Source: Butyrivibrio sp. Su6 (lineage in GTDB: Bacteria > Bacillota > Clostridia > Lachnospirales > Lachnospiraceae). Taken from it: a DNA stretch of 64,000 nucleotides. The DNA is taken from the NCBI RefSeq assembly GCF_900108105.1, contig NZ_FNUR01000002.1, positions 62,001-126,000 of the forward strand. The letters are read 5' to 3'. A model generated the notes under the pieces. That model was not told where the DNA came from. It ran no database searches and was given only the letters and a program-made list of their open reading frames with translations. The number at the start of each line of letters is the position of its first letter. The first letter of the stretch is position 1. Both the position numbers and the translations under genes were made by a program. Below, piece by piece: positions 1 to 64,000 of this stretch.

Positions 1-2
1 CT

Positions 3-3000
3 ATAGATGACTGCGAGACAAGGCAGAACTTTGCCGATGTGAAATATGATTTTGGCGAACCTGGAAAGAATGGCTGGTTTTATCAGGAAAGCACAGGTGA
101 TGCACCGTTTGTGGCATACAACATGCGAAGATATGAAGCTGATGACGAAAGATATATTGATTCCAGAGGACTTGAGATAAAAAGAGATTTTGTAAATCCC
201 GGAAAAGGCAAGTCAGCAGTAATCAAGTGGAAAGTAGCACAGGACGGAAAAATCAGGATTGATGCTTCTTATACAAAGCTTAAGAATGAGGATAAAAATC
301 CAGACTGGCCTGATGGGACGAGAGTAACGCTTTATCACAACAATACAATTCTGGCACAGCAGGAATTTGCAGCAGACAGAAATACTGAGATAACCAAAAG
401 ACTTGATGTTGAGTCTGTGGATGTTTCAAAAGACGACTATATCACTATGGTTGTGAATGGTAAGGAAAACAATGCCTATGATGCAGGAAAATTTGAGTTT
501 TCTATAAAGGGCTTAACTTCACTTGTGGGAAAGACCGAAGAGGACGTTGTAGCTAAAGGAAATGGCAGAACAAATAACGCATCTCTTCAGGATGATTTTG
601 ATGACCAGGGTGATAATGGCTGGTGTTTCCAGTCAGGTTATTACTTAAAGCCTTCTTTTGCTGTGAATGTTGAACGCTTTATAAACTACGAAAAATTTGT
701 CACACTGGACGGAATAGAGATAAAACGTGATTATATAATGCCTGCTAACAAAGGAAGATCAGCAAATGTAAAATGGGTTGCAGCCCAGGATGGAAAGATT
801 GATATCATGGCATCTTATACAAAGCTTCTCAATGAAGACAAAAATCCTGACTGGCCCGATGGTGTGACAGTATATCTTTTCAAAAATGATGAAGAGCTGG
901 ATAAGGAAGAGTTCAAGCCACTTACAGACGAGAAAGTCACTGAGAAGTTTTATGAAGAAGGTGTTGAGGTAAAAGAGGGAGATACTATCACTCTTTTGGT
1001 TGATGGCAGACAGAATACAGCGTATGATGGCGGCAATTTTACTTTTGTAATAGAAGATTCTGAAATAAAAACTACAAAGATGGTAAACGAAAGTGGCGTC
1101 AACTATGCTAACCTTGCCCATGACTTTGGCCAGCAGGGAAGCAATGGATGGTATTACTGCGAGGGCCGAAGCATAGATAAGGCCGAAGTCCTTTCAAAGA
1201 AAACAGCTGATGATACAGGGTATGTCTCCAGAAAATTAAAGAATCTTGAAGTGAAAAAAGACTTTGTTCAGCCAAGACTTAACGCTGATGCAATGTACAA
1301 GTGGGTTGTGGCAGCAGATGGAGAAATCGATGTGACAGGCCAATACGTGAAGTTTGGACATCAGGATCCCAATGAAAACTGGCCAGACGGTGTAACTGTA
1401 GAAGTATTCCAGAATAATACAAGTCTTTTTAAGACAGAGTGCAATTGCTCTAAGGGCGAAGGTAATAACAATACAAGAGACATCGATATCAAGAAGCTTA
1501 AGGTTAAAAAAGGCGATATACTCACATTCGACATTGGATGCAACAAGAACAATGCCTGGGATGGCGGAAGACTTGAAATTGATATTGCAGATTCAAATGT
1601 TAAAAAGGTTTGCCTGGGTGATGAAGTTAGGACCAACAACACTGTTTTAGGAAACCTGGATAAGATTGAGCAGGGACATGATGGATGGTGGTTCCTTGAA
1701 GGAAGTGACCTTGAAACTGCAAGAGTACTTACGTATACAAATGATGACAAGACAGCTTTTGTATCACCAACCAATAATAATCTTGAGATGAAAAAGGATT
1801 TCGTTCATCCCGGCGAGAAAAAAGCTGCAATCTATCAGTGGGTAGTATATGAAGATGGCAAGATAGATGTACTTGGAGACTACACTAAGTTTGGACACAA
1901 CGATGAGAATCCGGATTATCCTGATGGTGTAGCGTTTAAGATATATCTTAATGGCGAAGTTTTGAAGGAAGAAGATGTTCCTGTACTACAGGGCGATGGA
2001 AATGACAGTAAAGTAGATTTCATGCTTACTGAGCTTGAGGTAAAGAGGGGCGATATTTTGTCCTTTGTGATTGGTGCAAAGGGGAATATTTCATATGATG
2101 CAGGAAAACTGTCAGTTAGTACCTATGAGGTAAAAGAAAAACCTGCCGGTGAGGAAACAAGAACTAATAGCACAAACCTTTTTGATGCGTTTGGTGAGCA
2201 AGGTGTTGATGGTTGGCATTATGGAATGTGCGACTGGGATGGTAAAAACTTTGAAGAGTTAAGTTATGATCCAGAAGCAGAAAGATACTATAATAACGGA
2301 AAGCCTGAGCTTAAGAGAGATTTTGTTGAGCCAGGTAACGGAAGAAATGCTGCATATCAGTGGGAAGTTGCAGAAACAGGTAAGATAAGAGTCAAAGGAA
2401 GCTATACAAAATTTGCTAATGATACCGACCCTGAAGCCAATGGCGTCTGCATGAGAATATTCATTAACGGCGAAGAAAAGAAGTGGATTGGTGGAGATAC
2501 GCAGGGGAACTTTGGTTCTGAAGTCGAGGTTAAGTTCAAGGAAGAGTATGTTGTTCATGCAGGAGATATAGTAATGTTTGCTGTGGATCCTGACGGAAAT
2601 GACAGCTATGATGGTGGACGACTTACCGTAACTATCGAAGATGCCGACAAGGTTCCTGACAGCGGAGAAGAACCAACGGATAAGCCTGGAGAAAATGGCA
2701 CCACTGATCCTGCAGTAAAGCCTGGGGAGCAGCAGCCGGTAGATCCGACAACACCGGGAGGTGATCCTGTAGTGGATCCTGAAGACCCAAGTGGTGAAGG
2801 AACTGAAGACAGAACCAACAGCACTTGCCTGTACGATGCGTTTGGTGAGCAGGGCGTTGATGGATGGCACTATGGAATGTGTGACTGGGATGGTAAAAAC
2901 TTCAGCGAGCTGACATATGATCCGGATGCAGAAAGATATTACAATGACGGAAAGCCTGAACTCAAGAGGGATTTCGTTGAACCGGGAAACTGGAGAAATG

Positions 3001-3302
3001 CAGCATACATGTGGATTGTAGCTCAGGATGGAAGTGTGAGAGTCAGTGGAGAATATGTTAAGTTTGCAAATAGTGATGATCCTGATGCAAATGGAACATG
3101 TATGAGAATCTTTTTAAATGGAGAAGAAAAAGAGTGGATTGGAGGAGACACTCAGGGGAACTTTGATTCCGAAAGAAGCAGAGGCTTTTATCAAGAATTC
3201 GATGTTAGTGCGGGTGATATAATCATGTTTGCTATTGATCCGGATGGAAACGATAGCTGGGATGGTGGAAGACTTTCAGTTAATATCGAACCAATCGAGT
3301 GA
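3..3302 (+). CDS. Large six-repeat beta-sandwich (carbohydrate-binding-like) surface protein, 5' end outside window
   Basis: The reading frame is open to the left edge, and the residues before the first possible start (GTG at 39) already match the repeat consensus, so the true start lies upstream. Six copies of a domain of about 170 residues are visible, beginning near residues 1, 175, 350, 529, 707 and 924 (counted from position 39). Each has a G-x-x-G-x-x-GW-x-Y/F start, a K-R/K-D-F-V-x-P-G segment, a W-x-V-A-x-DG-x-I strand, a PDG-V stretch and a final N-x-x-YD-x-G. The last two copies are nearly identical and are separated by a Pro/Gly/Glu/Thr-rich linker (about residues 869-923). This resembles the jelly-roll modules appended to secreted Firmicutes polysaccharide-degrading enzymes, so glycan binding at the cell surface is likely but inferred. 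No catalytic domain or sortase motif is visible. Confidence 0.75.
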   Translation: MDDCETRQNFADVKYDFGEPGKNGWFYQESTGDAPFVAYNMRRYEADDERYIDSRGLEIKRDFVNPGKGKSAVIKWKVAQDGKIRIDASYTKLKNEDKNPDWPDGTRVTLYHNNTILAQQEFAADRNTEITKRLDVESVDVSKDDYITMVVNGKENNAYDAGKFEFSIKGLTSLVGKTEEDVVAKGNGRTNNASLQDDFDDQGDNGWCFQSGYYLKPSFAVNVERFINYEKFVTLDGIEIKRDYIMPANKGRSANVKWVAAQDGKIDIMASYTKLLNEDKNPDWPDGVTVYLFKNDEELDKEEFKPLTDEKVTEKFYEEGVEVKEGDTITLLVDGRQNTAYDGGNFTFVIEDSEIKTTKMVNESGVNYANLAHDFGQQGSNGWYYCEGRSIDKAEVLSKKTADDTGYVSRKLKNLEVKKDFVQPRLNADAMYKWVVAADGEIDVTGQYVKFGHQDPNENWPDGVTVEVFQNNTSLFKTECNCSKGEGNNNTRDIDIKKLKVKKGDILTFDIGCNKNNAWDGGRLEIDIADSNVKKVCLGDEVRTNNTVLGNLDKIEQGHDGWWFLEGSDLETARVLTYTNDDKTAFVSPTNNNLEMKKDFVHPGEKKAAIYQWVVYEDGKIDVLGDYTKFGHNDENPDYPDGVAFKIYLNGEVLKEEDVPVLQGDGNDSKVDFMLTELEVKRGDILSFVIGAKGNISYDAGKLSVSTYEVKEKPAGEETRTNSTNLFDAFGEQGVDGWHYGMCDWDGKNFEELSYDPEAERYYNNGKPELKRDFVEPGNGRNAAYQWEVAETGKIRVKGSYTKFANDTDPEANGVCMRIFINGEEKKWIGGDTQGNFGSEVEVKFKEEYVVHAGDIVMFAVDPDGNDSYDGGRLTVTIEDADKVPDSGEEPTDKPGENGTTDPAVKPGEQQPVDPTTPGGDPVVDPEDPSGEGTEDRTNSTCLYDAFGEQGVDGWHYGMCDWDGKNFSELTYDPDAERYYNDGKPELKRDFVEPGNWRNAAYMWIVAQDGSVRVSGEYVKFANSDDPDANGTCMRIFLNGEEKEWIGGDTQGNFDSERSRGFYQEFDVSAGDIIMFAIDPDGNDSWDGGRLSVNIEPIE

Positions 3303-3321
3303 TAGGTAAAAAGAGATAAAG

Positions 3322-3354
3322 AAATAGCCCGGTGCGTGTGCACTGGGCTATTTT
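3322..3354. terminator. Bidirectional terminator between convergent genes
   Basis: A stem of about 13 bp (AATAGCCCGGTGC pairing with GCACTGGGCTATT, one G-T mismatch) closes a GTGT loop and is flanked by A-rich sequence on the left and TTTT on the right. It sits between the converging repeat-protein gene and the carbamate kinase gene. Confidence 0.8.
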
Positions 3355-3369
3355 AGTAATGCTGAGTTA

Positions 3370-4308
3370 TTATTCAAATACGATCTGTGTTCCTGCCTTG
3401 CCCTTGAGCGCATCCTTAACAGAGTCAAGAGAAGTGATAAGAACTTCGCCTGCATGATTTGCTTCAAGGAACTCGATAGCTGCTTCAATTTTTGGAAGCA
3501 TGTCAACTTCGCCGAATTCTCCGGCTTCGATATATTTCTTAGCTGCCTCAACATTCATCTTCTGAATTGGCTGCTGATCCTCTTTGCCAAAGTTTGTGTA
3601 AACGTATGGAACAGAAGTAAGGATTATGAGCTTGTCTGATTTTAGGTCTGCTGCAAGCTTGCCTGCAATAGCATCTTTTTCAATAACAGCGGAAGCGCCC
3701 TTAAGTACGTGGCCCTGTTCAATTACAGGAATTCCGCCGCCGCCGCAGGCGATAACTTCCTGGCCTGCATCTACAAGTGCTCTGATGGCATCTATTTCTA
3801 CAATATCAATAGGCTTTGGCGCAGCAATTATTCTGCGATAGCCTTTGCCTGGAATTTCTTTTACAAAATTACCCTTTTTAATTTCGGTGTCAGCATCTTC
3901 CTTTGACATGTTTCTTCCGATTGCCTTAGTAGGAGCGTAAAAAGCCTCATCATAAGGATCTACTGTAACTTGGGTAAGGAGTGTGCTTACAGGTGTTGAG
4001 ATGCCGCGACTTGTAAGTTCTGTTTTTAGGGAGTTCTGAATATCGTAACCTACATAGCCCTGGCTCATAGCGTTACATACACACATGGGAGCTGCTGTGT
4101 AATCGATATAGATTCTGTGGAGCTCAGTCATCGCTTTATGGATCATGCTGACCTGAGGTCCGTTACTGTGGGTAATGACGAGCTGATAACCAGCTTCTAT
4201 GAGATCCGCCAATGCCTTGGCAGTGACCTTTGTTGCGTTCATCTGCTCATTGGTTGTAACACCGAGAGCTTCGTGTCCTAGAGAAACTACAGCCTTAATA
4301 TTGTCCAT
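3370..4308 (-). CDS. arcC: Carbamate kinase
   Basis: A 312-residue member of the amino-acid kinase family that interconverts ATP plus carbamate and ADP plus carbamoyl phosphate, usually the last, ATP-yielding step of arginine or citrulline catabolism. Family hallmarks are THSNGPQV, the CGGGGIPV loop, the KGASAVIEKD segment and the DMLPKIEAA stretch near the C-terminus; the length is normal. The N-terminal nucleotide-binding motif, usually GGNAL, reads GHEAL here. No arginine deiminase is adjacent; an ornithine carbamoyltransferase gene lies 50 kb away and looks biosynthetic. The start at 4308 follows a GGGG Shine-Dalgarno. Confidence 0.9.
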   Translation of the reverse strand: MDNIKAVVSLGHEALGVTTNEQMNATKVTAKALADLIEAGYQLVITHSNGPQVSMIHKAMTELHRIYIDYTAAPMCVCNAMSQGYVGYDIQNSLKTELTSRGISTPVSTLLTQVTVDPYDEAFYAPTKAIGRNMSKEDADTEIKKGNFVKEIPGKGYRRIIAAPKPIDIVEIDAIRALVDAGQEVIACGGGGIPVIEQGHVLKGASAVIEKDAIAGKLAADLKSDKLIILTSVPYVYTNFGKEDQQPIQKMNVEAAKKYIEAGEFGEVDMLPKIEAAIEFLEANHAGEVLITSLDSVKDALKGKAGTQIVFE

Positions 4309-4382
4309 TTTATCCCCGTTTCCGCACGGAATGTGCTAGTAAAGATAAAGTTATTGTACATTAATTGCCCCGGTTTTAAAAG

Positions 4383-5669
4383 TTAAATAGGAAGAATAAT
4401 GTTCAAATGGAAAACATCTTCTTCTGCGTAAGTGTTCATGGCACCTTCGAATTTATCAACAAGCATTTTTATGCTCTTTACGCCAAAACCGTGACCACTT
4501 TCATTTTTTTCTCTGACAGGGAGCTGGCCGTCAAATTTGATTTCGCCTTCAAAATAGTTCCATATATGGATGATCACTGAATCGCCGAACTTTTTAAGAC
4601 TTACGTCAATTACTCGCTTGTCGGGGGCAGTCACAGTATCGGCGCCGGCTCTTGCATTGTCAATTGCATTAGCAAAAAGAAAATACAAAGACATGCTGTC
4701 ATAGGCACCGAGAGAATCTGTGTAGCTTACGCAGTTAAAGCGGATATTCTGCTGTTTGCAGAGAGTATTCATATTTCTGAGAAGAACATCAAGAACTTCG
4801 TTGCCTGTTTTTACCAGGGGAGCGAAGCCTTCAATCGAATCTCTGATAGGTGAAAGATCCGGCACATCAAGCTTGTTCTCTTCTGCCAGACGTTCGATTC
4901 TGTCCAGCATATGTTTTAAGTCATGGGTTTGGATGTTGGTAAACTGAACCATTGCTTTCCACTGTTCATACTGCTTTTCAGAAGCAGACAAAAGACCTTT
5001 TATAACCAGGGACTCTGATTTTTCTTCCTGCCATCTGTACAGATAAAGCTGCATGGCAAGGGCAAGGGCACAGCATATGATGGCGTATGTGCAAGCTGCA
5101 AGCTCGTAGTAGATATTGTCAGAACTGTGGTCTACCACCAGCCTGTTTACACCAATACATGTGATGACGATTGTTATAGACAGGACATTCAGCCTTATTG
5201 AATTTTTTTCAAAATGGAAGTTTTTGGCAACCAGTATGAAAACAATAATATAAACAATCGAACAAATGATAATTTCTAAAGCGATGGAAAAAATATAATT
5301 TGATGAAGCTGCCTCTTTTACAAAAGGAATTAGTGATATCAGTACAGTAAACTTATTGGCGATATGCTGCGTGGCAACACCGTTGATACAGGAAGAAATG
5401 ACTGAAAAGGTATTGCCCTTGTAATTACTAAGATAAAAGATTATGGATACTCCGATGATTAAAAGAAGCATGAAAAATCTGATGAATGTAGAATCTGTAC
5501 TATCAAGATCTATAAGAAATACAAGTGGAAAAGAAATCAGCAAAAGAGCTGCAAATCTAAATATAAATAGATTTCTTTTTTCAAAGGTCTGAAGGAATAG
5601 AAACTCAGCAATGAGTATCTCGAGGTAATAACCAACAGATGTAAAACTGCTTATCCAAGAACCATTCAT
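4383..5669 (-). CDS. GHKL-type sensor histidine kinase, six-TM sensor
   Basis: A 428-residue protein with about six hydrophobic segments in the first 215 residues, then a short coiled linker and a cytoplasmic kinase core. His249 sits in a THDLKHMLDRIERL H-box; an N-box (FANAIDNA) and a G-box (GHGFGVKSIKMLVDKF) follow, as in the AgrC/ComD-like HPK10 class. It lies 7 bp downstream of its response regulator, whose last codons contain the GGAGG that probably serves as its Shine-Dalgarno. Sensors of this class often detect peptides or membrane signals; the ligand here is unknown. The divergent glycoside-use operon is a possible target. Confidence 0.85.
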   Translation of the reverse strand: MNGSWISSFTSVGYYLEILIAEFLFLQTFEKRNLFIFRFAALLLISFPLVFLIDLDSTDSTFIRFFMLLLIIGVSIIFYLSNYKGNTFSVISSCINGVATQHIANKFTVLISLIPFVKEAASSNYIFSIALEIIICSIVYIIVFILVAKNFHFEKNSIRLNVLSITIVITCIGVNRLVVDHSSDNIYYELAACTYAIICCALALAMQLYLYRWQEEKSESLVIKGLLSASEKQYEQWKAMVQFTNIQTHDLKHMLDRIERLAEENKLDVPDLSPIRDSIEGFAPLVKTGNEVLDVLLRNMNTLCKQQNIRFNCVSYTDSLGAYDSMSLYFLFANAIDNARAGADTVTAPDKRVIDVSLKKFGDSVIIHIWNYFEGEIKFDGQLPVREKNESGHGFGVKSIKMLVDKFEGAMNTYAEEDVFHLNIILPI

Positions 5670-5676
5670 TTAATAC

Positions 5677-6390
5677 TCAACCTCCAAGGTACAGATTAAG
5701 CTGCTCCAAAAAAGCTTTTTTCTTGGAACGACCGATTTTGATCATATCTCTGCCGACCTTGATCTCATCGCCGTAAAGCCCTTTGACAAAGGCGAGATTT
5801 ACAAGGACGGAAGCACTGCATCTGGCAAAATTGCAGTTTGCAAGCTCTGTTTCCCTTTCGCTCAACCCGCCGTAGGAATCAATTATCTCATCTACAGTGT
5901 GAAACATAAGATCGTGTCCCATTACTTCTATATACATAATGTCATTGGAAGAGAGAATATGAGTGCCTTTTTTGTCTTTTACCTTAACGGGCTGGCCTGT
6001 CCTGCCCTCTAAAAGGCGCATGGCTTTGTCGAGTTTTACTGAGAGGTTACTGTAACTGATGGGCTTTAGGCAGTAGTCAAGTGCGTCAACGCCGTAGCCT
6101 TCAGGCGCATATTGAGGCATGTTTGTAACAAAGAACAAAAGAGCTGTATCGTCAATAAGGCGCAGCTTTTTAGCGGCTTCCATACCATTGAGGAAACCTT
6201 TTCCCAAATCCACGTCCATAAAAACAATGTCGAAAGCCTTTTTGTAATCATCTAAAAAGCTCTCGGCCTTGGTATATATTTTTGCATTAAAATCAAATCC
6301 CTTTTCGCTCCCATATTTATTAAGGCAGCTTTCAAGGAATGAAGAATACTCTGTATCGTCTTCTACAATAGCAACTCTGAACTGTTTCAT
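5677..6390 (-). CDS. LytTR-family response regulator
   Basis: A 237-residue regulator. The receiver domain (about 1-125) shows the acidic pair D11/D12, phospho-acceptor Asp59 in VFMDVDLG, and a lysine in the CLKPIS motif. The C-terminal LytTR DNA-binding domain (about 140-235) starts near the HILSSNDIMYIE segment. It pairs with the adjacent GHKL kinase. The gene is divergent from the GH2 gene across a 125-bp gap that must hold both promoters. The ribosome-binding site before its ATG is weak, suggesting modest expression. Confidence 0.88.
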   Translation of the reverse strand: MKQFRVAIVEDDTEYSSFLESCLNKYGSEKGFDFNAKIYTKAESFLDDYKKAFDIVFMDVDLGKGFLNGMEAAKKLRLIDDTALLFFVTNMPQYAPEGYGVDALDYCLKPISYSNLSVKLDKAMRLLEGRTGQPVKVKDKKGTHILSSNDIMYIEVMGHDLMFHTVDEIIDSYGGLSERETELANCNFARCSASVLVNLAFVKGLYGDEIKVGRDMIKIGRSKKKAFLEQLNLYLGG

Positions 6391-6515
6391 AGGTATATTT
6401 TACAGCATTAGATTGTGCCTTGTAAATTATGCTGTTAAAACTGTCGTTTATTCCACAATGATTGAAATCATATATTGCGATTTTGTAAGATTTAACCATA
6501 TAAAGGAGATTTAGC

Positions 6516-8468
6516 ATGAGAAAAATTCACAACATTAACAACGATTGGAACTTTTCTATTGATGGAAAAGAAAAAGAAGTAGTCAATATTCCGCACACCT
6601 GGAACAATATCGACGGTCAGGATGGTGGAAATGACTATCTGAGGACACTGGCAACATATGAAAAGAAATTTGAAAGTCCTTCTTTTGATAGAAACAGTGA
6701 AGACGTTTATCTGGAGTTTGACGGAGTGAATTCAGAGTGCGACGTCTTTTTAAATGACGAAAGAATAATCAGACATGAAGGTGGATATTCCACATTCAGA
6801 AAAAATATCACAGAAGTTTTAAAGGATGGTGAAAACAACCTTCTTGTAAAAGTGGATAACAGACCAAATACAAAAGTTTATCCACAGAAGGCGGATTTCA
6901 CTTTTTACGGTGGTATATACAGAGATGTAAAGCTCGTAGTAGTTAATAAAAAGAGATTTGACCTGGATTACTTCGGAGGCAAGGGACTTCAGGTTACAGC
7001 AACTCCTATTGAAGGATATAAAAAAGCAAAGGTAGCCACAAAAATGTGGCTCAACACTGATTCAGGGGAAGTGCGTGTCACGATTTTTGATAAAGAGGGA
7101 AATGAAGTCTGTCAGGAGATGTCTCACAGATCTATGGATGAGGGCTGGTCAGATATGCTCATTCAGGATGTTCATCTCTGGGATGGAATCGATGACCCAT
7201 ATCTTTACAGATTAAAGGCAGAGCTTTTGGTTGATGGAAATGCGGTTGATGAAGTAGAGACACGTTTTGGTGTCAGAGATTTCCATTATCACCCCAAGAC
7301 AGGCTTTTATCTGAACGGTAGAAAATATACTCTTCACGGCGTTAGCAGACATCAGGACAGGAAAGGCCTTGGTAATGCAATCACAGATGAGATGCACAAA
7401 GAGGATATGGATCTTATCTGCGAGGTTGGAGCCAACACCATCAGACTTGCCCACTATCAGCACAGCCAGACATTTTATGATCTTTGCGATGAGAGGGGAA
7501 TGGTAGTGTGGGCTGAGATTCCTTATATTTCAGAGCATATGCCAAATGGAAGAGCCAACACCATCAGCCAGATGAAAGAACTGATCATTCAGAACTATAA
7601 CCATCCATCAATTGTGTGCTGGGGCATTTCCAATGAGATAACAATATCCACAAAAGATAGAAAGGATATGTTGGATAACCACAGAGAGCTTAACGATCTA
7701 TGTCATGAAATGGATAAGACAAGATTTACAACACTTGCCTGTTATGCTGTCTGCGGACCATTCAATAAAGTGGCGCATATCACAGATACTGTAAGCTGGA
7801 ACCTTTATCTTGGATGGTATGTTCCGGGACTTTTCTTAAATGACCTGTGGATGAGATTTTTCCACTTCGTTTATCCGGACAGAAGCCTTGGTTACTCAGA
7901 ATATGGATGTGAGGGAATGCCAAACCTTCATTCAGAAAGACCTAGAAGAGGCGATCACACAGAGGAGTACCAGGCCCATTATCACGAGTACATGCTCAGA
8001 TGCTTTGAAAGAAATCCATTCATGTGGGCAACACACGTATGGAACATGTTCGACTTTGCAGCAGATGCAAGAAATCAGGGCGGTGAGCCGGGTATGAACC
8101 ACAAGGGACTTATTACTTTTGACAGGAAGACCAAGAAAGACAGCTTCTACATCTACAAAGCATGGTGGAGCAAAGAACCTTTTGTTCATATCACATCCAA
8201 GAGATTTAAGGACAGAACCTCAAATAAGATAACTGTAAAGGTTTATTCAAATCAGAACGAAGTTACTCTTTACAAAGATGGAAACAAGCTTGAGACCAAG
8301 CATGGCCAGCACGTATTTGAGTTTAAGGTTTCTCTTACAGGAGAAAATGAATTTATGGCTGTAAGCGGGGCATGCCGCGACAAAGCAGTCTTTAGAAAGG
8401 TTAGCAGACCAAATCCTGAATATACACTTAAGGAATCAGGAGATAAGGGAGCTAACTGGACAAAGTAA
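6516..8468 (+). CDS. GH2 glycoside hydrolase (beta-galactosidase-like)
   Basis: A 650-residue family GH2 enzyme without signal peptide, so cytoplasmic. The order is N-terminal jelly-roll (about 1-190), immunoglobulin-like domain (about 190-270), and a TIM barrel with Glu374 in the GISNEI acid/base motif and Glu462 in the SEYGCEG nucleophile motif, followed by a short C-terminal domain. It is much shorter than E. coli LacZ. A clear AAAGGAG precedes the ATG. It is the first gene of an operon with a GPH-type sugar symporter and a GH3 enzyme, which implies hydrolysis of an imported oligosaccharide. Beta-galactosidase is the usual activity, but glucuronidase or mannosidase specificities cannot be excluded. 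Confidence 0.87.
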   Translation: MRKIHNINNDWNFSIDGKEKEVVNIPHTWNNIDGQDGGNDYLRTLATYEKKFESPSFDRNSEDVYLEFDGVNSECDVFLNDERIIRHEGGYSTFRKNITEVLKDGENNLLVKVDNRPNTKVYPQKADFTFYGGIYRDVKLVVVNKKRFDLDYFGGKGLQVTATPIEGYKKAKVATKMWLNTDSGEVRVTIFDKEGNEVCQEMSHRSMDEGWSDMLIQDVHLWDGIDDPYLYRLKAELLVDGNAVDEVETRFGVRDFHYHPKTGFYLNGRKYTLHGVSRHQDRKGLGNAITDEMHKEDMDLICEVGANTIRLAHYQHSQTFYDLCDERGMVVWAEIPYISEHMPNGRANTISQMKELIIQNYNHPSIVCWGISNEITISTKDRKDMLDNHRELNDLCHEMDKTRFTTLACYAVCGPFNKVAHITDTVSWNLYLGWYVPGLFLNDLWMRFFHFVYPDRSLGYSEYGCEGMPNLHSERPRRGDHTEEYQAHYHEYMLRCFERNPFMWATHVWNMFDFAADARNQGGEPGMNHKGLITFDRKTKKDSFYIYKAWWSKEPFVHITSKRFKDRTSNKITVKVYSNQNEVTLYKDGNKLETKHGQHVFEFKVSLTGENEFMAVSGACRDKAVFRKVSRPNPEYTLKESGDKGANWTK

Positions 8469-8481
8469 TAAGGGAGCTGGT

Positions 8482-8529
8482 TACCGTTAGCGACCGTATT
8501 TTGGTCGGTTACGGTATCCGCATCCGACC
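8482..8529 (+). promoter_or_regulatory. Two mutually exclusive intercistronic hairpins
   Basis: In the 106-bp gap between GH2 and the symporter, TACCGTTAGCGACC (8482-8495) can pair with GGTCGGTTACGGTA (8503-8516), 12 of 14 positions. The GGTCGG half (8503-8508) can instead pair with CCGACC at 8524-8529. No U-tract follows, so this is more likely an mRNA processing, stabilising or switching structure than a terminator. Confidence 0.45.
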
Positions 8530-8574
8530 GGACTATGTCAGATAATAAACTATCGTTATTAGAGGAGAAGAGTT

Positions 8575-10104
8575 ATGGCAGAAACAGTAAACAATAATGA
8601 TGGAATAAACAGGGCAAAGCTTTATCAGCTGGTGCTTTTTCCACTGAATAATGGAGCTACAAATGTTTATTACGTCCTGGTCCTTGCTTATATTGCGACC
8701 TTTGGTTCAAACGTACTTGGACTTGGCGTTTTATTTGCGTCAGTGATGGTAACAGGAATGAGAGTATTCGACGCTTTTACAGATCCTGTTATCGGCGCGC
8801 TTATGGACAGAACAAACGGGAAATTCGGTAAGTTCAGGCCATTCATGGTAATCGGAAATGCCATTATGGCACTCAGCATTATCACAATGTACATTATTAC
8901 TCCTAAGATTCCGGACACAATGATGGCTCTTAGGTACGCAGCTTTTGTGGGCTTATATGCGATCTGGGTAATCGGTTATACATTCCAGACCTCCTGCACA
9001 AGAGCAGGTCAGACGGTTCTTACATCTGATCCTAACCAGAGACCTCTTTTCACAATATTTAATACAGTAGGTTCTCTTGCAGGAATGGGAGTTATGCAGT
9101 TCCTTGCACCAATCATCAGAGCAAATGTTGCAGATTACTCAAGCGCAGACTTTTACAAGGTTTTAACACCAATTGGAATCACAGTTTCAATTATTCTTAC
9201 AATACTTGCCATCATCGGTATTTGGGAAAAAGATCAGCCGAAGTACTTCGGAATCGGTGGAAGCAAGCAGGAAAAAGTGAAAATCTCAGAATACGTGGAG
9301 ATCATCAAAAACAACAGCCCTATGAAGAGACTTATGATTGCGGGCGCCGGATGCAAACTGGCTCTTTCAATCGCCACAAACACAACAGTATTGTGCATGC
9401 TCTACGGCTGCATGATGGGTAACTACGACGGACTTTACCTTCCAATGATGATAGTTGGTTACGTATTCTCAGTTCCTTTCTTTGTTCTCACAGTAAGAAC
9501 AAGTCAAAAGAAAGGCCAGAGAGCGTCACTTCTTAGATATGTGTCACTTGCACTTGTTTGTTATGTAGGTGTACTTGCACTTTTACTTGCGTGGAAGCAG
9601 GGTGTGCCGGGAGTTAACCTCTCACTTATTTCAAACGGAAAGCTCAGCATCAATATCTACACAGTTCTTTTCCTTGTGTTCTTTGGTGTTGGTTACGGTG
9701 CTTACTATTCTACAGCAGATATGCCCATTCCAATGGTTGCAGACTGCTCAGATTATGAAACATACAGATCAGGAAAATACATTCCTGGAATCATGGGAAC
9801 ACTCTTTTCCCTTGTGGATAAGCTTGTTTCCTCACTGTCAGCTACAGTAGTCGGAATCGCTGTAAGTCTGATAGGAATCAAGTCTCTTCCAACTGCAGAT
9901 ACGCCCTACTCATCAGGGATGAATGTAGTTGTTATCATACTTTTCTGCGTAGTACCTATGGTAGCGTGGATTGCCACAATAATAGCAATGAAAGGCTATA
10001 TCCTTACAGGGGAAAAAATGAAGGAAATCCAGGAAGTCAATCAGAGGCGTAAGGAAGCTATAGCAGCAGGAATGTCACTACAGCAGGCGATGGAAGAATT
10101 ATAA
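8575..10104 (+). CDS. GPH-family sugar:cation symporter
   Basis: A 509-residue, very hydrophobic protein with about 12 membrane segments and the GPH/MelB signature region FDAFTDPVIGALMDRT near the N-terminus, followed by GKFRPFMVIGN. A second-half signature is the MPIPMVADCSDYET segment. It imports a glycoside with Na+ or H+. An AGGAG lies upstream of the ATG. It lies between GH2 and GH3 enzymes, so its substrate is probably the oligosaccharide that GH2 cleaves; the exact sugar cannot be read from sequence. Confidence 0.9.
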   Translation: MAETVNNNDGINRAKLYQLVLFPLNNGATNVYYVLVLAYIATFGSNVLGLGVLFASVMVTGMRVFDAFTDPVIGALMDRTNGKFGKFRPFMVIGNAIMALSIITMYIITPKIPDTMMALRYAAFVGLYAIWVIGYTFQTSCTRAGQTVLTSDPNQRPLFTIFNTVGSLAGMGVMQFLAPIIRANVADYSSADFYKVLTPIGITVSIILTILAIIGIWEKDQPKYFGIGGSKQEKVKISEYVEIIKNNSPMKRLMIAGAGCKLALSIATNTTVLCMLYGCMMGNYDGLYLPMMIVGYVFSVPFFVLTVRTSQKKGQRASLLRYVSLALVCYVGVLALLLAWKQGVPGVNLSLISNGKLSINIYTVLFLVFFGVGYGAYYSTADMPIPMVADCSDYETYRSGKYIPGIMGTLFSLVDKLVSSLSATVVGIAVSLIGIKSLPTADTPYSSGMNVVVIILFCVVPMVAWIATIIAMKGYILTGEKMKEIQEVNQRRKEAIAAGMSLQQAMEEL

Positions 10105-10123
10105 TAGGAGAAGGAGAATATTA

Positions 10124-13100
10124 ATGAAAAAGAAAAAACTGATATGGAAAATCCTGACAGTTATAACAGGTATTCTTATGCTTGTTTTCATCATAGGTAC
10201 TCCGATTGCGATACACTATGGTACTGTAATTAACTGGGCATTAGGCGTTGTTCCATACAAGACTATCAAAAGTGATGTTGAGGAAAATGTTGTTTATTTC
10301 CCCAGTGAATTTGTAAAGAAGGATGCAGACGGAAGCACACAGCTTACTGCATCTGGAAGTGAAGTATATGATGATGCGGCCCTTGTTAAAGCCGGACAAG
10401 AACTTTGTAAAGAAGTAACGGCTGAAGGAATTGCCCTTGTAATGAATGATGGACTTCTTCCAATTCAGAAGGGGACAAAGGTAGGGCTTTTTAGCCAGTC
10501 AACTGTGAATCTTTTGACATCAGGAACGGGTTCAGGTAGTACAGCTTCTACAGGAGAGTATACATTCTATACTTCTATGGAGCATGCAGGCCTTGTACCT
10601 AACAGTGCACTTTGGAAGTTTTACAGTGAAGGAGCAGGAAAAGACTTTAAGAGAAGCGGCCCTTCTATCACAAGCCCTGCTGACTATCTTATAAATGAAG
10701 TTAATTGGTCTATACTTGAGTCAGACAGCACATTTGACAGCATGATTGCCAATGATGTTGCTATCTTCAACGTATCAAGAGTTGCCGGCGAAGGCTATGA
10801 TATCCCAAGTGGACTTGACAATGCACTTACTCAGTCTGATCTCGGTGCAATCACAGCCACAGAAAGCGGCATGGATGGAAATGGCCTTAAACTTAATGAC
10901 GATGAAAAGAGCGTACTTGAGGGCTTAAAGAATCTTAAAGCTGAAGGCAAATTGAAAGGTATCATCGTAACAATCAACGCAGCCAATATGCCTCAGGTTG
11001 ATTTCCTTACTCAGGATTATGGCGTAGATGCAGTACTTGTAATCTCAACAACAGGTGAATGCGGAATTGATTCTCTTGGTGCAGTTCTTACAGGTGATAT
11101 CAATCCATCAGGTCATCTTGTAGATACAATTTGCTATGACAATACTAAAAACCCTGCAATGATGAACTTTGGTGAGCATCAGTATGCAAACTACAGAAAA
11201 GACTACCTTGAAAAAGTAAAATCAAGTTCTATTCCTGAAGCTTTCATGAACCAGATGAATTATCAGGTTTATCAGGAAGGAATCTATATTGGATATAGAT
11301 ATTATGAGACAAGATATGAAGATTATGTAATGCAGACAGGAAATCCTGGACAGTATGCTTATAACGATATTGTTGCCTTCCCATTTGGCTATGGTCTTTC
11401 ATATACTGATTTTGAATATTCTGATTATGAAGTAACAGAAGATGAAAACAATGTTACTGTAAACGTTAATGTTACTAACGTAGGTTCTGTAGCAGGTAAA
11501 GAAGTAGTTGAAGTATACTTCCAGTCTCCTTATACAGACTATGACAAAGAAAATGGTGTTGAGAAGGCATCTGTTGAACTTTGCGGATATGATAAGACAG
11601 AATCACTTGAGCCTGGTCAGAGTGAAAAAGTTACTATAACAATTTCTAAAGAAGAACTTGCTGCTTACGATTCAAATAATGCCAAGACATACATTCTTGA
11701 TGCCGGAGAATACTACTTTACTCTTGCAAATGGAACACACGAAGCTGTTAACAACATTCTCGCTGCTAAGGGATTTTCACCTGAGACAACAGACCAGAGA
11801 ATGGATGCAGAAGGAAATGCTGATCTTGTAAAGACAATCACAGTAGCTGATCTTGATAAAGAAAAATTTGCGCACTCTGCTGTTACAGGTGCAGACATCA
11901 CAAACCAGTTTGATGATGTTGATATCAATAAGTATGATGAATCTCAGAAGATAACATATCTTACAAGAAATGATTGGGTAGCAACGTATCCTCATGAATC
12001 TGTTGTTCTTAACATGACAGACAAAATGTTTGAGGAAGTTCAGAGCGATTATTTCCCGGAAATTGAGGAAGTTAATTCTGATGAATATAAGATGCCGGTA
12101 TTTGGAGCTAATTATGGTCTTAAGCTCATTACCTTAAAAGGCGAAGCTTATGATAATCCTATGTGGGACAAACTTCTTGATCAGATGACTTATGAGGAGA
12201 TGAAAGCTCTTCTTATCAGAGGCGGTCATACAACAGCAGCCGTTAACTCAATCTCAAAGCCTGCAACATCAGATCAGAATGGACCTACTGGTTTTGGTAC
12301 AACATTCGTTGGCGGTGGTAAAGGAACATCTTATCCTTCAGCCAGCATGCGTGCACAGACATACAATGACGAACTTGTAAAAAGAGTTGGTGAACTCATT
12401 GGTGAAGACGGATTACACTCTCACATTTCAGGTATTTATGGATTTGGTATAAATACACATCGTACTCCTTATTCAGGAAGAAACTATGAGTATTATTCAG
12501 AAGATCCATTTATTGCCGGATCAATCGGAACAAATGAGTGTATCGGTATCCAGTCAAAGGGTATCATTGTTTATGAAAAACACTGCTTCCTTAATGACCA
12601 GGAGACACACAGAGAAGGTGTTGGTACATGGAGTAATGAGCAGGCTATAAGAGAGATTTATCTCAATGCATTCTCAAAGGTTCTCAGAGCTGATATGGGA
12701 AATGCGAAGGCTATAATGACAGGATTTAACAGACTCGGAACTACATGGAATGGTATGCATTCATACATCAACAATGTAGTAAGAGGCGAGTTTGGGTTTG
12801 ATGGATTCACAATTACTGATGCTGATAGTGACAATGAAGGAATTATCTGTGTAAGCTATATGTATGCACCAAGAGCAGTTAGTACAGGCACAGATATGTA
12901 TGACGGTCTGTATGACAATCATGGTCGTACAAGCCAGCTTGATGAATACAAAGATAACGCTTATGTAATGTCTAACTTAAGGGAAGCATGTCATCGTATC
13001 TGCTATGCAGTTGTAAATTCATCAGCAATGAATGGCATTTCTTCAAATGATATCGTTGTCGCTGTCCTTCCTTGGTGGCAGAAAGCACTTTATGCACTTA

Positions 13101-13897
13101 TTGCAGTATTTGTAGTACTTTTTGCTCTTTGCATCTTTATGCTTGTAAGAAAACCTAAGGAAGTTGAGGAGTCTGCAGAAAAGCTTAAGAAAAACAGTAA
13201 TGCCAAGAGAGTTGCAATAATCGTAGCAGTTATCGCTGTGGTTGCAGTTGCAGCATTTGCTGTATCAAAGCTTGAATCTGGTGGAAATGTAAAAGATTTT
13301 GAAGTACAGGAAAATGGTGATTTTAGTTTCACTTCATCAGATAACAGCTATGTTATCAAAGTTTATAACGATTCAGATGTTTCAAACGGAACCGTAGCCG
13401 ATGGTGCGGTAGTACTTGGCTCACAGTCTGCAAATGGTGGAGTTGGTAACATTAACTGCGTGCCATTTGGTGAAAACTATGCAGTAGTCCTTTATGAGCT
13501 TGATGCTAATTATAATGAGAAACAGGTTGCTGTCCTTAACGGATATAAGAAGTGCGGTGTACTTACTGCTCCAAAGGCTACATATCAGCCAGGAATTCCT
13601 TATATTCACACTGTAGACAGAATTGAAATCGACCTCAAGGATGCTCTTGCAAGCGAAGCACTCACAAGTTACCAGGTTGAGACTTATCTTGACGAAGCGC
13701 TAACTCAGAAAGTTGAGAGCGGATGTGGTGTCGTCGAGCCAACAGTAGAAGAAGGCAGAATTATAAATAACTACCTTGAATTTACACCTGAAATTGGCAA
13801 CACATACTACTTCAGAATCAAGGCCCTTGCAAATGAGGATATCGGCGCCGAAGAGTCTGATTGGGGTGAAGTTACAAGCTTTACAGCAATGGAATAA
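10124..13897 (+). CDS. Membrane-anchored GH3 beta-glucosidase-like enzyme with permuted domains
   Basis: A 1257-residue protein. After an N-terminal membrane segment (about 8-35) comes what is normally the C-terminal GH3 domain (about 85-330, with the IALVMNDGLLPI segment), then an FnIII-like domain (FGYGLSYTDFEYSDYEV onward, about 420-540). The TIM-barrel domain that usually comes first follows (about 680-950), with the KHCFLND motif and candidate nucleophile Asp899 in GFTITDADSD. Two more membrane segments (about 978-1007 and 1027-1049) precede a C-terminal domain of about 200 residues. The reversed domain order is known for beta-glucosidases of Butyrivibrio fibrisolvens and Ruminococcus albus. 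It is the last gene of the GH2-symporter operon, 19 bp after the symporter, and probably trims oligosaccharides at the membrane surface. Confidence 0.85.
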   Translation: MKKKKLIWKILTVITGILMLVFIIGTPIAIHYGTVINWALGVVPYKTIKSDVEENVVYFPSEFVKKDADGSTQLTASGSEVYDDAALVKAGQELCKEVTAEGIALVMNDGLLPIQKGTKVGLFSQSTVNLLTSGTGSGSTASTGEYTFYTSMEHAGLVPNSALWKFYSEGAGKDFKRSGPSITSPADYLINEVNWSILESDSTFDSMIANDVAIFNVSRVAGEGYDIPSGLDNALTQSDLGAITATESGMDGNGLKLNDDEKSVLEGLKNLKAEGKLKGIIVTINAANMPQVDFLTQDYGVDAVLVISTTGECGIDSLGAVLTGDINPSGHLVDTICYDNTKNPAMMNFGEHQYANYRKDYLEKVKSSSIPEAFMNQMNYQVYQEGIYIGYRYYETRYEDYVMQTGNPGQYAYNDIVAFPFGYGLSYTDFEYSDYEVTEDENNVTVNVNVTNVGSVAGKEVVEVYFQSPYTDYDKENGVEKASVELCGYDKTESLEPGQSEKVTITISKEELAAYDSNNAKTYILDAGEYYFTLANGTHEAVNNILAAKGFSPETTDQRMDAEGNADLVKTITVADLDKEKFAHSAVTGADITNQFDDVDINKYDESQKITYLTRNDWVATYPHESVVLNMTDKMFEEVQSDYFPEIEEVNSDEYKMPVFGANYGLKLITLKGEAYDNPMWDKLLDQMTYEEMKALLIRGGHTTAAVNSISKPATSDQNGPTGFGTTFVGGGKGTSYPSASMRAQTYNDELVKRVGELIGEDGLHSHISGIYGFGINTHRTPYSGRNYEYYSEDPFIAGSIGTNECIGIQSKGIIVYEKHCFLNDQETHREGVGTWSNEQAIREIYLNAFSKVLRADMGNAKAIMTGFNRLGTTWNGMHSYINNVVRGEFGFDGFTITDADSDNEGIICVSYMYAPRAVSTGTDMYDGLYDNHGRTSQLDEYKDNAYVMSNLREACHRICYAVVNSSAMNGISSNDIVVAVLPWWQKALYALIAVFVVLFALCIFMLVRKPKEVEESAEKLKKNSNAKRVAIIVAVIAVVAVAAFAVSKLESGGNVKDFEVQENGDFSFTSSDNSYVIKVYNDSDVSNGTVADGAVVLGSQSANGGVGNINCVPFGENYAVVLYELDANYNEKQVAVLNGYKKCGVLTAPKATYQPGIPYIHTVDRIEIDLKDALASEALTSYQVETYLDEALTQKVESGCGVVEPTVEEGRIINNYLEFTPEIGNTYYFRIKALANEDIGAEESDWGEVTSFTAME

Positions 13898-13963
13898 TTG
13901 GTCATAAAAAATTCACTTGAAATTTTGATAAAAAGTAGTAGACTATCTCGTTGTTAGTAGATT

Positions 13964-14002
13964 TTAAGTCAGAGTGTTACATGCACTCTGACTTAAATTT
14001 GT
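13964..14002 (+). terminator. Terminator of the GH2-GPH-GH3 operon
   Basis: A perfect 13-bp stem (TTAAGTCAGAGTG at 13964-13976 with CACTCTGACTTAA at 13984-13996) closes a 7-nt loop and is followed by a short T-rich run. Confidence 0.8.
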
Positions 14003-14061
14003 TTGAGCAGAGCTTTTTGCGAAGCGTGTTATGAATTTGGATTCAAGAGAATAGGTAATTT

Positions 14062-15432
14062 ATGAAGAAGACAAGTAATATAAAAGATTTAACAGTTGGA
14101 AATCCAATGTCTCTGATTTTTGGATTTGCTATGTCACTTTTCTGGGGCATGCTCTTCCAGCAGATGTACAACATGATCGATACTGCAATAGTGTCATGGT
14201 TTCTCGGAAAAGAGGCCTATACAGGAATGGGAACAACAGGCGCTGTTAATTTCCTTATAATGGGCTTTTGCATGGGAGTCTGCAACGGATTTGCGATTCC
14301 TGTAGCTCAGAGGTTTGGTGCCAAAGACTATAAGAGCATGAGAAAGTTCGTGTCACATGCCATAATTCTTTGCTCTGTATTTGCAGTTGTAATGACATTT
14401 TTCGTCAGCGTTTTCTGCAGACAGATACTTGTTATCATGAAGACCCCTGAAGATGTTTTTGAATATGCATATATTTATATAATTGTTGTCTTCCTTGGAA
14501 TTCCGGTTACATATATGTACAATCTCCTCTCAGCCATAATAAGAGCGCTGGGAGATTCCAAACACCCTGTAGAGTATCTGATAATTGCTTCAGTTCTCAA
14601 CATCGTTTTAGACCTTGTATTTATCATTCCTCTTCATTGGGGAATATTCGGAGCAGCCTTTGCTACTGTGGTTTCACAGCTGGCTGCAGGCACAATGTGT
14701 CTTGTTTATATAATCAAAAAGATAGACATTCTTCATTTGAGAAAAGAGGATTGGGAGCTTGACAGAGACCACTTTGTTATCCTGTTTAACATGGGTGTTC
14801 CAATGGGACTTCAGTACTCAATAACAGCCATCGGAAGTGTTATCCTCCAGACCGCCATCAATGCCCTTGGTACAGATGCGGCAGCCGCTGTTACAACAGG
14901 AAGTAAGGTTGGAATGTTCTTCTGTATTCCCTTTGATGCTCTTGGTTCAACAATGGCAACCTATGGTGGACAGAATGTTGGAGCCAAAAAGCTCGATCAC
15001 CTTCAGCAGGGACTTGTTGCAGCAGTTAAGCTTGGATGCGGCTATGCTATCCTTGCATTTGTAGTGCTTGCCCTCTTTGGAAGACAGTTCTCAATGGTAT
15101 TCCTTAATGCAGGAGAGGCAGCCTGCCTTGATAATGCCCATATGTTCCTTTTCTACAACAGCATGTTTTATGTGCCACTTGCACTTGTTAATATAGTGAG
15201 ATTCCTGATCCAGGGTATGGGCTTTTCAATGTTTGCCGTCCTGGCCGGAGTCATGGAGATGATAGGCCGAAGCGTTGTTGCCATTCTCCTTGTTCCTAGA
15301 TTTGGATTCATAGCTATATGCCTTGCTTCACCGGCAGCATGGATACTTGCAGATCTTTTCCTTATCCCTGCATTCATCATGGTAAGGAATAAACTTCGCA
15401 GAATATTTGGAGGTCAGGTAGAAGTCTACTGA
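14062..15432 (+). CDS. MATE-family efflux transporter
   Basis: A 456-residue protein with about 12 predicted membrane helices and two homologous halves, typical of MATE Na+/H+-coupled drug or metabolite exporters. It starts KDLTVGNPMSLIFGFAMSLFWG, close to the usual clostridial MATE opening, and has the conserved QQMYNMIDTAIV and AALGDSKHP-like (RALGDSKHP) segments. It is monocistronic between two strong hairpins. The substrate is unknown. The Shine-Dalgarno is weak (AGGT). Confidence 0.9.
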   Translation: MKKTSNIKDLTVGNPMSLIFGFAMSLFWGMLFQQMYNMIDTAIVSWFLGKEAYTGMGTTGAVNFLIMGFCMGVCNGFAIPVAQRFGAKDYKSMRKFVSHAIILCSVFAVVMTFFVSVFCRQILVIMKTPEDVFEYAYIYIIVVFLGIPVTYMYNLLSAIIRALGDSKHPVEYLIIASVLNIVLDLVFIIPLHWGIFGAAFATVVSQLAAGTMCLVYIIKKIDILHLRKEDWELDRDHFVILFNMGVPMGLQYSITAIGSVILQTAINALGTDAAAAVTTGSKVGMFFCIPFDALGSTMATYGGQNVGAKKLDHLQQGLVAAVKLGCGYAILAFVVLALFGRQFSMVFLNAGEAACLDNAHMFLFYNSMFYVPLALVNIVRFLIQGMGFSMFAVLAGVMEMIGRSVVAILLVPRFGFIAICLASPAAWILADLFLIPAFIMVRNKLRRIFGGQVEVY

Positions 15433-15452
15433 TCCCTGTAAGAAATATAAGA

Positions 15453-15487
15453 GAGCTCCCCGATTGATCATCGAGGAGCTTTTTTAG
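15453..15487 (+). terminator. Terminator of the MATE gene
   Basis: A 10-bp stem AGCTCCCCGA / TCGAGGAGCT (one mismatch) with a 7-nt loop is followed by TTTTTT. The convergent GH2 gene ends 2 bp beyond, so it may also work in the opposite direction. Confidence 0.85.
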
Positions 15488-15488
15488 C

Positions 15489-17414
15489 TTAAGAATTAAT
15501 TCTTTTTGTCATGTTTGGGTCTAGGTCAGGATTTATCTTGGTTATCTTGCGGTCGTAGGTCATAAGGCCATTTACCTCTTCCTCGACGTCAGAGACTTGC
15601 GTGTAAACTGCACCAGCCAGACCCTTTGGAATAAGCGGTTTTAGATCCGCATTTATAAGATTGTAGTAAGCGACGCCAAGGTCATCTAAGGTGTCGTATT
15701 TTTTATAGCCATAAACCCTGTCTACGCTTGAATGGCCGCCTATGTGGCAGGTGTAGCCGCCGTACTCGGATATGACGAATGCACGTCCTTTTGGGTCGTT
15801 TTCTACAGACAAAGGCCTGAAGTAATTGTGGACACTTCTAAAGTCACCGCTTCCCTCATCAAACCATCCACTGGCCTGGTCAACAGGCCGCGTCCTATCC
15901 AGCTCTTTTGCCATAATGGTGGCTCCTGCGGCGTTGAACTGTCCCCAGCCTTCGTTAAATAGTACCCAGGTGGCAATACTGGGAACGTTGTAGAGATACC
16001 TTATGGTGTTCTGCATTTCATCGAGCCATTCCCTGCGGCCTTCAGCTGAGCCTCTTGAGAAAGTCTTGTAGTAGGCAGGTCCGTCAGACATGCGTCCGAA
16101 TACCTTAGGGAAAAGAGTTGGCAGGTAAGAAACCACGGGCTTGGCATAGGAGGAGCCGCCACTTACCATATCCTGCCATACTATCATTCCAAGTCTGTCG
16201 CAGTGATAGTACCAGCGTGCAGACTCAACTTTTATGTGCTTGCGCATCATGTTGAAATGAAGGCGTTTCATTTCAGTTATGTCATAGATAAGTGCATCAT
16301 CAGATGGAGCAGTGTAAAGGCCATCGGGCCAGTAGCCCTGATCCAGAACTCCCATGAGGAAATAGGGCCTTCCGTTTAAGAAGAATCTGGATTTGCCTCT
16401 GTCGTCATATTTGACTTCAAAAGACCTCATGGCAAAATAGGAGCTTACGTGATCCTGGCCGCATAAGATCTGGATCGGATACAGGTAAGGATCCTCAGGG
16501 CTCCACATATGAGGGCTTTCAATCTTGAATTTAAAACTGTAGTAGGAAGGTGCAATAGCAGAGTGATCTACACCGATAGTAGGATACGTGTCTGAAGAAA
16601 AAGACCAGTCCCCACTAAAGGTTGTTCCGGGACGCGTGTCAGAGTCAGGTGACTTAACAAGTTCGTGACCGGGAATCTTCACTGTTACGGTAGCTTTTTT
16701 GTTGGTTGCAACTTCTATAGTTACGGAATGAAGGTCTGCGCCGGGATGGATTTTTATCTCCCTGACATAGACTTCAGGAACTTCTTCAATCCATACAGTC
16801 TGCCAGATTCCGCTCTGAGCTGTGTAGTACATGCCACCGCGCTTTAAAGTCTGTTTGCCGCGGCTGTGATAGGATGAATCACTGGTGTCGCGAACCCTTA
16901 GGTAAATCGTGTTATCGGCTGTACTTAGGTTATCCTCATTGAAAATAAGGAAATCAGTTATATCAATTGTAAATGGCAGATATCCGCCGCTGTGAGAGCC
17001 AACAAGGGAGTCATTTACAAATACATCAGCAAACTGGTCGACTGCTCCAAAATGCAGAAGAATCCTTGAAGTGCGGGATTTTCTTGTGATACAGGGGAGA
17101 TTCTTTTTATACCATAGAAGCTGATCCGGAAGGAGTCTTTTTTCAACGCCTGAAAGAATGGCTTCCGGTGAAAACGGTACAAGAATATTTCCTTCCATGC
17201 GGGAAGGAAGCTCATCTTTTGAATTAACAGGGGCAAAAAGATATTCCCAATATCCGTTGAGATTAACATAGCTATCACGGACGAACTGCGGACGAGGATA
17301 TTCTTTTAACAGATTGGCAGGATCAATGTTTTCACCCCAAGTCGTGTAGAGTCTGTTTAGAATGTCATCTTCGTGGGGCTTATCGATAGCTTTGATTGCA
17401 TCAATTAAGTCCAT
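15489..17414 (-). CDS. GH2-family glycoside hydrolase
   Basis: A 641-residue cytoplasmic GH2 enzyme: sugar-binding jelly-roll (about 45-215; LNGYWEYLF start), immunoglobulin-like domain (about 215-335), TIM barrel to the end. The likely acid/base is Glu488 in VLFNEGWGQF and the nucleophile Glu550 in VISEYGGYTC. It differs from the first GH2 by the GGSSYAKP loop and the missing C-terminal domain. It is the last gene of a four-gene minus-strand run; AAGGATGG precedes its ATG, 14 bp after the upstream stop. Substrate specificity (galactoside, glucuronide or arabinoside) is not readable. Confidence 0.85.
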   Translation of the reverse strand: MDLIDAIKAIDKPHEDDILNRLYTTWGENIDPANLLKEYPRPQFVRDSYVNLNGYWEYLFAPVNSKDELPSRMEGNILVPFSPEAILSGVEKRLLPDQLLWYKKNLPCITRKSRTSRILLHFGAVDQFADVFVNDSLVGSHSGGYLPFTIDITDFLIFNEDNLSTADNTIYLRVRDTSDSSYHSRGKQTLKRGGMYYTAQSGIWQTVWIEEVPEVYVREIKIHPGADLHSVTIEVATNKKATVTVKIPGHELVKSPDSDTRPGTTFSGDWSFSSDTYPTIGVDHSAIAPSYYSFKFKIESPHMWSPEDPYLYPIQILCGQDHVSSYFAMRSFEVKYDDRGKSRFFLNGRPYFLMGVLDQGYWPDGLYTAPSDDALIYDITEMKRLHFNMMRKHIKVESARWYYHCDRLGMIVWQDMVSGGSSYAKPVVSYLPTLFPKVFGRMSDGPAYYKTFSRGSAEGRREWLDEMQNTIRYLYNVPSIATWVLFNEGWGQFNAAGATIMAKELDRTRPVDQASGWFDEGSGDFRSVHNYFRPLSVENDPKGRAFVISEYGGYTCHIGGHSSVDRVYGYKKYDTLDDLGVAYYNLINADLKPLIPKGLAGAVYTQVSDVEEEVNGLMTYDRKITKINPDLDPNMTKRINS

Positions 17415-17428
17415 AACATACCATCCTT

Positions 17429-18163
17429 TTAGTGTTCTACTGTATTGTTATGCGCGTACTGCATAATAAGGTCCTGATAAAATGCTGCAAGTGTAGCGTT
17501 GCGATATACATTTATCCACAGAAGGGGGATAAAAAGAGTTATCACACCAAGGAGCATGATCGGGATAAATGATACGTTTAGATAAAGAAGCTTAAAGCGG
17601 TTGCCTTTCATGAGACGTCTGCTTGTTGCCAACAGCTCTTTTGCACTTCTGTCCTGGAAATCATGAAGAAGGTAAAAGGCCTGTGAATAAGTCAGACGAA
17701 CATAAACATTAACAATGAGCTCTACGAAAAGAGCAAGTATTGTTCCAAGGAACAGATTCGGTGAAGTGTTGTGCTGTGTGAGGTAGAGAAGATATGTGGC
17801 AGGAAGCCCTATAACGAAGTCTACGAGCACAAAAAGAGACTGAACTTTCACGGCCTTTTCAGGGAATATCTTAAATCCGAAAAAGAGATCTGAAATAGAG
17901 ACATTCTGTGAATAGATCAGATTCATATAAAGGTATGTCTTGCCTGAAACAAGCACACCTAAAAGAATGCTTACAATAAGCACTATTGCTTCATTTATTA
18001 CATACTGAATTATGCTTCCGGAACTGGAAACAGTGGCAATACCAGACAGAACCAGCTGTATGATGATGACGATAAGATCCGCAGATATAAGTGTTCCGTA
18101 TTTTTCAAGAGAACGCTCTTTTGCGATTGCTTTAAGTTCTGCTGATGATTTTAGATTAGTCAT
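17429..18163 (-). CDS. DUF975-like integral membrane protein
   Basis: A 244-residue protein with about five or six hydrophobic segments. It opens MTNLKSSAELKAIAKERSLEKYG, typical of the DUF975 group of uncharacterised Firmicutes membrane proteins, whose usual sequence also has an SYSQAFYLL-like stretch (TYSQAFYLLHDF here). The ATG at 18163 was chosen over an in-frame TTG at 18193 that would overlap the upstream gene; a GGCGGGG lies before the ATG. The function of the family is unknown. Confidence 0.75.
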   Translation of the reverse strand: MTNLKSSAELKAIAKERSLEKYGTLISADLIVIIIQLVLSGIATVSSSGSIIQYVINEAIVLIVSILLGVLVSGKTYLYMNLIYSQNVSISDLFFGFKIFPEKAVKVQSLFVLVDFVIGLPATYLLYLTQHNTSPNLFLGTILALFVELIVNVYVRLTYSQAFYLLHDFQDRSAKELLATSRRLMKGNRFKLLYLNVSFIPIMLLGVITLFIPLLWINVYRNATLAAFYQDLIMQYAHNNTVEH

Positions 18164-18182
18164 TTTGATAATAAACCCCGCC

Positions 18183-18680
18183 TTATCCGGCAAGATCTAC
18201 ATTGTTCCCCACAAGTCCCTGTCTGTCCATGGACTTTCTCGCCTTCTGATAAGGATTCTCCTCGTTTTCGTATTTTATTTTGGTGGCTGTCGTTCCACCG
18301 CTTACATAAACGCGTCCGCACTCAGGACATACAGCTGTTTTGATAGAAACAGAAGCCTGTAAGACTTTGCCGTTGTTCTGGGCTGCGTCTTTATATGCAT
18401 TACTCACATGTTCCGCCTCGTGACCGCGGACTCTTGCACCTGCCGCTGCAGGATCAATGTGCTGTGCGCTCTTAAAGGAAACCATCTCATCGGAACCGTC
18501 CTGATATTTTCGGTTCTTGCAGGTCTCACACTCTGCAGGAGATGATGTTTTTCCAGGAGCTTTCTGGGTAGATTCGTTTGGATTAAGGATAGGTTTTGTA
18601 GCTTCTGCAGCACTTGTGGAAGATGCTGCATAACCTCCAAACATTCCATATCCGCCGCCTATCGCACCGATCATACTCAT
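18183..18680 (-). CDS. Small HEAEH-motif putative metalloprotease-like protein
   Basis: A 165-residue protein with a flexible Gly/Ala/Ser-rich N-terminus, a CETCKNRKYQDGSDEMVSFK segment (CxxC), an HEAEH motif within GHEAEHVSNAY, and a second CPECGRVYVSGG zinc-ribbon-like segment. HExxH suggests zinc peptidase chemistry, and the order CxxC - HExxH - CPxCG recalls the SprA-related / CJM1_0395 putative metalloprotease group. The substrate is unknown. The ATG at 18680 was preferred to a GTG at 18686 because AGAGG lies 5 nt before it. It sits in a run with two membrane proteins and GH2. Confidence 0.6.
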   Translation of the reverse strand: MSMIGAIGGGYGMFGGYAASSTSAAEATKPILNPNESTQKAPGKTSSPAECETCKNRKYQDGSDEMVSFKSAQHIDPAAAGARVRGHEAEHVSNAYKDAAQNNGKVLQASVSIKTAVCPECGRVYVSGGTTATKIKYENEENPYQKARKSMDRQGLVGNNVDLAG

Positions 18681-18712
18681 AGGCACCTCTTTTCAACATA
18701 GGACTCTTACTG

Positions 18713-19117
18713 TTACAGATCGCTTAGCCCCAGCTCTTTTAACAGATCATCAAAACTCTGACCGTTCATCTGCTCGGACATCTGGTTGAGCTGCTGTCTG
18801 TAGGTAGGATCAGTAAGAATAGTATGCATAGATGAAACAAAAACAATGTAACCTAGAACTATACCGATAGTTCCATATATAATTCCGCGCTTTGCCTGAG
18901 GAAGAAGCTTTTTTTCTGAACCCTTAGACAAAATGCCAAGGACAACTGCCACTCCGCCAAGGACGATGCCTATATTCATGACAAAACAAAGAGGAATAGC
19001 TATAAGTCCTGTAACAAGAGCTACAGTGGCCATGTTTACGTGGCTGTCAAGCTGGTTGTGACTCTTGTTGTAGTTGTAATTATTGTAGTAGTACTTATCA
19101 TCCCCGTTATCGCCCAT
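18713..19117 (-). CDS. Small two-TM membrane protein (DUF4190-like)
   Basis: A 134-residue protein with a Tyr/Asn-rich N-terminal tail (residues 9-17) and two hydrophobic segments (about 29-62 and 76-97) separated by a short basic loop, an arrangement seen in DUF4190-type proteins. AGGAG precedes the ATG. It is the first gene of the minus-strand run that ends with GH2. No function can be assigned. Confidence 0.65.
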   Translation of the reverse strand: MGDNGDDKYYYNNYNYNKSHNQLDSHVNMATVALVTGLIAIPLCFVMNIGIVLGGVAVVLGILSKGSEKKLLPQAKRGIIYGTIGIVLGYIVFVSSMHTILTDPTYRQQLNQMSEQMNGQSFDDLLKELGLSDL

Positions 19118-19202
19118 ACAAAACTCCTCGCGAACATAATTTCATACATTAAATATACAATATTAACCGCTTTTTTACAATGTTTGGGCCTTTATGTAAG
19201 TC

Positions 19203-19232
19203 TTGAAAACAGTGCAAAATGCTTGGTATAAT
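19203..19232 (+). promoter_or_regulatory. Sigma-70-type promoter of tex
   Basis: TTGAAA (19203-19208), an 18-bp spacer and a perfect TATAAT (19227-19232) lie 73 bp before the tex start. Confidence 0.75.
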
Positions 19233-19305
19233 AGGGGAGTGTGCTGATTTATAGAATTTTCAGCAAAAATTTATTATTAAATAGCTTTTTATAAGCGAGG
19301 GAAGT

Positions 19306-21972
19306 ATGGATATTGTATTAAAGATCAAAGAAGAACTTAACGTGGAAAAGTGGCAGGTAGAGGCTGCTGTCAAACTTATTGACGAAGGCAACACTATCCC
19401 ATTCATTTCTCGTTACAGAAAGGAAGTAACGGGCTCACTTAATGATGAGCAGCTTCGTAATCTTGATGAAAGGCTTAAGTATTTAAGAGGCCTTGAAGAG
19501 CGCAGAGAACAGGTGCTTGCTTCTATTGAAGAACAGGGCAAGATGACTGACGAACTCAAAGCCAAGATCATAGCTGCAGAAACAATGGTAGCTCTGGAGG
19601 ATCTTTATCTTCCATACAGACCAAAGAGAAAGACAAGAGCCAGCGTCGCAAGAGAAAAGGGACTTGAAGGTCTTGCAAATATTCTTTTGGCGCAGGAAAC
19701 AACAAAGCCGCTCCAGGAGGAGGCTGCTGCATTCGTTGACCCTGAAAAAGGAGTCAATGACCCTGCTGAGGCACTTCAGGGAGCTATGGATATCATAGCT
19801 GAGGATGTTTCTGATAACGCTGACTTCAGAACATACATAAGAGAAACTACAATGGAGCAGGGCGTGCTTACCAGTAAGGCCAAGGATGAGAAGGCTCAGA
19901 GCGTGTATGAGATGTACTACAACTACGAAGAGCCTGTTAAAAAAGTTCTCGGACACAGAGTACTTGCTCTTAACCGTGGAGAGGCAGAGAAGTTCCTGGT
20001 TGTTAAGATTGAGGCACCCGAAGAGCAGATCTTGCAGTACCTTGATAAAAAGATGCTCAAAAACGACAATCCTGTCACAACTCCTGTAATAAAAGAGATC
20101 AACCAGGATGCATATGAAAGACTTATTGCTCCTGCTATCGAGCGTGATATCAGAAACGAGCTCACAGAAAAGGCTGAGGATGGCGCTATTTCCGTATTTG
20201 GCAAAAACCTCACTCAGCTTCTTATGGCACCACCTATTGCCGGCAAGACAGTCCTTGGCTGGGACCCTGCTTTCAGAACAGGCTGCAAGCTCGCAATCGT
20301 AGATGCAACAGGTAAGGTCCTTGATACAAAGGTTATCTACCCTACAGCTCCTCAGAACAAAGTTGAGGAGGCCAAGGTCGAGCTTAAAAAGCTCATCGAC
20401 AAATATGACGTTGACCTTATTTCAGTTGGTAACGGTACTGCTTCAAGAGAGTCAGAGCAGGTTATCGTCGAGTTGATAAAAGAGCTGGATAAGCCTGTTC
20501 AGTACGTTATCGTAAGTGAGGCAGGTGCTTCAGTTTACTCAGCAAGTAAGCTTGCTACAGAGGAATTCCCACAGTTTGATGTAGGACAGCGTAGCGCAGC
20601 TTCAATTGCCAGAAGACTTCAGGATCCTTTGGCAGAGCTTGTTAAGATCGATCCTAAGTCAATCGGTGTTGGTCAGTACCAGCACGACATGAACCAGAAA
20701 AAACTTGGAGAAGCTCTTGAAGGTGTAGTAGAGACCTGCGTTAACAAAGTTGGTGTAGACCTCAACACAGCATCAGCTCCACTTCTTCAGTACATTTCAG
20801 GTATCAGCAAAGTTATTGCCAAGAACATCGTTGAATATAGAGAAGAAAACGGTAAGTTTAACAGCAGAGCAGAGCTTTTAAATGTACCAAAGCTCGGACC
20901 TAAGGCATATGAGCAGTGTGCAGGTTTCTTAAGGATCGCTGACGGTGAGAACCCTCTCGATGCCACAAGTGTTCATCCTGAATCCTATGATGCTACATTA
21001 AAACTCATGGATAAGCTTGGAATCACATTTGATGATGTAAGACAGGCTCAGAAGAACGCTGCCAAGGCTTCACTTGAAAAGCCTGCAGCTAAAAAGGAAG
21101 AAAAGCCAAAGCCACAGAAAAAAGCAAAGCAGGTAGTTATCAGAAATACAAGCACAGCTATGGGGGCGGCTCTTGCTGCAGCTCTTGCAGGAAGTAACCT
21201 TGCTGTCACAGAAGCTGAGGTTTCAAATTCAAAGAAGGAAAAAGAAACTGAGAATACTTCAAATACAGCTTCTGCAACAGGATCACTGTCAAAGAAAGTA
21301 TCTGAGTCAGATAAAAAGAAACTTGCAGAGGAACTTGGAATCGGTGAGATCACACTTACAGATATCCTCTCAGAGCTTGAAAAACCATCAAGAGACCCTC
21401 GTGAGAACATGCCTGCACCAATCCTTAGAAGCGACGTCCTTGATATGAAGGACTTAAAGCCGGGAATGGTACTTAAGGGAACAGTAAGAAACGTAATCGA
21501 CTTTGGATGTTTCGTAGATATAGGTGTTCACCAGGATGGACTTGTTCATATCTCACACATCACAGACAAGTACATCAAACACCCTCTTGAGGCAGTAAGC
21601 GTAGGAGATATTGTAGATGTTCAGGTTCTTGATGTTGAGCTTGATAAAAAGAGAATTTCTCTTTCAATGAAGCTTCAGGATCCCGCTAAGGTTGCGGCAG
21701 AAGCTGCTGCAAAAGCTGCAGAGAGACCTGCACCAAAGGTAAAAGCTGAGGATAAGGCTTCAAAGCCTGCTCCAAAGAGAACTTCAGTTGTAGATCAGGT
21801 TGCAAAGGCAGCAGGAGTTACCAAGAAAGCTGCTCCTGTTAAAAAGACTGCTGCTCCAAAGGCAGCATCAGCGCCTGCAGAAGCTGCAAAGCCTGCAGCA
21901 ACAACTACTGAGGCTCCTAAGAAGTTCAAGAAAAAGGGCATTGTCATTTTCAAAGGAAATGCTAACGACTAA
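19306..21972 (+). CDS. tex: Tex-like S1 RNA-binding transcription accessory protein
   Basis: An 888-residue Tex homologue: N-terminal helical domain (FISRYRKEVTG at about 32-42, LPYRPKRKTRASVAREKGLEGLA), YqgF/RuvC-like domain (about 320-460; GWDPAFRTGCKLAIVD), helix-hairpin-helix region (about 490-560) and an S1 domain (about 717-787; GMVLKGTVRNVIDFGCFVDIG). Tex binds nucleic acid and influences transcription and virulence gene expression. Unlike the usual protein of roughly 720-780 residues, about 100 Lys/Ala/Glu-rich residues are inserted between HhH and S1, and a 95-residue Ala/Lys/Pro tail follows S1. The gene is monocistronic from its own promoter. Confidence 0.92.
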   Translation: MDIVLKIKEELNVEKWQVEAAVKLIDEGNTIPFISRYRKEVTGSLNDEQLRNLDERLKYLRGLEERREQVLASIEEQGKMTDELKAKIIAAETMVALEDLYLPYRPKRKTRASVAREKGLEGLANILLAQETTKPLQEEAAAFVDPEKGVNDPAEALQGAMDIIAEDVSDNADFRTYIRETTMEQGVLTSKAKDEKAQSVYEMYYNYEEPVKKVLGHRVLALNRGEAEKFLVVKIEAPEEQILQYLDKKMLKNDNPVTTPVIKEINQDAYERLIAPAIERDIRNELTEKAEDGAISVFGKNLTQLLMAPPIAGKTVLGWDPAFRTGCKLAIVDATGKVLDTKVIYPTAPQNKVEEAKVELKKLIDKYDVDLISVGNGTASRESEQVIVELIKELDKPVQYVIVSEAGASVYSASKLATEEFPQFDVGQRSAASIARRLQDPLAELVKIDPKSIGVGQYQHDMNQKKLGEALEGVVETCVNKVGVDLNTASAPLLQYISGISKVIAKNIVEYREENGKFNSRAELLNVPKLGPKAYEQCAGFLRIADGENPLDATSVHPESYDATLKLMDKLGITFDDVRQAQKNAAKASLEKPAAKKEEKPKPQKKAKQVVIRNTSTAMGAALAAALAGSNLAVTEAEVSNSKKEKETENTSNTASATGSLSKKVSESDKKKLAEELGIGEITLTDILSELEKPSRDPRENMPAPILRSDVLDMKDLKPGMVLKGTVRNVIDFGCFVDIGVHQDGLVHISHITDKYIKHPLEAVSVGDIVDVQVLDVELDKKRISLSMKLQDPAKVAAEAAAKAAERPAPKVKAEDKASKPAPKRTSVVDQVAKAAGVTKKAAPVKKTAAPKAASAPAEAAKPAATTTEAPKKFKKKGIVIFKGNAND

Positions 21973-22019
21973 TACAAAAAAATGATATAATTATTTTGAA
22001 ATCTTGTTAATCCAATAGT

Positions 22020-22056
22020 GATGCCGGTGAAAGTAATTTTGCCGGCATCTTCATCT
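22020..22056 (+). terminator. Hairpin between tex and the FtsX-type gene
   Basis: GATGCCGG (22020-22027) pairs with CCGGCATC (22042-22049) around a 14-nt loop, followed by a poor T-run. It may end tex transcription or lie in the leader of the next gene. Confidence 0.5.
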
Positions 22057-22076
22057 TAAGAGAGGCAGATTGCAAA

Positions 22077-24479
22077 ATGGGCGAGTTTTTTGAGTTTATT
22101 AAAAGTGCTGTTAAACAACTAATCAGTAACAAGACTCGTACGCTGATGACGATGCTTGGCATTATCATCGGTATTGCATCTGTGGTCATAGTAGTCACTA
22201 TGGGAAATGGTATGACGGATTTTCTGGTCAGAGAACTGGATAGCGTTATGCCTAATACCGGTGATATCTCAATGAATGTCAACAAAACAACAGAAAGAAT
22301 AACACGTGAGGATCTTAAGGAAGTAAAAGAGCGTGTTCCGGATATATATGGCATCACACCCGTTTTATCTCCTGAGTATGAGTCAGTAAAGATCAAAACA
22401 AAAAGAGGATCTTATCTGGCAGCTATCGTCGGCAGATCAGAGGGGGGACTTTATGCTCAAGGACCTGTAATGGCAGCCGGATCATATTTTACTGAGCAGC
22501 AGGTGGACAATGCAGCAAGGATATGCGTAATTAACGATACAGATGCTGACAAGATATTTGGAACCAGAAATTGTATCGGTATGGAAATTGAGATTACTAT
22601 TGGTGCAAAGTCTGCAACTTATACCGTAGTAGGACTGAGACAAAATACTGCTTCAGTAGTTTTTAGTATGTTCGATGATCCGGGGGATGAATATATGGCA
22701 TCTGTTGAAGTTCCATATACCTCCTACTGCGCAGATTACAACGTCAATGCCGATGCTTTGACCAGAGTCAGTGTATATGCACATCCTGAGCGCCTTTCAG
22801 AACTTTCGGAACAGGCAAGAAATGTCATAGCCCAGAACCATATGATAAGGGATAAAGAACTGATTCCGCTTAGAGTATATGAGGGACTAAGCGATGTTTT
22901 TGGCAGTGTCATGAACAGCGCTCGTGTGTTCATGATCCTGATAGCTATCATTTCATTGGTGGTAGGCGGAATCGGCGTTATGAACATTATGCTTGTCTCA
23001 GTTACAGAGAGAACAAGGGAGATAGGTATCAGAAAATCCATAGGTGCAAGGACAGGAGCTGTTATGATACAGTTTCTGGCAGAATCAGCTTTTTTGACCT
23101 TGCTCGGTGGAATCTTAGGAATTGGTGTTGGGCTTGCACTGGCAAAGATTGGCTGTAACTTTCTCGGTTTCAAATTTATTATTTCTCCGATGGAAATTGT
23201 AATGGCAGCTCTTTTCTCTGTCATAATAGGAGTCTTCTTCGGTTTATATCCTGCTGCTAAGGCTTCCGGAATGAAACCCATAGATGCTCTTAGAAATCTC
23301 ATGAGCGATGTCAAAAATACACGAGTAAGAGGTGGACTTACTATACTTGGTATTGTTATCGGTATTACAGCTGTTTTGGTTGTGCTTATCGTGAGTGATG
23401 GCTATGAGGCCCAGATGAAGGCAGATCTTAATAAGAGGGCAGCAGGCATAATTTTAAAAGTCGATCAGACCAAAACAGACAAGTTCATAACACGCGATGT
23501 TTTAAAAACGCTTGAGGATATATATGCCGGTGATATATATGGAATAGACATGCTTGAAGCTGTGGGCGGACCAGCCATGACCGTCAACAAGAGAGGAAAA
23601 GATGTGACTGCAGATCTTTTTGGTGATGGTGAGGCGCTTGGATATGAAAATGCCATGAAGCTCATTGTAGGAAGATACTACAGCTTTGAAGATATTTATG
23701 AGTGTAACAGGGTTTGTGTTATACCAGAGGTTACAGCAAAAGATATCTTTGGCTATACCAATGTTGTTGGAAAAGAACTGCCAATTACAATTGGACAAAA
23801 GTCATATAATCTGACAGTCGTGGGAGTTACTGAAAGTACGGACTGGGACCTTGATAATGCAGCTACAGACTGTTATTTTGTCTACTTGCCTTTCACTACA
23901 GCCAGCGAGTTTTTGGGAAAAAATCCGGATCAGGTCGTTGCTTCCTGTAAGCTGGTCCTTGGTCATGACAGTGTTGATGATGCCCTTAAGAGACTCTCTT
24001 CCATAGCAGAAAATTTGCTGGAGGTAAGAGGAAAAGGGGCAATAACCATAACAAGAGAAGATACCATGAGTGGATTTGATAAGATAATCAAGGCCATAAA
24101 ATATGTAGGTTCTGTTATAGCGGCTATATCAATAGTGGTAGGTGGAATTGGCGTCATGAATATCATGACTGTTACTGTAACGGAGAGAACAAGGGAAATA
24201 GGAATAAGAAAGGCTATTGGTGCAAGAACGGGATATATCATGCTCCAGTTTTTGGGGGATGCATCAAGGCTTACTTTTATAGGTGGTCTCATAGGTGTGG
24301 CACTTGGACTTGGCTTATCCTATGTGGCATGCATGCTCGTAGGATTTCCATTTGTGGTAGACCCTGTAATGGTGGTGCTTGTGTCGGGAGCGTCTGTTGT
24401 ACTTGGCATATTCTTTGGCATAAATCCGGCTTATAAGGCCGCAAAGCTCAAGCCAATCGATGCCCTCAGAACAGACTAA
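22077..24479 (+). CDS. Fused tandem MacB/FtsX-type ABC transporter permease
   Basis: An 800-residue protein that is two MacB-type permeases joined head to tail (about 1-405 and 408-800). Each half has an N-terminal membrane helix (TLMTMLGIIIGIASVVIV / GGLTILGIVIGITAVLVV), an extracytoplasmic domain, and a three-helix C-terminal part with the signatures GGIGVMNIM, RTREIGIRK and PIDALR. Normal MacB-type permeases have one such unit and pair with an ATPase; no ATP-binding gene is adjacent, so it would need a partner from elsewhere. It lies just before the RiPP promoter; a link to export or self-protection is only a guess. The Shine-Dalgarno (GAGAGG) is 11 nt from the ATG. Confidence 0.85.
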   Translation: MGEFFEFIKSAVKQLISNKTRTLMTMLGIIIGIASVVIVVTMGNGMTDFLVRELDSVMPNTGDISMNVNKTTERITREDLKEVKERVPDIYGITPVLSPEYESVKIKTKRGSYLAAIVGRSEGGLYAQGPVMAAGSYFTEQQVDNAARICVINDTDADKIFGTRNCIGMEIEITIGAKSATYTVVGLRQNTASVVFSMFDDPGDEYMASVEVPYTSYCADYNVNADALTRVSVYAHPERLSELSEQARNVIAQNHMIRDKELIPLRVYEGLSDVFGSVMNSARVFMILIAIISLVVGGIGVMNIMLVSVTERTREIGIRKSIGARTGAVMIQFLAESAFLTLLGGILGIGVGLALAKIGCNFLGFKFIISPMEIVMAALFSVIIGVFFGLYPAAKASGMKPIDALRNLMSDVKNTRVRGGLTILGIVIGITAVLVVLIVSDGYEAQMKADLNKRAAGIILKVDQTKTDKFITRDVLKTLEDIYAGDIYGIDMLEAVGGPAMTVNKRGKDVTADLFGDGEALGYENAMKLIVGRYYSFEDIYECNRVCVIPEVTAKDIFGYTNVVGKELPITIGQKSYNLTVVGVTESTDWDLDNAATDCYFVYLPFTTASEFLGKNPDQVVASCKLVLGHDSVDDALKRLSSIAENLLEVRGKGAITITREDTMSGFDKIIKAIKYVGSVIAAISIVVGGIGVMNIMTVTVTERTREIGIRKAIGARTGYIMLQFLGDASRLTFIGGLIGVALGLGLSYVACMLVGFPFVVDPVMVVLVSGASVVLGIFFGINPAYKAAKLKPIDALRTD

Positions 24480-24521
24480 AAATCGCCAAAAATTAAATAT
24501 TTATAAATAAAAACCATTTTG

Positions 24522-24551
24522 TTGACAGCTTTTTTACACACGTAATAGAAT
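24522..24551 (+). promoter_or_regulatory. Promoter of the RiPP precursor genes
   Basis: TTGACA (24522-24527), 18 bp, TAGAAT (24546-24551), in AT-rich DNA 57 bp before the first precursor start. The near-consensus elements together with the following AGGAGG suggest strong expression. Confidence 0.7.
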
Positions 24552-24607
24552 ATTCGTATAAACATTCAACCGTAAATAAGTAGTTTCTTTTTATAGGAGG
24601 TATGGCT

Positions 24608-24817
24608 ATGAACTTTACAAAAGAACAGATTGAGAAAGCTGCAAAATGTAAGAGTGTTGATGAGCTGTTAGAGCTTGCAAAGGCTGAAGGAGTAGATCTT
24701 TCAAAAGAAGATGCTGAGAAGTATTTTGCACAGCTTTCAAGTGGAGAGCTTAGCGTTGATGATATGACAGATATTGCAGGTGGAGCATGTTGTGGAAATG
24801 CCTGTGCACAGTGTTGA
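24608..24817 (+). CDS. RiPP precursor peptide 1, Nif11-like leader, core ACCGNACAQC
   Basis: A 69-residue peptide. The acidic, helical leader (59 residues, starting MNFTKEQIEKAAK) ends in a double-glycine site, DIAGG, and is followed by a 10-residue core containing four Cys. The leader resembles Nif11-type leaders processed by C39-peptidase exporters, and such an exporter is encoded 9 kb downstream. ATG 24608 was chosen over ATG 24602 because the strong AGGAGG (24595-24600) is 7 nt from the former and only 1 nt from the latter. The core sequence and position before radical SAM genes support a modified peptide product; its structure is unknown. Confidence 0.88.
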   Translation: MNFTKEQIEKAAKCKSVDELLELAKAEGVDLSKEDAEKYFAQLSSGELSVDDMTDIAGGACCGNACAQC

Positions 24818-24844
24818 TTTTTTTTCTGAGTAAGAGGTGTTGAA

Positions 24845-25084
24845 ATGAGCGAGATTAAAGTGTCAAAAGAGCTTTTTCAAAAGCTGGCTACTTGCAAAAC
24901 GGCTCAGGAAGTTGTTGATATGTGCAAAAAAGAAGCTATAGATCTTCCAATTGAAGACGCAGAGAAATTCATTGCACAACTTTCAAGTGAAGAAATCAGT
25001 CTTGATAGTGCAGAGAAGATTGCGGGTGGCGAGCCTTGTGCCGGTGCAGTATCTTTTGGTTGCGTTGGCCTTGGCATTTTTTAA
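24845..25084 (+). CDS. RiPP precursor peptide 2, Nif11-like leader, core EPCAGAVSFGCVGLGIF
   Basis: A 79-residue peptide with a 62-residue leader clearly homologous to that of precursor 1 (shared EDAEK..AQLSS..(I/L)S and KIAGG end) but an unrelated 17-residue hydrophobic core with two Cys. It starts 27 bp after precursor 1 behind AGAGGTG. Two substrates with one leader type suggest either a two-component product or a shared set of enzymes acting on different cores. Confidence 0.88.
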   Translation: MSEIKVSKELFQKLATCKTAQEVVDMCKKEAIDLPIEDAEKFIAQLSSEEISLDSAEKIAGGEPCAGAVSFGCVGLGIF

Positions 25085-25110
25085 GAATCGTAAATATCAA
25101 AAATAAAGCT

Positions 25111-25144
25111 AAACCCACATATGTATGAATATGTGGGTTTACTT
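25111..25144 (+). terminator. Attenuator-like hairpin between precursors and enzymes
   Basis: A perfect 12-bp inverted repeat, AAACCCACATAT (25111-25122) with ATATGTGGGTTT (25129-25140), closes a 6-nt loop and ends in a short T-run. This would let most transcripts stop after the precursors and some read through into the modification genes, a common arrangement in RiPP operons. Confidence 0.75.
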
Positions 25145-25161
25145 AGTATGTGGGGGTTGGA

Positions 25162-26682
25162 ATGGCAGATTACCATTTGAGCAGGTATGATATGATCCTG
25201 CCACTTGAAGAAGTGGAAGGAAAAGCTCTTTTAGCAAACGGAGTCTATGGAGCATATGATGTCGTTCCATTATCATGCATAGATAGTATTAAGTCAGGGG
25301 GAGAATGGCTGGATGAAGAGCTTTTTGAAAGACTTAAGAAAAGAGGCCATCTTGTAAAAGAGTCAGCTGAGGAGGAGCTTAAAAATGCGTCTCTTTTGAC
25401 CAGGTGCTGGTGGCTTTTGCCCTACAGGGCCATTATGGATTTAGTTATAATGCCAACTTATAACTGTAATTTCAGATGCGATTACTGTTATGAGCGCAAA
25501 CGCCTTGAAAAGGGTAATGAGTGGCTTGGGCATTCAATGAGCGATGAAGTTTTAGATGCGGTATTCGACCAGATTGATGAGTATATAAGGCAAGGCAGGC
25601 ACATAAGGAATGTCTTTTTATATGGTGGCGAACCACTTCTTAGAACCAACAAAAAGCAGGTGGAATACATAATAAACGCCTGCCATGACAGAGAGATCAA
25701 GCTTATATGCGTCACAAACGGATATGACCTAGATCAGTACATAGATATATTGGAGCCTGACTGGTTTGACTTTTTGCAGATAACTGTCGACGGCCCTAAA
25801 GAAGTTCATGATAAAAGGCGCTTTCTTGCCGGTGGTCAGGGCAGTTATGAGAAAATAATGAAGAATATTTCCCTTGTGCTTGAAAAGGGCCTGAGGGTTC
25901 ATCTTAGAACTAATATAAACAGATCTAATCTGGAGAGTGTAATGGAACTCCCTAAGGAGTTTGAAAAAAGAGGATTTTTAAAATATCCGAATTTCTACTG
26001 GTATTTCAAAGCTACAATCGGCTGCTTTGAAGATGATCCGAATAATGCCATAACTGATCTTGAAATGTATGAGACCATGAAGGCATTTGGAATGGATAAA
26101 AAAACAGCTCTGCAGCACTGTATGCTGTATGGCCAGATTACAAGAAGAGTTGGCGGTGCCATTGCGGCAGAGACCTATCCACCGCTCCGCCCTGCAGCTT
26201 GTGGCGCGGAGGCTGATATGTTGGTGGTTGATCCTGACGGTAAACTATATACCTGCTGGGATGTGGTTTCCATGGAAGAATACACAGTCGGTTACACAGA
26301 TCTTGAAGCAAAGCGTTTTCGTTTTGATCTTAATTTCCCGAAATGGAGGGGGCGGACCGCAGACAGACTGGAGAACTGCGCTGATTGCCCTATGATGATG
26401 GTTTGCGGTGGCGGATGTGCCATTGAAAGCGACCACGCCTACGGAACTATGGATAAAGGTTTTTGCGGGACCTTTAAAGAGGCTTTTGAAGAGGTTGTTC
26501 CGTATATATGTGGTAATAAATATAAGGAAAGTGGAGAAGATGAGCTTGGAGGAAGCTGGTACGACCTTATCGGGAATATAACAGATGAGGATAAAGAGAC
26601 ACTTTTTTCTACCATGTCACAGCTTGAAGCTCAGGATATTCTAAAAAAATACCTACGCAGATACAAAAGGATCTTTAGGTGA
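25162..26682 (+). CDS. Radical SAM/SPASM peptide maturase 1
   Basis: A 506-residue protein with an N-terminal region (about 1-95) of the type found in peptide-modifying radical SAM proteins, then the [4Fe-4S]-SAM motif Cys102-x3-Cys106-x2-Cys109 (CNFRCDYC), the FLYGGEPLL segment, and a C-terminal SPASM domain with CADCPMMMVCGGGC and a later FCGTF cysteine. Such enzymes form thioether (sactipeptide or ranthipeptide) or other carbon-centred crosslinks on Cys-containing cores. ATG 25162 is preceded by GGGG at proper spacing; the in-frame GTG at 25150 has no ribosome-binding site. First gene after the attenuator hairpin; precursor cores with Cys are its probable substrates. Confidence 0.9.
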   Translation: MADYHLSRYDMILPLEEVEGKALLANGVYGAYDVVPLSCIDSIKSGGEWLDEELFERLKKRGHLVKESAEEELKNASLLTRCWWLLPYRAIMDLVIMPTYNCNFRCDYCYERKRLEKGNEWLGHSMSDEVLDAVFDQIDEYIRQGRHIRNVFLYGGEPLLRTNKKQVEYIINACHDREIKLICVTNGYDLDQYIDILEPDWFDFLQITVDGPKEVHDKRRFLAGGQGSYEKIMKNISLVLEKGLRVHLRTNINRSNLESVMELPKEFEKRGFLKYPNFYWYFKATIGCFEDDPNNAITDLEMYETMKAFGMDKKTALQHCMLYGQITRRVGGAIAAETYPPLRPAACGAEADMLVVDPDGKLYTCWDVVSMEEYTVGYTDLEAKRFRFDLNFPKWRGRTADRLENCADCPMMMVCGGGCAIESDHAYGTMDKGFCGTFKEAFEEVVPYICGNKYKESGEDELGGSWYDLIGNITDEDKETLFSTMSQLEAQDILKKYLRRYKRIFR

Positions 26683-26699
26683 TCCATTAGGGAGGGCAG

Positions 26700-28133
26700 A
26701 TGTTTTTTTACTTAAAGCAACCATGGTGCCTGAGAGGTTATCAAAAAGACCTGATGCTTTTGGAAAAGTCCGGAGAATTGGAGCTTCCATACAGACTTAC
26801 ATATCCGCTCTTTGATCTTCTGAATAAATGCGATGGGGTAACTGATATTGAAATCGAAGAAGGCAGCAGGCAAGAGCAGGTTATAAAAAAATATATGGAA
26901 ATGGGAGTCCTTGAAAAGACGAACAAACCAAAAGAAATTGAAACCTGGCAGAAGTATAAGCACTTTGATAACAGGCGTATTCCTCGCGGCTTTTTTAGTG
27001 TGACAGGAAGGTGCAATTTAAACTGTATCCACTGCTTTTCCGCTACCGAATATGGGAAAGTTCCCTTTGAATTTTCTTTTGACCAGATAACTTATATTCT
27101 TGACCAGTATAAAGACTGTGGTATCAGAAAGCTCACAATAACAGGAGGAGAGCCACTTCTTCGCTCTGATTTTACAGATATCATAAAGGCCATGGCAGAC
27201 AGGAATATGGAAATGTTCCGCCTTTACACAAATGGAATGTTTCTTGATGAAAGGATAGTAAAAAGCCTTAAAGAAAACAGTTTAAATCCGCAGATTGTAA
27301 TAAGTTTTGATGGTGTGGGAACTCATGACTGGATACGAAATTATAAGGGAGCCCAAAAAAAAGCGGAGGAATCCATAGCATTTGCACTGGATAGCGGCTT
27401 TGAGGTGAAGGCCAATGTCAATGTGAATTCCAAGACGGCAGAGAGACTCCCTGAAACTGCCCACTATCTCTATGATCTGGGAATACGATCTATCTTTTTC
27501 ATAAGGACCAGTGAAGGCCCAAAGTGGATAAGAAGCGGATATGGAAGCCTGTCAGCAGAGGATTATTGGACTGTAATGCTTGAGGTAATGTCAAGTATCA
27601 GACAGGAGAATAAAAAAGACCTTGAGATCGTCTGGTTTAACGGCCCGACACTTACAAAAGGTATAACAGCAGAGGCGCTAAAAAGCGGATCTCCATACAG
27701 ATATGAATCTGAGGATATCAAAAATTCTGCCTGGTGCTTTAAAGCGATAAATGATCTTTATGTATCATCTACAGGAATGGTATTCCCATGTGATGGCTGC
27801 GAGGGCGTTGCACTTCAGACAGGATGGCTTGGAGAGAATTCCAATATTCTAAAAAGACCCCTTAGAGACATCATTAATGATTCGCATTATTCGGAAATTA
27901 TGAGAATGACTGCGGAAGAAGTAATAGAACATTCAAAAGACTGTAAAGGCTGCGACTGGGAAGAAAGGTGCCATGGCGGAAACTGTCGTGTGTGCGGAAT
28001 GCTCTATAAGGCAGTTGCAAACGGATATACCTTTGAGAACTGCGATATTGATATAAAACTTCCGGCGCCTTTAACATGTACTTTTTACAAAAAGGGTTAC
28101 TACGAGAAACTTCTAAAGATATTAGAGGAATAG
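26700..28133 (+). CDS. Radical SAM/SPASM peptide maturase 2 with RRE-like N-terminus
   Basis: A 477-residue protein. Residues 1-90 look like a PqqD-type winged-helix leader-recognition domain (FDLLNKCDGVTDIEIE, then YMEMGVLE). The radical SAM motif is Cys105-x3-Cys109-x2-Cys112 (CNLNCIHC), with TITGGEPLL following. The SPASM region has CDGCEG, CKGCDWEERCHGGNCRVC and a last Cys near LTCTFYKKG. GGGAGG lies 7 nt before the ATG and the gene follows maturase 1 after 17 bp. It presumably binds a leader and installs a modification distinct from maturase 1. Confidence 0.9.
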   Translation: MFFYLKQPWCLRGYQKDLMLLEKSGELELPYRLTYPLFDLLNKCDGVTDIEIEEGSRQEQVIKKYMEMGVLEKTNKPKEIETWQKYKHFDNRRIPRGFFSVTGRCNLNCIHCFSATEYGKVPFEFSFDQITYILDQYKDCGIRKLTITGGEPLLRSDFTDIIKAMADRNMEMFRLYTNGMFLDERIVKSLKENSLNPQIVISFDGVGTHDWIRNYKGAQKKAEESIAFALDSGFEVKANVNVNSKTAERLPETAHYLYDLGIRSIFFIRTSEGPKWIRSGYGSLSAEDYWTVMLEVMSSIRQENKKDLEIVWFNGPTLTKGITAEALKSGSPYRYESEDIKNSAWCFKAINDLYVSSTGMVFPCDGCEGVALQTGWLGENSNILKRPLRDIINDSHYSEIMRMTAEEVIEHSKDCKGCDWEERCHGGNCRVCGMLYKAVANGYTFENCDIDIKLPAPLTCTFYKKGYYEKLLKILEE

Positions 28134-28137
28134 CCTG

Positions 28138-36136: not shown

Positions 36137-38347
36137 TTGAGCACAATAAGTTTCAATACGGAAACTGAATTACTGTTTAACAGAATAGAGGAAGACGAGC
36201 AGAATCTTTCGGACGCTCTCATGGGTCTTACTGAAGTAGTTGAAGGTAAGAAGGTATATTCGCGCTTTGGAAAGAACTATCTTTCATCTGTAACAGCAGA
36301 TGTTGTGGAGCAGATTCTTTTATATTGCGGGAAAGCTGGAAGAGTTGACCCGGAAGAGTTCAGTGGTAAAACTGAGGAAGAAAGAATACATAGTCTGACC
36401 AGATTTTTTGATAAAAGAGGTCTTAGTATTCATGAGGTTCAGCTAAAAAAAGGGTGGTCGAAAAATGCTTTGGGACCATTGATCATTTCTGACAATGAAA
36501 AGAAAATATATGCTGCTATTCCAAACATATTAGGCAATTATCATTATGTAGATTATAAAAGCGGAAAAAGTGTAAAGATTACCAAAAAGAATGAAGAGAA
36601 GTTTGATAGAACAGGAATTTGTTTCCTTCGCCAGTTTGAGAAAAAGAAACTTGGTATAAAAGATCTTCTTCTGTTCATGGTGAAGTCTTTGCTTGTTTCT
36701 GATATCGTTATGGCCATTGTTCTTGGGCTATTTGCAATACTTGTGAGCCTTATAGTCCCGTTTCTTATCAGGTCTTTGTTCTTTAATCTTGATGATTATA
36801 AAAGCACCACTCCGATAATTGCTTATCTTGTATTTATGGTGTGTACATCTCTTTCTGTGACACTTTTCAGGACTGTCCAGTCACAGATGATCTACAGAAT
36901 GGCTTCGAAGGTAGATCGTGACACAAGGGCTGCGACAATGGAAAGAATGCTTTCTCTCCCCACAGATTTTTTCAAGAATCATTCAGCAGGTGCCATAGCC
37001 AAGCGAATGCAGATATTCCCGATGCTTTGCGAGAGTCTTATTACCGGAGTTTTTACGACCGGTCTTATGACTATTCTAAGTATCTTTTACATTTTCCAAA
37101 TATATAATCTTGGTGGAGATCTGTTTGTAGTGGCATCTGTGACTACAATACTTAATATTGGCCTGACATTTCTGATAATCAGGAAAAAGAGCGATGTGAA
37201 TGGCCGAAGGATTGAATATGCAACCAAAGATAATGCTATTTTGGTTTCTATGATGAATGGTATCCAGACCCTTAAAGTAACATCTTCTGAAAGGAGATTA
37301 TATACTCAGTGGCTCAAGATATTTAAGCAGGAAGCAGTAGCTGAGTACAGACCCGGATTCATTGTTGTATATGGTAACGTACTGGTAAATGCAGTCTCAC
37401 TTATAGGAATTCTTTTTACTTACATTGCTGCAAATCAGATGCAGATGTATACGAATTACTATATTGCTTTTACTGCACTTTACGGTATGCTCACGGGAGT
37501 TTTTACCCAGCTTCAGGACACAGTTCCTAATGCAGCACTGGTAGTACCTATACTAAAATCTTTGGAGATACTTTTTGAGGAGAAGCCTGAAGAAAGCGAT
37601 AATAATGAGCTTGAGCATGTGGTGCCAAACAGAATAGAGTTTGATAATGTTTCTTTTAAGTATGCGGAAAACCTGCCTCTTGTAATAAAGAACCTGAATC
37701 TTAGTATAAAAGAGGGAGAGTACGTTGCCATAGTTGGAAAAAGCGGCTGTGGAAAAAGCACGATAATGCGTCTCATTTTGGGATTTGAACAGTGCACTCT
37801 TGGTAGTATCTATATAAACGGAGTAAATATTAAGAACATAGATAAAAAGTCTCTTCGCAGAAATTATGGCGTTGTCATGCAGGACAGCCGACTGTTTTCG
37901 GGAACTATTTTAAAAAACATATCTATAGCTAATCCTCAAATGACAGAGGAAGAGGCTTGGGAAGCGGCGAGAAAAGCCGGAATTGCTGATGATATTGAAA
38001 ACATGCCTATGAAGATGCACACAATCGTGGATGAAAATGCATCCTGTATATCAGGAGGTCAGAAGCAAAGAATTATTATTGCCAGAGCTTTGGCGGGAAA
38101 TCCCAAACTTCTTTTGTTTGATGAGGCGACCAGTGCACTTGATAACATTACACAGAAGGTGGTATCGGATTCCCTTAGTGAACTGAAGTGCACAAGAATA
38201 GTAATAGCTCATCGACTCTCTACTATTAAAGATTGTGATCGCATAATAATGATAGATGATGGAAGTGTTGATGAAATGGGAACCTATGAACAGCTTATGG
38301 CTAAAAATGGCAAGTTCGCTCAAATGGTGGAAAGACAAAAGCTGTGA
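36137..38347 (+). CDS. Second ABC transporter of the NHLM system, no peptidase
   Basis: A 736-residue ABC protein with a soluble N-terminal region (about 1-170) lacking C39 catalytic residues, six membrane helices (about 185-440), and an ATPase domain with IVGKSGCGKST, CISGGQKQRIIIARAL and LLLFDEATSALD. It corresponds to the ATP-binding partner that accompanies peptidase-type transporters in NHLM clusters. The start is TTG at 36137 with GAGGTG about 7 nt upstream; no in-frame ATG is near. It is the last gene of the RiPP run. Confidence 0.88.
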   Translation: MSTISFNTETELLFNRIEEDEQNLSDALMGLTEVVEGKKVYSRFGKNYLSSVTADVVEQILLYCGKAGRVDPEEFSGKTEEERIHSLTRFFDKRGLSIHEVQLKKGWSKNALGPLIISDNEKKIYAAIPNILGNYHYVDYKSGKSVKITKKNEEKFDRTGICFLRQFEKKKLGIKDLLLFMVKSLLVSDIVMAIVLGLFAILVSLIVPFLIRSLFFNLDDYKSTTPIIAYLVFMVCTSLSVTLFRTVQSQMIYRMASKVDRDTRAATMERMLSLPTDFFKNHSAGAIAKRMQIFPMLCESLITGVFTTGLMTILSIFYIFQIYNLGGDLFVVASVTTILNIGLTFLIIRKKSDVNGRRIEYATKDNAILVSMMNGIQTLKVTSSERRLYTQWLKIFKQEAVAEYRPGFIVVYGNVLVNAVSLIGILFTYIAANQMQMYTNYYIAFTALYGMLTGVFTQLQDTVPNAALVVPILKSLEILFEEKPEESDNNELEHVVPNRIEFDNVSFKYAENLPLVIKNLNLSIKEGEYVAIVGKSGCGKSTIMRLILGFEQCTLGSIYINGVNIKNIDKKSLRRNYGVVMQDSRLFSGTILKNISIANPQMTEEEAWEAARKAGIADDIENMPMKMHTIVDENASCISGGQKQRIIIARALAGNPKLLLFDEATSALDNITQKVVSDSLSELKCTRIVIAHRLSTIKDCDRIIMIDDGSVDEMGTYEQLMAKNGKFAQMVERQKL

Positions 38348-38382
38348 TGAGATAAGTTGATAAAATGTGGTGTGTTTAAAGG

Positions 38383-38412
38383 AGGCATGTTGTTTGCGAC
38401 ATGCTTTCTTTT
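38383..38412 (+). terminator. Terminator at the end of the RiPP cluster
   Basis: GGCATGT pairs with ACATGCT around an 8-nt loop, followed by TTCTTTT, 36 bp after the second ABC gene. Confidence 0.6.
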
Positions 38413-38566
38413 GTGCAAATAAATAGTTAGAGAAAAGCAAAATCTGAAATGATAGTTTCATACAAAGTATGTATAATTAACATGTGGAAAATGTAAGAGT
38501 ATTGTTTTCACAGAGTTGGTAGATCAGAGAAGAAAGAAAATTACTTTTATAAAATAGGAGGAAGGT

Positions 38567-40036
38567 ATGTTTTTTATAGGTGTAGATTTGGGGACTTCAT
38601 CTGTTAAGCTCGTGCTTATGGATGAAAAGGGAACTATTCATGGAACAACTTCAAGGGAATATCCTTTGTATTTTCCACAGCCCGGCTGGTCAGAACAGAA
38701 CCCTGAAGACTGGTACAGAGAGGCTGTAGATGGACTTAAGGAACTACTTAAGGATGTGGATAAGTCACAGGTTGCAGGCATCAGCTTTGGCGGACAGATG
38801 CACGGACTTGTTATCCTTGATGAGAATGACAATGTTATCCGTCCTGCTATTCTTTGGAATGACGGAAGAACACAGAAACAGGTTGATTATTTAAACGGCG
38901 AGATTGGAAAAGACAAGCTTTCAGAGTACACAGCCAATATCGCATTTGCAGGTTTCACAGCTCCTAAGATCCTTTGGGTTGAGGAGAATGAGCCTGAAAA
39001 CTTCAAAAATATCAAAAAGATAATGCTTCCTAAGGATTATCTTGCATATAAGTTTACAGGAACATTCTGCACAGATTATTCAGATGCTTCAGGAATGCTT
39101 CTTCTCGATGTTAAGAACCGCAAGTGGTCTAAGGAGATGTGCGATATCTGCCACATTACTGAGGATATGCTTCCACAGCTATTTGAAAGCTATGAGAAGG
39201 TTGGGGAACTTACAAAAGAGCTCTCTTCCGAACTTGGCTTAAATGCAGGAGTTGTAGTGGCAGCAGGTGCTGGAGACAACGCAGCAGCCGCAGTTGGAAC
39301 AGGTACAGTTGGCAACAACAGATGTAATATTTCACTTGGAACAAGCGGAACCATCTTCATGTCAGCTGACTCATTTGCAGTAGACAAGAACAATGCACTT
39401 CATTCTTTTGACCATGCAGATGGACATTTCCACCTTATGGGATGCATGCTCAGCGCAGCAAGCTGCAACAAGTGGTGGATGGATGAAATCCTTAAGACCA
39501 AGAATTATGCCGATGAGCAGAAGGGGATTGAGAAGCTTGGTGAGAACCACGTATTCTTTTTACCATATCTCATGGGAGAGAGATCACCATGGAACAATCC
39601 TAACGCACGTGCCACATTTACAGGCATCACAATGGATACAACAAGAGAAGATATGACTCAGGCTGTTCTTGAGGGCGTTGCTTTTGCTACAAGAGATATG
39701 TATGAAGTTGCAAAGTCTATCGGAGTTGCTCCAAAGAGAACAATGATCTGTGGCGGTGGAGCAAAGAGCCCTCTCTGGAGAAAGATGATCGCTAACATCC
39801 TCAACATCGAAGTTGATGTTCCTGCCTGTGAGGAAGGACCTGGAATGGGCGGCGCAATGCTTGCAATGGTAGCCTGCGGAGCATACAAGAGCGTTGAAGA
39901 GGCAGCAGCTGCAATCGTTAAGGTTGATAAGACTGAGAAGCCTGATCCTGAGCTTGTTGCAAAGTATGAGGCAAGATACCAGCAGTTTAAGAACATCTAT
40001 CCTGCACTTGCTGATACTTTTGACAAGATCATCTGA
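38567..40036 (+). CDS. xylB: Xylulokinase
   Basis: A 489-residue FGGY-family sugar kinase that phosphorylates D-xylulose. Marks are the N-terminal GVDLGTSSVKLV phosphate loop, the GISFGGQMHGLV segment with the QMHG motif of xylulokinases, AILWNDGRT, and the second-domain ISLGTSGTIF and CGGGAKSPLWR. It has a strong AGGAGG before the ATG and its own terminator. No xylose isomerase is adjacent. Confidence 0.93.
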   Translation: MFFIGVDLGTSSVKLVLMDEKGTIHGTTSREYPLYFPQPGWSEQNPEDWYREAVDGLKELLKDVDKSQVAGISFGGQMHGLVILDENDNVIRPAILWNDGRTQKQVDYLNGEIGKDKLSEYTANIAFAGFTAPKILWVEENEPENFKNIKKIMLPKDYLAYKFTGTFCTDYSDASGMLLLDVKNRKWSKEMCDICHITEDMLPQLFESYEKVGELTKELSSELGLNAGVVVAAGAGDNAAAAVGTGTVGNNRCNISLGTSGTIFMSADSFAVDKNNALHSFDHADGHFHLMGCMLSAASCNKWWMDEILKTKNYADEQKGIEKLGENHVFFLPYLMGERSPWNNPNARATFTGITMDTTREDMTQAVLEGVAFATRDMYEVAKSIGVAPKRTMICGGGAKSPLWRKMIANILNIEVDVPACEEGPGMGGAMLAMVACGAYKSVEEAAAAIVKVDKTEKPDPELVAKYEARYQQFKNIYPALADTFDKII

Positions 40037-40167
40037 TAGTTTGATGACATGTGAACACGCCTTTGATAAGGCTATCTGATAGGTGGCTATCATTTGTTTA
40101 TACTTTTATAAGACAAATGTTATCATTTGACCTATTGATTTTATAATCCATATAAGGTAATATTTAG

Positions 40168-40193
40168 GCGGATATAGCAATATATCCGCTTTT
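40168..40193 (+). terminator. Terminator of xylB
   Basis: A perfect 9-bp stem, GCGGATATA (40168-40176) with TATATCCGC (40181-40189), closes a GCAA tetraloop and is followed by TTTT. Confidence 0.85.
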
Positions 40194-40206
40194 ACAATTT
40201 ATTGTT

Positions 40207-40327
40207 CTCTTATTCAGAGTGGTGGAGGTACATAGGACCTATGAAGCCACGGCAACCCCTTGATCATTCAGGAAGGTGCCAACCTGAGCGTGCAATTCCG
40301 TTTTTTCGGACTACGAGCAATAAGAGG
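40207..40327 (+). promoter_or_regulatory. SAM-I (S-box) riboswitch aptamer of metK
   Basis: The P1 arms CTCTTATT (40207-40214) and AATAAGAG (40319-40326) enclose the S-box core: CAGAGTGGTGGAGG, GAAGCCACGGCAACC, and GGTGCCAACC followed by GAGC. It lies directly upstream of S-adenosylmethionine synthetase, so binding of SAM would shut metK off through the following terminator. Confidence 0.93.
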
Positions 40328-40341
40328 GACTTGTGATGATT

Positions 40342-40392
40342 AGTTCCACTCATTTGTGACTTGCACGCGTCATAAATCGAGTGGATTTTTTA
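40342..40392 (+). terminator. Riboswitch expression-platform terminator
   Basis: TCCACTC (40346-40352) pairs with GAGTGGA (40379-40385), closing a long loop and followed by TTTTTT, 30 bp before metK. It fits a SAM-responsive transcription terminator. Confidence 0.75.
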
Positions 40393-40421
40393 GTGCCTAA
40401 AATGGCGCAGAAAGGTATTAT

Positions 40422-41612
40422 ATGGATAAATTTATTTTCACATCAGAATCAGTAACAGAAGGACATCCTGATAAAATATGCGATAACATTTCAGACGCAA
40501 TTCTTGATGCATGCATGGAACAGGATCCTATGAGCCGTGTTGCCTGCGAGACAGCAGCTTGTACAGGTTTCGTTCTTATTACAGGTGAGATCACAACAAA
40601 GGCTCACGTTGACTACGCTAAGATTGCCCGTGAGACAATCAAGGAAATCGGATACGACGATTCATCAAAGGGATTTGATGGAAACACATGCGCAGTACTT
40701 GTAGCTCTTGATCAGCAGTCAGCAGATATCGCTATGGGCGTTGACAAGGCTCTTGAAGCAAGAGAGAACCAGATGACTGATGAAGAGCTTTCAGCTATCG
40801 GTGCTGGTGATCAGGGTATGATGTTTGGTTATGCTACAAACGAGACAGATGATTACATGCCTTACGCTATCAGCCTTGCTCACAAGCTCACAAAGAAGCT
40901 TACAGAAGTAAGAAAGAACGGAACACTTCCTTACCTTAGAGCAGACGGTAAGAGCCAGGTTTCTGTTGAGTATGATGAGAATGGAAAAGTTAAGAGACTT
41001 GAAGCTATCGTAATCTCAACTCAGCATGATGAGAAGGTTACTCAGGAGCAGATCCATGAGGATATCAGAAAGTACGTTATTGATGCTGTAGTTGACGGTG
41101 CTATGGTTGATGATGCTACTAAGATCTACATCAATCCTACAGGCCGTTTCGTTATCGGTGGACCTCAGGGTGATGCAGGACTTACAGGTCGTAAGATCAT
41201 CGTTGATACATACGGCGGAGCTGCTCGTCACGGCGGCGGAGCTTTCTCAGGAAAGGACTGCACAAAGGTTGACCGTTCTGCAGCATATGCAGCTAGATAC
41301 GTTGCAAAGAATATCGTGGCAGCAGGCCTTGCAGACAGAGCAGAGATCCAGCTTTCATACGCTATCGGTGTAGCTGAACCTACATCAATTCTTGTAGATA
41401 CATTCGGAACAGGTAAGGTTTCTGATGAAGCTCTTACAACAGCAGTACGTAAGGTATTCGACCTTCGTCCTGCAGGAATCATCAAGATGCTCGACCTTCG
41501 TCGCCCTATCTACAAGCAGACAGCAGCTTACGGACACTTCGGCCGCAACGACCTTAACCTTCCTTGGGAGCAGACAGACAAGGTTGAAGAGCTCAAGGCA
41601 GCAGTTAAGTAA
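40422..41612 (+). CDS. metK: S-adenosylmethionine synthetase
   Basis: A 396-residue MAT of normal length that makes SAM from methionine and ATP. It opens [16 protein letters not shown], contains [12 protein letters not shown] and the [19 protein letters not shown] loop, and ends with the GHFGR segment. Expression is under the SAM-I riboswitch directly upstream. Cytoplasmic; it supplies SAM for the four radical SAM enzymes of the neighbouring RiPP cluster as well as general metabolism. Confidence 0.97.
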
Positions 41613-41705
41613 TATAAATGCAATAAGAACTATCATGAGCCAATTGGAATGTTTCATGTTGACTTTGGAATAGTACATGTTGATTTTTGGTAGGATAAAA
41701 ATTCG

Positions 41706-41744
41706 TCCTCAGCCACCCTGTATGGGTTGGCTGAGGATTTTTTT
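41706..41744 (+). terminator. Terminator of metK
   Basis: TCCTCAGCCA (41706-41715) pairs with TGGCTGAGGA (41728-41737), extended inward by CCC/GGG, and is followed by seven T. Confidence 0.9.
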
Positions 41745-41911
41745 GTAATCTCAGCTTGTTGATAAGACCATCTCTCTGGACTTTCTTGGAAAAGTTTAGA
41801 TTGCGGCTCTGAATCCAGGAACAGTAGAGGTGGCTGCTTTCAAGAATGTGTAGGGCTATATGCTCATTTCACTGTGACAATCTGGAGATAGGAACTGATG
41901 TAGGAGTGGAT

Positions 41912-42294
41912 GTAGGATAAATGCTTAGATATTGTTCATCTTATCCTATGGACTTAACAATCCGTATAGTGTGTTTTCTCATGAGTAGGATAACTGCTTG
42001 ATTTTAGCGCTTTTTATCCCACTCTTCTTATCATTTTTGTTAACAATTCTGTTGATTTGTGGGATAAAAACGATAGTTTTTTCGCGTTTATCCTACTTTC
42101 ATTCAAGCGCAGTGTTCAGAAGGCTGAAAATGTAGGATAACTTCAATAGAATTTCAGTTTTTATCCCACGCCTCCGAAAATCGGCTTGGATTGAATAGGA
42201 TAAGTATTATAATTCTTTCGCTTTTATCCTACATCACAGCAGGATTGCTAGGACATAATAGGATAAACGTTACAGTTTTTTGATCTTATCCCAC
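41912..42294. repeat. Array of six ~38-bp palindromic units (GTAGGATAA ... TTATCC(T/C)AC)
   Basis: Units start at 41912, 41985, 42059, 42132, 42195 and 42258 and are 37-38 bp long. Each has a 9-nt left arm (G/A-T-A/G-GGATAA) and an inverted right arm (TTATCC-T/C-A-C), with about 20 variable bases between. Start-to-start distances are 73, 74, 73, 63 and 63 bp. The sequence between arms and between units is not conserved. Confidence 0.85.
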
Positions 42295-42350
42295 ATCTCA
42301 GTTAATCTCACTTTTATCCAATTTGAATCGCCAACCAATAGAAATTGCAT

Positions 42351-42586
42351 TGGGCATATAGCGCTTTTGAAAGCTTCCAGCCACCTTTGATTTTTATTAT
42401 TTTGGGCATATAGCAACTTTTTGCGAGATCAGCCACCCCTCAACTGGGCATATAGGCCGATTTCAAGACTTGGGCCACCCCTTAAAATGGTGGCTGCGGA
42501 CGGATAATCGCCGTATATGCCCAATTGCCTGCGATAAAAGCTTGGGAGAGAGGTGGCTGGAAGCTTGATATCATGCTATATGCCCA
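42351..42586. repeat. Five short units TGGGCATATAG ... GCCACC, three forward and two inverted
   Basis: Forward units begin at 42351, 42403 and 42445; inverted units occupy 42489-42523 and 42552-42586. The first and last share a longer AAGCTTCCAGCCACC and could pair. The terminal inverted repeats of the whole element contain variants of the same unit (GAGCATATAGCCC ... GCAGCC). Confidence 0.75.
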
Positions 42587-42619
42587 AAGCCGAGAAATCG
42601 GAAATTGAGCTATTGAAAA

Positions 42620-42657
42620 CATGACCTAGACATAGGAAAACCATTGATTAGGTCATG
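42620..42657. repeat. 38-bp palindromic unit with different arms (CATGACCTA ... TAGGTCATG)
   Basis: Perfect 9-nt inverted arms enclose 20 bases, giving the same 38-bp total and arm length as the TAGGATAA units, though the arm sequence is unrelated. Confidence 0.6.
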
Positions 42658-42988
42658 AATTTTGTAATTGCAAGGCGTAACAGCATGGCAATATTCGTGC
42701 AGATTGCAGATTAATATATAAATTGCCACAGTAAAATGAGCATATAGCCCTACACATTCTTGAAAGCAGCCGCCCCTACTGTTCCCATCATCTTCACCGT
42801 CGGCAGAGTATTGACGGCGTTTCCAGAAGATTCAGTCAAGGGTGGCGTACGCATTCGTAACAAAAAACATACCGATTATAAATAGAAGAAATTACAAATT
42901 ATTGGACAAAAAATGCGAAGAAAATATTTTCGTAAGTGATAATATCAGTATAGGGAACTAGCGTATTATCGAGGTATTAGGAGAGGGT

Positions 42989-44959
42989 ATGGAAATAGAG
43001 ATACTTAAGGAGTTTACACCAATTCCTTTTTGGTTTTGGAATGATTATCTTTCTGAAGAAGAAATCTTAAGACAGATGAAGGAGATGAAGGATAAGGGGG
43101 TGGATGGTTTTGTAATTCATCCCAGAAAGGGGCTGCCCTCTTCCATTGGTTATTTATCTGATGAGTATTTTCATTATGTTAAGTTCGCAGTGAAAAAAGC
43201 AAAAGAAATGGATATGAAGGTGGTGCTTTATGACGAAGCCATGTATCCTTCGGGTTCAGCCCATGGGGAAGTGGTAAAGGCCGATCCTTCTTTTGCGTCG
43301 AAGGGACTTCTAAAAAATGGTGATAGTTATGAGCTTGTTCCAAGTGGCGGCACGATCAGAGGTGTTCATCCTGGTGAAGATGACGGAGAGGAAAATGCTC
43401 CGAAGAGCGCGGACCTTTTAAATCCAAAAGCTGTAGCTAAATTTATAGAGATTACTCATGAAAAATACTACTCTGAGCTCTCGGAATACTTTGGAGATAC
43501 CATAATAGCTTTCTTTACTGATGAACCAAACATATTAGGAAGAAATTCAAGAGAGGATGTTATTCCTTGGAGTGAGGGACTTCTTGAAGAATTTAAGTCA
43601 GCAGGTGGAACTGAAGAAGAGCTGAAGTACTTGTTTGAAAGTGGATGTGTTGATAAAAGTGAGGCATTTAATGCCAAGAGTGAAAATATCGACGGTAGTG
43701 ATAATCCCAATGTCAGCAACATAAGCGTTAATAACAGTGATAACTCTATGACAGTCGAGACTGGAAATAGAGCTTTTTTGGCAAAACGTATCTACAAACA
43801 GGTTATTCATGAAAGGCTTGCTAATAGCTACTATAAACAGCTTTCCGATTGGTGCGTATCCCACGGCATCGACCTTACAGGCCACCCGGAGAAGAGCACG
43901 GACATCGGCTATCTTAAGTATTTCCAGAGACCTTGCCAGGATATAGTCTGGAGATTTGTTGAGCCTGAGGATGGTCATGCTATAGAAGGGGAACATTCCA
44001 CAATGGGAAAATGCTCCTCAGACAGTGCAAGACATCGAGGCAAAAGAAGAAACGGTAATGAGTGCTTTGGCTGCTGTGGCGAAAGGCAGGATCCAAAGCT
44101 TTTTACAGAACAGGATATGCGATGGTATCTTAACTGGCTTTTTGTCAGAGGGGTTAATCTTGTTTATCCTCATGCTTTCTACTATTCAATAAGAGAAGAC
44201 AGGGGTGACGAGCGTCCACCGGAGGTAGGACTTAATAATCCATTTTGGCCGCAGTACCGCAAGATGAGTGATTTTATCAAGAGGATGTGCTACATCAATA
44301 CGGATTCATATAATTGCGCGCAAGTTGCAATCTTGTGCGGCGCAGATACACTGTCCTGGAAAATCGCAAAGTCTCTTTTTACAAATCAGATTGAGTTTAA
44401 TTATTTGGAAGCGGAGCTCTTGCCTGAGTGCAAGATCGCAGATGGAAAGATAAGTATTGCAGCTCAGAAGTATTCGGTTCTGATCGCAGAGCAGGAAGAG
44501 TACGAATCTCTCAATGAAAGCGATAAGAATCTGTTAAAAGAGTTTGCGAAAAGTGGCGGAAAACTATTGATAGCAGGTGGAAAACTCTTGAATTCATCTG
44601 CCAGTGAAGCTGCCAGTGTAAATGGTGAGATATACGCCAATAATGCTATTAATGAAGATGATGCAGTGACTGTAAGAAATGACCAGGAACTACTACAGTT
44701 TGTTTTGAATAGTGTCTACAGAGAGCTTTTTTTTAGCGGCGATACTGATAACCTTCGATGCAGTCACATAGTTAAGGATGGAAAAGACCTGCTTATCCTC
44801 GCCAACGAAGGTATGGAGCCTATAACAGTGAATATTAAATCCGGCGAGTTTAGAGCGGTGTCACTATGGAATCCTTATACACTGGAGAGCAGAACATATG
44901 TGGAAAACATGACCATTGAGCCGTGCGATCTGTGGATTATGGAATTAGAAGCGCAGTAA
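42989..44959 (+). CDS. GH106-like putative alpha-L-rhamnosidase
   Basis: A 656-residue cytoplasmic protein starting with a barrel of the type seen in GH106: PFWFWNDYLSEEEILRQM, GVDGFVIHPRKGL, VVLYDEAMYPSG, and FFTDEPNIL. Around residues 225-250 there is an Asn/Ser-rich insertion. Known GH106 rhamnosidases are far longer (about 1000 residues or more), so this would be a short relative lacking accessory domains; other activities are possible. It precedes a GH115 gene by 21 bp, pointing to side-chain removal from xylan- or pectin-derived fragments. AGGAGAGGG precedes the ATG. Confidence 0.6.
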   Translation: MEIEILKEFTPIPFWFWNDYLSEEEILRQMKEMKDKGVDGFVIHPRKGLPSSIGYLSDEYFHYVKFAVKKAKEMDMKVVLYDEAMYPSGSAHGEVVKADPSFASKGLLKNGDSYELVPSGGTIRGVHPGEDDGEENAPKSADLLNPKAVAKFIEITHEKYYSELSEYFGDTIIAFFTDEPNILGRNSREDVIPWSEGLLEEFKSAGGTEEELKYLFESGCVDKSEAFNAKSENIDGSDNPNVSNISVNNSDNSMTVETGNRAFLAKRIYKQVIHERLANSYYKQLSDWCVSHGIDLTGHPEKSTDIGYLKYFQRPCQDIVWRFVEPEDGHAIEGEHSTMGKCSSDSARHRGKRRNGNECFGCCGERQDPKLFTEQDMRWYLNWLFVRGVNLVYPHAFYYSIREDRGDERPPEVGLNNPFWPQYRKMSDFIKRMCYINTDSYNCAQVAILCGADTLSWKIAKSLFTNQIEFNYLEAELLPECKIADGKISIAAQKYSVLIAEQEEYESLNESDKNLLKEFAKSGGKLLIAGGKLLNSSASEAASVNGEIYANNAINEDDAVTVRNDQELLQFVLNSVYRELFFSGDTDNLRCSHIVKDGKDLLILANEGMEPITVNIKSGEFRAVSLWNPYTLESRTYVENMTIEPCDLWIMELEAQ

Positions 44960-44980
44960 TTTTTATAAAGGGGGATATGC

Positions 44981-47131
44981 ATGATGCAGATCAACATCAA
45001 CACTAAAATAATTGGGGATATTAACCTGGTACCTGTACGTAAAGCGGTGCAGGCACTGGAGAGAGATATTAAAAATACATGTAAAGACACCACAGAGCCA
45101 GGACTTGAGATCAAGCTGGTGTCAATTGCTTATGATGCGTCATCTGAAGTTTTTACAATAGTCAGAAATGAAGACAAACTTACCATAACATCTGCCAGCA
45201 GTCTTGGCCTTATCTATGGCATTTACCATGTCAGCAGAGAATTTTTGGGAGTTCAGAATTTCTGGTTTTGGAATGAACAGGAGCTTACGAAAGAATCAGA
45301 GCACATAGTTCCTGATAATTATCACTATGAGTCCAAGCCATCAAAAGTAAGATTTCGCGGATGGTTTATTAATGATGAGGTCCTTTTTGACGGATGGAGA
45401 GAAAAGGTGGGTGAGAACTTCCCGTGGGAAATGGCCTTTGAAGCCCTTCTTCGCTGCGGTGGAAATATGACGATTCCCGGCACAGACCACAATTCCCATA
45501 GGTACAAAGACCTCGCTAATGATTATGGCCTGTGGATAACTCACCATCATGCAGAGCCCTTGGGAGCCCAGATGTTTGCGCGAGCTTATCCTGATCTGGA
45601 GGCGAGTTTTAATAAACATCCGGATCTTTTTAGGGGGCTTTGGCAGCAGGCGATTGAGGACCAAAAGAACTGTAAAGTGGTGTGGAATCTTGGCTTTAGA
45701 GGTCAGGGAGACAGGCCGTTCTGGGCTGATGATCCAACCTACGATACACCAAAGGCCCGCGGCAAGCTCATGAGCGAGCTTATCCTTGAGCAGTACAATC
45801 TGGTAAAAGAGTCAGATAAGGATGCAGTTTGCTGTACAAACCTTTATGGTGAAACCATGGAGCTCTACAAGGATGGATACCTGACTTTCCCAAGTGACGT
45901 AATAAAGATCTGGGCAGATAACGGTTTTGGTAAGATGGTTTCAAGAAGGCAGAACAACCATAACCCAAGAGTTTATGCCCTTCCTCACGAAGGAGATAAC
46001 AGCGCCCATGGAATATACTACCATGCGTCTTTCTATGATCTTCAGGCGGCAGCCATGATGACCATGCTTCCTAACTCTCCTGAATTTGTGGTAAATGAGC
46101 TAAAAGACGTATATGCTCATGGAGTAGATGATTTCTGGATAATCAACTGCTCAAATGTTAAGCCCCACACTTACTACCTTGATCTGATAGCCAAAATGTG
46201 GAGCGGCCATGAAGGCGACCGCTCAAATGCCAACGAGATCAAGAGCCTGGATGCGCAGAAATATGAAATTGAACATATACAAGACTATGTAAAAAAATAT
46301 TACGGCGACATCACAGCACCTGACCTTACTTCAAGGATAGAAGATGCCTACAGGGAATGGCCAAAATGCACACCAAAGTACGGACCAAATGAAGACGACC
46401 ATGCGGGAGAACAGTTTAGCAATCACGGAGCAAGGATTTTAACCTGCGGCTTTATAAGCAATTTCAATAAGCTGGATCCAGCAAATACCAAGTCACTACC
46501 TGAACTTAACTGGATATGTAAAAGAGATACACTGATAGAACAGGTAAAGTGGCATGAGGAAAAATATAATGAAGCACTTGATGGTTACGAAAAATACCTT
46601 GCAGACTGCAATAAGGTAAAAGAAGACCTGGTAGCAAAAGGAAACCTCACGGCAGCAGAAAGATTCGATAACAACCTTATCTGTCAGGTTCAGTACCACT
46701 ACTACAGCTATCTTGGAGCATACCATATTTGCAGGGCTATTCTTACCTGTCTCGATGATAAAAGTGAAGGTGGCAAATTTATAGATGTTCTTGAAGAAGG
46801 TCCAAATGGCAAGCCTGTGGATTACCTCACAGCTTTTTATGAAGCAGGCCTGGCAAAGAAAGCATTCTTTGAAGGATATGAGGCTATGAGAAGCCATGAA
46901 CATGACATTTGGGAAGGATTTTATGAGAATGACTGCGAAGCAGATATCAGACAGTCCGGGTTTGTAGCTGAGAGCCTTATGTCATATCTTAGAGTACTAG
47001 GCGATGGCCCTCACTTTTACAAGTGGCAGCGCAAGTTCCAAAAAGAATCCGGTGGAGAAAAAGTGCATCTTATCCTTAGAATTAAGGCGCACTTGACAGA
47101 TGATGAGCTGTGGAATCTTATGACCAGGTGA
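44981..47131 (+). CDS. GH115 xylan alpha-1,2-glucuronidase-like enzyme
   Basis: A 716-residue protein with the GH115 layout: N-terminal alpha/beta domain (about 1-110, GLIYGIYHVSREFLGV), then a TIM barrel with RFRGWFINDE, NLGFRGQGDRPFW, IWADNGFG and YYHASFYDL, and a helical domain after about 460. GH115 enzymes remove (4-O-methyl)glucuronic acid from glucuronoxylan fragments. No signal peptide, so it acts on imported oligosaccharides. It is shorter than GH115 members with C-terminal beta domains. Start: ATG ATG at 44981/44984 after GGGGG. Confidence 0.8.
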   Translation: MMQININTKIIGDINLVPVRKAVQALERDIKNTCKDTTEPGLEIKLVSIAYDASSEVFTIVRNEDKLTITSASSLGLIYGIYHVSREFLGVQNFWFWNEQELTKESEHIVPDNYHYESKPSKVRFRGWFINDEVLFDGWREKVGENFPWEMAFEALLRCGGNMTIPGTDHNSHRYKDLANDYGLWITHHHAEPLGAQMFARAYPDLEASFNKHPDLFRGLWQQAIEDQKNCKVVWNLGFRGQGDRPFWADDPTYDTPKARGKLMSELILEQYNLVKESDKDAVCCTNLYGETMELYKDGYLTFPSDVIKIWADNGFGKMVSRRQNNHNPRVYALPHEGDNSAHGIYYHASFYDLQAAAMMTMLPNSPEFVVNELKDVYAHGVDDFWIINCSNVKPHTYYLDLIAKMWSGHEGDRSNANEIKSLDAQKYEIEHIQDYVKKYYGDITAPDLTSRIEDAYREWPKCTPKYGPNEDDHAGEQFSNHGARILTCGFISNFNKLDPANTKSLPELNWICKRDTLIEQVKWHEEKYNEALDGYEKYLADCNKVKEDLVAKGNLTAAERFDNNLICQVQYHYYSYLGAYHICRAILTCLDDKSEGGKFIDVLEEGPNGKPVDYLTAFYEAGLAKKAFFEGYEAMRSHEHDIWEGFYENDCEADIRQSGFVAESLMSYLRVLGDGPHFYKWQRKFQKESGGEKVHLILRIKAHLTDDELWNLMTR

Positions 47132-47136
47132 GGAAC

Positions 47137-47174
47137 AAAAACGTTCAGGCTGTATCAAACAACCTGAACGTTTT
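47137..47174. terminator. Shared terminator between GH115 gene and dnaE
   Basis: AAAACGTTCAGG (47138-47149) pairs with CCTGAACGTTTT (47163-47174). One arm is formed by the last codons of dnaE; T-runs or A-runs on both sides permit action in both directions. Confidence 0.8.
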
Positions 47175-50100
47175 CTCTTCCAAATGCATTTGACAGCATT
47201 TCAATCATATCTTTATCGGCTTTAATGGTGTAGCCCTTGCCAAGTTTTTTTACCTGCTTGGTGTCTGTGAGGTAAACAGTGACTTCGTCTTTGCCGTCAC
47301 TATCCGATAACAGTGAAAAGAGCTCCTGCTCCTTAGCAGAGTATTCATCTATATTGGCAAATCTTATCCACACTGTTCTGGCTATCTCATCAAACAGCGT
47401 GATCTTGCTGGCAATGAGCTTGGCGTCGCGGTCTTCTTCGACAGATACGCGGCCTTCAATAAATACCTTGGCATCGGTGTTGAGCCTTGGGGCGTTGGCC
47501 TCGTAGGTCTTTGGGAAAACAATAACTTCCACAGTGCCAACCATATCTTCTAAGGACAGGAATGCCATAACCTGATCAGTCTTGGTGTACTTAATCTTTT
47601 TATCACTTATGATTCCACCTATCTTTGCAGTGGCATTATCCTTTACATTAGGAACTCCTGTCTCATCATCAAGATAGAAATCTGCTGTGGTATTTGTGAT
47701 GTTCTTTTTCCACATTCCCACATACTCTTCGAGAGGATGCCCTGAAACATAGATTCCAAGGACTTCCTTTTCAAATTCCAAGAGAAGCTCACGGGGGAAC
47801 TCTCCTACATCCGGAAGTGGGACCTCATACTGCTTTTTCTCCGTTTCTCCGGCAAAATCAAACAACGACATTTGGCCGGCCATAGAGTTTCTTCCGCTGT
47901 TGTGGAGCTGGTCCATTATCTGCACATAAACAGTCATGAGCTGTTTGCGGCTTCCCTCGAAGCAGTCAAGAGCACCGGCTTTTATGAAGTTTTCAATAGC
48001 TCTTTTGTTGACGTCGCTTTCTCTTCCCTGCATACGAGTCAGGAAATCGTTGATATTCTTGAACTTTCCGCGAAGCTCACGCTCTTTTACAATGGCAGAA
48101 ATAACCGGCCTTCCGACACCTTTGATGGCAGTGAGTGCGTATCTTATGGCCTTTTTGCCATCGTGGTCAGTAACAGAAAAGCCTGAGTACCCCTCATTGA
48201 TATCAGGAGGTAAAAGAGTTATTCCCATGTTTCTGCAGCTCATAATATAGCCTGAAACTTTGCCGGGGTTATCAATAACTGAAGTCATGAGTGCTGCCAT
48301 GAATTCCACAGGATAGTAGTTTTTGAGCCATGCTGTCTGCAGGGCAACTACTGCGTAACAGGCAGCGTGTGACTTGTTAAAGGCGTACTTTGCGAAGTCC
48401 ATCATGGAATCGTAAATTGCATTGGCAATTTCAGGAGAAATGCCTTTTGAAGCGCATCCCGGAACATTTTCATCGGGATTGCCGTTAACGAAGTTAGCTC
48501 TTTCAACTTCCATGACGTGCTGTTTCTTTTTACTCATGGCACGTCTTACAAGATCAGCTCGTCCGAGAGTGTAGCCACCAAGCTGCTGAACTATCTGCAT
48601 AACCTGCTCCTGGTATACGATACAGCCATAGGTGGGCTTTAATATTGGCTCAAGCTCAGGGGTCTGATAGCTGATGGATGCAGCATCGTTTTTTCCTGAA
48701 ATATATTTAGGAATGAAATCCATTGGGCCCGGGCGATAAAGAGATATTCCCGCTATGATGTCTTCCAGAGACTGGGGGCGGAGCTCTTTCATGAAGGCCT
48801 GCATACCGCCGGATTCAAGCTGGAATATACCGTCGCACTTGCCACTTCCAATAAGCGCAAGGACGTTGGGGTCATTGTAATCAATTTTATCTATATCGAT
48901 GAAATTAGGGTCACCTTTTTTGGCACCGATGGAATTGTTGGCAAAACGCACAGCGTCCTTGATAACTGTAAGAGTTCGCAGTCCCAAAAAGTCCATCTTA
49001 AGAAGACCAAGCTCTTCTATGGTGGTCATGGTGAACTGAGTTGTTATATTTCCTTCAGCAGAGCGGGACAAAGGAACCAAATCCTCAGCCGGAGCCTGAC
49101 AGATAACAACACCTGCCGCATGTATGGATGTGTGCCTTGGGAGACCCTCAAGCTTTTTACACATGTCGATGAGCTTATGCACTGTCTCGTCAGTTTCATA
49201 CTGGGTTCTAAGCTCCGGGTTCATGGAAAGAGCTTTCTCAAGCGTTATGTTAAGCTCGTTGGGGATCATCTTTGCAATCTGATCGCCATAGCTGTAAGGA
49301 AGATCCATAACCCTTGCCACATCTCTTATAACACCTTTGGCAGCAAGAGTACCAAAAGTGATGATCTGAACAACCTTGTCTGCACCGTATTTTTCGGTTA
49401 CGTAGTCGATAACGTCCTGCCTGCGCTCGTACTCGAAATCCACGTCAATATCAGGCATGGACACACGCTCAGGGTTAAGGAACCTTTCAAAGAGAAGGTC
49501 ATACTTAATAGGATCAATGTTGGTTATGTGCATGCAATAGGAGACGATACTTCCCGCAGCGGAGCCACGGCCCGGGCCAACTGCTATATCGTGCTCACGG
49601 CAATAGTTGATGTAATCCCATACAATAAGGAAGTAATCCACATAACCCATGCGCTTGATGACGCCAAGCTCATAGTCAAGCTTTTCCTTTAGAGTGCCGT
49701 CGTCATCTGGATATCTCTCATGAAGTCCATCAAGACACAGCTTATTCAGGTAAGTCCAGGAATCGTATCCTTCGGGAACCTCGAAATGCGGGAGCTTTGT
49801 GACACCGAACTCAATTTCTACATGGCATCTGTCCGCAATTTTCTGTGTATTATCAAGAGCCTCTTTTGCATAAGGGAAAAGAGCTCTCATTTCCTCTTCA
49901 CTTTTTACGTAGTACTGCCCGCCTTCATAGCGAAGCCTGTCCTCGTCACCAACTTTTTTACCTGTCTGAATACACAGTAAAAGATCATGAGCCTCCGCGT
50001 CGTCAGCATAAGTGTAGTGGCAGTCGTTGGTTGCAACAAGCGGAATATCAAGTTCGTCAGAAAGAGCTAAAAGAGTGTTGTTCACAGTTCTCTGATCAGG

Positions 50101-50640
50101 AATTCCGTGATCCTGCAGCTCTAAAAAGAAATTGCCATGACCGAATATCCTGTCCATGCGGATGGCAGCTTCTTTAGCTTTGGCGTTTTCTCTTTTTAAT
50201 ATGTTGCGGGGAATCTCGCCGGCAAGACACGCGCTCAAGGCGATGATACCCTCGTGATATTTCTCCAAAAGCTCCATATCAACACGGGGCTTGTAGTAGT
50301 AACCTTCAGTAAATCCGCGGCTTACAATATGCGAGAGGTTGGCGTAGCCTACATTATTCTCAGCCAAAAGAACAAGGTGATAGTACCTGTCGTCAGTGGC
50401 AGAAGCTTCTTTATCAAAACGTGAAGAAGGAGCAACATACACTTCACAGCCGATAACAGGGTTGATTCCGGCCTCTTTGCAGGCTTTATAGAAATCAATC
50501 ACACCGTACATTACTCCGTGATCGGTAATTGCGCCGGCGGTCATGCCAAGCTCTTTAAGCCTTTTAACATATTCTTTTATTTTGTTAGATCCGTCCAAAA
50601 GACTGTACTCAGTGTGGACGTGAAGATGCGTAAATGCCAT
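47155..50640 (-). CDS. dnaE: DNA polymerase III subunit alpha
   Basis: A 1161-residue replicative polymerase: PHP domain at the N-terminus (THLHVHTEYSLLDG), polymerase core with GPGRGSAAGS, the catalytic MPDIDVDF aspartates and YAFNKSHAACYA, then HhH and a C-terminal OB domain (about 960-1080). Length matches DnaE of Gram-positive bacteria. The ATG at 50640 has GAGGG at good spacing; an upstream in-frame TTG at 50652 does not. Monocistronic and converging on the GH115 gene. Confidence 0.96.
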   Translation of the reverse strand: MAFTHLHVHTEYSLLDGSNKIKEYVKRLKELGMTAGAITDHGVMYGVIDFYKACKEAGINPVIGCEVYVAPSSRFDKEASATDDRYYHLVLLAENNVGYANLSHIVSRGFTEGYYYKPRVDMELLEKYHEGIIALSACLAGEIPRNILKRENAKAKEAAIRMDRIFGHGNFFLELQDHGIPDQRTVNNTLLALSDELDIPLVATNDCHYTYADDAEAHDLLLCIQTGKKVGDEDRLRYEGGQYYVKSEEEMRALFPYAKEALDNTQKIADRCHVEIEFGVTKLPHFEVPEGYDSWTYLNKLCLDGLHERYPDDDGTLKEKLDYELGVIKRMGYVDYFLIVWDYINYCREHDIAVGPGRGSAAGSIVSYCMHITNIDPIKYDLLFERFLNPERVSMPDIDVDFEYERRQDVIDYVTEKYGADKVVQIITFGTLAAKGVIRDVARVMDLPYSYGDQIAKMIPNELNITLEKALSMNPELRTQYETDETVHKLIDMCKKLEGLPRHTSIHAAGVVICQAPAEDLVPLSRSAEGNITTQFTMTTIEELGLLKMDFLGLRTLTVIKDAVRFANNSIGAKKGDPNFIDIDKIDYNDPNVLALIGSGKCDGIFQLESGGMQAFMKELRPQSLEDIIAGISLYRPGPMDFIPKYISGKNDAASISYQTPELEPILKPTYGCIVYQEQVMQIVQQLGGYTLGRADLVRRAMSKKKQHVMEVERANFVNGNPDENVPGCASKGISPEIANAIYDSMMDFAKYAFNKSHAACYAVVALQTAWLKNYYPVEFMAALMTSVIDNPGKVSGYIMSCRNMGITLLPPDINEGYSGFSVTDHDGKKAIRYALTAIKGVGRPVISAIVKERELRGKFKNINDFLTRMQGRESDVNKRAIENFIKAGALDCFEGSRKQLMTVYVQIMDQLHNSGRNSMAGQMSLFDFAGETEKKQYEVPLPDVGEFPRELLLEFEKEVLGIYVSGHPLEEYVGMWKKNITNTTADFYLDDETGVPNVKDNATAKIGGIISDKKIKYTKTDQVMAFLSLEDMVGTVEVIVFPKTYEANAPRLNTDAKVFIEGRVSVEEDRDAKLIASKITLFDEIARTVWIRFANIDEYSAKEQELFSLLSDSDGKDEVTVYLTDTKQVKKLGKGYTIKADKDMIEMLSNAFGRENVQVV

Positions 50641-50764
50641 GTTTTCCCTCAACTTTAATGATTATTAGAAGATTATAGCATCAATGGGATTAACATCCAA
50701 TACCACAAGAAAGCAGACAATATGATAAAAAAATTAGTGAAAATGTTAAAAAAAATTGAAATAA

Positions 50765-50774
50765 GAAACGTTTC
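50765..50774. promoter_or_regulatory. Palindromic operator candidate GAAACGTTTC
   Basis: A perfect 10-bp palindrome of the LacI/CcpA-type (cre-like) form lies 108 bp before pfkA and 125 bp before dnaE. It could mediate catabolite control of pfkA; only the palindrome is seen. Confidence 0.35.
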
Positions 50775-50881
50775 CGTTGCAGATTTAAATTAATTGCGCT
50801 AATATATTGTAGAAAAAATGTCATAAATTTATCAATAATTTTTGTGTTAAGGTATTGCATTATAGGAATCGAGGAAATCAT

Positions 50882-51850
50882 ATGGCAAAGCAGATAAAAA
50901 CAATCGGCGTATTAACAAGTGGTGGTGACGCACCTGGAATGAATGCTGCGATTAGAGCAGTTGTTCGTAAGTCTTTAGCTAATGGTCTTAAGGTTAAGGG
51001 TATCAAAAAAGGATACATGGGTCTTCTCAATGAAGAAATCATTGATATGGACAGAAGAAGCGTATCCGATATTATCCAGCGCGGTGGTACAATCCTTGGA
51101 ACAGCACGTTGCATGGAGTTCACAACACCTGAGGGACAGGCTAAGGGAGCTGAGATTTGCCGTAAGCATGGTATAGATGGAGTTATCGTTATCGGTGGTG
51201 ACGGTTCTTACAGAGGTGCTCAGAAGCTTTCACAGCAGGGCATCAACACAGTAGGTATCCCTGGAACAATCGACCTTGATATTTCCTGCACAGATTATAC
51301 AATCGGATTTGATACAGCTATCAACACAGCTATGGAAGCTATCGACAAAATCCGTGATACATCTTCATCACATGAGAGAGTTAGTATCGTAGAAGTTATG
51401 GGACGTCATGCAGGTTACATCGCTCTTTGGTGCTCAATCGCTAACGGAGCTGATGATATCCTTCTTCCTGAAAAGTATGATTACAATGAGCAGCGCATCA
51501 TTGATAATATCATTGATAACCGTAAGAAAGGTAAGACACACCACATCATCGTAAATGCCGAGGGTATCGGACATTCAACATCAATGGCTCGTAGAATTGA
51601 GGCTGCAACAGGTCTTGAGACAAGAGCTTCTATCCTTGGTTACATGCAGCGTGGTGGTAGCCCAACATGTAAGGACCGTGTATATGCTTCAATGATGGGA
51701 TGCTATGCAGCAGATATCCTTGCAGCAGGCAAGACAAACAGAGTTGTAGGATATCGCAATGGCCAGTTCGTTGACTACGATATTGACGAAGCTCTTGCAA
51801 TGAAAAAGAATATTAACGAGTATATGTACGAAATTGCACGTATTCTTTAA
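50882..51850 (+). CDS. pfkA: ATP-dependent 6-phosphofructokinase
   Basis: A 322-residue PfkA that phosphorylates fructose 6-phosphate. TSGGDAPGMNAAIRA, GGDGS (ATP-type; PPi-type enzymes read GGDD), GRHAGYIAL and MQRGGSPTCKDR are visible. The catalytic loop, usually GTIDND, reads GTIDLD: both aspartates remain but the Asn between is Leu. ATG 50882 is preceded by GAGG; an upstream in-frame TTG at 50855 is not used. Its terminator follows at 51878. Confidence 0.95.
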   Translation: MAKQIKTIGVLTSGGDAPGMNAAIRAVVRKSLANGLKVKGIKKGYMGLLNEEIIDMDRRSVSDIIQRGGTILGTARCMEFTTPEGQAKGAEICRKHGIDGVIVIGGDGSYRGAQKLSQQGINTVGIPGTIDLDISCTDYTIGFDTAINTAMEAIDKIRDTSSSHERVSIVEVMGRHAGYIALWCSIANGADDILLPEKYDYNEQRIIDNIIDNRKKGKTHHIIVNAEGIGHSTSMARRIEAATGLETRASILGYMQRGGSPTCKDRVYASMMGCYAADILAAGKTNRVVGYRNGQFVDYDIDEALAMKKNINEYMYEIARIL

Positions 51851-51877
51851 TAGCATATTTTATAACGAAATGATTCA

Positions 51878-51909
51878 ACGGCGGATTTTTTATATCCGCC
51901 GTTTTTTTA
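51878..51909 (+). terminator. Terminator of pfkA
   Basis: ACGGCGGAT (51878-51886) pairs with ATCCGCCGT (51894-51902), followed by seven T. Confidence 0.9.
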
Positions 51910-51971
51910 TCCTTTGTTTAATGTGTTATACTATATACACTAATCGGGTAAGTGGAATAAGAGGAAAGATA

Positions 51972-52775
51972 ATGATAACAAGTACTAATAACGATAGAGT
52001 AAAACAGGTAGTAGCCTATGTGCAAAAGAGCAAGGCCCGCAAGGACGGAGATGTCTTTGTCATTGAAGGCATGAAAATGCTCAGAGAGGCGCCTGTTCTT
52101 CAGGTAAGAGAAGTCTATGTGACAGGAAGATTTCTTGATAAGGCTACTGAGGAAGATAAAGAGATCCTTTGGAGATATGGTGCAGAGGAAGTTTCAGATG
52201 ATGTCATGAAAAAAATGGCAGACACTCAGACACCTCAGGGCGTTCTGGCGGTAGTTTCCCAGTATCACTACACAGAAGAGGAAGTTTTGGAGGGCTATAA
52301 TAAGGACGATGAAGGTGCTAAGCCACTTATTCTTATCCTTGAGAACATTCAGGATCCGGGAAATCTTGGAACAATGCTTCGTTCGGGCGAAGGCGCGGGC
52401 GTAACCGGAGTTATCCTCAGCAAAGGCTCAGCAGATATCTACAATCCAAAAGTCATCAGATCCACCATGGGCTCAATTTTCAGAATGCCTTTTATATATG
52501 TAGAAAACCTTGCAGAAATGATAAAAAAACTTTCTGCAAATGGCATAAATACTTATGCTGCGCATCTTAAAGGAACCAAAAACTATGATGAATTCGACTA
52601 TACGAAGCCCACAGCTTTTTTGGTAGGAAATGAAGGCAATGGCCTTACAAAAGAGACTGCGGATGCAGCAACTGAGTACATTCTGATACCAATGAAGGGT
52701 GAAGTTGAATCAATGAATGCTGCAACATCAGCGGCAATACTTACATTTGAAGCATCAAGACAAAGAAGGGGGTAA
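51972..52775 (+). CDS. TrmH/SpoU-family RNA 2'-O-ribose methyltransferase
   Basis: A 267-residue SPOUT methyltransferase. The N-terminal substrate-binding domain reads KARKDGDVFVIEGMKMLREA; SPOUT motifs are LENIQDPGNLGTMLR, FLVGNEGNGLT and IPMKGEVESMNAATSAA. It methylates rRNA or tRNA ribose using SAM; the exact target is not readable. ATG 51972 with GAGGAAAG upstream; longer in-frame extensions to 51834 overlap pfkA and lack a ribosome-binding site. A TGTTATACT extended -10 lies at 51924-51932. proC follows after 5 bp. Confidence 0.9.
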   Translation: MITSTNNDRVKQVVAYVQKSKARKDGDVFVIEGMKMLREAPVLQVREVYVTGRFLDKATEEDKEILWRYGAEEVSDDVMKKMADTQTPQGVLAVVSQYHYTEEEVLEGYNKDDEGAKPLILILENIQDPGNLGTMLRSGEGAGVTGVILSKGSADIYNPKVIRSTMGSIFRMPFIYVENLAEMIKKLSANGINTYAAHLKGTKNYDEFDYTKPTAFLVGNEGNGLTKETADAATEYILIPMKGEVESMNAATSAAILTFEASRQRRG

Positions 52776-52780
52776 TTAAA

Positions 52781-53575
52781 ATGACAATAGGTTTTATCGG
52801 ACTTGGAAACATGGCAAAGGCCATGATTGGTGGCATCTTAGCCAAGGGACTTATGGGACCAAATGAGATCATAGGAACAGCGGCAACTGAGACCACAAGA
52901 GCAAAGGTTGCAAACAAGTACGGAATTCAGACAAGAAGCTCTAACGAAGCAGTAGCCAAGGATGCAGACATCATCATCCTTGCAGTTAAGCCACAGTATC
53001 TTAAGGTTGTTATTGCGGACATCATGGACAGCGTAGATGACAGCAAGATCATTGTCAGCATCGCAGCCGGAAAGACTATTAACTGGCTGGCAAAAGAGTT
53101 CGAGAAACCGGTTAAGATCATAAGAGTAATGCCTAACACACCGGCTCTTGTTTTGGAAGGCTGCTCTGCAGTTTGTAGAAATGATCTCGTTACAGATGAT
53201 GACTTCCATTTCGTTATCGAACTTTTGGAGAGCTTTGGAAAAGCCTACACAGTTCCGGAATCTATGATGGACGTAGTAGTAGGTATTAGCGGTTCATCAC
53301 CTGCTTATGTATTTCTTTTCATCGAAGCAATGGCAGATGCTGCGGTTGCAGGAGGAATGCCCAGAAAGCAGGCCTATGAGTTTGCAGCACAGTCAGTTCT
53401 CGGAAGCGCCAAAATGGTTCTTGAAACAGGCAAACACCCGGGTGAGTTAAAAGACATGGTATGCTCTCCTTCAGGTACAACTATCGAAGCTGTACACGTC
53501 CTTGAAAAGGAGAGATTCAGAGGAACAGTAATGGACGCAGTCCAGGCCTGTATTGAAAAAAGCCGCAGTATTTGA
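52781..53575 (+). CDS. proC: Pyrroline-5-carboxylate reductase
   Basis: A 264-residue ProC catalysing the last step of proline synthesis. The Rossmann motif is GFIGLGNMAKAMIGG, with IRVMPNTPALVLEG and the signature region SGSSPAYVF, and PGELKDMVCSPSGTTIEAV near the C-terminus. Translationally linked to the preceding methyltransferase gene. Confidence 0.95.
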   Translation: MTIGFIGLGNMAKAMIGGILAKGLMGPNEIIGTAATETTRAKVANKYGIQTRSSNEAVAKDADIIILAVKPQYLKVVIADIMDSVDDSKIIVSIAAGKTINWLAKEFEKPVKIIRVMPNTPALVLEGCSAVCRNDLVTDDDFHFVIELLESFGKAYTVPESMMDVVVGISGSSPAYVFLFIEAMADAAVAGGMPRKQAYEFAAQSVLGSAKMVLETGKHPGELKDMVCSPSGTTIEAVHVLEKERFRGTVMDAVQACIEKSRSI

Positions 53576-53695
53576 CAAAAAATCATATGTTTGTTAATAT
53601 CTCTTTCAGAGTGTTTTCGACTTGGTAACAAGTTGAAATATTTTCGTAACATTTACCCAGGCGATCGCTAGGGTAGCAAAGAGGAAAGCAAAGAT

Positions 53696-54808
53696 ATGAA
53701 AAAAAAGCTAGAGTTATCCCGTGGGATAATGAGACTTATCATGATTTGCGGTCTCATCTTAGTTCTATTTGATTCCCATGTGATGACGGTACATGCAGGT
53801 GGAGGAGCTAACAGCATTTCTGTTTCTGCGGGCATTTCTAACATTGTTAGTCCGATGACACCTTTGGGAATTGATGTGACAGCTACAGAAGTTAAGGTAG
53901 CGGCAAGCGTGGAGAAATCTACTGAAGCAAGCTCTGCCTCATCTTCAGAAGAGACTGAATCAACCTTAGTCATGTCCAATGTGGGCAAGGCTATGAATGT
54001 AAGAGAAGAACCCTCAGAGGACGCTCAGAAAGTCGGAGTTCTTTATAAGGACTGCGGAGGAAAAATTCTCGAGAGAAAAGACGGTTGGACTAAGCTGCAG
54101 TCAGGCGACCTGATCGGATGGGCCAAGGATGAGTATCTTTTATTCGGTGAAGATGCTGAAAAACTTGCATCTGATGTAGGTAAACAGCTTGTAACAAGCC
54201 AGAGCAGTGCTCTAAACGTTAGAAGCGAGGCGTCAGAGGACTCAGAGATCATCGGAGTTCTTGGTGAAAAAGCCTTTGTAGATATGATCGAGGACCTTGG
54301 AAATGGTTGGATCAGCGTTGATTACAACGACGAGACAGGATATGTTCAGTCAGAGTATGTTACCACTGAGTTCAAGATAGACCAGGGTGAAACAATAGCA
54401 GCGATCAAGATCCGTGAGGAAGAAGAGAAAAAGAAAGCCCTCACAAAGAACACAGGCGCTGTAAGCGCAGACGCAGATGAAGTTAAACTTCTTGCAGCAC
54501 TTATCCAGTGCGAGGCAGGTAACCAGCCATATGAAGGACGAGTTGCGGTAGGTGCGGTAGTTATGAACCGTGTTAAGAGCGGAGCTTATCCTAGCAGCAT
54601 TTACAGTGTTATTTATGCATCAGGTCAGTTCACACCGGCACTTAACGGAACAGTTGCCAAGGTATACAACAGTGGCAAGATTTCTGATACTAACTATCAG
54701 GCAGCTCAGGCAGCTATAAATGGTGAAACAACTGTTGGTACAGCCCTTCACTTCAGAAGGATCAACGGAAGAGAAGGTATTATTATCGGGGCGCATGTAT
54801 TCTGGTAA
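53696..54808 (+). CDS. Secreted SleB-type cell wall hydrolase with two SH3b domains
   Basis: A 370-residue protein with a signal peptide (about 1-35), a low-complexity Ser/Glu stretch, two SH3b repeats (MNVREEPSEDAQKVGVL and LNVRSEASEDSEIIGVL) and a C-terminal Hydrolase_2 domain (about 260-370; LIQCEAGNQPYEGRVAVGAV, ASGQFTPALNG). Relatives are spore-cortex or cell-wall peptidoglycan lytic enzymes. Preceded by AGAGGAAAG and a 120-bp gap without a recognisable promoter. Confidence 0.88.
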   Translation: MKKKLELSRGIMRLIMICGLILVLFDSHVMTVHAGGGANSISVSAGISNIVSPMTPLGIDVTATEVKVAASVEKSTEASSASSSEETESTLVMSNVGKAMNVREEPSEDAQKVGVLYKDCGGKILERKDGWTKLQSGDLIGWAKDEYLLFGEDAEKLASDVGKQLVTSQSSALNVRSEASEDSEIIGVLGEKAFVDMIEDLGNGWISVDYNDETGYVQSEYVTTEFKIDQGETIAAIKIREEEEKKKALTKNTGAVSADADEVKLLAALIQCEAGNQPYEGRVAVGAVVMNRVKSGAYPSSIYSVIYASGQFTPALNGTVAKVYNSGKISDTNYQAAQAAINGETTVGTALHFRRINGREGIIIGAHVFW

Positions 54809-54819
54809 TGCATAAAAAT

Positions 54820-54863
54820 TGAATATTTATTCAAAATCATTCACATAAATGAATATTTATGCT
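54820..54863 (+). promoter_or_regulatory. Two ArgR boxes upstream of argF
   Basis: TGAATATTTATTCA (54820-54833) is a perfect palindromic ARG box, and TGAATATTTATGCT (54850-54863) is a weaker second one, 30 bp apart centre to centre. They sit directly before a TAATAT -10-like element and argF, implying arginine-dependent repression. Confidence 0.75.
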
Positions 54864-54869
54864 AATATA

Positions 54870-54895
54870 TAAGGGATTGCAGTAGCAATCCCTTA
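54870..54895 (+). terminator. Hairpin in the argF leader
   Basis: A perfect 11-bp stem TAAGGGATTGC / GCAATCCCTTA with a 4-nt loop, weak T-run after it. It may end the upstream hydrolase gene or act in the argF leader. Confidence 0.6.
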
Positions 54896-54925
54896 TACTA
54901 TTTCCAGAAGAACGGAGGATGAGAT

Positions 54926-55918
54926 ATGAATTTATTCGGACGCGACTTTTTGAAACTGTTGGACTACACACCAGAGGAGATCCTTTATCTTGTTGATCTT
55001 GCAGCAGAGTTAAAAGAGAAAAAGAAAAATGGTGTACTTACTGATGTTTTAAAGGGCAAGAACATAGCTCTTATTTTTGAAAAGACCAGTACTCGTACCA
55101 GATGTGCTTTTGAAGTAGCTGCTCACGATCTTGGAATGGGTTCGACATATCTAAATCCAAGCGATTCTCAGATTGGGAAAAAAGAGAGCATTGCAGATAC
55201 CGCAAGGGTTTTGGCAGGAATGTTTGATGGAATCGAGTACCGTGGATTTGAGCAGGAAATAGTTGAGACTATAGCCAAATACAGCAAAGTGCCCGTATGG
55301 AACGGACTTACTAATGAGTTTCACCCAACACAGATGCTTGCTGATGCACTGACCATAAAAGAGCACTTTGGAAAGCTTTCAGGAATACATCTTGTATATA
55401 TGGGCGATGCAAGATACAATACAGGTAACTCACTAATGGTTCTGTGTGCAAAACTCGGAATGCATTTCACTGCGGTATCCAATAAGAAGTATTTCCCATC
55501 AGAGGAGCTTGTTAAGACTTGTCAGGAAATAGCAGCACAGACAGGCGCAGTAATTGATTTTTCAGAGGATCCATTGGAGGGAACAAAGGGGGCAGATGTT
55601 ATTTATACAGACATCTGGGTATCTATGGGAGAGCCGGATGAAGTTTGGGAAGAGAGAATAAAAGACCTTGAACCCTATCGCGTAACTATGGATATTATGA
55701 ATAATGCAGGTAAAAATTGTGTATTTATGCATTGTCTTCCATCATTCCATGATCTTAACACAGGCATTGGTAAGGACATAAAGAATAAATATGGCCTCGA
55801 TGAAATGGAAGTAACTGACGAAGTTTTTGAATCCGACAGATCGATCGTTTTCGAAGAGGCAGAAAATCGTATGCACACTATCAAAGCAGTGATGTATGCT
55901 ACTTTAAAGGAAGCCTGA
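54926..55918 (+). CDS. argF: Ornithine carbamoyltransferase
   Basis: A 330-residue OTC making citrulline from ornithine and carbamoyl phosphate. Carbamoyl-phosphate motif [30 protein letters not shown] and HCLPSFHD are all present. ARG boxes upstream support a biosynthetic role. CGGAGG precedes the ATG. Its product competes with the carbamate kinase reaction encoded at 3.4 kb, but the two genes are not linked. Confidence 0.96.
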
Positions 55919-55920
55919 AA

Positions 55921-56793
55921 ATGTTAACTAAAGAAAATATTGAAGGGCAGCTCCATACAAAATGGGCTGCCCGTAATCTTGTCTACAAGGATGTAACAGA
56001 TTCAACAAATAACGATGCCAAAAAACTGGGCGAAGAAGGCGCGCCACATGGAACTCTTGTGGTGGCTGACAAACAGACAGTTGGCAGAGGATCCCGGGGT
56101 CGTAGCTGGGAGACACCAAGCGGAACCAATATTGCCATGAGCCTCTTGATAAGACCTGATGCTCCACCTGAGAAGATATCCATGCTGACTCTTATTATGG
56201 GACTTTCAGTGGCTGAGGGCATAGAAAATGCTATAGTTCAGGCAAAAGACCAGCAGCTTGGCAAAAGAACTGACGTTGATATTTCAAGACAGCTCCTTTC
56301 TGAAGTAAAGGTTTTTCCCCTGATCAAATGGCCAAATGACGTAGTCATTGCAGGTAAAAAGATCTGCGGAATTCTCACTGAACTTCATATGAAGAGTGAC
56401 AACACCATAAATGACGTGGTGATAGGCGTTGGAATAAACGTCAATATGAGAGATTTCCCTGATTCCATAAAAGACATAGCCGGGTCGATCCTTTCTGAGA
56501 CAGGTATCATGACGGACAGAAACGCGGTTGTTGCCAACTGTATGAAATGTTTTGAAGATAACTATGAAAAATACAATAAGACTTTTGACATGTCTCTTTT
56601 AAAAGAGCAATATGAAAATAGACTTATTAATATAGATAAACACGTTAGAGTGCTTGACCCCAAAGGCGAGTACGAAGCTGTCGCAAGAGGTATTACCAAT
56701 GAAGGAGCCCTCATCGTTGTTACTAATGATGGTAAGGAGCGCATCATAAACGGCGGAGAGGTCACAGTCAGAGGACTTTACAGCTACGTGTGA
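55921..56793 (+). CDS. birA: Biotin--[acetyl-CoA carboxylase] ligase
   Basis: A 290-residue biotin protein ligase with the GRGSRGRSWETPSGTNIAMS biotinyl-AMP loop, KWPNDVVIAGKKICGILTE and a C-terminal SH3-like domain. The N-terminal winged-helix DNA-binding domain found in repressor-type BirA is absent, so it is a monofunctional ligase. Starts 2 bp after argF. Confidence 0.93.
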   Translation: MLTKENIEGQLHTKWAARNLVYKDVTDSTNNDAKKLGEEGAPHGTLVVADKQTVGRGSRGRSWETPSGTNIAMSLLIRPDAPPEKISMLTLIMGLSVAEGIENAIVQAKDQQLGKRTDVDISRQLLSEVKVFPLIKWPNDVVIAGKKICGILTELHMKSDNTINDVVIGVGINVNMRDFPDSIKDIAGSILSETGIMTDRNAVVANCMKCFEDNYEKYNKTFDMSLLKEQYENRLINIDKHVRVLDPKGEYEAVARGITNEGALIVVTNDGKERIINGGEVTVRGLYSYV

Positions 56794-56823
56794 ATATTCT
56801 TTTTTAGACAATAGGAGAAAGAA

Positions 56824-57639
56824 ATGATTCTTGTAATTGATGTTGGAAATACAAATATTACGTTTGGCGTATATTCAGGAGAGAAGCTTGTTACTTCATT
56901 TAGAATGATCTCACAGATCTCTCATACATCTGATGAATATGGACTTAACCTCATATCTCTTTTGAACCTGAACAATATTAAAAAAGAAGATATCGAAGGC
57001 GTAATGATCGCAAGTGTTGTGCCTCAGGTTATGCATGCTCTCGTGAATTCTATTCTGAAATACCTGGGCAGAAAGCCATATATCGTTGGCCCCGGCATCA
57101 AAACAGGAATCAAAGTTAAGATTGATAATCCAAGAGAAGCCGGTCCGGACCTTATCGTTGACGCTGTTGCCGGATTTGAACTTTATGGCGGTCCTGTACT
57201 TATCATTGACTTTGGAACCGCAACTACTTATATTATTGTAAATGAAAAAGGCGAGTTTTTTACCGGAGTGGTATCGCCGGGAATCAGAATATCAGCAAAA
57301 GCCCTTTGGGAGGACACAGCAAAGCTCCCTGAAGTTGAGATCAAAAAGCCCGAGAGCATCCTGGCAAAAGAGACAATCTCCAGCATGCAGGCGGGACTCA
57401 TATACGGGCAGATTGGCCAGACCAAGTACATTGTTAATGAGATGAAAAAAGCTTCCGGCTATACTGACATGAAGGTAGTTGCAACGGGAGGCCTTGGCAG
57501 GATCATTGCTGATGAAACAGAAGAGATAGATGTCTACGACCCAACCCTTACACTCAGGGGACTTCAGATTTTATATGAGAAAAACAGAAAGAGCAAACCT
57601 CAGCTTCACGAATTTGAAGATGGTGACAGACCGGAATAA
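56824..57639 (+). CDS. coaX: Type III pantothenate kinase
   Basis: A 271-residue CoaX, first step of CoA synthesis, ATP-dependent and feedback-insensitive. Marks are [34 protein letters not shown], and [19 protein letters not shown] precedes the ATG. Confidence 0.95.
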
Positions 57640-57652
57640 TTGGAGTTAAAAA

Positions 57653-58111
57653 ATGAGCGCACAGGATTTTGAAAACGAGTACAAAAAAGAATTTGAGGAA
57701 AAAGAAGACCTCAAGATAGATGAAATGCAAAAGACCAATAAGGGAAGAGTCTTCGAGGAGGCAGCAGGCGGAAGGATAGTTCTTTGCGGAGCCAATGCCT
57801 ACGAGCAGAAATACTATTTTAATCCCTTATTCAAAGAGATTCCTGAGAGCATTAAAAAAGAGCTGAATATCATCAGTGTTCTTTTTACCCAGGAAGCAGG
57901 TGGAATCTTCACAATCGTATTTGAAGAGGATGGAAACATCAGCATCGAGACAAACGCCGATGAAGAGGACATCACATACGACGAGATCACAGCAGGTCTT
58001 TTGGTGGGAGAAGTAAGAAGAAAGAGACAGGACCTCTTCGAGGCTCTTGGACTCTACTACAGGATTTATGTTCTTCATGAGAATCCGGCTGATATCCTGG
58101 ATGAAGACTGA
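57653..58111 (+). CDS. Conserved protein of unknown function (DUF6145-like)
   Basis: A 152-residue acidic cytoplasmic protein starting with a charged helix (SAQDFENEYKKEFEEKEDLK) and a mixed alpha/beta body (RIVLCGANAYEQKYYFNPLF, IPESIKKELNIISVLFT). It has no signal, membrane segment or known motif. Such small proteins are common beside dus and coaX in Lachnospiraceae (from memory). No function can be stated. Confidence 0.65.
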   Translation: MSAQDFENEYKKEFEEKEDLKIDEMQKTNKGRVFEEAAGGRIVLCGANAYEQKYYFNPLFKEIPESIKKELNIISVLFTQEAGGIFTIVFEEDGNISIETNADEEDITYDEITAGLLVGEVRRKRQDLFEALGLYYRIYVLHENPADILDED

Positions 58112-58192
58112 GATAGCAGATCCAGGATTTGCGTGAGCGGGGCTTATTCTGGCGAGCAAAGCGTTAGCAGAACTACATTAGATAGGAGAAAG

Positions 58193-59167
58193 ATGAGCGG
58201 ATACGGCAAGTTACAGATTGGCAACGTAACCCTTGATAATAATATAATACTTGGACCAATGGCAGGTGTGTCGGACCTGCCTTTTCGTCTGTTATGCAGA
58301 GAAATGGGCGCGGGGCTTGTGTGCATGGAAATGGTAAGCGCCAAGGCCATTACCTATAAAAATAAGAACACCGGAATGCTGATGGATATTCATGAGGATG
58401 AGCATCCGGTATCCCTTCAGCTCTTTGGCTCCGAACCAGAGGTAATGCAGCAGGCAGTAGAGATGATAAAGGACAGACCTTACGATATCCTGGATGTAAA
58501 CATGGGCTGTCCTGTTCCCAAAGTTGTTGGCAATGGTGAGGGCTCAGCCCTTATGAAAAATCCGGAACTGATACAGAAGATCGTGGCTGCACTTGTGGAA
58601 GTTTCTGACAGACCTGTCACGGTTAAGATAAGAAAAGGCTTTAATGATAAGAGTATCAACGCGGTAGAGTGCGCACTGGCTGCGCAGGAAGGCGGAGCGG
58701 CAGCAGTTGCAGTTCACGGAAGAACCAGAGAGCAGTATTACTCAGGGAAGGCCGACTGGTCAATCATCAGACAGGTGAAAGAGGCAGTTAAGATCCCTGT
58801 TATCGGAAACGGCGATGTGGTAGATGGAGAGAGCGCAAAGAGAATGTTTGATGAGACAGGGTGCGACGGCGTAATGGTCGCAAGAGCAGCTCAGGGCAAT
58901 CCATTTATATTCAGAGAGATAAAGAGCTTTTTTGAAACAGGAACGACTTGTCCACGCCCGACCAATAAGGAAGTCTACGATACCGTCATAAGACATGCGG
59001 ACCTGCAGCTTAAGTACAAGGGCGATTATATCGGAATTAGAGAGATGAGAAAGCATGTTTCCTGGTACACAACAGGAATGGCGGGAAGTGCCAAATTCAG
59101 GAATCAGATAAACCAGATGGAAGACATGGATTCCCTGAAAAAAGCCTGTGCAGAAATAATGCTTTAA
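58193..59167 (+). CDS. dus: tRNA-dihydrouridine synthase
   Basis: A 324-residue FMN enzyme of the DusB-like type: GPMAGVSDLPFRLL, NMGCPVPKVVGNGEGSALM with the catalytic Cys, KIRKGF, and GNGDVVDGESAKRM. ATG 58193 has AGGAG 5 nt upstream and starts at the family's usual site; the in-frame GTG at 58133 would add 20 residues without support. Confidence 0.93.
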   Translation: MSGYGKLQIGNVTLDNNIILGPMAGVSDLPFRLLCREMGAGLVCMEMVSAKAITYKNKNTGMLMDIHEDEHPVSLQLFGSEPEVMQQAVEMIKDRPYDILDVNMGCPVPKVVGNGEGSALMKNPELIQKIVAALVEVSDRPVTVKIRKGFNDKSINAVECALAAQEGGAAAVAVHGRTREQYYSGKADWSIIRQVKEAVKIPVIGNGDVVDGESAKRMFDETGCDGVMVARAAQGNPFIFREIKSFFETGTTCPRPTNKEVYDTVIRHADLQLKYKGDYIGIREMRKHVSWYTTGMAGSAKFRNQINQMEDMDSLKKACAEIML

Positions 59168-59217
59168 GGCAATTATTAAATGTTTAGAAAATTGTCTAAA
59201 ATAGTGTTTATGTTTCA

Positions 59218-59246
59218 TTGACATGAATAGTTATAGACTGTATAAT
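59218..59246 (+). promoter_or_regulatory. Consensus promoter of greA
   Basis: Perfect TTGACA (59218-59223), 17-bp spacer and perfect TATAAT (59241-59246), 84 bp before the greA start. Confidence 0.9.
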
Positions 59247-59329
59247 GGCAAAGTTAAAAGTAGCTTGTTTAGCAAATGCTTTTATATAGATTTATTATTC
59301 AATCTTTATGAAGGGTAGGGAATATCATA

Positions 59330-59815
59330 ATGGAAGAAAAGAAAAACATATTAACTTATGAAGGACTTAAAAAGTATGAAGATGAGCTTCATGAGTTAAA
59401 GGTAGTTAAGCGTAAAGAAGTAGCTGAAAAGATCAAGGAAGCTAGAGAACAGGGCGACCTTTCTGAGAATGCTGAGTATGATGCAGCAAAAGACGAACAG
59501 CGTGACATCGAGGCTAGAATCGAAGCCCTCGAGAAAATCCTTAAGAACGCAGAAGTTGTTGTAGAAGAGGATGTAGACCTCAACAAGATCAGCATCGGTT
59601 GTAAAGTTAAGATTCGTGACCTTGAGTTCAATGAGGATCTTGAATACAAGATCGTAGGTTCATCAGAGGCAAACAGCCTTAAGGGTAAGATTTCAAACGA
59701 GTCACCGGTTGGAAGAGCTCTTATCGGTGCTAAAAAAGGACAGACAGTTTCTGTAGAGACACAGGCTGGTGTTCTTAAGTACAAAGTACTTGGAATTGAG
59801 AGATCAGAGAACTGA
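59330..59815 (+). CDS. greA: Transcription elongation factor GreA
   Basis: A 161-residue factor that rescues backtracked RNA polymerase by stimulating transcript cleavage. The N-terminal coiled coil contains [20 protein letters not shown], with the acidic tip residues (D, E) intact, and the C-terminal FKBP-like domain ends [17 protein letters not shown]. Confidence 0.97.
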
Positions 59816-59856
59816 TAAAACTATCGGCCTCTGAGTATTGCAGAGATGTAATTTAT

Positions 59857-59889
59857 GAGCCAGCGGTCAGAAGACTTGCTGGCTCTTTA
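59857..59889 (+). terminator. Terminator of greA
   Basis: GAGCCAGC (59857-59864) pairs with GCTGGCTC (59878-59885) across a 13-nt loop, then TTTAT. Confidence 0.8.
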
Positions 59890-59949
59890 TATCGTACCCA
59901 ATCACTAATCAAGAATATAGCATATACATGCTCATAAGGAGGAAATCAA

Positions 59950-61515
59950 GTGGCAGAGAATAATCAGCAGAACAACAATGCACCACAGGAAGACGTTGGA
60001 CGTCTTCGTCAGGTTAGAAGAGATAAGCTTTCTGAGCTTCAGGCAGCAGGAAGAGATCCTTTCCAGATCGTAAAATACGATCAGACACATCATACAAAGG
60101 AGATTAGAGACAACTTTGATTCATTGGAGTTTGTTCCTCCTGTAGACGAAGAGGGTAAGGCAGTAGTAGTTCCTCTTTCTGATATACCTTCAGAGAAGCT
60201 TGTTTCACTTGCAGGCCGTATGATGAGCAAGCGTGTAATGGGTAAGGCTTCTTTTGCTAACCTTCAGGACAGAGATGGCCGCATGCAGCTCTATGTTTCA
60301 AGAAACGATCTTGGAGACGAGGCTTATGCTGATTTCAAGAAAATGGATATCGGTGACATCATCGGTGTTAAGGGCTTTGCTTTCAGAACAAAGACAGGTG
60401 AGATCTCAGTTCATGTTAAGGAGCTGGTTCTTTTATCCAAGTCTCTTATGCCACTTCCTGAGAAGTTCCATGGACTTACTGATACAGAAATTCGTTACAG
60501 ACAGAGATACGTTGACCTCATCATGAATGAAGATGTTAAGGAGACATTCAAGAAGAGATCAGCTATCATCAGAGAAATTCGTAACTTCCTTGCAGACAGA
60601 GATTTCATGGAAGTAGAGACTCCTATGCTTGTTGAGAATGCAGGTGGCGCAGCTGCAAGACCATTCTTCACACATTACAATGCTCTTGATGAAGAGAGAA
60701 AGCTTCGTATCTCCCTTGAGCTTTACCTCAAGAGACTTATCGTTGGCGGCATGGAGAGAGTTTTCGAGATTGGCCGTGTATTCAGAAACGAAGGTACAGA
60801 CACAAGACATAACCCAGAGTTCACACTTATGGAGCTCTATCAGGCATATACAGATTACGAGGGTATGATGGAACTTACAGAGAGCATGTTCCGTTACCTT
60901 GCTGAAAAGGTTTGTGGCACAACACAGATTCCTTACGGCGACAATATCATCGACCTTGGAAAGCCATTTGAGCGTCTTACAATGAACGACGCAATCAAGA
61001 AATACGCAGGCGTAGACTTCGATGCAGTTGCAACTGACGAAGAAGCTAAGGCAATTGCTAAAGAGCGTGGTGTAGAATTTGAAGATCGTCACACTAAGGG
61101 CGACATCATCAACCTCTTCTTCGAAGAGTTCTGCGAAGAGAAACTGATCCAGCCTACATTTATCATGGATCATCCTCTTGCAATTTCACCTCTTACCAAG
61201 AAGAAACCTTCAGATCCTGAGAAGGTTGAGCGTTTCGAGCTCTTCATCAATACTTGGGAGATGTGTAACGCTTATTCAGAGCTTAACGATCCTATCGATC
61301 AGCGTGAGCGTTTCGCAGCTCAGGATGCTAACGCAGCTGCCGGCGACGAAGAAGCAGAGCACACAGATGAAGACTTCCTCAATGCCCTTGAGATCGGTAT
61401 GCCACCAACAGGCGGTATCGGCTACGGTATCGACAGACTTTGCATGTTGTTGACTAACAGTGCAGGTATTCGTGATGTACTGCTCTTTCCAACCCTAAAA
61501 TCTCTTGATAAGTAA
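59950..61515 (+). CDS. lysS: Lysyl-tRNA synthetase, class II
   Basis: A 521-residue LysRS: N-terminal OB anticodon-binding domain (about 65-170; LAGRMMSKRVMGKASFANLQ), then class II motif 1 (FLADRDFMEVETPML), motif 2 (FEIGRVFRNEGTDTRHNPEFT) and motif 3 (GIGYGIDRLCMLL). Start GTG after AAGGAGG. The insertion QDANAAAGDEEAEH before motif 3 is acidic. Its 3' end matches a diverged fragment at 63172-63276, so it may serve as an attachment site. Confidence 0.96.
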   Translation: MAENNQQNNNAPQEDVGRLRQVRRDKLSELQAAGRDPFQIVKYDQTHHTKEIRDNFDSLEFVPPVDEEGKAVVVPLSDIPSEKLVSLAGRMMSKRVMGKASFANLQDRDGRMQLYVSRNDLGDEAYADFKKMDIGDIIGVKGFAFRTKTGEISVHVKELVLLSKSLMPLPEKFHGLTDTEIRYRQRYVDLIMNEDVKETFKKRSAIIREIRNFLADRDFMEVETPMLVENAGGAAARPFFTHYNALDEERKLRISLELYLKRLIVGGMERVFEIGRVFRNEGTDTRHNPEFTLMELYQAYTDYEGMMELTESMFRYLAEKVCGTTQIPYGDNIIDLGKPFERLTMNDAIKKYAGVDFDAVATDEEAKAIAKERGVEFEDRHTKGDIINLFFEEFCEEKLIQPTFIMDHPLAISPLTKKKPSDPEKVERFELFINTWEMCNAYSELNDPIDQRERFAAQDANAAAGDEEAEHTDEDFLNALEIGMPPTGGIGYGIDRLCMLLTNSAGIRDVLLFPTLKSLDK

Positions 61516-61592
61516 AGCCCAGTATTCATGCGGCTTTGCGGAGATTTTTGATTTGAAATTTTTTTAGAACACTTAAATACATCTAAAATCAT

Positions 61593-61637
61593 TATTGCTC
61601 TGAAATCCAGTGTTTATGCGGATTTCAGAGCAATTAT
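61593..61637 (+). terminator. Terminator downstream of lysS
   Basis: ATTGCTCTGAAATCC (61594-61608) pairs with GGATTTCAGAGCAAT (61619-61633), closing a 10-nt loop. Its sequence CCAGTGTTTATGCGG also resembles a segment just after lysS (61519 on) and one at about 63291. Confidence 0.75.
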
Positions 61638-61888
61638 TCTGACAACAATTTATTTATTTGACAACAATTTGACCACACCTGATCAATGCAGCCCAGTATC
61701 GGCGCGGCATTTGGTGTGTGGCAATCTTTTGAATTTCAGCGCGGATGCGCTATCAATGAGTTCTATTCACGGACTACTATTCCATTTTTGCTTTTTAGAG
61801 GGATTTCTTCGATGGCTCTTTTGTTACGCTTTTTTGTTACGCTCTTTACGCGTGTAAAAAGCTCTTTACGGCTCTTTTGACAGATAAT

Positions 61889-62154
61889 GTACGGATAAAA
61901 GTGCTAGTAAAGTGCAATCTTATCCGTACAAAAGGCGAGGAAAAAGGTCTTTTGGCAGATGAAGTACGGATAAAAATGCTAGTAAAGTGCTGTCTTATCC
62001 GTACAAACGGTCAGTAGACAGCTCTTATACCACATAATATACGGATAAAAAAGCTAGTAATGAGCTGTCTTATCCGTACAAGGGAAGAGCAGGGAACAAG
62101 AGATAGCTATATTGTACGGATAAGAACAAAGAATAGCATTGAACTTATCCGTAT
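61889..62154. repeat. Array of four 41-bp palindromic units at exact 75-bp spacing
   Basis: Units begin at 61889, 61964, 62039 and 62114. Each has arms GTACGGATAA and TTATCCGTAC (single variations in the last two) around 21 bases; the interiors of the first three share GCTAGTAA. Intervening 34-bp stretches are weakly similar. The arrangement parallels the array at 41.9-42.3 kb. The rest of 61638-62309 contains T-rich DNA with repeated GCTCTTT and TTTGACAACAATTT, and no gene. Confidence 0.9.
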
Positions 62155-62159
62155 TGCAT

Positions 62160-62222
62160 GGATGATAGGACCAGATGAAAGGATGATGGGACCAGATGAA
62201 AGGATGATGGGACCAGATGATA
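62160..62222 (+). repeat. Three tandem 21-bp direct repeats
   Basis: Consensus GGATGATGGGACCAGATGAA plus one A, at 62160, 62181 and 62202, with two or three substitutions in the outer copies, just after the 75-bp array. Confidence 0.8.
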
Positions 62223-62309
62223 GGACCGGATCGTAGGCCTGATGGCTGGTGCATGAAAAAGCGTGTATGAAAAAAGATAAAGATAAATAAGAACAGGAAA
62301 GGAAAATTT

Positions 62310-63143
62310 ATGACAAATTACAATGAGATAATTGGTGAATTACAAAAAAGAAAGGTGCAACTGGAAGCGAGTATAGCCATAGCAAATAAAAAGATTGAGA
62401 AATTGCCAGAGGGAAAGCTGCGGATTTCGTACTGTAGGGGGAATCCGCAGTATTACAAGATTATTGACTCTGCCGATACTCACGGGAAATACATCAAAAA
62501 AAGCGACTTCAAGATAGCACAAGAGCTGGCGCAGAAGGATTATCTGAAAAAGATTATTAATGTAGCGCAGGAAGAACTAACAATTGTAAAAAGAGCTATA
62601 GGTGCAGGCGCCAACTTTCCAAAAACAAAGGAAGATAATCAGGGAATTATTACTCCGGAGGCGGTATATGACAGTCTCAAGAAGGAAAGAAAAATACTCG
62701 TGTCTCCACTTTTGATAAGTGATGATGAGTATGCTAGAAGATGGAGCGAGGAACAATTCCGCATCAGCACTTATAAACCAGAGGAAAAAATATATACAAC
62801 CAGGCGTGATGAGATGGTGCGATCCAAGTCGGAGATGGTGATTGCGGATATGTACTTTGAGATTGGAGTTCCATACAGATATGAGTGCGAGCTGCGGCTC
62901 AAGAGCGGTGTCATCAAATACCCTGATTTTACATTACTTAACAAGAGGACGAGAGAAGTTATATATCATGAGCACCTTGGCAGGATGGATGATGAGAAAT
63001 ATCGGAAAAAGAATCTGCGCAAGATAGAGGAATATAGAAGAAACGGAATTTTTGTGGGGAAGAATCTCATCCTGACTTTTGAAGAGGATGGATGTCCGTT
63101 CAACATAAGAGAATTCGAAAAGAGCATAAGGGAGATTATATAG
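62310..63143 (+). CDS. Accessory protein with PD-(D/E)XK nuclease-like C-terminus
   Basis: A 277-residue protein. The N-terminal third is predicted coiled coil (KVQLEASIAIANKKIEKL), followed by a basic linker. In the C-terminal half, RSKSEMVIADMYFEIG, KYPDFTLLNKRTREVIYHEHLGRM and KNLRKIEEYRRNGI match the E - D - ExH pattern of PD-(D/E)XK-fold nucleases, with E-H-L in place of E-x-K. Such proteins are common on integrated elements. The ATG follows AGGAAAGGAAA. It lies between lysS and a displaced lysS 3' fragment, so it is probably part of an integrated element. Role as restriction or defence nuclease is an inference. Confidence 0.55.
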   Translation: MTNYNEIIGELQKRKVQLEASIAIANKKIEKLPEGKLRISYCRGNPQYYKIIDSADTHGKYIKKSDFKIAQELAQKDYLKKIINVAQEELTIVKRAIGAGANFPKTKEDNQGIITPEAVYDSLKKERKILVSPLLISDDEYARRWSEEQFRISTYKPEEKIYTTRRDEMVRSKSEMVIADMYFEIGVPYRYECELRLKSGVIKYPDFTLLNKRTREVIYHEHLGRMDDEKYRKKNLRKIEEYRRNGIFVGKNLILTFEEDGCPFNIREFEKSIREII

Positions 63144-63171
63144 ATGCTTTTTCTGAGTGTTACAATTATAA

Positions 63172-63276
63172 GGAGTTATAGGTTACGAAATAGATATGCT
63201 TGGGGTGTTACTAACAAAAGTTGCGGCAATCAGAGACGTGTTGTTGTTCCCGACACTTAAAAGCTTCAATAAATAA
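63172..63276 (+). pseudogene. Displaced 3' end of a lysS gene
   Basis: The frame from 63172 encodes GVIGYEIDMLGVLLTKVAAI, RDVLLFPTLKSFNK and a stop, about 34 residues matching the LysRS C-terminus GGIGYGIDRLCMLLTNSAGI, RDVLLFPTLKSLDK of the intact gene. No upstream coding part exists (an in-frame stop lies just before). Many wobble positions differ, so it is not a recent copy of the local lysS. It is followed by a CAGTAGTTATGCGACTTTTC segment similar to DNA just after lysS. This is the expected trace of integration into the lysS 3' end. Confidence 0.8.
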
Positions 63277-63310
63277 ATAATAAAAAAACGCAGTAGTTAT
63301 GCGACTTTTC

Positions 63311-63340
63311 AGAGGGATAGTGTTTTTGCACTATCCCTTT
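63311..63340 (+). terminator. Terminator after the lysS fragment
   Basis: AGGGATAGTG (63313-63322) pairs with CACTATCCCT (63330-63339), closing a 7-nt loop and followed by a T-rich run. The remaining 63341-63472 is AT-rich with a TTGACA at 63414. Confidence 0.75.
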
Positions 63341-63472
63341 TGACGTAGAAAATAATCACTTGCCATATCATGATTTTTTGTAATTATTGAACAAAAAAGT
63401 TCTTGCGCATAATTTGACAGACTACTATTCAAATGTGTAGTGTTGTACCTTTTAGAGAAAGGAAGGTACATT

Positions 63473-63700
63473 ATGAAAAATAAGTCAAAGGCAGAAATGG
63501 TAAAAGAATTGGGCAGCTTTATCAAGAACAGAAGAAAACAACAGAATCTAACACAGGAAAAAATGCTGGACATACTTTATAGCGAGTTTGATCTTTTCAT
63601 GGATAAGAACACATTATCACTCATTGAGCGGGGAAAAATAGCTACTAATTGGTACAATATTTTCGCCATATTATCGGTACTTGGATTTAAAAATGACTGA
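63473..63700 (+). CDS. Small XRE-type helix-turn-helix regulator
   Basis: A 75-residue protein with the XRE fold: FIKNRRKQQNLTQEKMLDIL, a recognition helix around DKNTLSLIERGKI, and WYNIFAILSVLGF. Nothing follows the HTH. The start ATG 63473 has GGAAGG 6-7 nt upstream; a TTGACA at 63414-63419 and an ACTAC/GTAGT inverted pair between -35 and -10 suggest autoregulation. It lies directly before the integrase gene and probably controls element maintenance or excision. Confidence 0.75.
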   Translation: MKNKSKAEMVKELGSFIKNRRKQQNLTQEKMLDILYSEFDLFMDKNTLSLIERGKIATNWYNIFAILSVLGFKND

Positions 63701-63803
63701 GAAATATAAGCTCAATAAAAGATGTAAACATAAGATTTTATGTGGTGAAATGAGAGCTGATATAGGAAACTTCACTCAATAACTATGTTGAACGGAGGCT
63801 TAT

Positions 63804-64000
63804 ATGATAAGAAGAGATTATTTGGGGAATGTTCTTTATAAAGGAGAATTGTTCAGAAACAATGATGACAGGTATGAGTTTCAATATACGGATGCTACTG
63901 GGAAAACCTGTCATCTTTATGCACGAACGCTGCCTGAATTGCGAAGAAAAAAAGAAGACACTTTAGGAATCATGCGAGTATGTTCAAGTGCTTACAGAGC
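63804..64000 (+). CDS. Tyrosine recombinase/integrase, N-terminal part (Tn916-type), cut by window edge
   Basis: The visible 65 residues begin MIRRDYLGNVLYKGE, then DRYEFQYTDATGKTCHLYARTLPELRRKKE. This follows the N-terminal arm-binding domain of Tn916-type integrases (RDxxGRxLxxGE, then RYxYxYxDxxGxxxxxYSWxLxxLRxK). The catalytic domain lies beyond the window. CGGAGG precedes the ATG at good spacing. Together with the lysS fragment 0.5 kb upstream it marks the start of an integrated element. Confidence 0.75.
   Translation, partial: MIRRDYLGNVLYKGELFRNNDDRYEFQYTDATGKTCHLYARTLPELRRKKEDTLGIMRVCSSAYR

Follow-up and report, generated by a model that had tools for sequence, protein, structure and literature searches.

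The 64,000-nucleotide stretch of Butyrivibrio DNA analyzed here (the window) encodes two adjacent precursor peptides, A1 and A2, whose leaders are homologous and whose cores are unrelated. Both cores are constrained, the two genes occur together in all three genomes that carry either one, and the gene order around them is the same. The explanation that best accounts for the whole is a duplicated leader, modification by several enzymes, and products that work as a pair, to which we assign a probability of about 0.5. The producer is a rumen bacterium, and the predicted products are small secreted peptides made with one address tag and different cysteine-bearing ends.

We propose a hypermodified RiPP cluster whose precursors carry Nif11-like leaders. 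A2 is probably a duplicate of an A1-type precursor and would have retained the leader while gaining another core. The two genes would be cotranscribed, and a hairpin downstream of them would keep mRNA for the precursors more abundant than that for the enzymes. The predicted RRE of a radical SAM enzyme, rSAM1, would bind the leader, as perhaps would a second such enzyme, rSAM2. Cysteines in the cores would then probably be cross-linked as thioethers by rSAM1, a backbone thioamide would probably be installed by a YcaO protein, C-methylation would probably be carried out by a B12-binding enzyme, and a Dph6-like enzyme may amidate a carboxylate, for example at the C terminus. The C39 domain of an exporter would cleave after IAGG, and the exporter would secrete both products. 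The mature peptides would most likely work as a pair, and they are probably antibacterial.

Precursor genes and their cores

The A1 (24608 to 24817) and A2 (24845 to 25084) open reading frames lie head to tail on the forward strand and open a 13.7-kb cluster in which all of the downstream genes are on that strand. The A1 start codon, ATG at 24608, is preceded by AGGAGG at a suitable spacing, and the A2 stop codon ends at 25084. The A1 leader has 59 residues (24608 to 24784) and is followed by the 10-residue core ACCGNACAQC (24785 to 24817 with the stop codon). The A2 leader has 62 residues (24845 to 25030), is about 46% identical to that of A1, and precedes the 17-residue core EPCAGAVSFGCVGLGIF (25031 to 25084 with the stop codon). 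An earlier note on this DNA had read both leaders as ending in IAGG and the A2 core as a 17-mer with two cysteines, which is what the sequence contains. It had also described the leaders as aligning well and the cores as unrelated. Over 56 aligned positions the leaders gave a local score of 144, against a shuffled mean of 28.6 (standard deviation, 5.5; maximum, 59), and none of 5,000 shuffled alignments reached 144. The cores scored 17, at the shuffled level (mean, 16.5). The leaders are homologous and the cores are unrelated.

The same note had counted four cysteines among the ten residues of the A1 core. This is correct for the genome at hand but does not extend to the orthologues, where the third core residue (the second cysteine) is Gly in one and Ala in the other. 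Because that residue varies in both, the conserved motif is A-C-x-G-N-x-C-A-Q-C with three cysteines, and a four-cysteine motif was rejected.

A double glycine ends the leader in six of six precursors (A1 and A2 in three species), and a C39/NHLM export gene lies nearby, the combination that marks Nif11-type precursors. Against the TIGR03798 profile, the three orthologues of A1 scored 20.8 to 22.8 bits (22.8 for the window copy) and those of A2 18.3 to 26.3 bits. Because these values are under the cut-off of 32.3, we call the leaders Nif11-like rather than members of the family. A precursor at a distant locus, L048, passes with 37.1 bits; it adjoins an rSAM1 relative, and its leader is about 41% identical to that of A1.

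Comparison with the orthologues in two other Butyrivibrio species gave dS values from 0.36 to saturated and dN values of 0.04 to 0.17, similar in leader and core. Against one of them, XPD2006, dS was 0.75 to saturated and dN was 0.09 to 0.16, the same in leaders and cores. Such low dN against high dS indicates that A1 and A2 are real genes; chance open reading frames were rejected on this constraint and on synteny. Where dS was measurable, dN/dS in the core was 0.12 to 0.22 for A1 and 0.12 to 0.13 for A2, values that rest on 2 to 4.5 nonsynonymous differences per core and so support constraint rather than a precise rate. Both cores, nearly unchanged in the three species, are by this measure under purifying selection, which points to specific products and not to a combinatorial library.

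A sigma-70-like promoter, TTGACA-18-TAGAAT (24522 to 24551, forward strand; 11 of 12 matches), ends 57 bases upstream of A1; its hexamers are identical in AE2015, the second orthologous genome, and similar in XPD2006. Between A2 and rSAM1, a 13-bp hairpin (25110 to 25141, forward strand) folds in all three species. The XPD2006 hairpin has another sequence at the same place with its pairing kept, a C-G pair having become U-A. The hairpin is probably a partial terminator or an mRNA-stabilizing element. Because promoter and hairpin bracket the pair, A1 and A2 are probably expressed as a unit separate from the enzyme genes.

Distribution and origin of the pair

Among 79 Butyrivibrio genomes, A1 or A2 was found at high similarity in only three, each of which carries both, and neither was found alone in any. 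AE2015 and XPD2006 represent separate Butyrivibrio species from that of the window genome, and their gene order is identical to that of the window. The earlier note had asked whether the core pairs always occur together, and in the three orthologous clusters they do; the pattern that it thought would count against a pair, only one of the two precursors, is not seen among the true orthologues. Two distinct conserved cores found always together in one cluster are what a two-component system would look like, in examples that are here few and related. With three clusters, two of them close (87 to 92% precursor identity), the co-occurrence is statistically weak and could reflect descent alone. Because the flanking genes differ between the window genome and XPD2006 (read from sequence as Tex-like versus GroEL-like upstream, and XylB-like versus another gene downstream), the conserved unit seems to extend from a MacB-like permease through a second ABC exporter.

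When about 85,000 species were scanned with rSAM1, the Butyrivibrio orthologues were recovered, and all other relatives were at only 28 to 39% identity. Two of the distant loci, L047 and L048, have a single Nif11-like precursor each, with the cores YCPSDCGCRNQGYPFGECPDKK and AKTCYMIDGCSFKCGTLD, respectively. No A2-type core was found at the distant rSAM1 clusters L045, L047, and L048, which indicates that A1 and A2 as a pair are confined to the Butyrivibrio lineage. The A1 leader is 41 to 60% identical to leaders beside rSAM1 relatives, and the A2 leader 28 to 39%. A leader tree of about 60 columns places A1 beside A2 at moderate support (88/91), and the A2 branch is long. The simplest reading is that A2 is a copy of A1 that was duplicated within this lineage and whose core was then replaced, a reading and not a proof given the moderate support and the long branch.

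Other loci differ in content. L045:52-9210, from a Selenomonadaceae metagenome-assembled genome, has at least eight Nif11-like precursors that differ in their cysteine-containing cores. It also has about four copies of rSAM1, one of which is apparently frameshifted. At L092:9330-12289 an rSAM1 relative is interrupted by a transposase-like open reading frame, and the cluster has probably decayed. Downstream of another rSAM1 relative, L046:5469-5675 is a 68-residue open reading frame with no recognized Nif11-like leader; its end is hydrophobic, rich in Cys, Gly, and Ala (NACGAAFNPCLGQACGAACIGITICIAGAHIAG), and reminiscent of sactipeptides. Weak leader matches occurred in 34 of the 79 Butyrivibrio genomes; those inspected were mostly another small protein, ending in GGLFKK and unrelated to this cluster. 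A protein of about 72 residues ending in AGGLFKK, weakly similar to the A1 and A2 leaders and with little after the double glycine, occurs in many Butyrivibrio genomes (L028:1489-1707, L031:1489-1707, L025:1459-1677, L081:8643-8888, and similar).

Leader recognition and alternative readings

The gene after the hairpin encodes rSAM1 (25150 to 26682, forward strand), a predicted maturase with RRE, radical SAM, and SPASM parts. In its structural model (mean pLDDT, 84.6), three strands and then three helices, in the order seen in an RRE, lie ahead of the radical SAM barrel, with pLDDT of about 90 to 94 over residues 11 to 80. Pfam detected no domain in the N-terminal 100 residues of either rSAM1 or rSAM2, and the N-terminal part of the rSAM2 model was too poor for use. 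The best solved match to the rSAM1 model is CteB (5why; Z score of 24.1 and 3.7 Å over 375 residues, rSAM1 residues 11 to 456), at about 18 to 19% sequence identity. CteB makes thioethers and itself carries an RRE. In the rSAM1 alignment, C106, C110, and C113 are nearly invariant and C351, C369, C410, C413, C419, C423, and C439 are invariant, so that the features of a thioether maturase (RRE, CxxxCxxC, and SPASM cluster cysteines) are all present, the RRE as a prediction. Compared with the CteB-type enzymes of SCIFF peptides and ranthipeptides, rSAM1 is alike in domain composition and fold but distant in sequence, and an acidic residue to serve as acceptor is absent from the A1 core. The predicted RRE-like domain and the CteB-like fold make leader-guided action of rSAM1 likely. 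The rSAM1 relatives adjoin Nif11-like leaders with quite different cores, which together with the predicted RRE supports leader-directed recognition.

The earlier note had offered either a two-component product or enzymes that recognize only the leader. Leader recognition fits the predicted RRE, but pure core blindness, with enzymes reading the leader alone and cores drifting freely, is very improbable. It would explain common leaders with unrelated cores, and it has precedent in the NHLP and Nif11-derived families, whose hallmark is a conserved leader joined to different cores (PMC2887384). The comparison of core variability across related genomes that the note had suggested, however, found cores nearly invariant between species with synonymous sites near saturation and only two precursors per cluster. 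A combinatorial library is thus disfavored: cores that cannot vary freely do not fit a simply core-blind system.

The constraint is not decisive for pairing, since two peptides with separate jobs would also keep both cores. That A1 and A2 are independent products, sharing leader, promoter, and exporter but differing in target or function as in multi-precursor Nif11 clusters, is a serious possibility. Clusters with many cores exist, including L045, L070 with its several hydrophobic cores, and LahA1-9 (PMC6363468), and the single precursors at L047 and L048 agree with it; the cluster at hand, though, has exactly two cores, and each is fixed across the three species, unlike a diversifying library. 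We consider it improbable that just one precursor yields the product while the other has an auxiliary role as a regulatory signal, carrier, immunity, or decoy peptide using the same processing route. The greater distance of the A2 leader from rSAM1-associated leaders would suit such a role, since the enzymes that act on A1 may no longer act on A2, but A2 keeps IAGG and two conserved cysteines, and the constraint on its core matches that on the A1 core. We regard joint action of the two peptides as the likeliest interpretation, with a probability of about one half; it is supported by the co-occurrence, the dN/dS values, the shared promoter and hairpin, and the predicted RRE with its CteB-like fold. 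The wider explanation draws further support from relatives of rSAM1, rSAM2, the YcaO protein, and the B12 enzyme that adjoin GG-leader precursors of other clusters or the same set of exporter genes. If A1 and A2 do act jointly, they would provide a test of how one leader-guided enzyme set treats two unrelated cores.

Predicted chemistry, export, and known relatives

Beyond rSAM1, the cluster encodes rSAM2 (26700 to 28133), a radical SAM/SPASM protein with an N-terminal extension, and rSAM3 (28138 to 29262), a radical SAM protein without one; these and the genes that follow are on the forward strand. No close relative of rSAM2 was found in the plasmid collection. The Dph6-like ATP pyrophosphatase (29272 to 29922), with an SGGKD loop, passes the Pfam Diphthami_syn_2 cut-off (119 bits) but scores 100.9 bits against TIGR03679 (diphthine-ammonia ligase; cut-off, 197.3). 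It has a solved relative, 3rjz, and is 79% identical in XPD2006. The YcaO protein (29929 to 31647) is related to E. coli YcaO ("S12 accessory factor"), with 4q84 as its best solved relative; at 232.8 bits against NF040716 (cut-off, 700) it is a homologue and not a member. Likewise, the B12-binding radical SAM protein (31647 to 33404) is a homologue and not a member of the ApyD family (NF050148, 319.8 bits; cut-off, 750). Because the YcaO and B12 enzymes are far below these cut-offs, the chemistry is only expected by analogy and may differ from that of the characterized families.

We infer the chemistry and the assignment of enzymes to cores, like the duplication and the joint activity, from genes. 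Dph6 amidates a carboxylate, and the two cores offer only their C termini and Glu1 of A2, which makes C-terminal amidation a guess. Thioamidation of uL16 has recently been attributed to E. coli YcaO (PMC13063428), the nearest match to the window protein among curated families and solved structures; the substrate here is likely a peptide instead of a ribosomal protein. ApyD, the closest curated family of the B12 enzyme, is an aminopyruvatide C-methylase that beta-methylates Tyr to give beta-methyltyrosine (PMC10635010), but the window cores contain no Tyr. A search of open-license literature found no paper describing a Dph6-like enzyme that takes part in making a RiPP.

The cluster is ordinary in principle and unusual in composition. 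Like A1 and A2, the Nif11-derived precursors (N11P, TIGR03798), including LahA1-9 of Lachnospiraceae C6A11, from the same bacterial family as the window genome, have long double-Gly leaders, different cores, and a C39 exporter; LahT150 cuts such leaders ahead of diverse cores (PMC6363468). The window leaders differ in falling below the family cut-off, and two constrained short cores replace many diverse ones. In roseocin, one synthetase acts on two precursors with a conserved leader (PMC10027976), and other two-component lanthipeptides similarly join a conserved leader to two different cores per cluster, but through LanM lanthionine chemistry; no lanthipeptide enzymes were seen in the window cluster. 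Thuricin CD, described as the sole two-component sactibiotic, has two precursors (TrnA and TrnB) and two cooperating radical SAM enzymes (TrnC and TrnD) (PMC12093266). The window cluster likewise has two precursors and more than one radical SAM enzyme, but its cores are shorter with fewer cysteines, it adds B12-radical SAM, YcaO, and Dph6-like enzymes, and its two-part activity is a prediction. A paper on rumen bacteriocin clusters names neither Nif11, AE2015, nor XPD2006.

A two-component radical-SAM peptide would be rare. The full proposal, in which Nif11-like leaders, duplicated with a second core, direct thioether, B12-methyl, YcaO-thioamide, and Dph6-amidation chemistry onto cores of 10 and 17 residues, is tentative and on balance doubtful. 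If true, it would give a second two-component radical-SAM peptide beside thuricin CD and perhaps the first RiPP known to use a Dph6-type enzyme. Because the substrates are so short, the chemistry of the Dph6-like enzyme and the E. coli-type YcaO should be readily read by mass spectrometry.

Relatives of the enzymes occur in other combinations. Those of rSAM2 are found with HlyD, a C39 exporter, and a second ABC exporter (L088 and L089) or near a Nif11-like precursor (L080), and a B12-radical SAM relative in L036 adjoins a GG precursor with the core GCSLSIFRMC. The window cluster resembles a mosaic in which separable modification modules surround a single export cassette. B12-radical SAM and YcaO loci at greater distance, inspected for their substrates, belong to other clusters. 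L070:2352-14585, from a member of the Lachnospiraceae, has several GG-leader Nif11-like precursors with hydrophobic cores, two YcaO proteins, a methyltransferase-like protein, a radical SAM protein, and the same set of HlyD, C39 exporter, and ABC exporter. Since its YcaO module serves Gly/Ala-rich hydrophobic cores, there is a hint, and no more, that the YcaO in the window acts on A2.

The export genes begin with a short HlyD-like gene (33420 to 33932; TIGR03794 N terminus, 20.4 bits, below the cut-off), which has the same position in L070, L088, and L089. It is followed by a C39-peptidase ABC exporter of the NHLM ABC1 type (33923 to 36103; TIGR03796, 775 bits with a cut-off of 853; Peptidase_C39, 120.6 bits) and, in all three species, by the second ABC exporter (36137 to 38347; Pfam ABC_tran and ABC_membrane). 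Upstream of A1, a duplicated MacB/FtsX-like permease of 800 amino acids (22077 to 24479, forward strand; two copies each of Pfam MacB_PCD and FtsX) adjoins the cluster in all three species, uninterrupted and full length at 58 to 99% identity; other MacB-like homologues in the genus are about 45% identical or split. Its role in the cluster is probably in transport or immunity. Farther downstream, an ordinary SAM riboswitch (40207 to 40326, forward strand; RF00162, 75.1 bits) lies ahead of an open reading frame (40422 to 41612) that reads as S-adenosylmethionine synthetase.

What the first reader, a model, noticed from the sequence alone, without database searches (positions are those of the whole stretch)
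41818..42785. 968-bp non-coding element with 66-bp terminal inverted repeats filled with smaller palindromic units
Ends match at 61 of 66 positions in inverted orientation and every difference is a transition; four of the five would be G-U pairs in a minus-strand transcript. This pattern hints at selection on RNA pairing. There is no coding potential.
Basis: seen in the sequence. Interest (0 to 1): 0.72.

Follow-up and report, generated by a model that had tools for sequence, protein, structure and literature searches.

The report
Worn-out copy of foldback-promoter repeat
The 968-bp stretch is a damaged copy of a repeat found about 30 times in this Butyrivibrio genome; intact copies end in a promoter folded into a long hairpin, a unit that also sits right behind transposase genes in many gut bacteria and was not found in the RNA database or literature searched.

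Summary
In detail: 61 of 66 positions match in inverted orientation, all five differences are transitions, and the stretch is non-coding. The element is one of about 33 loci of a 0.5-1.5 kb intergenic repeat family in this Butyrivibrio genome, shared with B. proteoclasticus P18 and strain AE2015. The 66-bp arms are two copies of the family's subterminal sequence; arms of one element are no more alike than arms of different elements, so arm-to-arm pairing is not under selection. Intact copies end, on each side, in an outward-facing ~190-nt unit that the window copy has lost through short-repeat deletions. That unit is a sigma-A-type promoter (TTGAYG-N17-TACAAT) inside a long, strongly covarying hairpin, with the -10 box in an unpaired bulge. 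The same unit lies 22-60 nt behind IS6-like transposase genes in many Clostridia genera, and behind an unrelated IS30-family transposase in Butyrivibrio. In IS6-like elements a terminator often follows, so it looks like a small-RNA gene. Rfam has no match and the paper searches found no description. What the unit does (trans-acting small RNA, single-stranded-DNA promoter, or simple outward promoter) is open. The window copy itself is a relic; the unit is the interesting part.

The parts
41706..41742 (+). terminator hairpin of metK (TCCTCAGCCACCC..GGTTGGCTGAGGA then T-run), just upstream of the element
   Evidence: (I12)
41790..41809 (-). outer flank sequence type b (AAAAGTTTAGATTGCGGCTC), shared with the outer side of other copies
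   Evidence: identity with AE2015 runs to 41809
41810..41827 (-). remnant of the left end unit: first half of hairpin H2 plus direct repeat DR1 (GAACAGTAG); promoter and junction domain deleted between AGAGCC and GGAGCC repeats
   Evidence: compare intact ends
41818..41883 (.). left arm of the 66-bp inverted repeat (subterminal leader of the family)
41909..42320 (.). interior module A: palindromes of the type GTAGGATAA..TTATCCTAC
42346..42590 (.). interior module B: TTGGGCATATAGC / GGTGGCTG palindromes
42620..42657 (.). interior module C: hairpin CATGACCTA..TAGGTCATG, also in other copies (e.g. L028)
42720..42785 (.). right arm of the 66-bp inverted repeat
42776..42784 (+). fusion point of direct repeats DR1 and DR2 (CTACTGTTC); about 110 nt with H2, junction and promoter are missing here
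   Evidence: against intact ends
42785..42847 (+). remnant of the right end unit: apical loop, 3' half of apical stem and 3' arm (CCATCATC..CACCGTCGG..GTCAAGGGTGGCG), without its promoter

Best explanation
SHOWN: the stretch is a decayed member of a high-copy, non-coding Butyrivibrio repeat family. Each copy has two inverted, outward-facing end units around a mosaic of interchangeable palindromic modules. The intact end unit (~190 nt) is a hairpin (H2), a three-way junction and a long stem whose 5' arm contains a sigma-A-type promoter: -35 and 17-nt spacer paired, -10 in an unpaired bulge, an apical hairpin with a conserved loop downstream, and a 3' arm complementary to the -35/spacer. The unit also lies inside IS6-like and IS30-family insertion sequences just 3' of the transposase stop codon; in IS6-like elements a terminator-like hairpin often follows. 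INFERRED: the unit is an IS-borne small-RNA gene. The promoter starts a short outward RNA whose 3' half is complementary to the promoter arm, and so also to the transposase mRNA 3' UTR, which would let it restrain the transposase (for example by RNase III cleavage). The repeats spread or persisted as non-autonomous carriers of these ends, exchanging interiors by recombination. The window copy lost both promoters by deletion between short direct repeats and is probably inert.
For: About 33 loci in own genome; ends of 76 nt up to 97-100% identical between copies and species. Orthologous sites with swapped interiors. Sites of some copies empty in relatives. Covariation: 12 pairs changed on both sides in a MAFFT alignment, 25 of 42 in a wider set, 0/500 shuffles. 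G-U far more common than A-C on the outward strand (94 v 7 and 59 v 26). Promoter: spacing of exactly 17 in 108 of 120 scored units; in 48 of 49 unit-bearing ends here both boxes are kept, the -10 side is conserved (0.97) and the side opposite it is not (0.71). IS context. Terminator-like hairpins. Geobacillus homologue. Fold z-scores -7.9 (DNA) and -8.2 (RNA). No Rfam match.
Against: No transcript, start site or promoter activity was measured. The antisense role is inference; the same covariation would follow from intramolecular folding of mRNA or from hairpins of single-stranded DNA. The array copies carry no obvious terminator after the unit. No target duplication was found for the arrays, so their mode of spread is unknown. 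Several single copies in other species have no transposase nearby. The IS6-like copy of this genome (L185) lacks the unit.
Confidence: 0.6

Rival explanations
1. The end unit is a promoter that works on single-stranded DNA, like Frpo of F plasmid: the hairpin makes a double-stranded -35/spacer and a pre-opened -10, so RNA polymerase can start RNA or primers when the DNA is single-stranded (transfer, uptake, repair).
For: Promoter boxes lie on one arm with the complementary arm conserved by covariation and the -10 left unpaired; the single strand folds very stably as DNA. Frpo/ssi elements form secondary structures that mimic double-strand promoters (PMC11541004).
Against: Found in IS ends and chromosomal intergenic repeats, not in leading regions upstream of ORFs; no link to a ssDNA stage was shown. 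The DDE-type transposases involved are not known to work on ssDNA.
Confidence: 0.25
2. The repeats are ordinary MITEs: non-autonomous IS derivatives moved in trans, and the hairpin is only an IS end.
For: High copy number, TIRs, no coding, homology of ends to IS 3' regions, empty sites in relatives.
Against: The array ends are not the IS terminal inverted repeats (GGTAGTGTCAAAT.. of the IS6-like element, ATTGAATAAA.. of the IS30-like one). No target duplication at the one site where both flanks align to empty sites (L027). Interiors are swapped mosaics. A MITE does not explain a covarying promoter hairpin.
Confidence: 0.3
3. BIME-like mosaic of palindromic units kept for chromosome or transcription architecture between genes.
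For: Modular palindromes; 12 convergent, 12 co-directional and 0 divergent flanking gene pairs among 24 scorable loci; inward terminator-like hairpins next to many ends.
Against: Patchy: 22 of 79 Butyrivibrio genomes carry the unit at all and only a few have dozens; no RAYT transposase, the only Y1 transposase is IS605-type.
Confidence: 0.15
4. One reading: one long folded RNA held by pairing of the two 66-bp arms.
For: Transitions only, 4 of 5 G-U on the minus strand.
Against: Arms of one element no more alike than arms of different ones; 4 of 5 is not significant; in related loci the two ends vary independently of interiors.
Confidence: 0.03

Closest known systems
Frpo / ssi single-stranded DNA promoters of conjugative plasmids (PMC11541004)
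   Same: sigma-70-type -35 and -10 boxes inside a strand that folds back on itself
   Different: Here in IS ends and intergenic repeats of Clostridia, 3' of transposase genes; no evidence yet of activity on ssDNA; -35 at the stem base and -10 in a bulge towards the apex
IS6 family insertion sequences
   Same: Transposase 483 aa matches the IS6 model over the catalytic part, 8-bp target duplication AGAAAGTC in L135
   Different: Score is below the NCBIfam cut-off (71.5 v 125 bits), long N-terminal part outside the model, and a conserved 3' promoter-hairpin unit
IS30 family insertion sequences
   Same: Transposase above the NCBIfam IS30 cut-off
   Different: 13-bp target duplications in G058, and the same 3' unit
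MITEs
   Same: Non-coding, multi-copy, inverted ends
   Different: Ends are not the IS termini, no target duplication found, 0.5-1.5 kb mosaic interior
BIMEs / REP arrays of enterobacteria
   Same: Intergenic mosaics of palindromic units, mostly 3' of genes
   Different: No RAYT; two promoter-bearing ends; much larger

Membership tests
MITE | no coding capacity, many copies | tested here: met
MITE | termini shared with an autonomous IS | tested here: not met
   IS TIRs differ from array ends; only the subterminal 3' unit is shared
MITE | constant-length target duplication | tested here: inconclusive
   none visible at the L027 empty sites; L029 (right end truncated) and L037 (P18 region rearranged) not resolvable
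Frpo-like ssDNA promoter | -35 and -10 boxes within a foldback strand | tested here: met
[quoted passage not shown]
   3' of transposases or intergenic
Frpo-like ssDNA promoter | transcription from single-stranded template | not testable with these tools
   needs in vitro transcription
IS-borne small-RNA gene | conserved promoter with correct spacing | tested here: met
IS-borne small-RNA gene | intrinsic terminator downstream | tested here: inconclusive
   terminator-like AGGTTC..GAGCCT-ATTTTTTT in many IS6-like copies (read by eye; none in the IS30-like copy); no terminator-like site in array copies L019 and the window
known Rfam family | covariance-model match | tested here: not met
BIME/REP-RAYT | RAYT tyrosine transposase in the genome | tested here: not met
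   only Y1 transposase is IS605-type beside a TnpB-like gene

The most novel reading that the evidence does not exclude
A promoter built into a hairpin is an independent, transferable control unit of bacterial insertion sequences: two unrelated transposase families carry it directly behind the transposase gene, it makes a small RNA (or works on single-stranded DNA), and in some Butyrivibrio it has been copied into dozens of large transposase-free repeats that could silence or feed on the parent elements.
Probability: 0.3. Interest if true: 0.8.

Novelty: new variant of a known kind. Interest (0 to 1): 0.6.

Why it matters
A covarying promoter hairpin conserved behind transposase genes across many genera is unexpected for DDE-type insertion sequences. 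Shared by IS6-like and IS30-like elements, it points to a common way of controlling transposition, or to a promoter that works on single-stranded DNA, and both can be tested at the bench. It also explains about 30 large non-coding repeats in a rumen genus whose genome assemblies break at them.

Tried and rejected
Long-range RNA held by the TIR arms: rejected by the within/between element comparison. REP/RAYT system: only an IS605-type Y1 transposase is present. Known structured RNA: no Rfam match even at permissive E-values. IS30-like transposase as the autonomous partner in this genome: absent; the single IS6-like copy of this genome has no unit. Simple MITE: termini differ and no TSD. Paper searches for Butyrivibrio palindromic repeats and for structured RNA or non-coding RNA behind transposases gave nothing relevant; searches for M13/sso hairpin origins also returned no held papers. 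IS6-like transposase relatives: none in the phage collection, and relatives on Bacillota, Aeromonas and other plasmids at below 60% identity; one of four checked (Geobacillus) has a recognisable unit by covariance model, and L. brevis has a similar hairpin by eye. Bridge-RNA or omega-RNA homology was not pursued because the transposases are not of those types.

Full report
Observation. The inverted arms are real (61/66, transitions only) and far beyond chance, and the stretch has no ORF. The element is larger than stated: shared sequence runs to about 42851 on the right, and 41790-41809 on the left belongs to the family's outer flank.

Copies. The genome holds about 33 loci of this family. Of 79 Butyrivibrio genomes, 22 carry the end unit, most with one to about ten copies (the scan scores few candidates per genome, so counts are lower bounds). 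Flanking genes are convergent at 12 loci, co-directional at 12 and divergent at none, by an ORF-based count. Several loci are orthologous between genomes, with near-identical ends and wholly replaced interiors. At one site (L027) both P18 and AE2015 lack the element; at two others (L029, L037) P18 lacks it while AE2015 has it. No target duplication could be read.

The end unit. Intact ends are about 190 nt, read outward: hairpin H2, a three-way junction (GCCA/UGGC, CACC/GGTG), then a long stem. On a MAFFT alignment 12 of 42 pairs changed on both sides; on a wider, structure-fitted alignment 25 of 42 did; no shuffle reached either value (the second alignment leans to the structure). G-U pairs greatly outnumber A-C mismatches when the outward strand is read, which says that the outward strand, as RNA or single-stranded DNA, is the selected one. 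The 5' arm carries TTGAYG-N17-TACAAT: the spacing is exactly 17 in 108 of 120 scored units, and in this genome 48 of 49 units keep both boxes. The -10 box is unpaired yet conserved (0.97), while the bases opposite it are not (0.71). That pattern is expected of a promoter, not of a mere stem. The hairpin folds far better than shuffles (z -7.9 as DNA, -8.2 as RNA).

Where else. In Butyrivibrio genome G058 the unit lies 46 nt behind an IS30-family transposase, inside an element with 13-bp target duplications in three copies. In other Butyrivibrio and many other Clostridia genera it lies 22-60 nt behind an IS6-like transposase; 21 of 35 family- and class-level units have that gene detectable upstream, several others being cut by contig ends. 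L135 shows 8-bp target duplications with the unit inside the IS ends. Behind the unit many IS6-like copies have a hairpin with a T-run (AGGTTC..GAGCCT-ATTTTTTT), so promoter plus terminator frame a ~150-nt transcript (terminator read by eye). A Geobacillus plasmid IS of the same transposase family has a similar unit (E 2e-5), and L. brevis a similar hairpin by eye. Rfam has no match.

The window copy. Its right end is a fusion of the two CTACTGTTC direct repeats that flank the promoter arm; its left end is joined through AGAGCC/GGAGCC. Both promoters are gone. The 66-bp arms are what remains subterminally.

Mechanism. Shown: family, anatomy, promoter signature, covariation, IS association. Inferred: that the promoter is active, that the RNA acts, and how the arrays spread. 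I think a small RNA encoded by the IS, with its 3' half complementary to the transposase mRNA 3' UTR, is the most likely role. A promoter for single-stranded DNA (compare Frpo, PMC11541004) is the main alternative, and a plain outward promoter kept by read-through folding is possible.

Noticed in passing
window 40207-40326: SAM riboswitch (RF00162, 75 bits) upstream of metK (40422-41612), the gene left of the element.
   Followed up: no
L127, L128, L129 (genome G058): IS30-family element of about 1.94 kb with 13-bp target duplications (AAAATTTGAACTG, TTATTTATTTCTA, CTTATTTTTTATT) and a head-to-tail tandem copy.
   Followed up: partly
L131, L135, L110, L112, L116, L154, L156, L165 and others: IS6-like transposase of about 483 aa with the promoter-hairpin unit directly 3' of the stop codon across many Clostridia genera.
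   Followed up: yes
L016 right end, L095 left end, window 42776: Recurrent loss of the promoter arm by fusion of the two CTACTGTTC direct repeats (other ends lacking H2, such as L020 and L070, were not resolved).
   Followed up: partly
G000, G012, G048, G079 versus G058, G053, G020, G011, G049: Genomes rich in transposase-free arrays have few unit-bearing transposase copies, and IS-rich genomes have few units; small sample.
   Followed up: no
direct repeats before H2 and in the apical loop (L128, L131, L135, array ends): The two copies change together between lineages (GAAGCTGTTCCT, CTGATTGTTCTT, CTACTGTTC), as if bound by the same partner.
   Followed up: no
C23, C6, C19, C3, C7, C12, C15, C22 contig ends of G000: Many contigs of this assembly end inside copies of the repeat, so the true number and interiors are incompletely known.
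   Followed up: no

Follow-up and report, generated by a model that had tools for sequence, protein, structure and literature searches.

What are four palindromes, set at exactly even intervals immediately upstream of a gene without a Pfam or NCBIfam model, doing in the genome of Butyrivibrio sp. Su6? The stretch analysed, hereafter the window, comprises 64,000 nucleotides (NCBI RefSeq assembly GCF_900108105.1, contig NZ_FNUR01000002.1, positions 62,001 to 126,000 of the forward strand). An earlier note, made from the sequence alone, described an array of four 41-bp palindromic units at a 75-bp period at 61889–62154 of the window, and suggested that the core it shares with an array 20 kb away implies a common factor or mechanism recognising two arm types. 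The analysis indicates that the array appears to belong to the gene just downstream, a member of an undescribed family encoding predicted nucleases, about half of which have a detectable array of short palindromes beside them, each clade with its own arm sequence, with units placed a whole number of DNA-helix turns apart and scattered through the genome, which looks like a new kind of repeat-spreading or chromosome-marking system.

The array itself is as the note described it. Sequence and repeat analysis recovered four units of the form GTACGGATAA-N21-TTATCCGTAC, with three spacings of exactly 75 bp and diverged 34-bp linkers, although the linkers between some neighbouring units are clearly related. 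The core pattern GGATAA-N4..30-TTATCC occurs 11 times in the window against 0.09 expected, a number reached in none of 100 shuffles, and ten of these occurrences form the two arrays named in the note, at 41915–42291 and 61893–62150. In the whole genome (3.70 Mb) the loose pattern occurs 92 times (control 5) and the TACGG arm type 28 times (control 0), the latter in several arrays, while the sister type GTRGGATAA has about 40 matches. The positions of the features are collected below; C denotes contigs, L the fetched loci and, in the text, G the genomes compared.

Features of the window and of related loci (positions are those of the window unless a contig or locus is given)
Feature	Position	Strand	Description
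Unit 1	61889–61929		GTACGGATAA-N21-TTATCCGTAC
Unit 2	61964–62004		75 bp on
Unit 3	62039–62079		75 bp on; outermost left base A
Unit 4	62114–62154		75 bp on; end-type unit with a distinct loop (AAAGAATAGC...); the same loop class ends the arrays at C11:131.8k, C11:161.4k and C8:39.9k
Family gene	62310–63143	+	277 aa, candidate array-binding protein; N-terminal helix/beta-hairpin/helix (1–102) and C-terminal PD-(D/E)XK-type nuclease domain (about 144–277)
Array 1	41911–42295		Six units of the sister arm type GTRGGATAA-N19/20-TTATCCYAC; spacings 73, 74, 73, 63, 63
Left flank of the array	61623–61888		Present again with a second array at C11:131163–131930, 7.5 kb downstream and outside the window (direct repeat of flank plus array)
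Inverted motifs after array 1	42330–42600		TGGGCATATAG / CTATATGCCCA with GCCACC; probably a further arm type of the same kind
21-bp tandem repeat	62160–62225		Three copies (GGATGATGGGACCAGATGAAA) between the array and the family gene; related sequence follows the second array copy at C11:131.8k
HTH gene and Tn916-type tyrosine integrase	63440–64000 and L016:5440–7039		Follow the family gene; integrase PF00589 and PF02920
SAM riboswitch	40207–40326		Upstream of metK, the gene before array 1
Orthologous 85-bp-period arrays	L018:2224–2604 and L031:3796–4092		Behind a sensor-kinase-like gene; 85-bp instead of 75-bp period; five units here, four in P18
Seven-unit array	L082:5117–5477		TACGGATRA arms at 53–54 bp in a horse-feces Lachnospiraceae MAG; tightest spacing seen for this arm

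Is the array a private tandem duplication? The note had named this as the finding that would refute it, and the comparison across species did not bear it out, since homologous arrays exist elsewhere with gain and loss of units. Within the genus, two or more TACGG units occur in six genomes. The array beside a thioesterase gene has five units in this genome, four in B. proteoclasticus P18 and three in AE2015, and is missing next to that gene in the other species looked at, so units come and go in 75-bp steps. An exact pattern scan of 84,980 species found arrays of two or more units in further Clostridia (RGIG7777, RUG12854, Saccharofermentans), in Treponema bryantii and Treponema MAGs, and in a Fibrobacter MAG. 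Single N22 matches in Prevotella and relatives proved to be lone longer hairpins, not arrays. GTRGG arrays and some TACGG arrays lie in larger dispersed repeats, with flanks of 200–600 bp that are 75–90% alike between loci, in part on both strands (L022, L023, L024, L041–L043, L045, L048, L028, L034 and L038).

The spacings provide a first indication of what is recognised. In the arrays found by pattern they were mostly not arbitrary, at 53–54, 63–66, 73–76, 83–86 and 94 bp, with a few at 97 and 106 bp in one MAG; the 97-bp spacings, which recur in the Lachnospiraceae MAG RUG12854 (L068, L073, L096 and L097), do not fit whole turns as well as the rest (9.2 turns). When arrays found de novo beside the gene family were tested, 63 non-redundant spacings from 23 arm groups gave a Rayleigh R of 0.82 at a period of 10.6 bp with phase near zero, reached in none of 20,000 uniform simulations, and an independent set from other genera gave R 0.84–0.87 for 10.5–10.8 bp. 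Overall, spacings fall on multiples of one helical turn (51–54, 62–65, 73–76, 83–86 and 94–95 bp). Whole helical turns mean that the units face the same side of double-stranded DNA, for which an RNA or single-strand hairpin has no reason.

Which gene accompanies the arrays? Most genes flanking arrays are unrelated, but one family recurs across Butyrivibrio, a Clostridiales MAG and Treponema: the 277-aa ORF right after the window array, and relatives beside arrays in P18, G121, RGIG7777 and Treponema. Gene calls in these fetched loci are ORF-based. The Treponema proteins, only about 32% identical, sit beside the same TACGGATAA arms, a point against the explanation given below, but the loci outside the family were found by searching the TACGG arm, so that their shared arm is no independent evidence. 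No solved relative was found by sequence, and no single partner gene recurs beyond orthologous neighbourhoods. In the genus the gene forms a multigene family, present in 69 of 79 genomes with up to ten copies; in the Lachnospiraceae 74 of 199 sampled genera have a match, most full-length. In a thin sample of the phylum, full-length members appeared only in four genomes of this family, other hits being almost all the C-terminal domain inside much longer proteins.

A scan for any inverted-repeat array beside 68 paralogues found arrays of at least three units within 600 bp upstream in 37 and downstream in 11, against 0 of 408 shuffled flanks and 4 of 582 genomic pieces. The arms were of many kinds, including TACGGATA, GTAGGATAA, CACAGATAA, TGACTAA, ATGACTTTTT, TTAGCCTA, TCCGAC, GCATCGG, GTATATAA and others. 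In other genera 15 of 28 members had an array, and several of the rest showed two units at 53, 62, 63, 73 or 74 bp. About half of the members have no array of three or more units by this detector, which needs near-identical 7-bp arms and misses diverged arrays; such arrays may be divergent or lost, or may not be obligatory. This genome has seven members, four with their own detected arm type. Two of these types have further copies elsewhere in the genome, although for the TACTG pattern the reversed control is as frequent, so only the arrays with regular spacing count. All five genomes with a gene at least 95% identical to that of the window carry two or more TACGG units, and of the rest one does, G069, whose array lies at a contig end. 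G050, however, keeps TACGG arrays although its gene hit starts at residue 59 with no array beside it.

Protein and arm appear to diversify together. Protein similarity and arm similarity are correlated (Mantel test, 0 of 1000 permutations), and in the tree the clade of the window protein holds the arms TACGGATAA, GTAGGATAA, ATAGGATAA, TAGGATAA and CACAGATAA, while other clades hold other motifs. The correlation lies in the N-terminal domain (residues 1–102, rho 0.30) and not in the nuclease domain (166–277, rho 0.07); the whole effect size is modest because most pairs of arms are simply unrelated. The interpretation given in the earlier note is supported only in part: a common mechanism behind both arrays is supported, but as two related specificities of one protein family. 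The protein beside the TACGGATAA array and the one beside a GTAGGATAA array in B. proteoclasticus P18 are 48–49% identical and fall in one clade whose arms all end in GATAA. In this genome, however, no close relative of the GTAGG-type protein other than the window protein was found (best of the others 35%), so one factor serving both arm types here is not excluded. The place downstream of lysS holds members with different arms in different species, so either specificity changes while the location stays or the place is filled repeatedly.

The structural model of the 277-aa protein is confident (mean pLDDT 91.8, pTM 0.67) and shows a helix, a beta-hairpin, a long helix and a linker, followed by an alpha/beta domain. 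The C-terminal part matches TnsA (Z 8.0 over 114 residues), Bax1 (Z 8.1), Vsr (6.8) and Can2 (7.0), gives weak matches in Foldseek (best E 3.7e-3), and by sequence matches the C-terminus of the PADLOC protein PDC-S68 (E 7.8e-28). These fold matches are moderate, and Z near 8 is within what unrelated folds can give; that other nuclease families were not listed by the structural alignment (VIA-align) is no evidence against them. Arg171, Lys173, Glu175, Asp206, Glu221 and His222 are invariant in 52 members, and Glu175, Asp206 and Glu221 among them provide the acidic catalytic residues of a PD-(D/E)XK nuclease core, although the usual ExK lysine is replaced by E-H and activity is only predicted. 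The N-terminal matches are coiled coils of many kinds and say little.

The two arms of a unit vary independently, which speaks against an RNA or single-strand hairpin. In GTRGG units the variable purine of one arm is independent of that in the other (AA 50, GA 21, AG 18, GG 13; 63 matching pairs against about 58 expected), and the outer variable base of TACGG units (outer position 3) pairs no more than expected (37 against 38). The arms are also constrained. In G019, eight copies of a three-unit array (spacings 94 and 54 bp, identical in all) differ at 3.2% of arm positions but at 46% of loop and 42% of linker positions.

Do the arrays move? In this genome a six-unit TACTGYA array, whose cognate gene lies on another contig, sits between two TACGG units, while P18 has the empty site. 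The filled site carries a direct duplication (C)AAAAACCTA, of 6–10 bp depending on where the element end is set, and the inserted block is 98.5% identical to a copy on contig 12; the same insertion is present in AE2015. This sibling array type provides the only clean insertion with an empty site, the feature expected of a MITE or non-autonomous insertion element, and flank comparison among fetched loci gave no clean empty site for TACGG arrays because their flanks carry other repeats. In G019 the gene itself is flanked on both sides by the array in direct orientation. Arrays prefer convergent over divergent gaps (12 to 1; background 30 to 26).

Taken together, the array is best explained, with fairly good confidence, as a row of double-stranded DNA binding sites for the protein encoded just downstream. 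In this view the N-terminal domain reads the 9–10 bp arm, the C-terminal part is a PD-(D/E)XK-type nuclease domain, as supported by fold and invariant residues, each palindromic unit probably takes a dimer with one subunit per arm, and bound dimers stack on one face of the DNA and form a multimer. Arrays and protein would co-diversify as matched pairs, and arrays, sometimes alone, would spread to other intergenic places as short blocks, most simply through the nuclease, and then be kept with intact arms and spacing. The arrays, their phasing, the link to the gene, the matched variation of arm and N-terminal domain, the constraint on the arms and one block insertion are established by the analysis, whereas binding of the arms, the dimer on each unit, the stacking of bound units, catalysis and movement of the arrays by the nuclease, and function as a whole, are inferred. 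A nuclease with dozens of chromosomal sites would be harmful if it simply cut them, so cleavage must be restricted or serve another step. A bolder reading, about as likely as not, is that of a previously undescribed class of prokaryotic repeat-and-enzyme system, in which a PD-(D/E)XK-type family, whose N-terminal domain reads a clade-specific 9–10 bp arm, multimerises on these arrays and copies them around the chromosome, with several mutually independent specificities coexisting in one genome and the same design found in Lachnospiraceae, Treponema and Fibrobacter. Searches of the open-licence literature for palindromic repeats in Butyrivibrio, REP with endonuclease and phased arrays found no description, although an earlier description elsewhere is possible.

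The organisation is that of REPIN/REP repeats with RAYT (TnpA-REP) transposases (PMC8049555, PMC3116915), where one gene likewise lies beside a family of dispersed short palindromic intergenic repeats, with many arm types each matched to its own gene, chromosomal rather than phage- or plasmid-borne. However, the enzyme class and the form of DNA recognised differ. A defining feature of that family, the Y1/HUH transposase acting on single-strand hairpins, was not found, the protein having no Pfam hit above cut-off and a PD-(D/E)XK-like model; in place of a single-strand hairpin with a GTAG or CGTC foot at one end, the arms differ by family, include many without GTAG or CGTC, and vary independently within a unit; and the units are phased on the double helix, with a short target duplication at the insertion. 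It would be a second, unrelated solution to the gene-plus-dispersed-palindromes design, with a different enzyme class and a readable protein-to-DNA code, in which dozens of natural protein/arm pairs in one genus make the recognition rules and the role of helical phasing directly testable. It also explains a good deal of intergenic sequence in rumen and gut Lachnospiraceae that breaks assemblies and has no annotation. BOX elements of Streptococcus pneumoniae are also modular intergenic repeats with a distinct end module and a variable number of middle modules, but here the module spacing is helically phased and a cognate gene is present. Tn7-type transposon ends share the TnsA-like domain, multiple binding sites at an element end and a short target duplication, but here no DDE partner or conserved neighbour recurs and the array itself is the moving block.

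Of the alternatives, a domesticated, non-mobile use survives best, though it remains tentative. In this model the protein is a global DNA-binding factor, a regulator of its own gene and chromosome organiser, the arrays are its conserved stations, and past spread was incidental. It is consistent with the far greater conservation of arms and spacing than of loops at dispersed copies, with arrays directly upstream of their own gene, with orthologous arrays that persist at the same intergenic sites across species, and with genes at conserved chromosomal places. It is also consistent with full-length members being nearly absent from phage records and absent from plasmids. A phage or plasmid origin of the array or gene was rejected: the array gave one single-unit hit in viral contigs, and the protein one full-length hit in a contig labelled fecal phage and nine partial plasmid hits that match only its C-terminal part in ATPases and helicases. 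On the other hand, a pure binder does not need invariant catalytic residues, the block insertion with target duplication shows recent movement, and the avoidance of divergent promoter regions is as expected of tolerated insertions. A regulator or organiser role and a mobile role may both be true.

A defence use, in which the nuclease is held on chromosomal arrays and acts on invading DNA, or the arrays mark self, is unlikely. The C-terminal domain is related to that of PDC-S68, a candidate defence protein, and the gene neighbours mobile cargo at lysS, but the shared part is only a widespread nuclease domain and no defence partner recurs beside the gene.

An RNA-level element, either hairpins in a transcript or guide units of a TIGR-Tas or CRISPR-like system, is very unlikely, and the structured-transcript alternative raised in the note is not supported. 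Each unit does fold as a stem-loop, an array beside a nuclease gene recalls CRISPR and TIGR loci, and the N-terminal hairpin gave a match to TasH, but this match is a bare coiled coil tied with many unrelated ones. Against it are the helical quantisation of the spacing and the absence of arm–arm covariation, and a search of Rfam returned only the SAM riboswitch in the window. TIGR arrays have alternating 8–12 nt repeats with 9-nt spacers and a 36-nt guide RNA (PMC12045711); they too are regularly spaced units beside a gene whose product has a coiled-coil part and may carry a nuclease, but here the unit geometry differs, without dual 9-nt spacers, the arrays are dispersed away from the gene, and no Nop family was found among Pfam hits up to E=1. 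In contrast to CRISPR repeats, only the arms are conserved and loops vary between units, no Cas domain was found, and no cas gene was seen among recurring neighbours. A terminator or promoter role was likewise rejected, as there is no T-tract and scans gave about chance level. Plain tandem duplication without function can be dismissed, since arms and spacing are kept while the rest diverges and the same architecture recurs with 23 arm groups beside one protein family; the homologues in other species and the phasing already contradict it.

Finally, the 3' side of lysS looks like an integration hotspot: where an HTH gene and an integrase follow the family gene here, other species carry different cargo, including ParA/ParB with an excisionase-like gene, an Abi-like gene and a 1124-aa protein.
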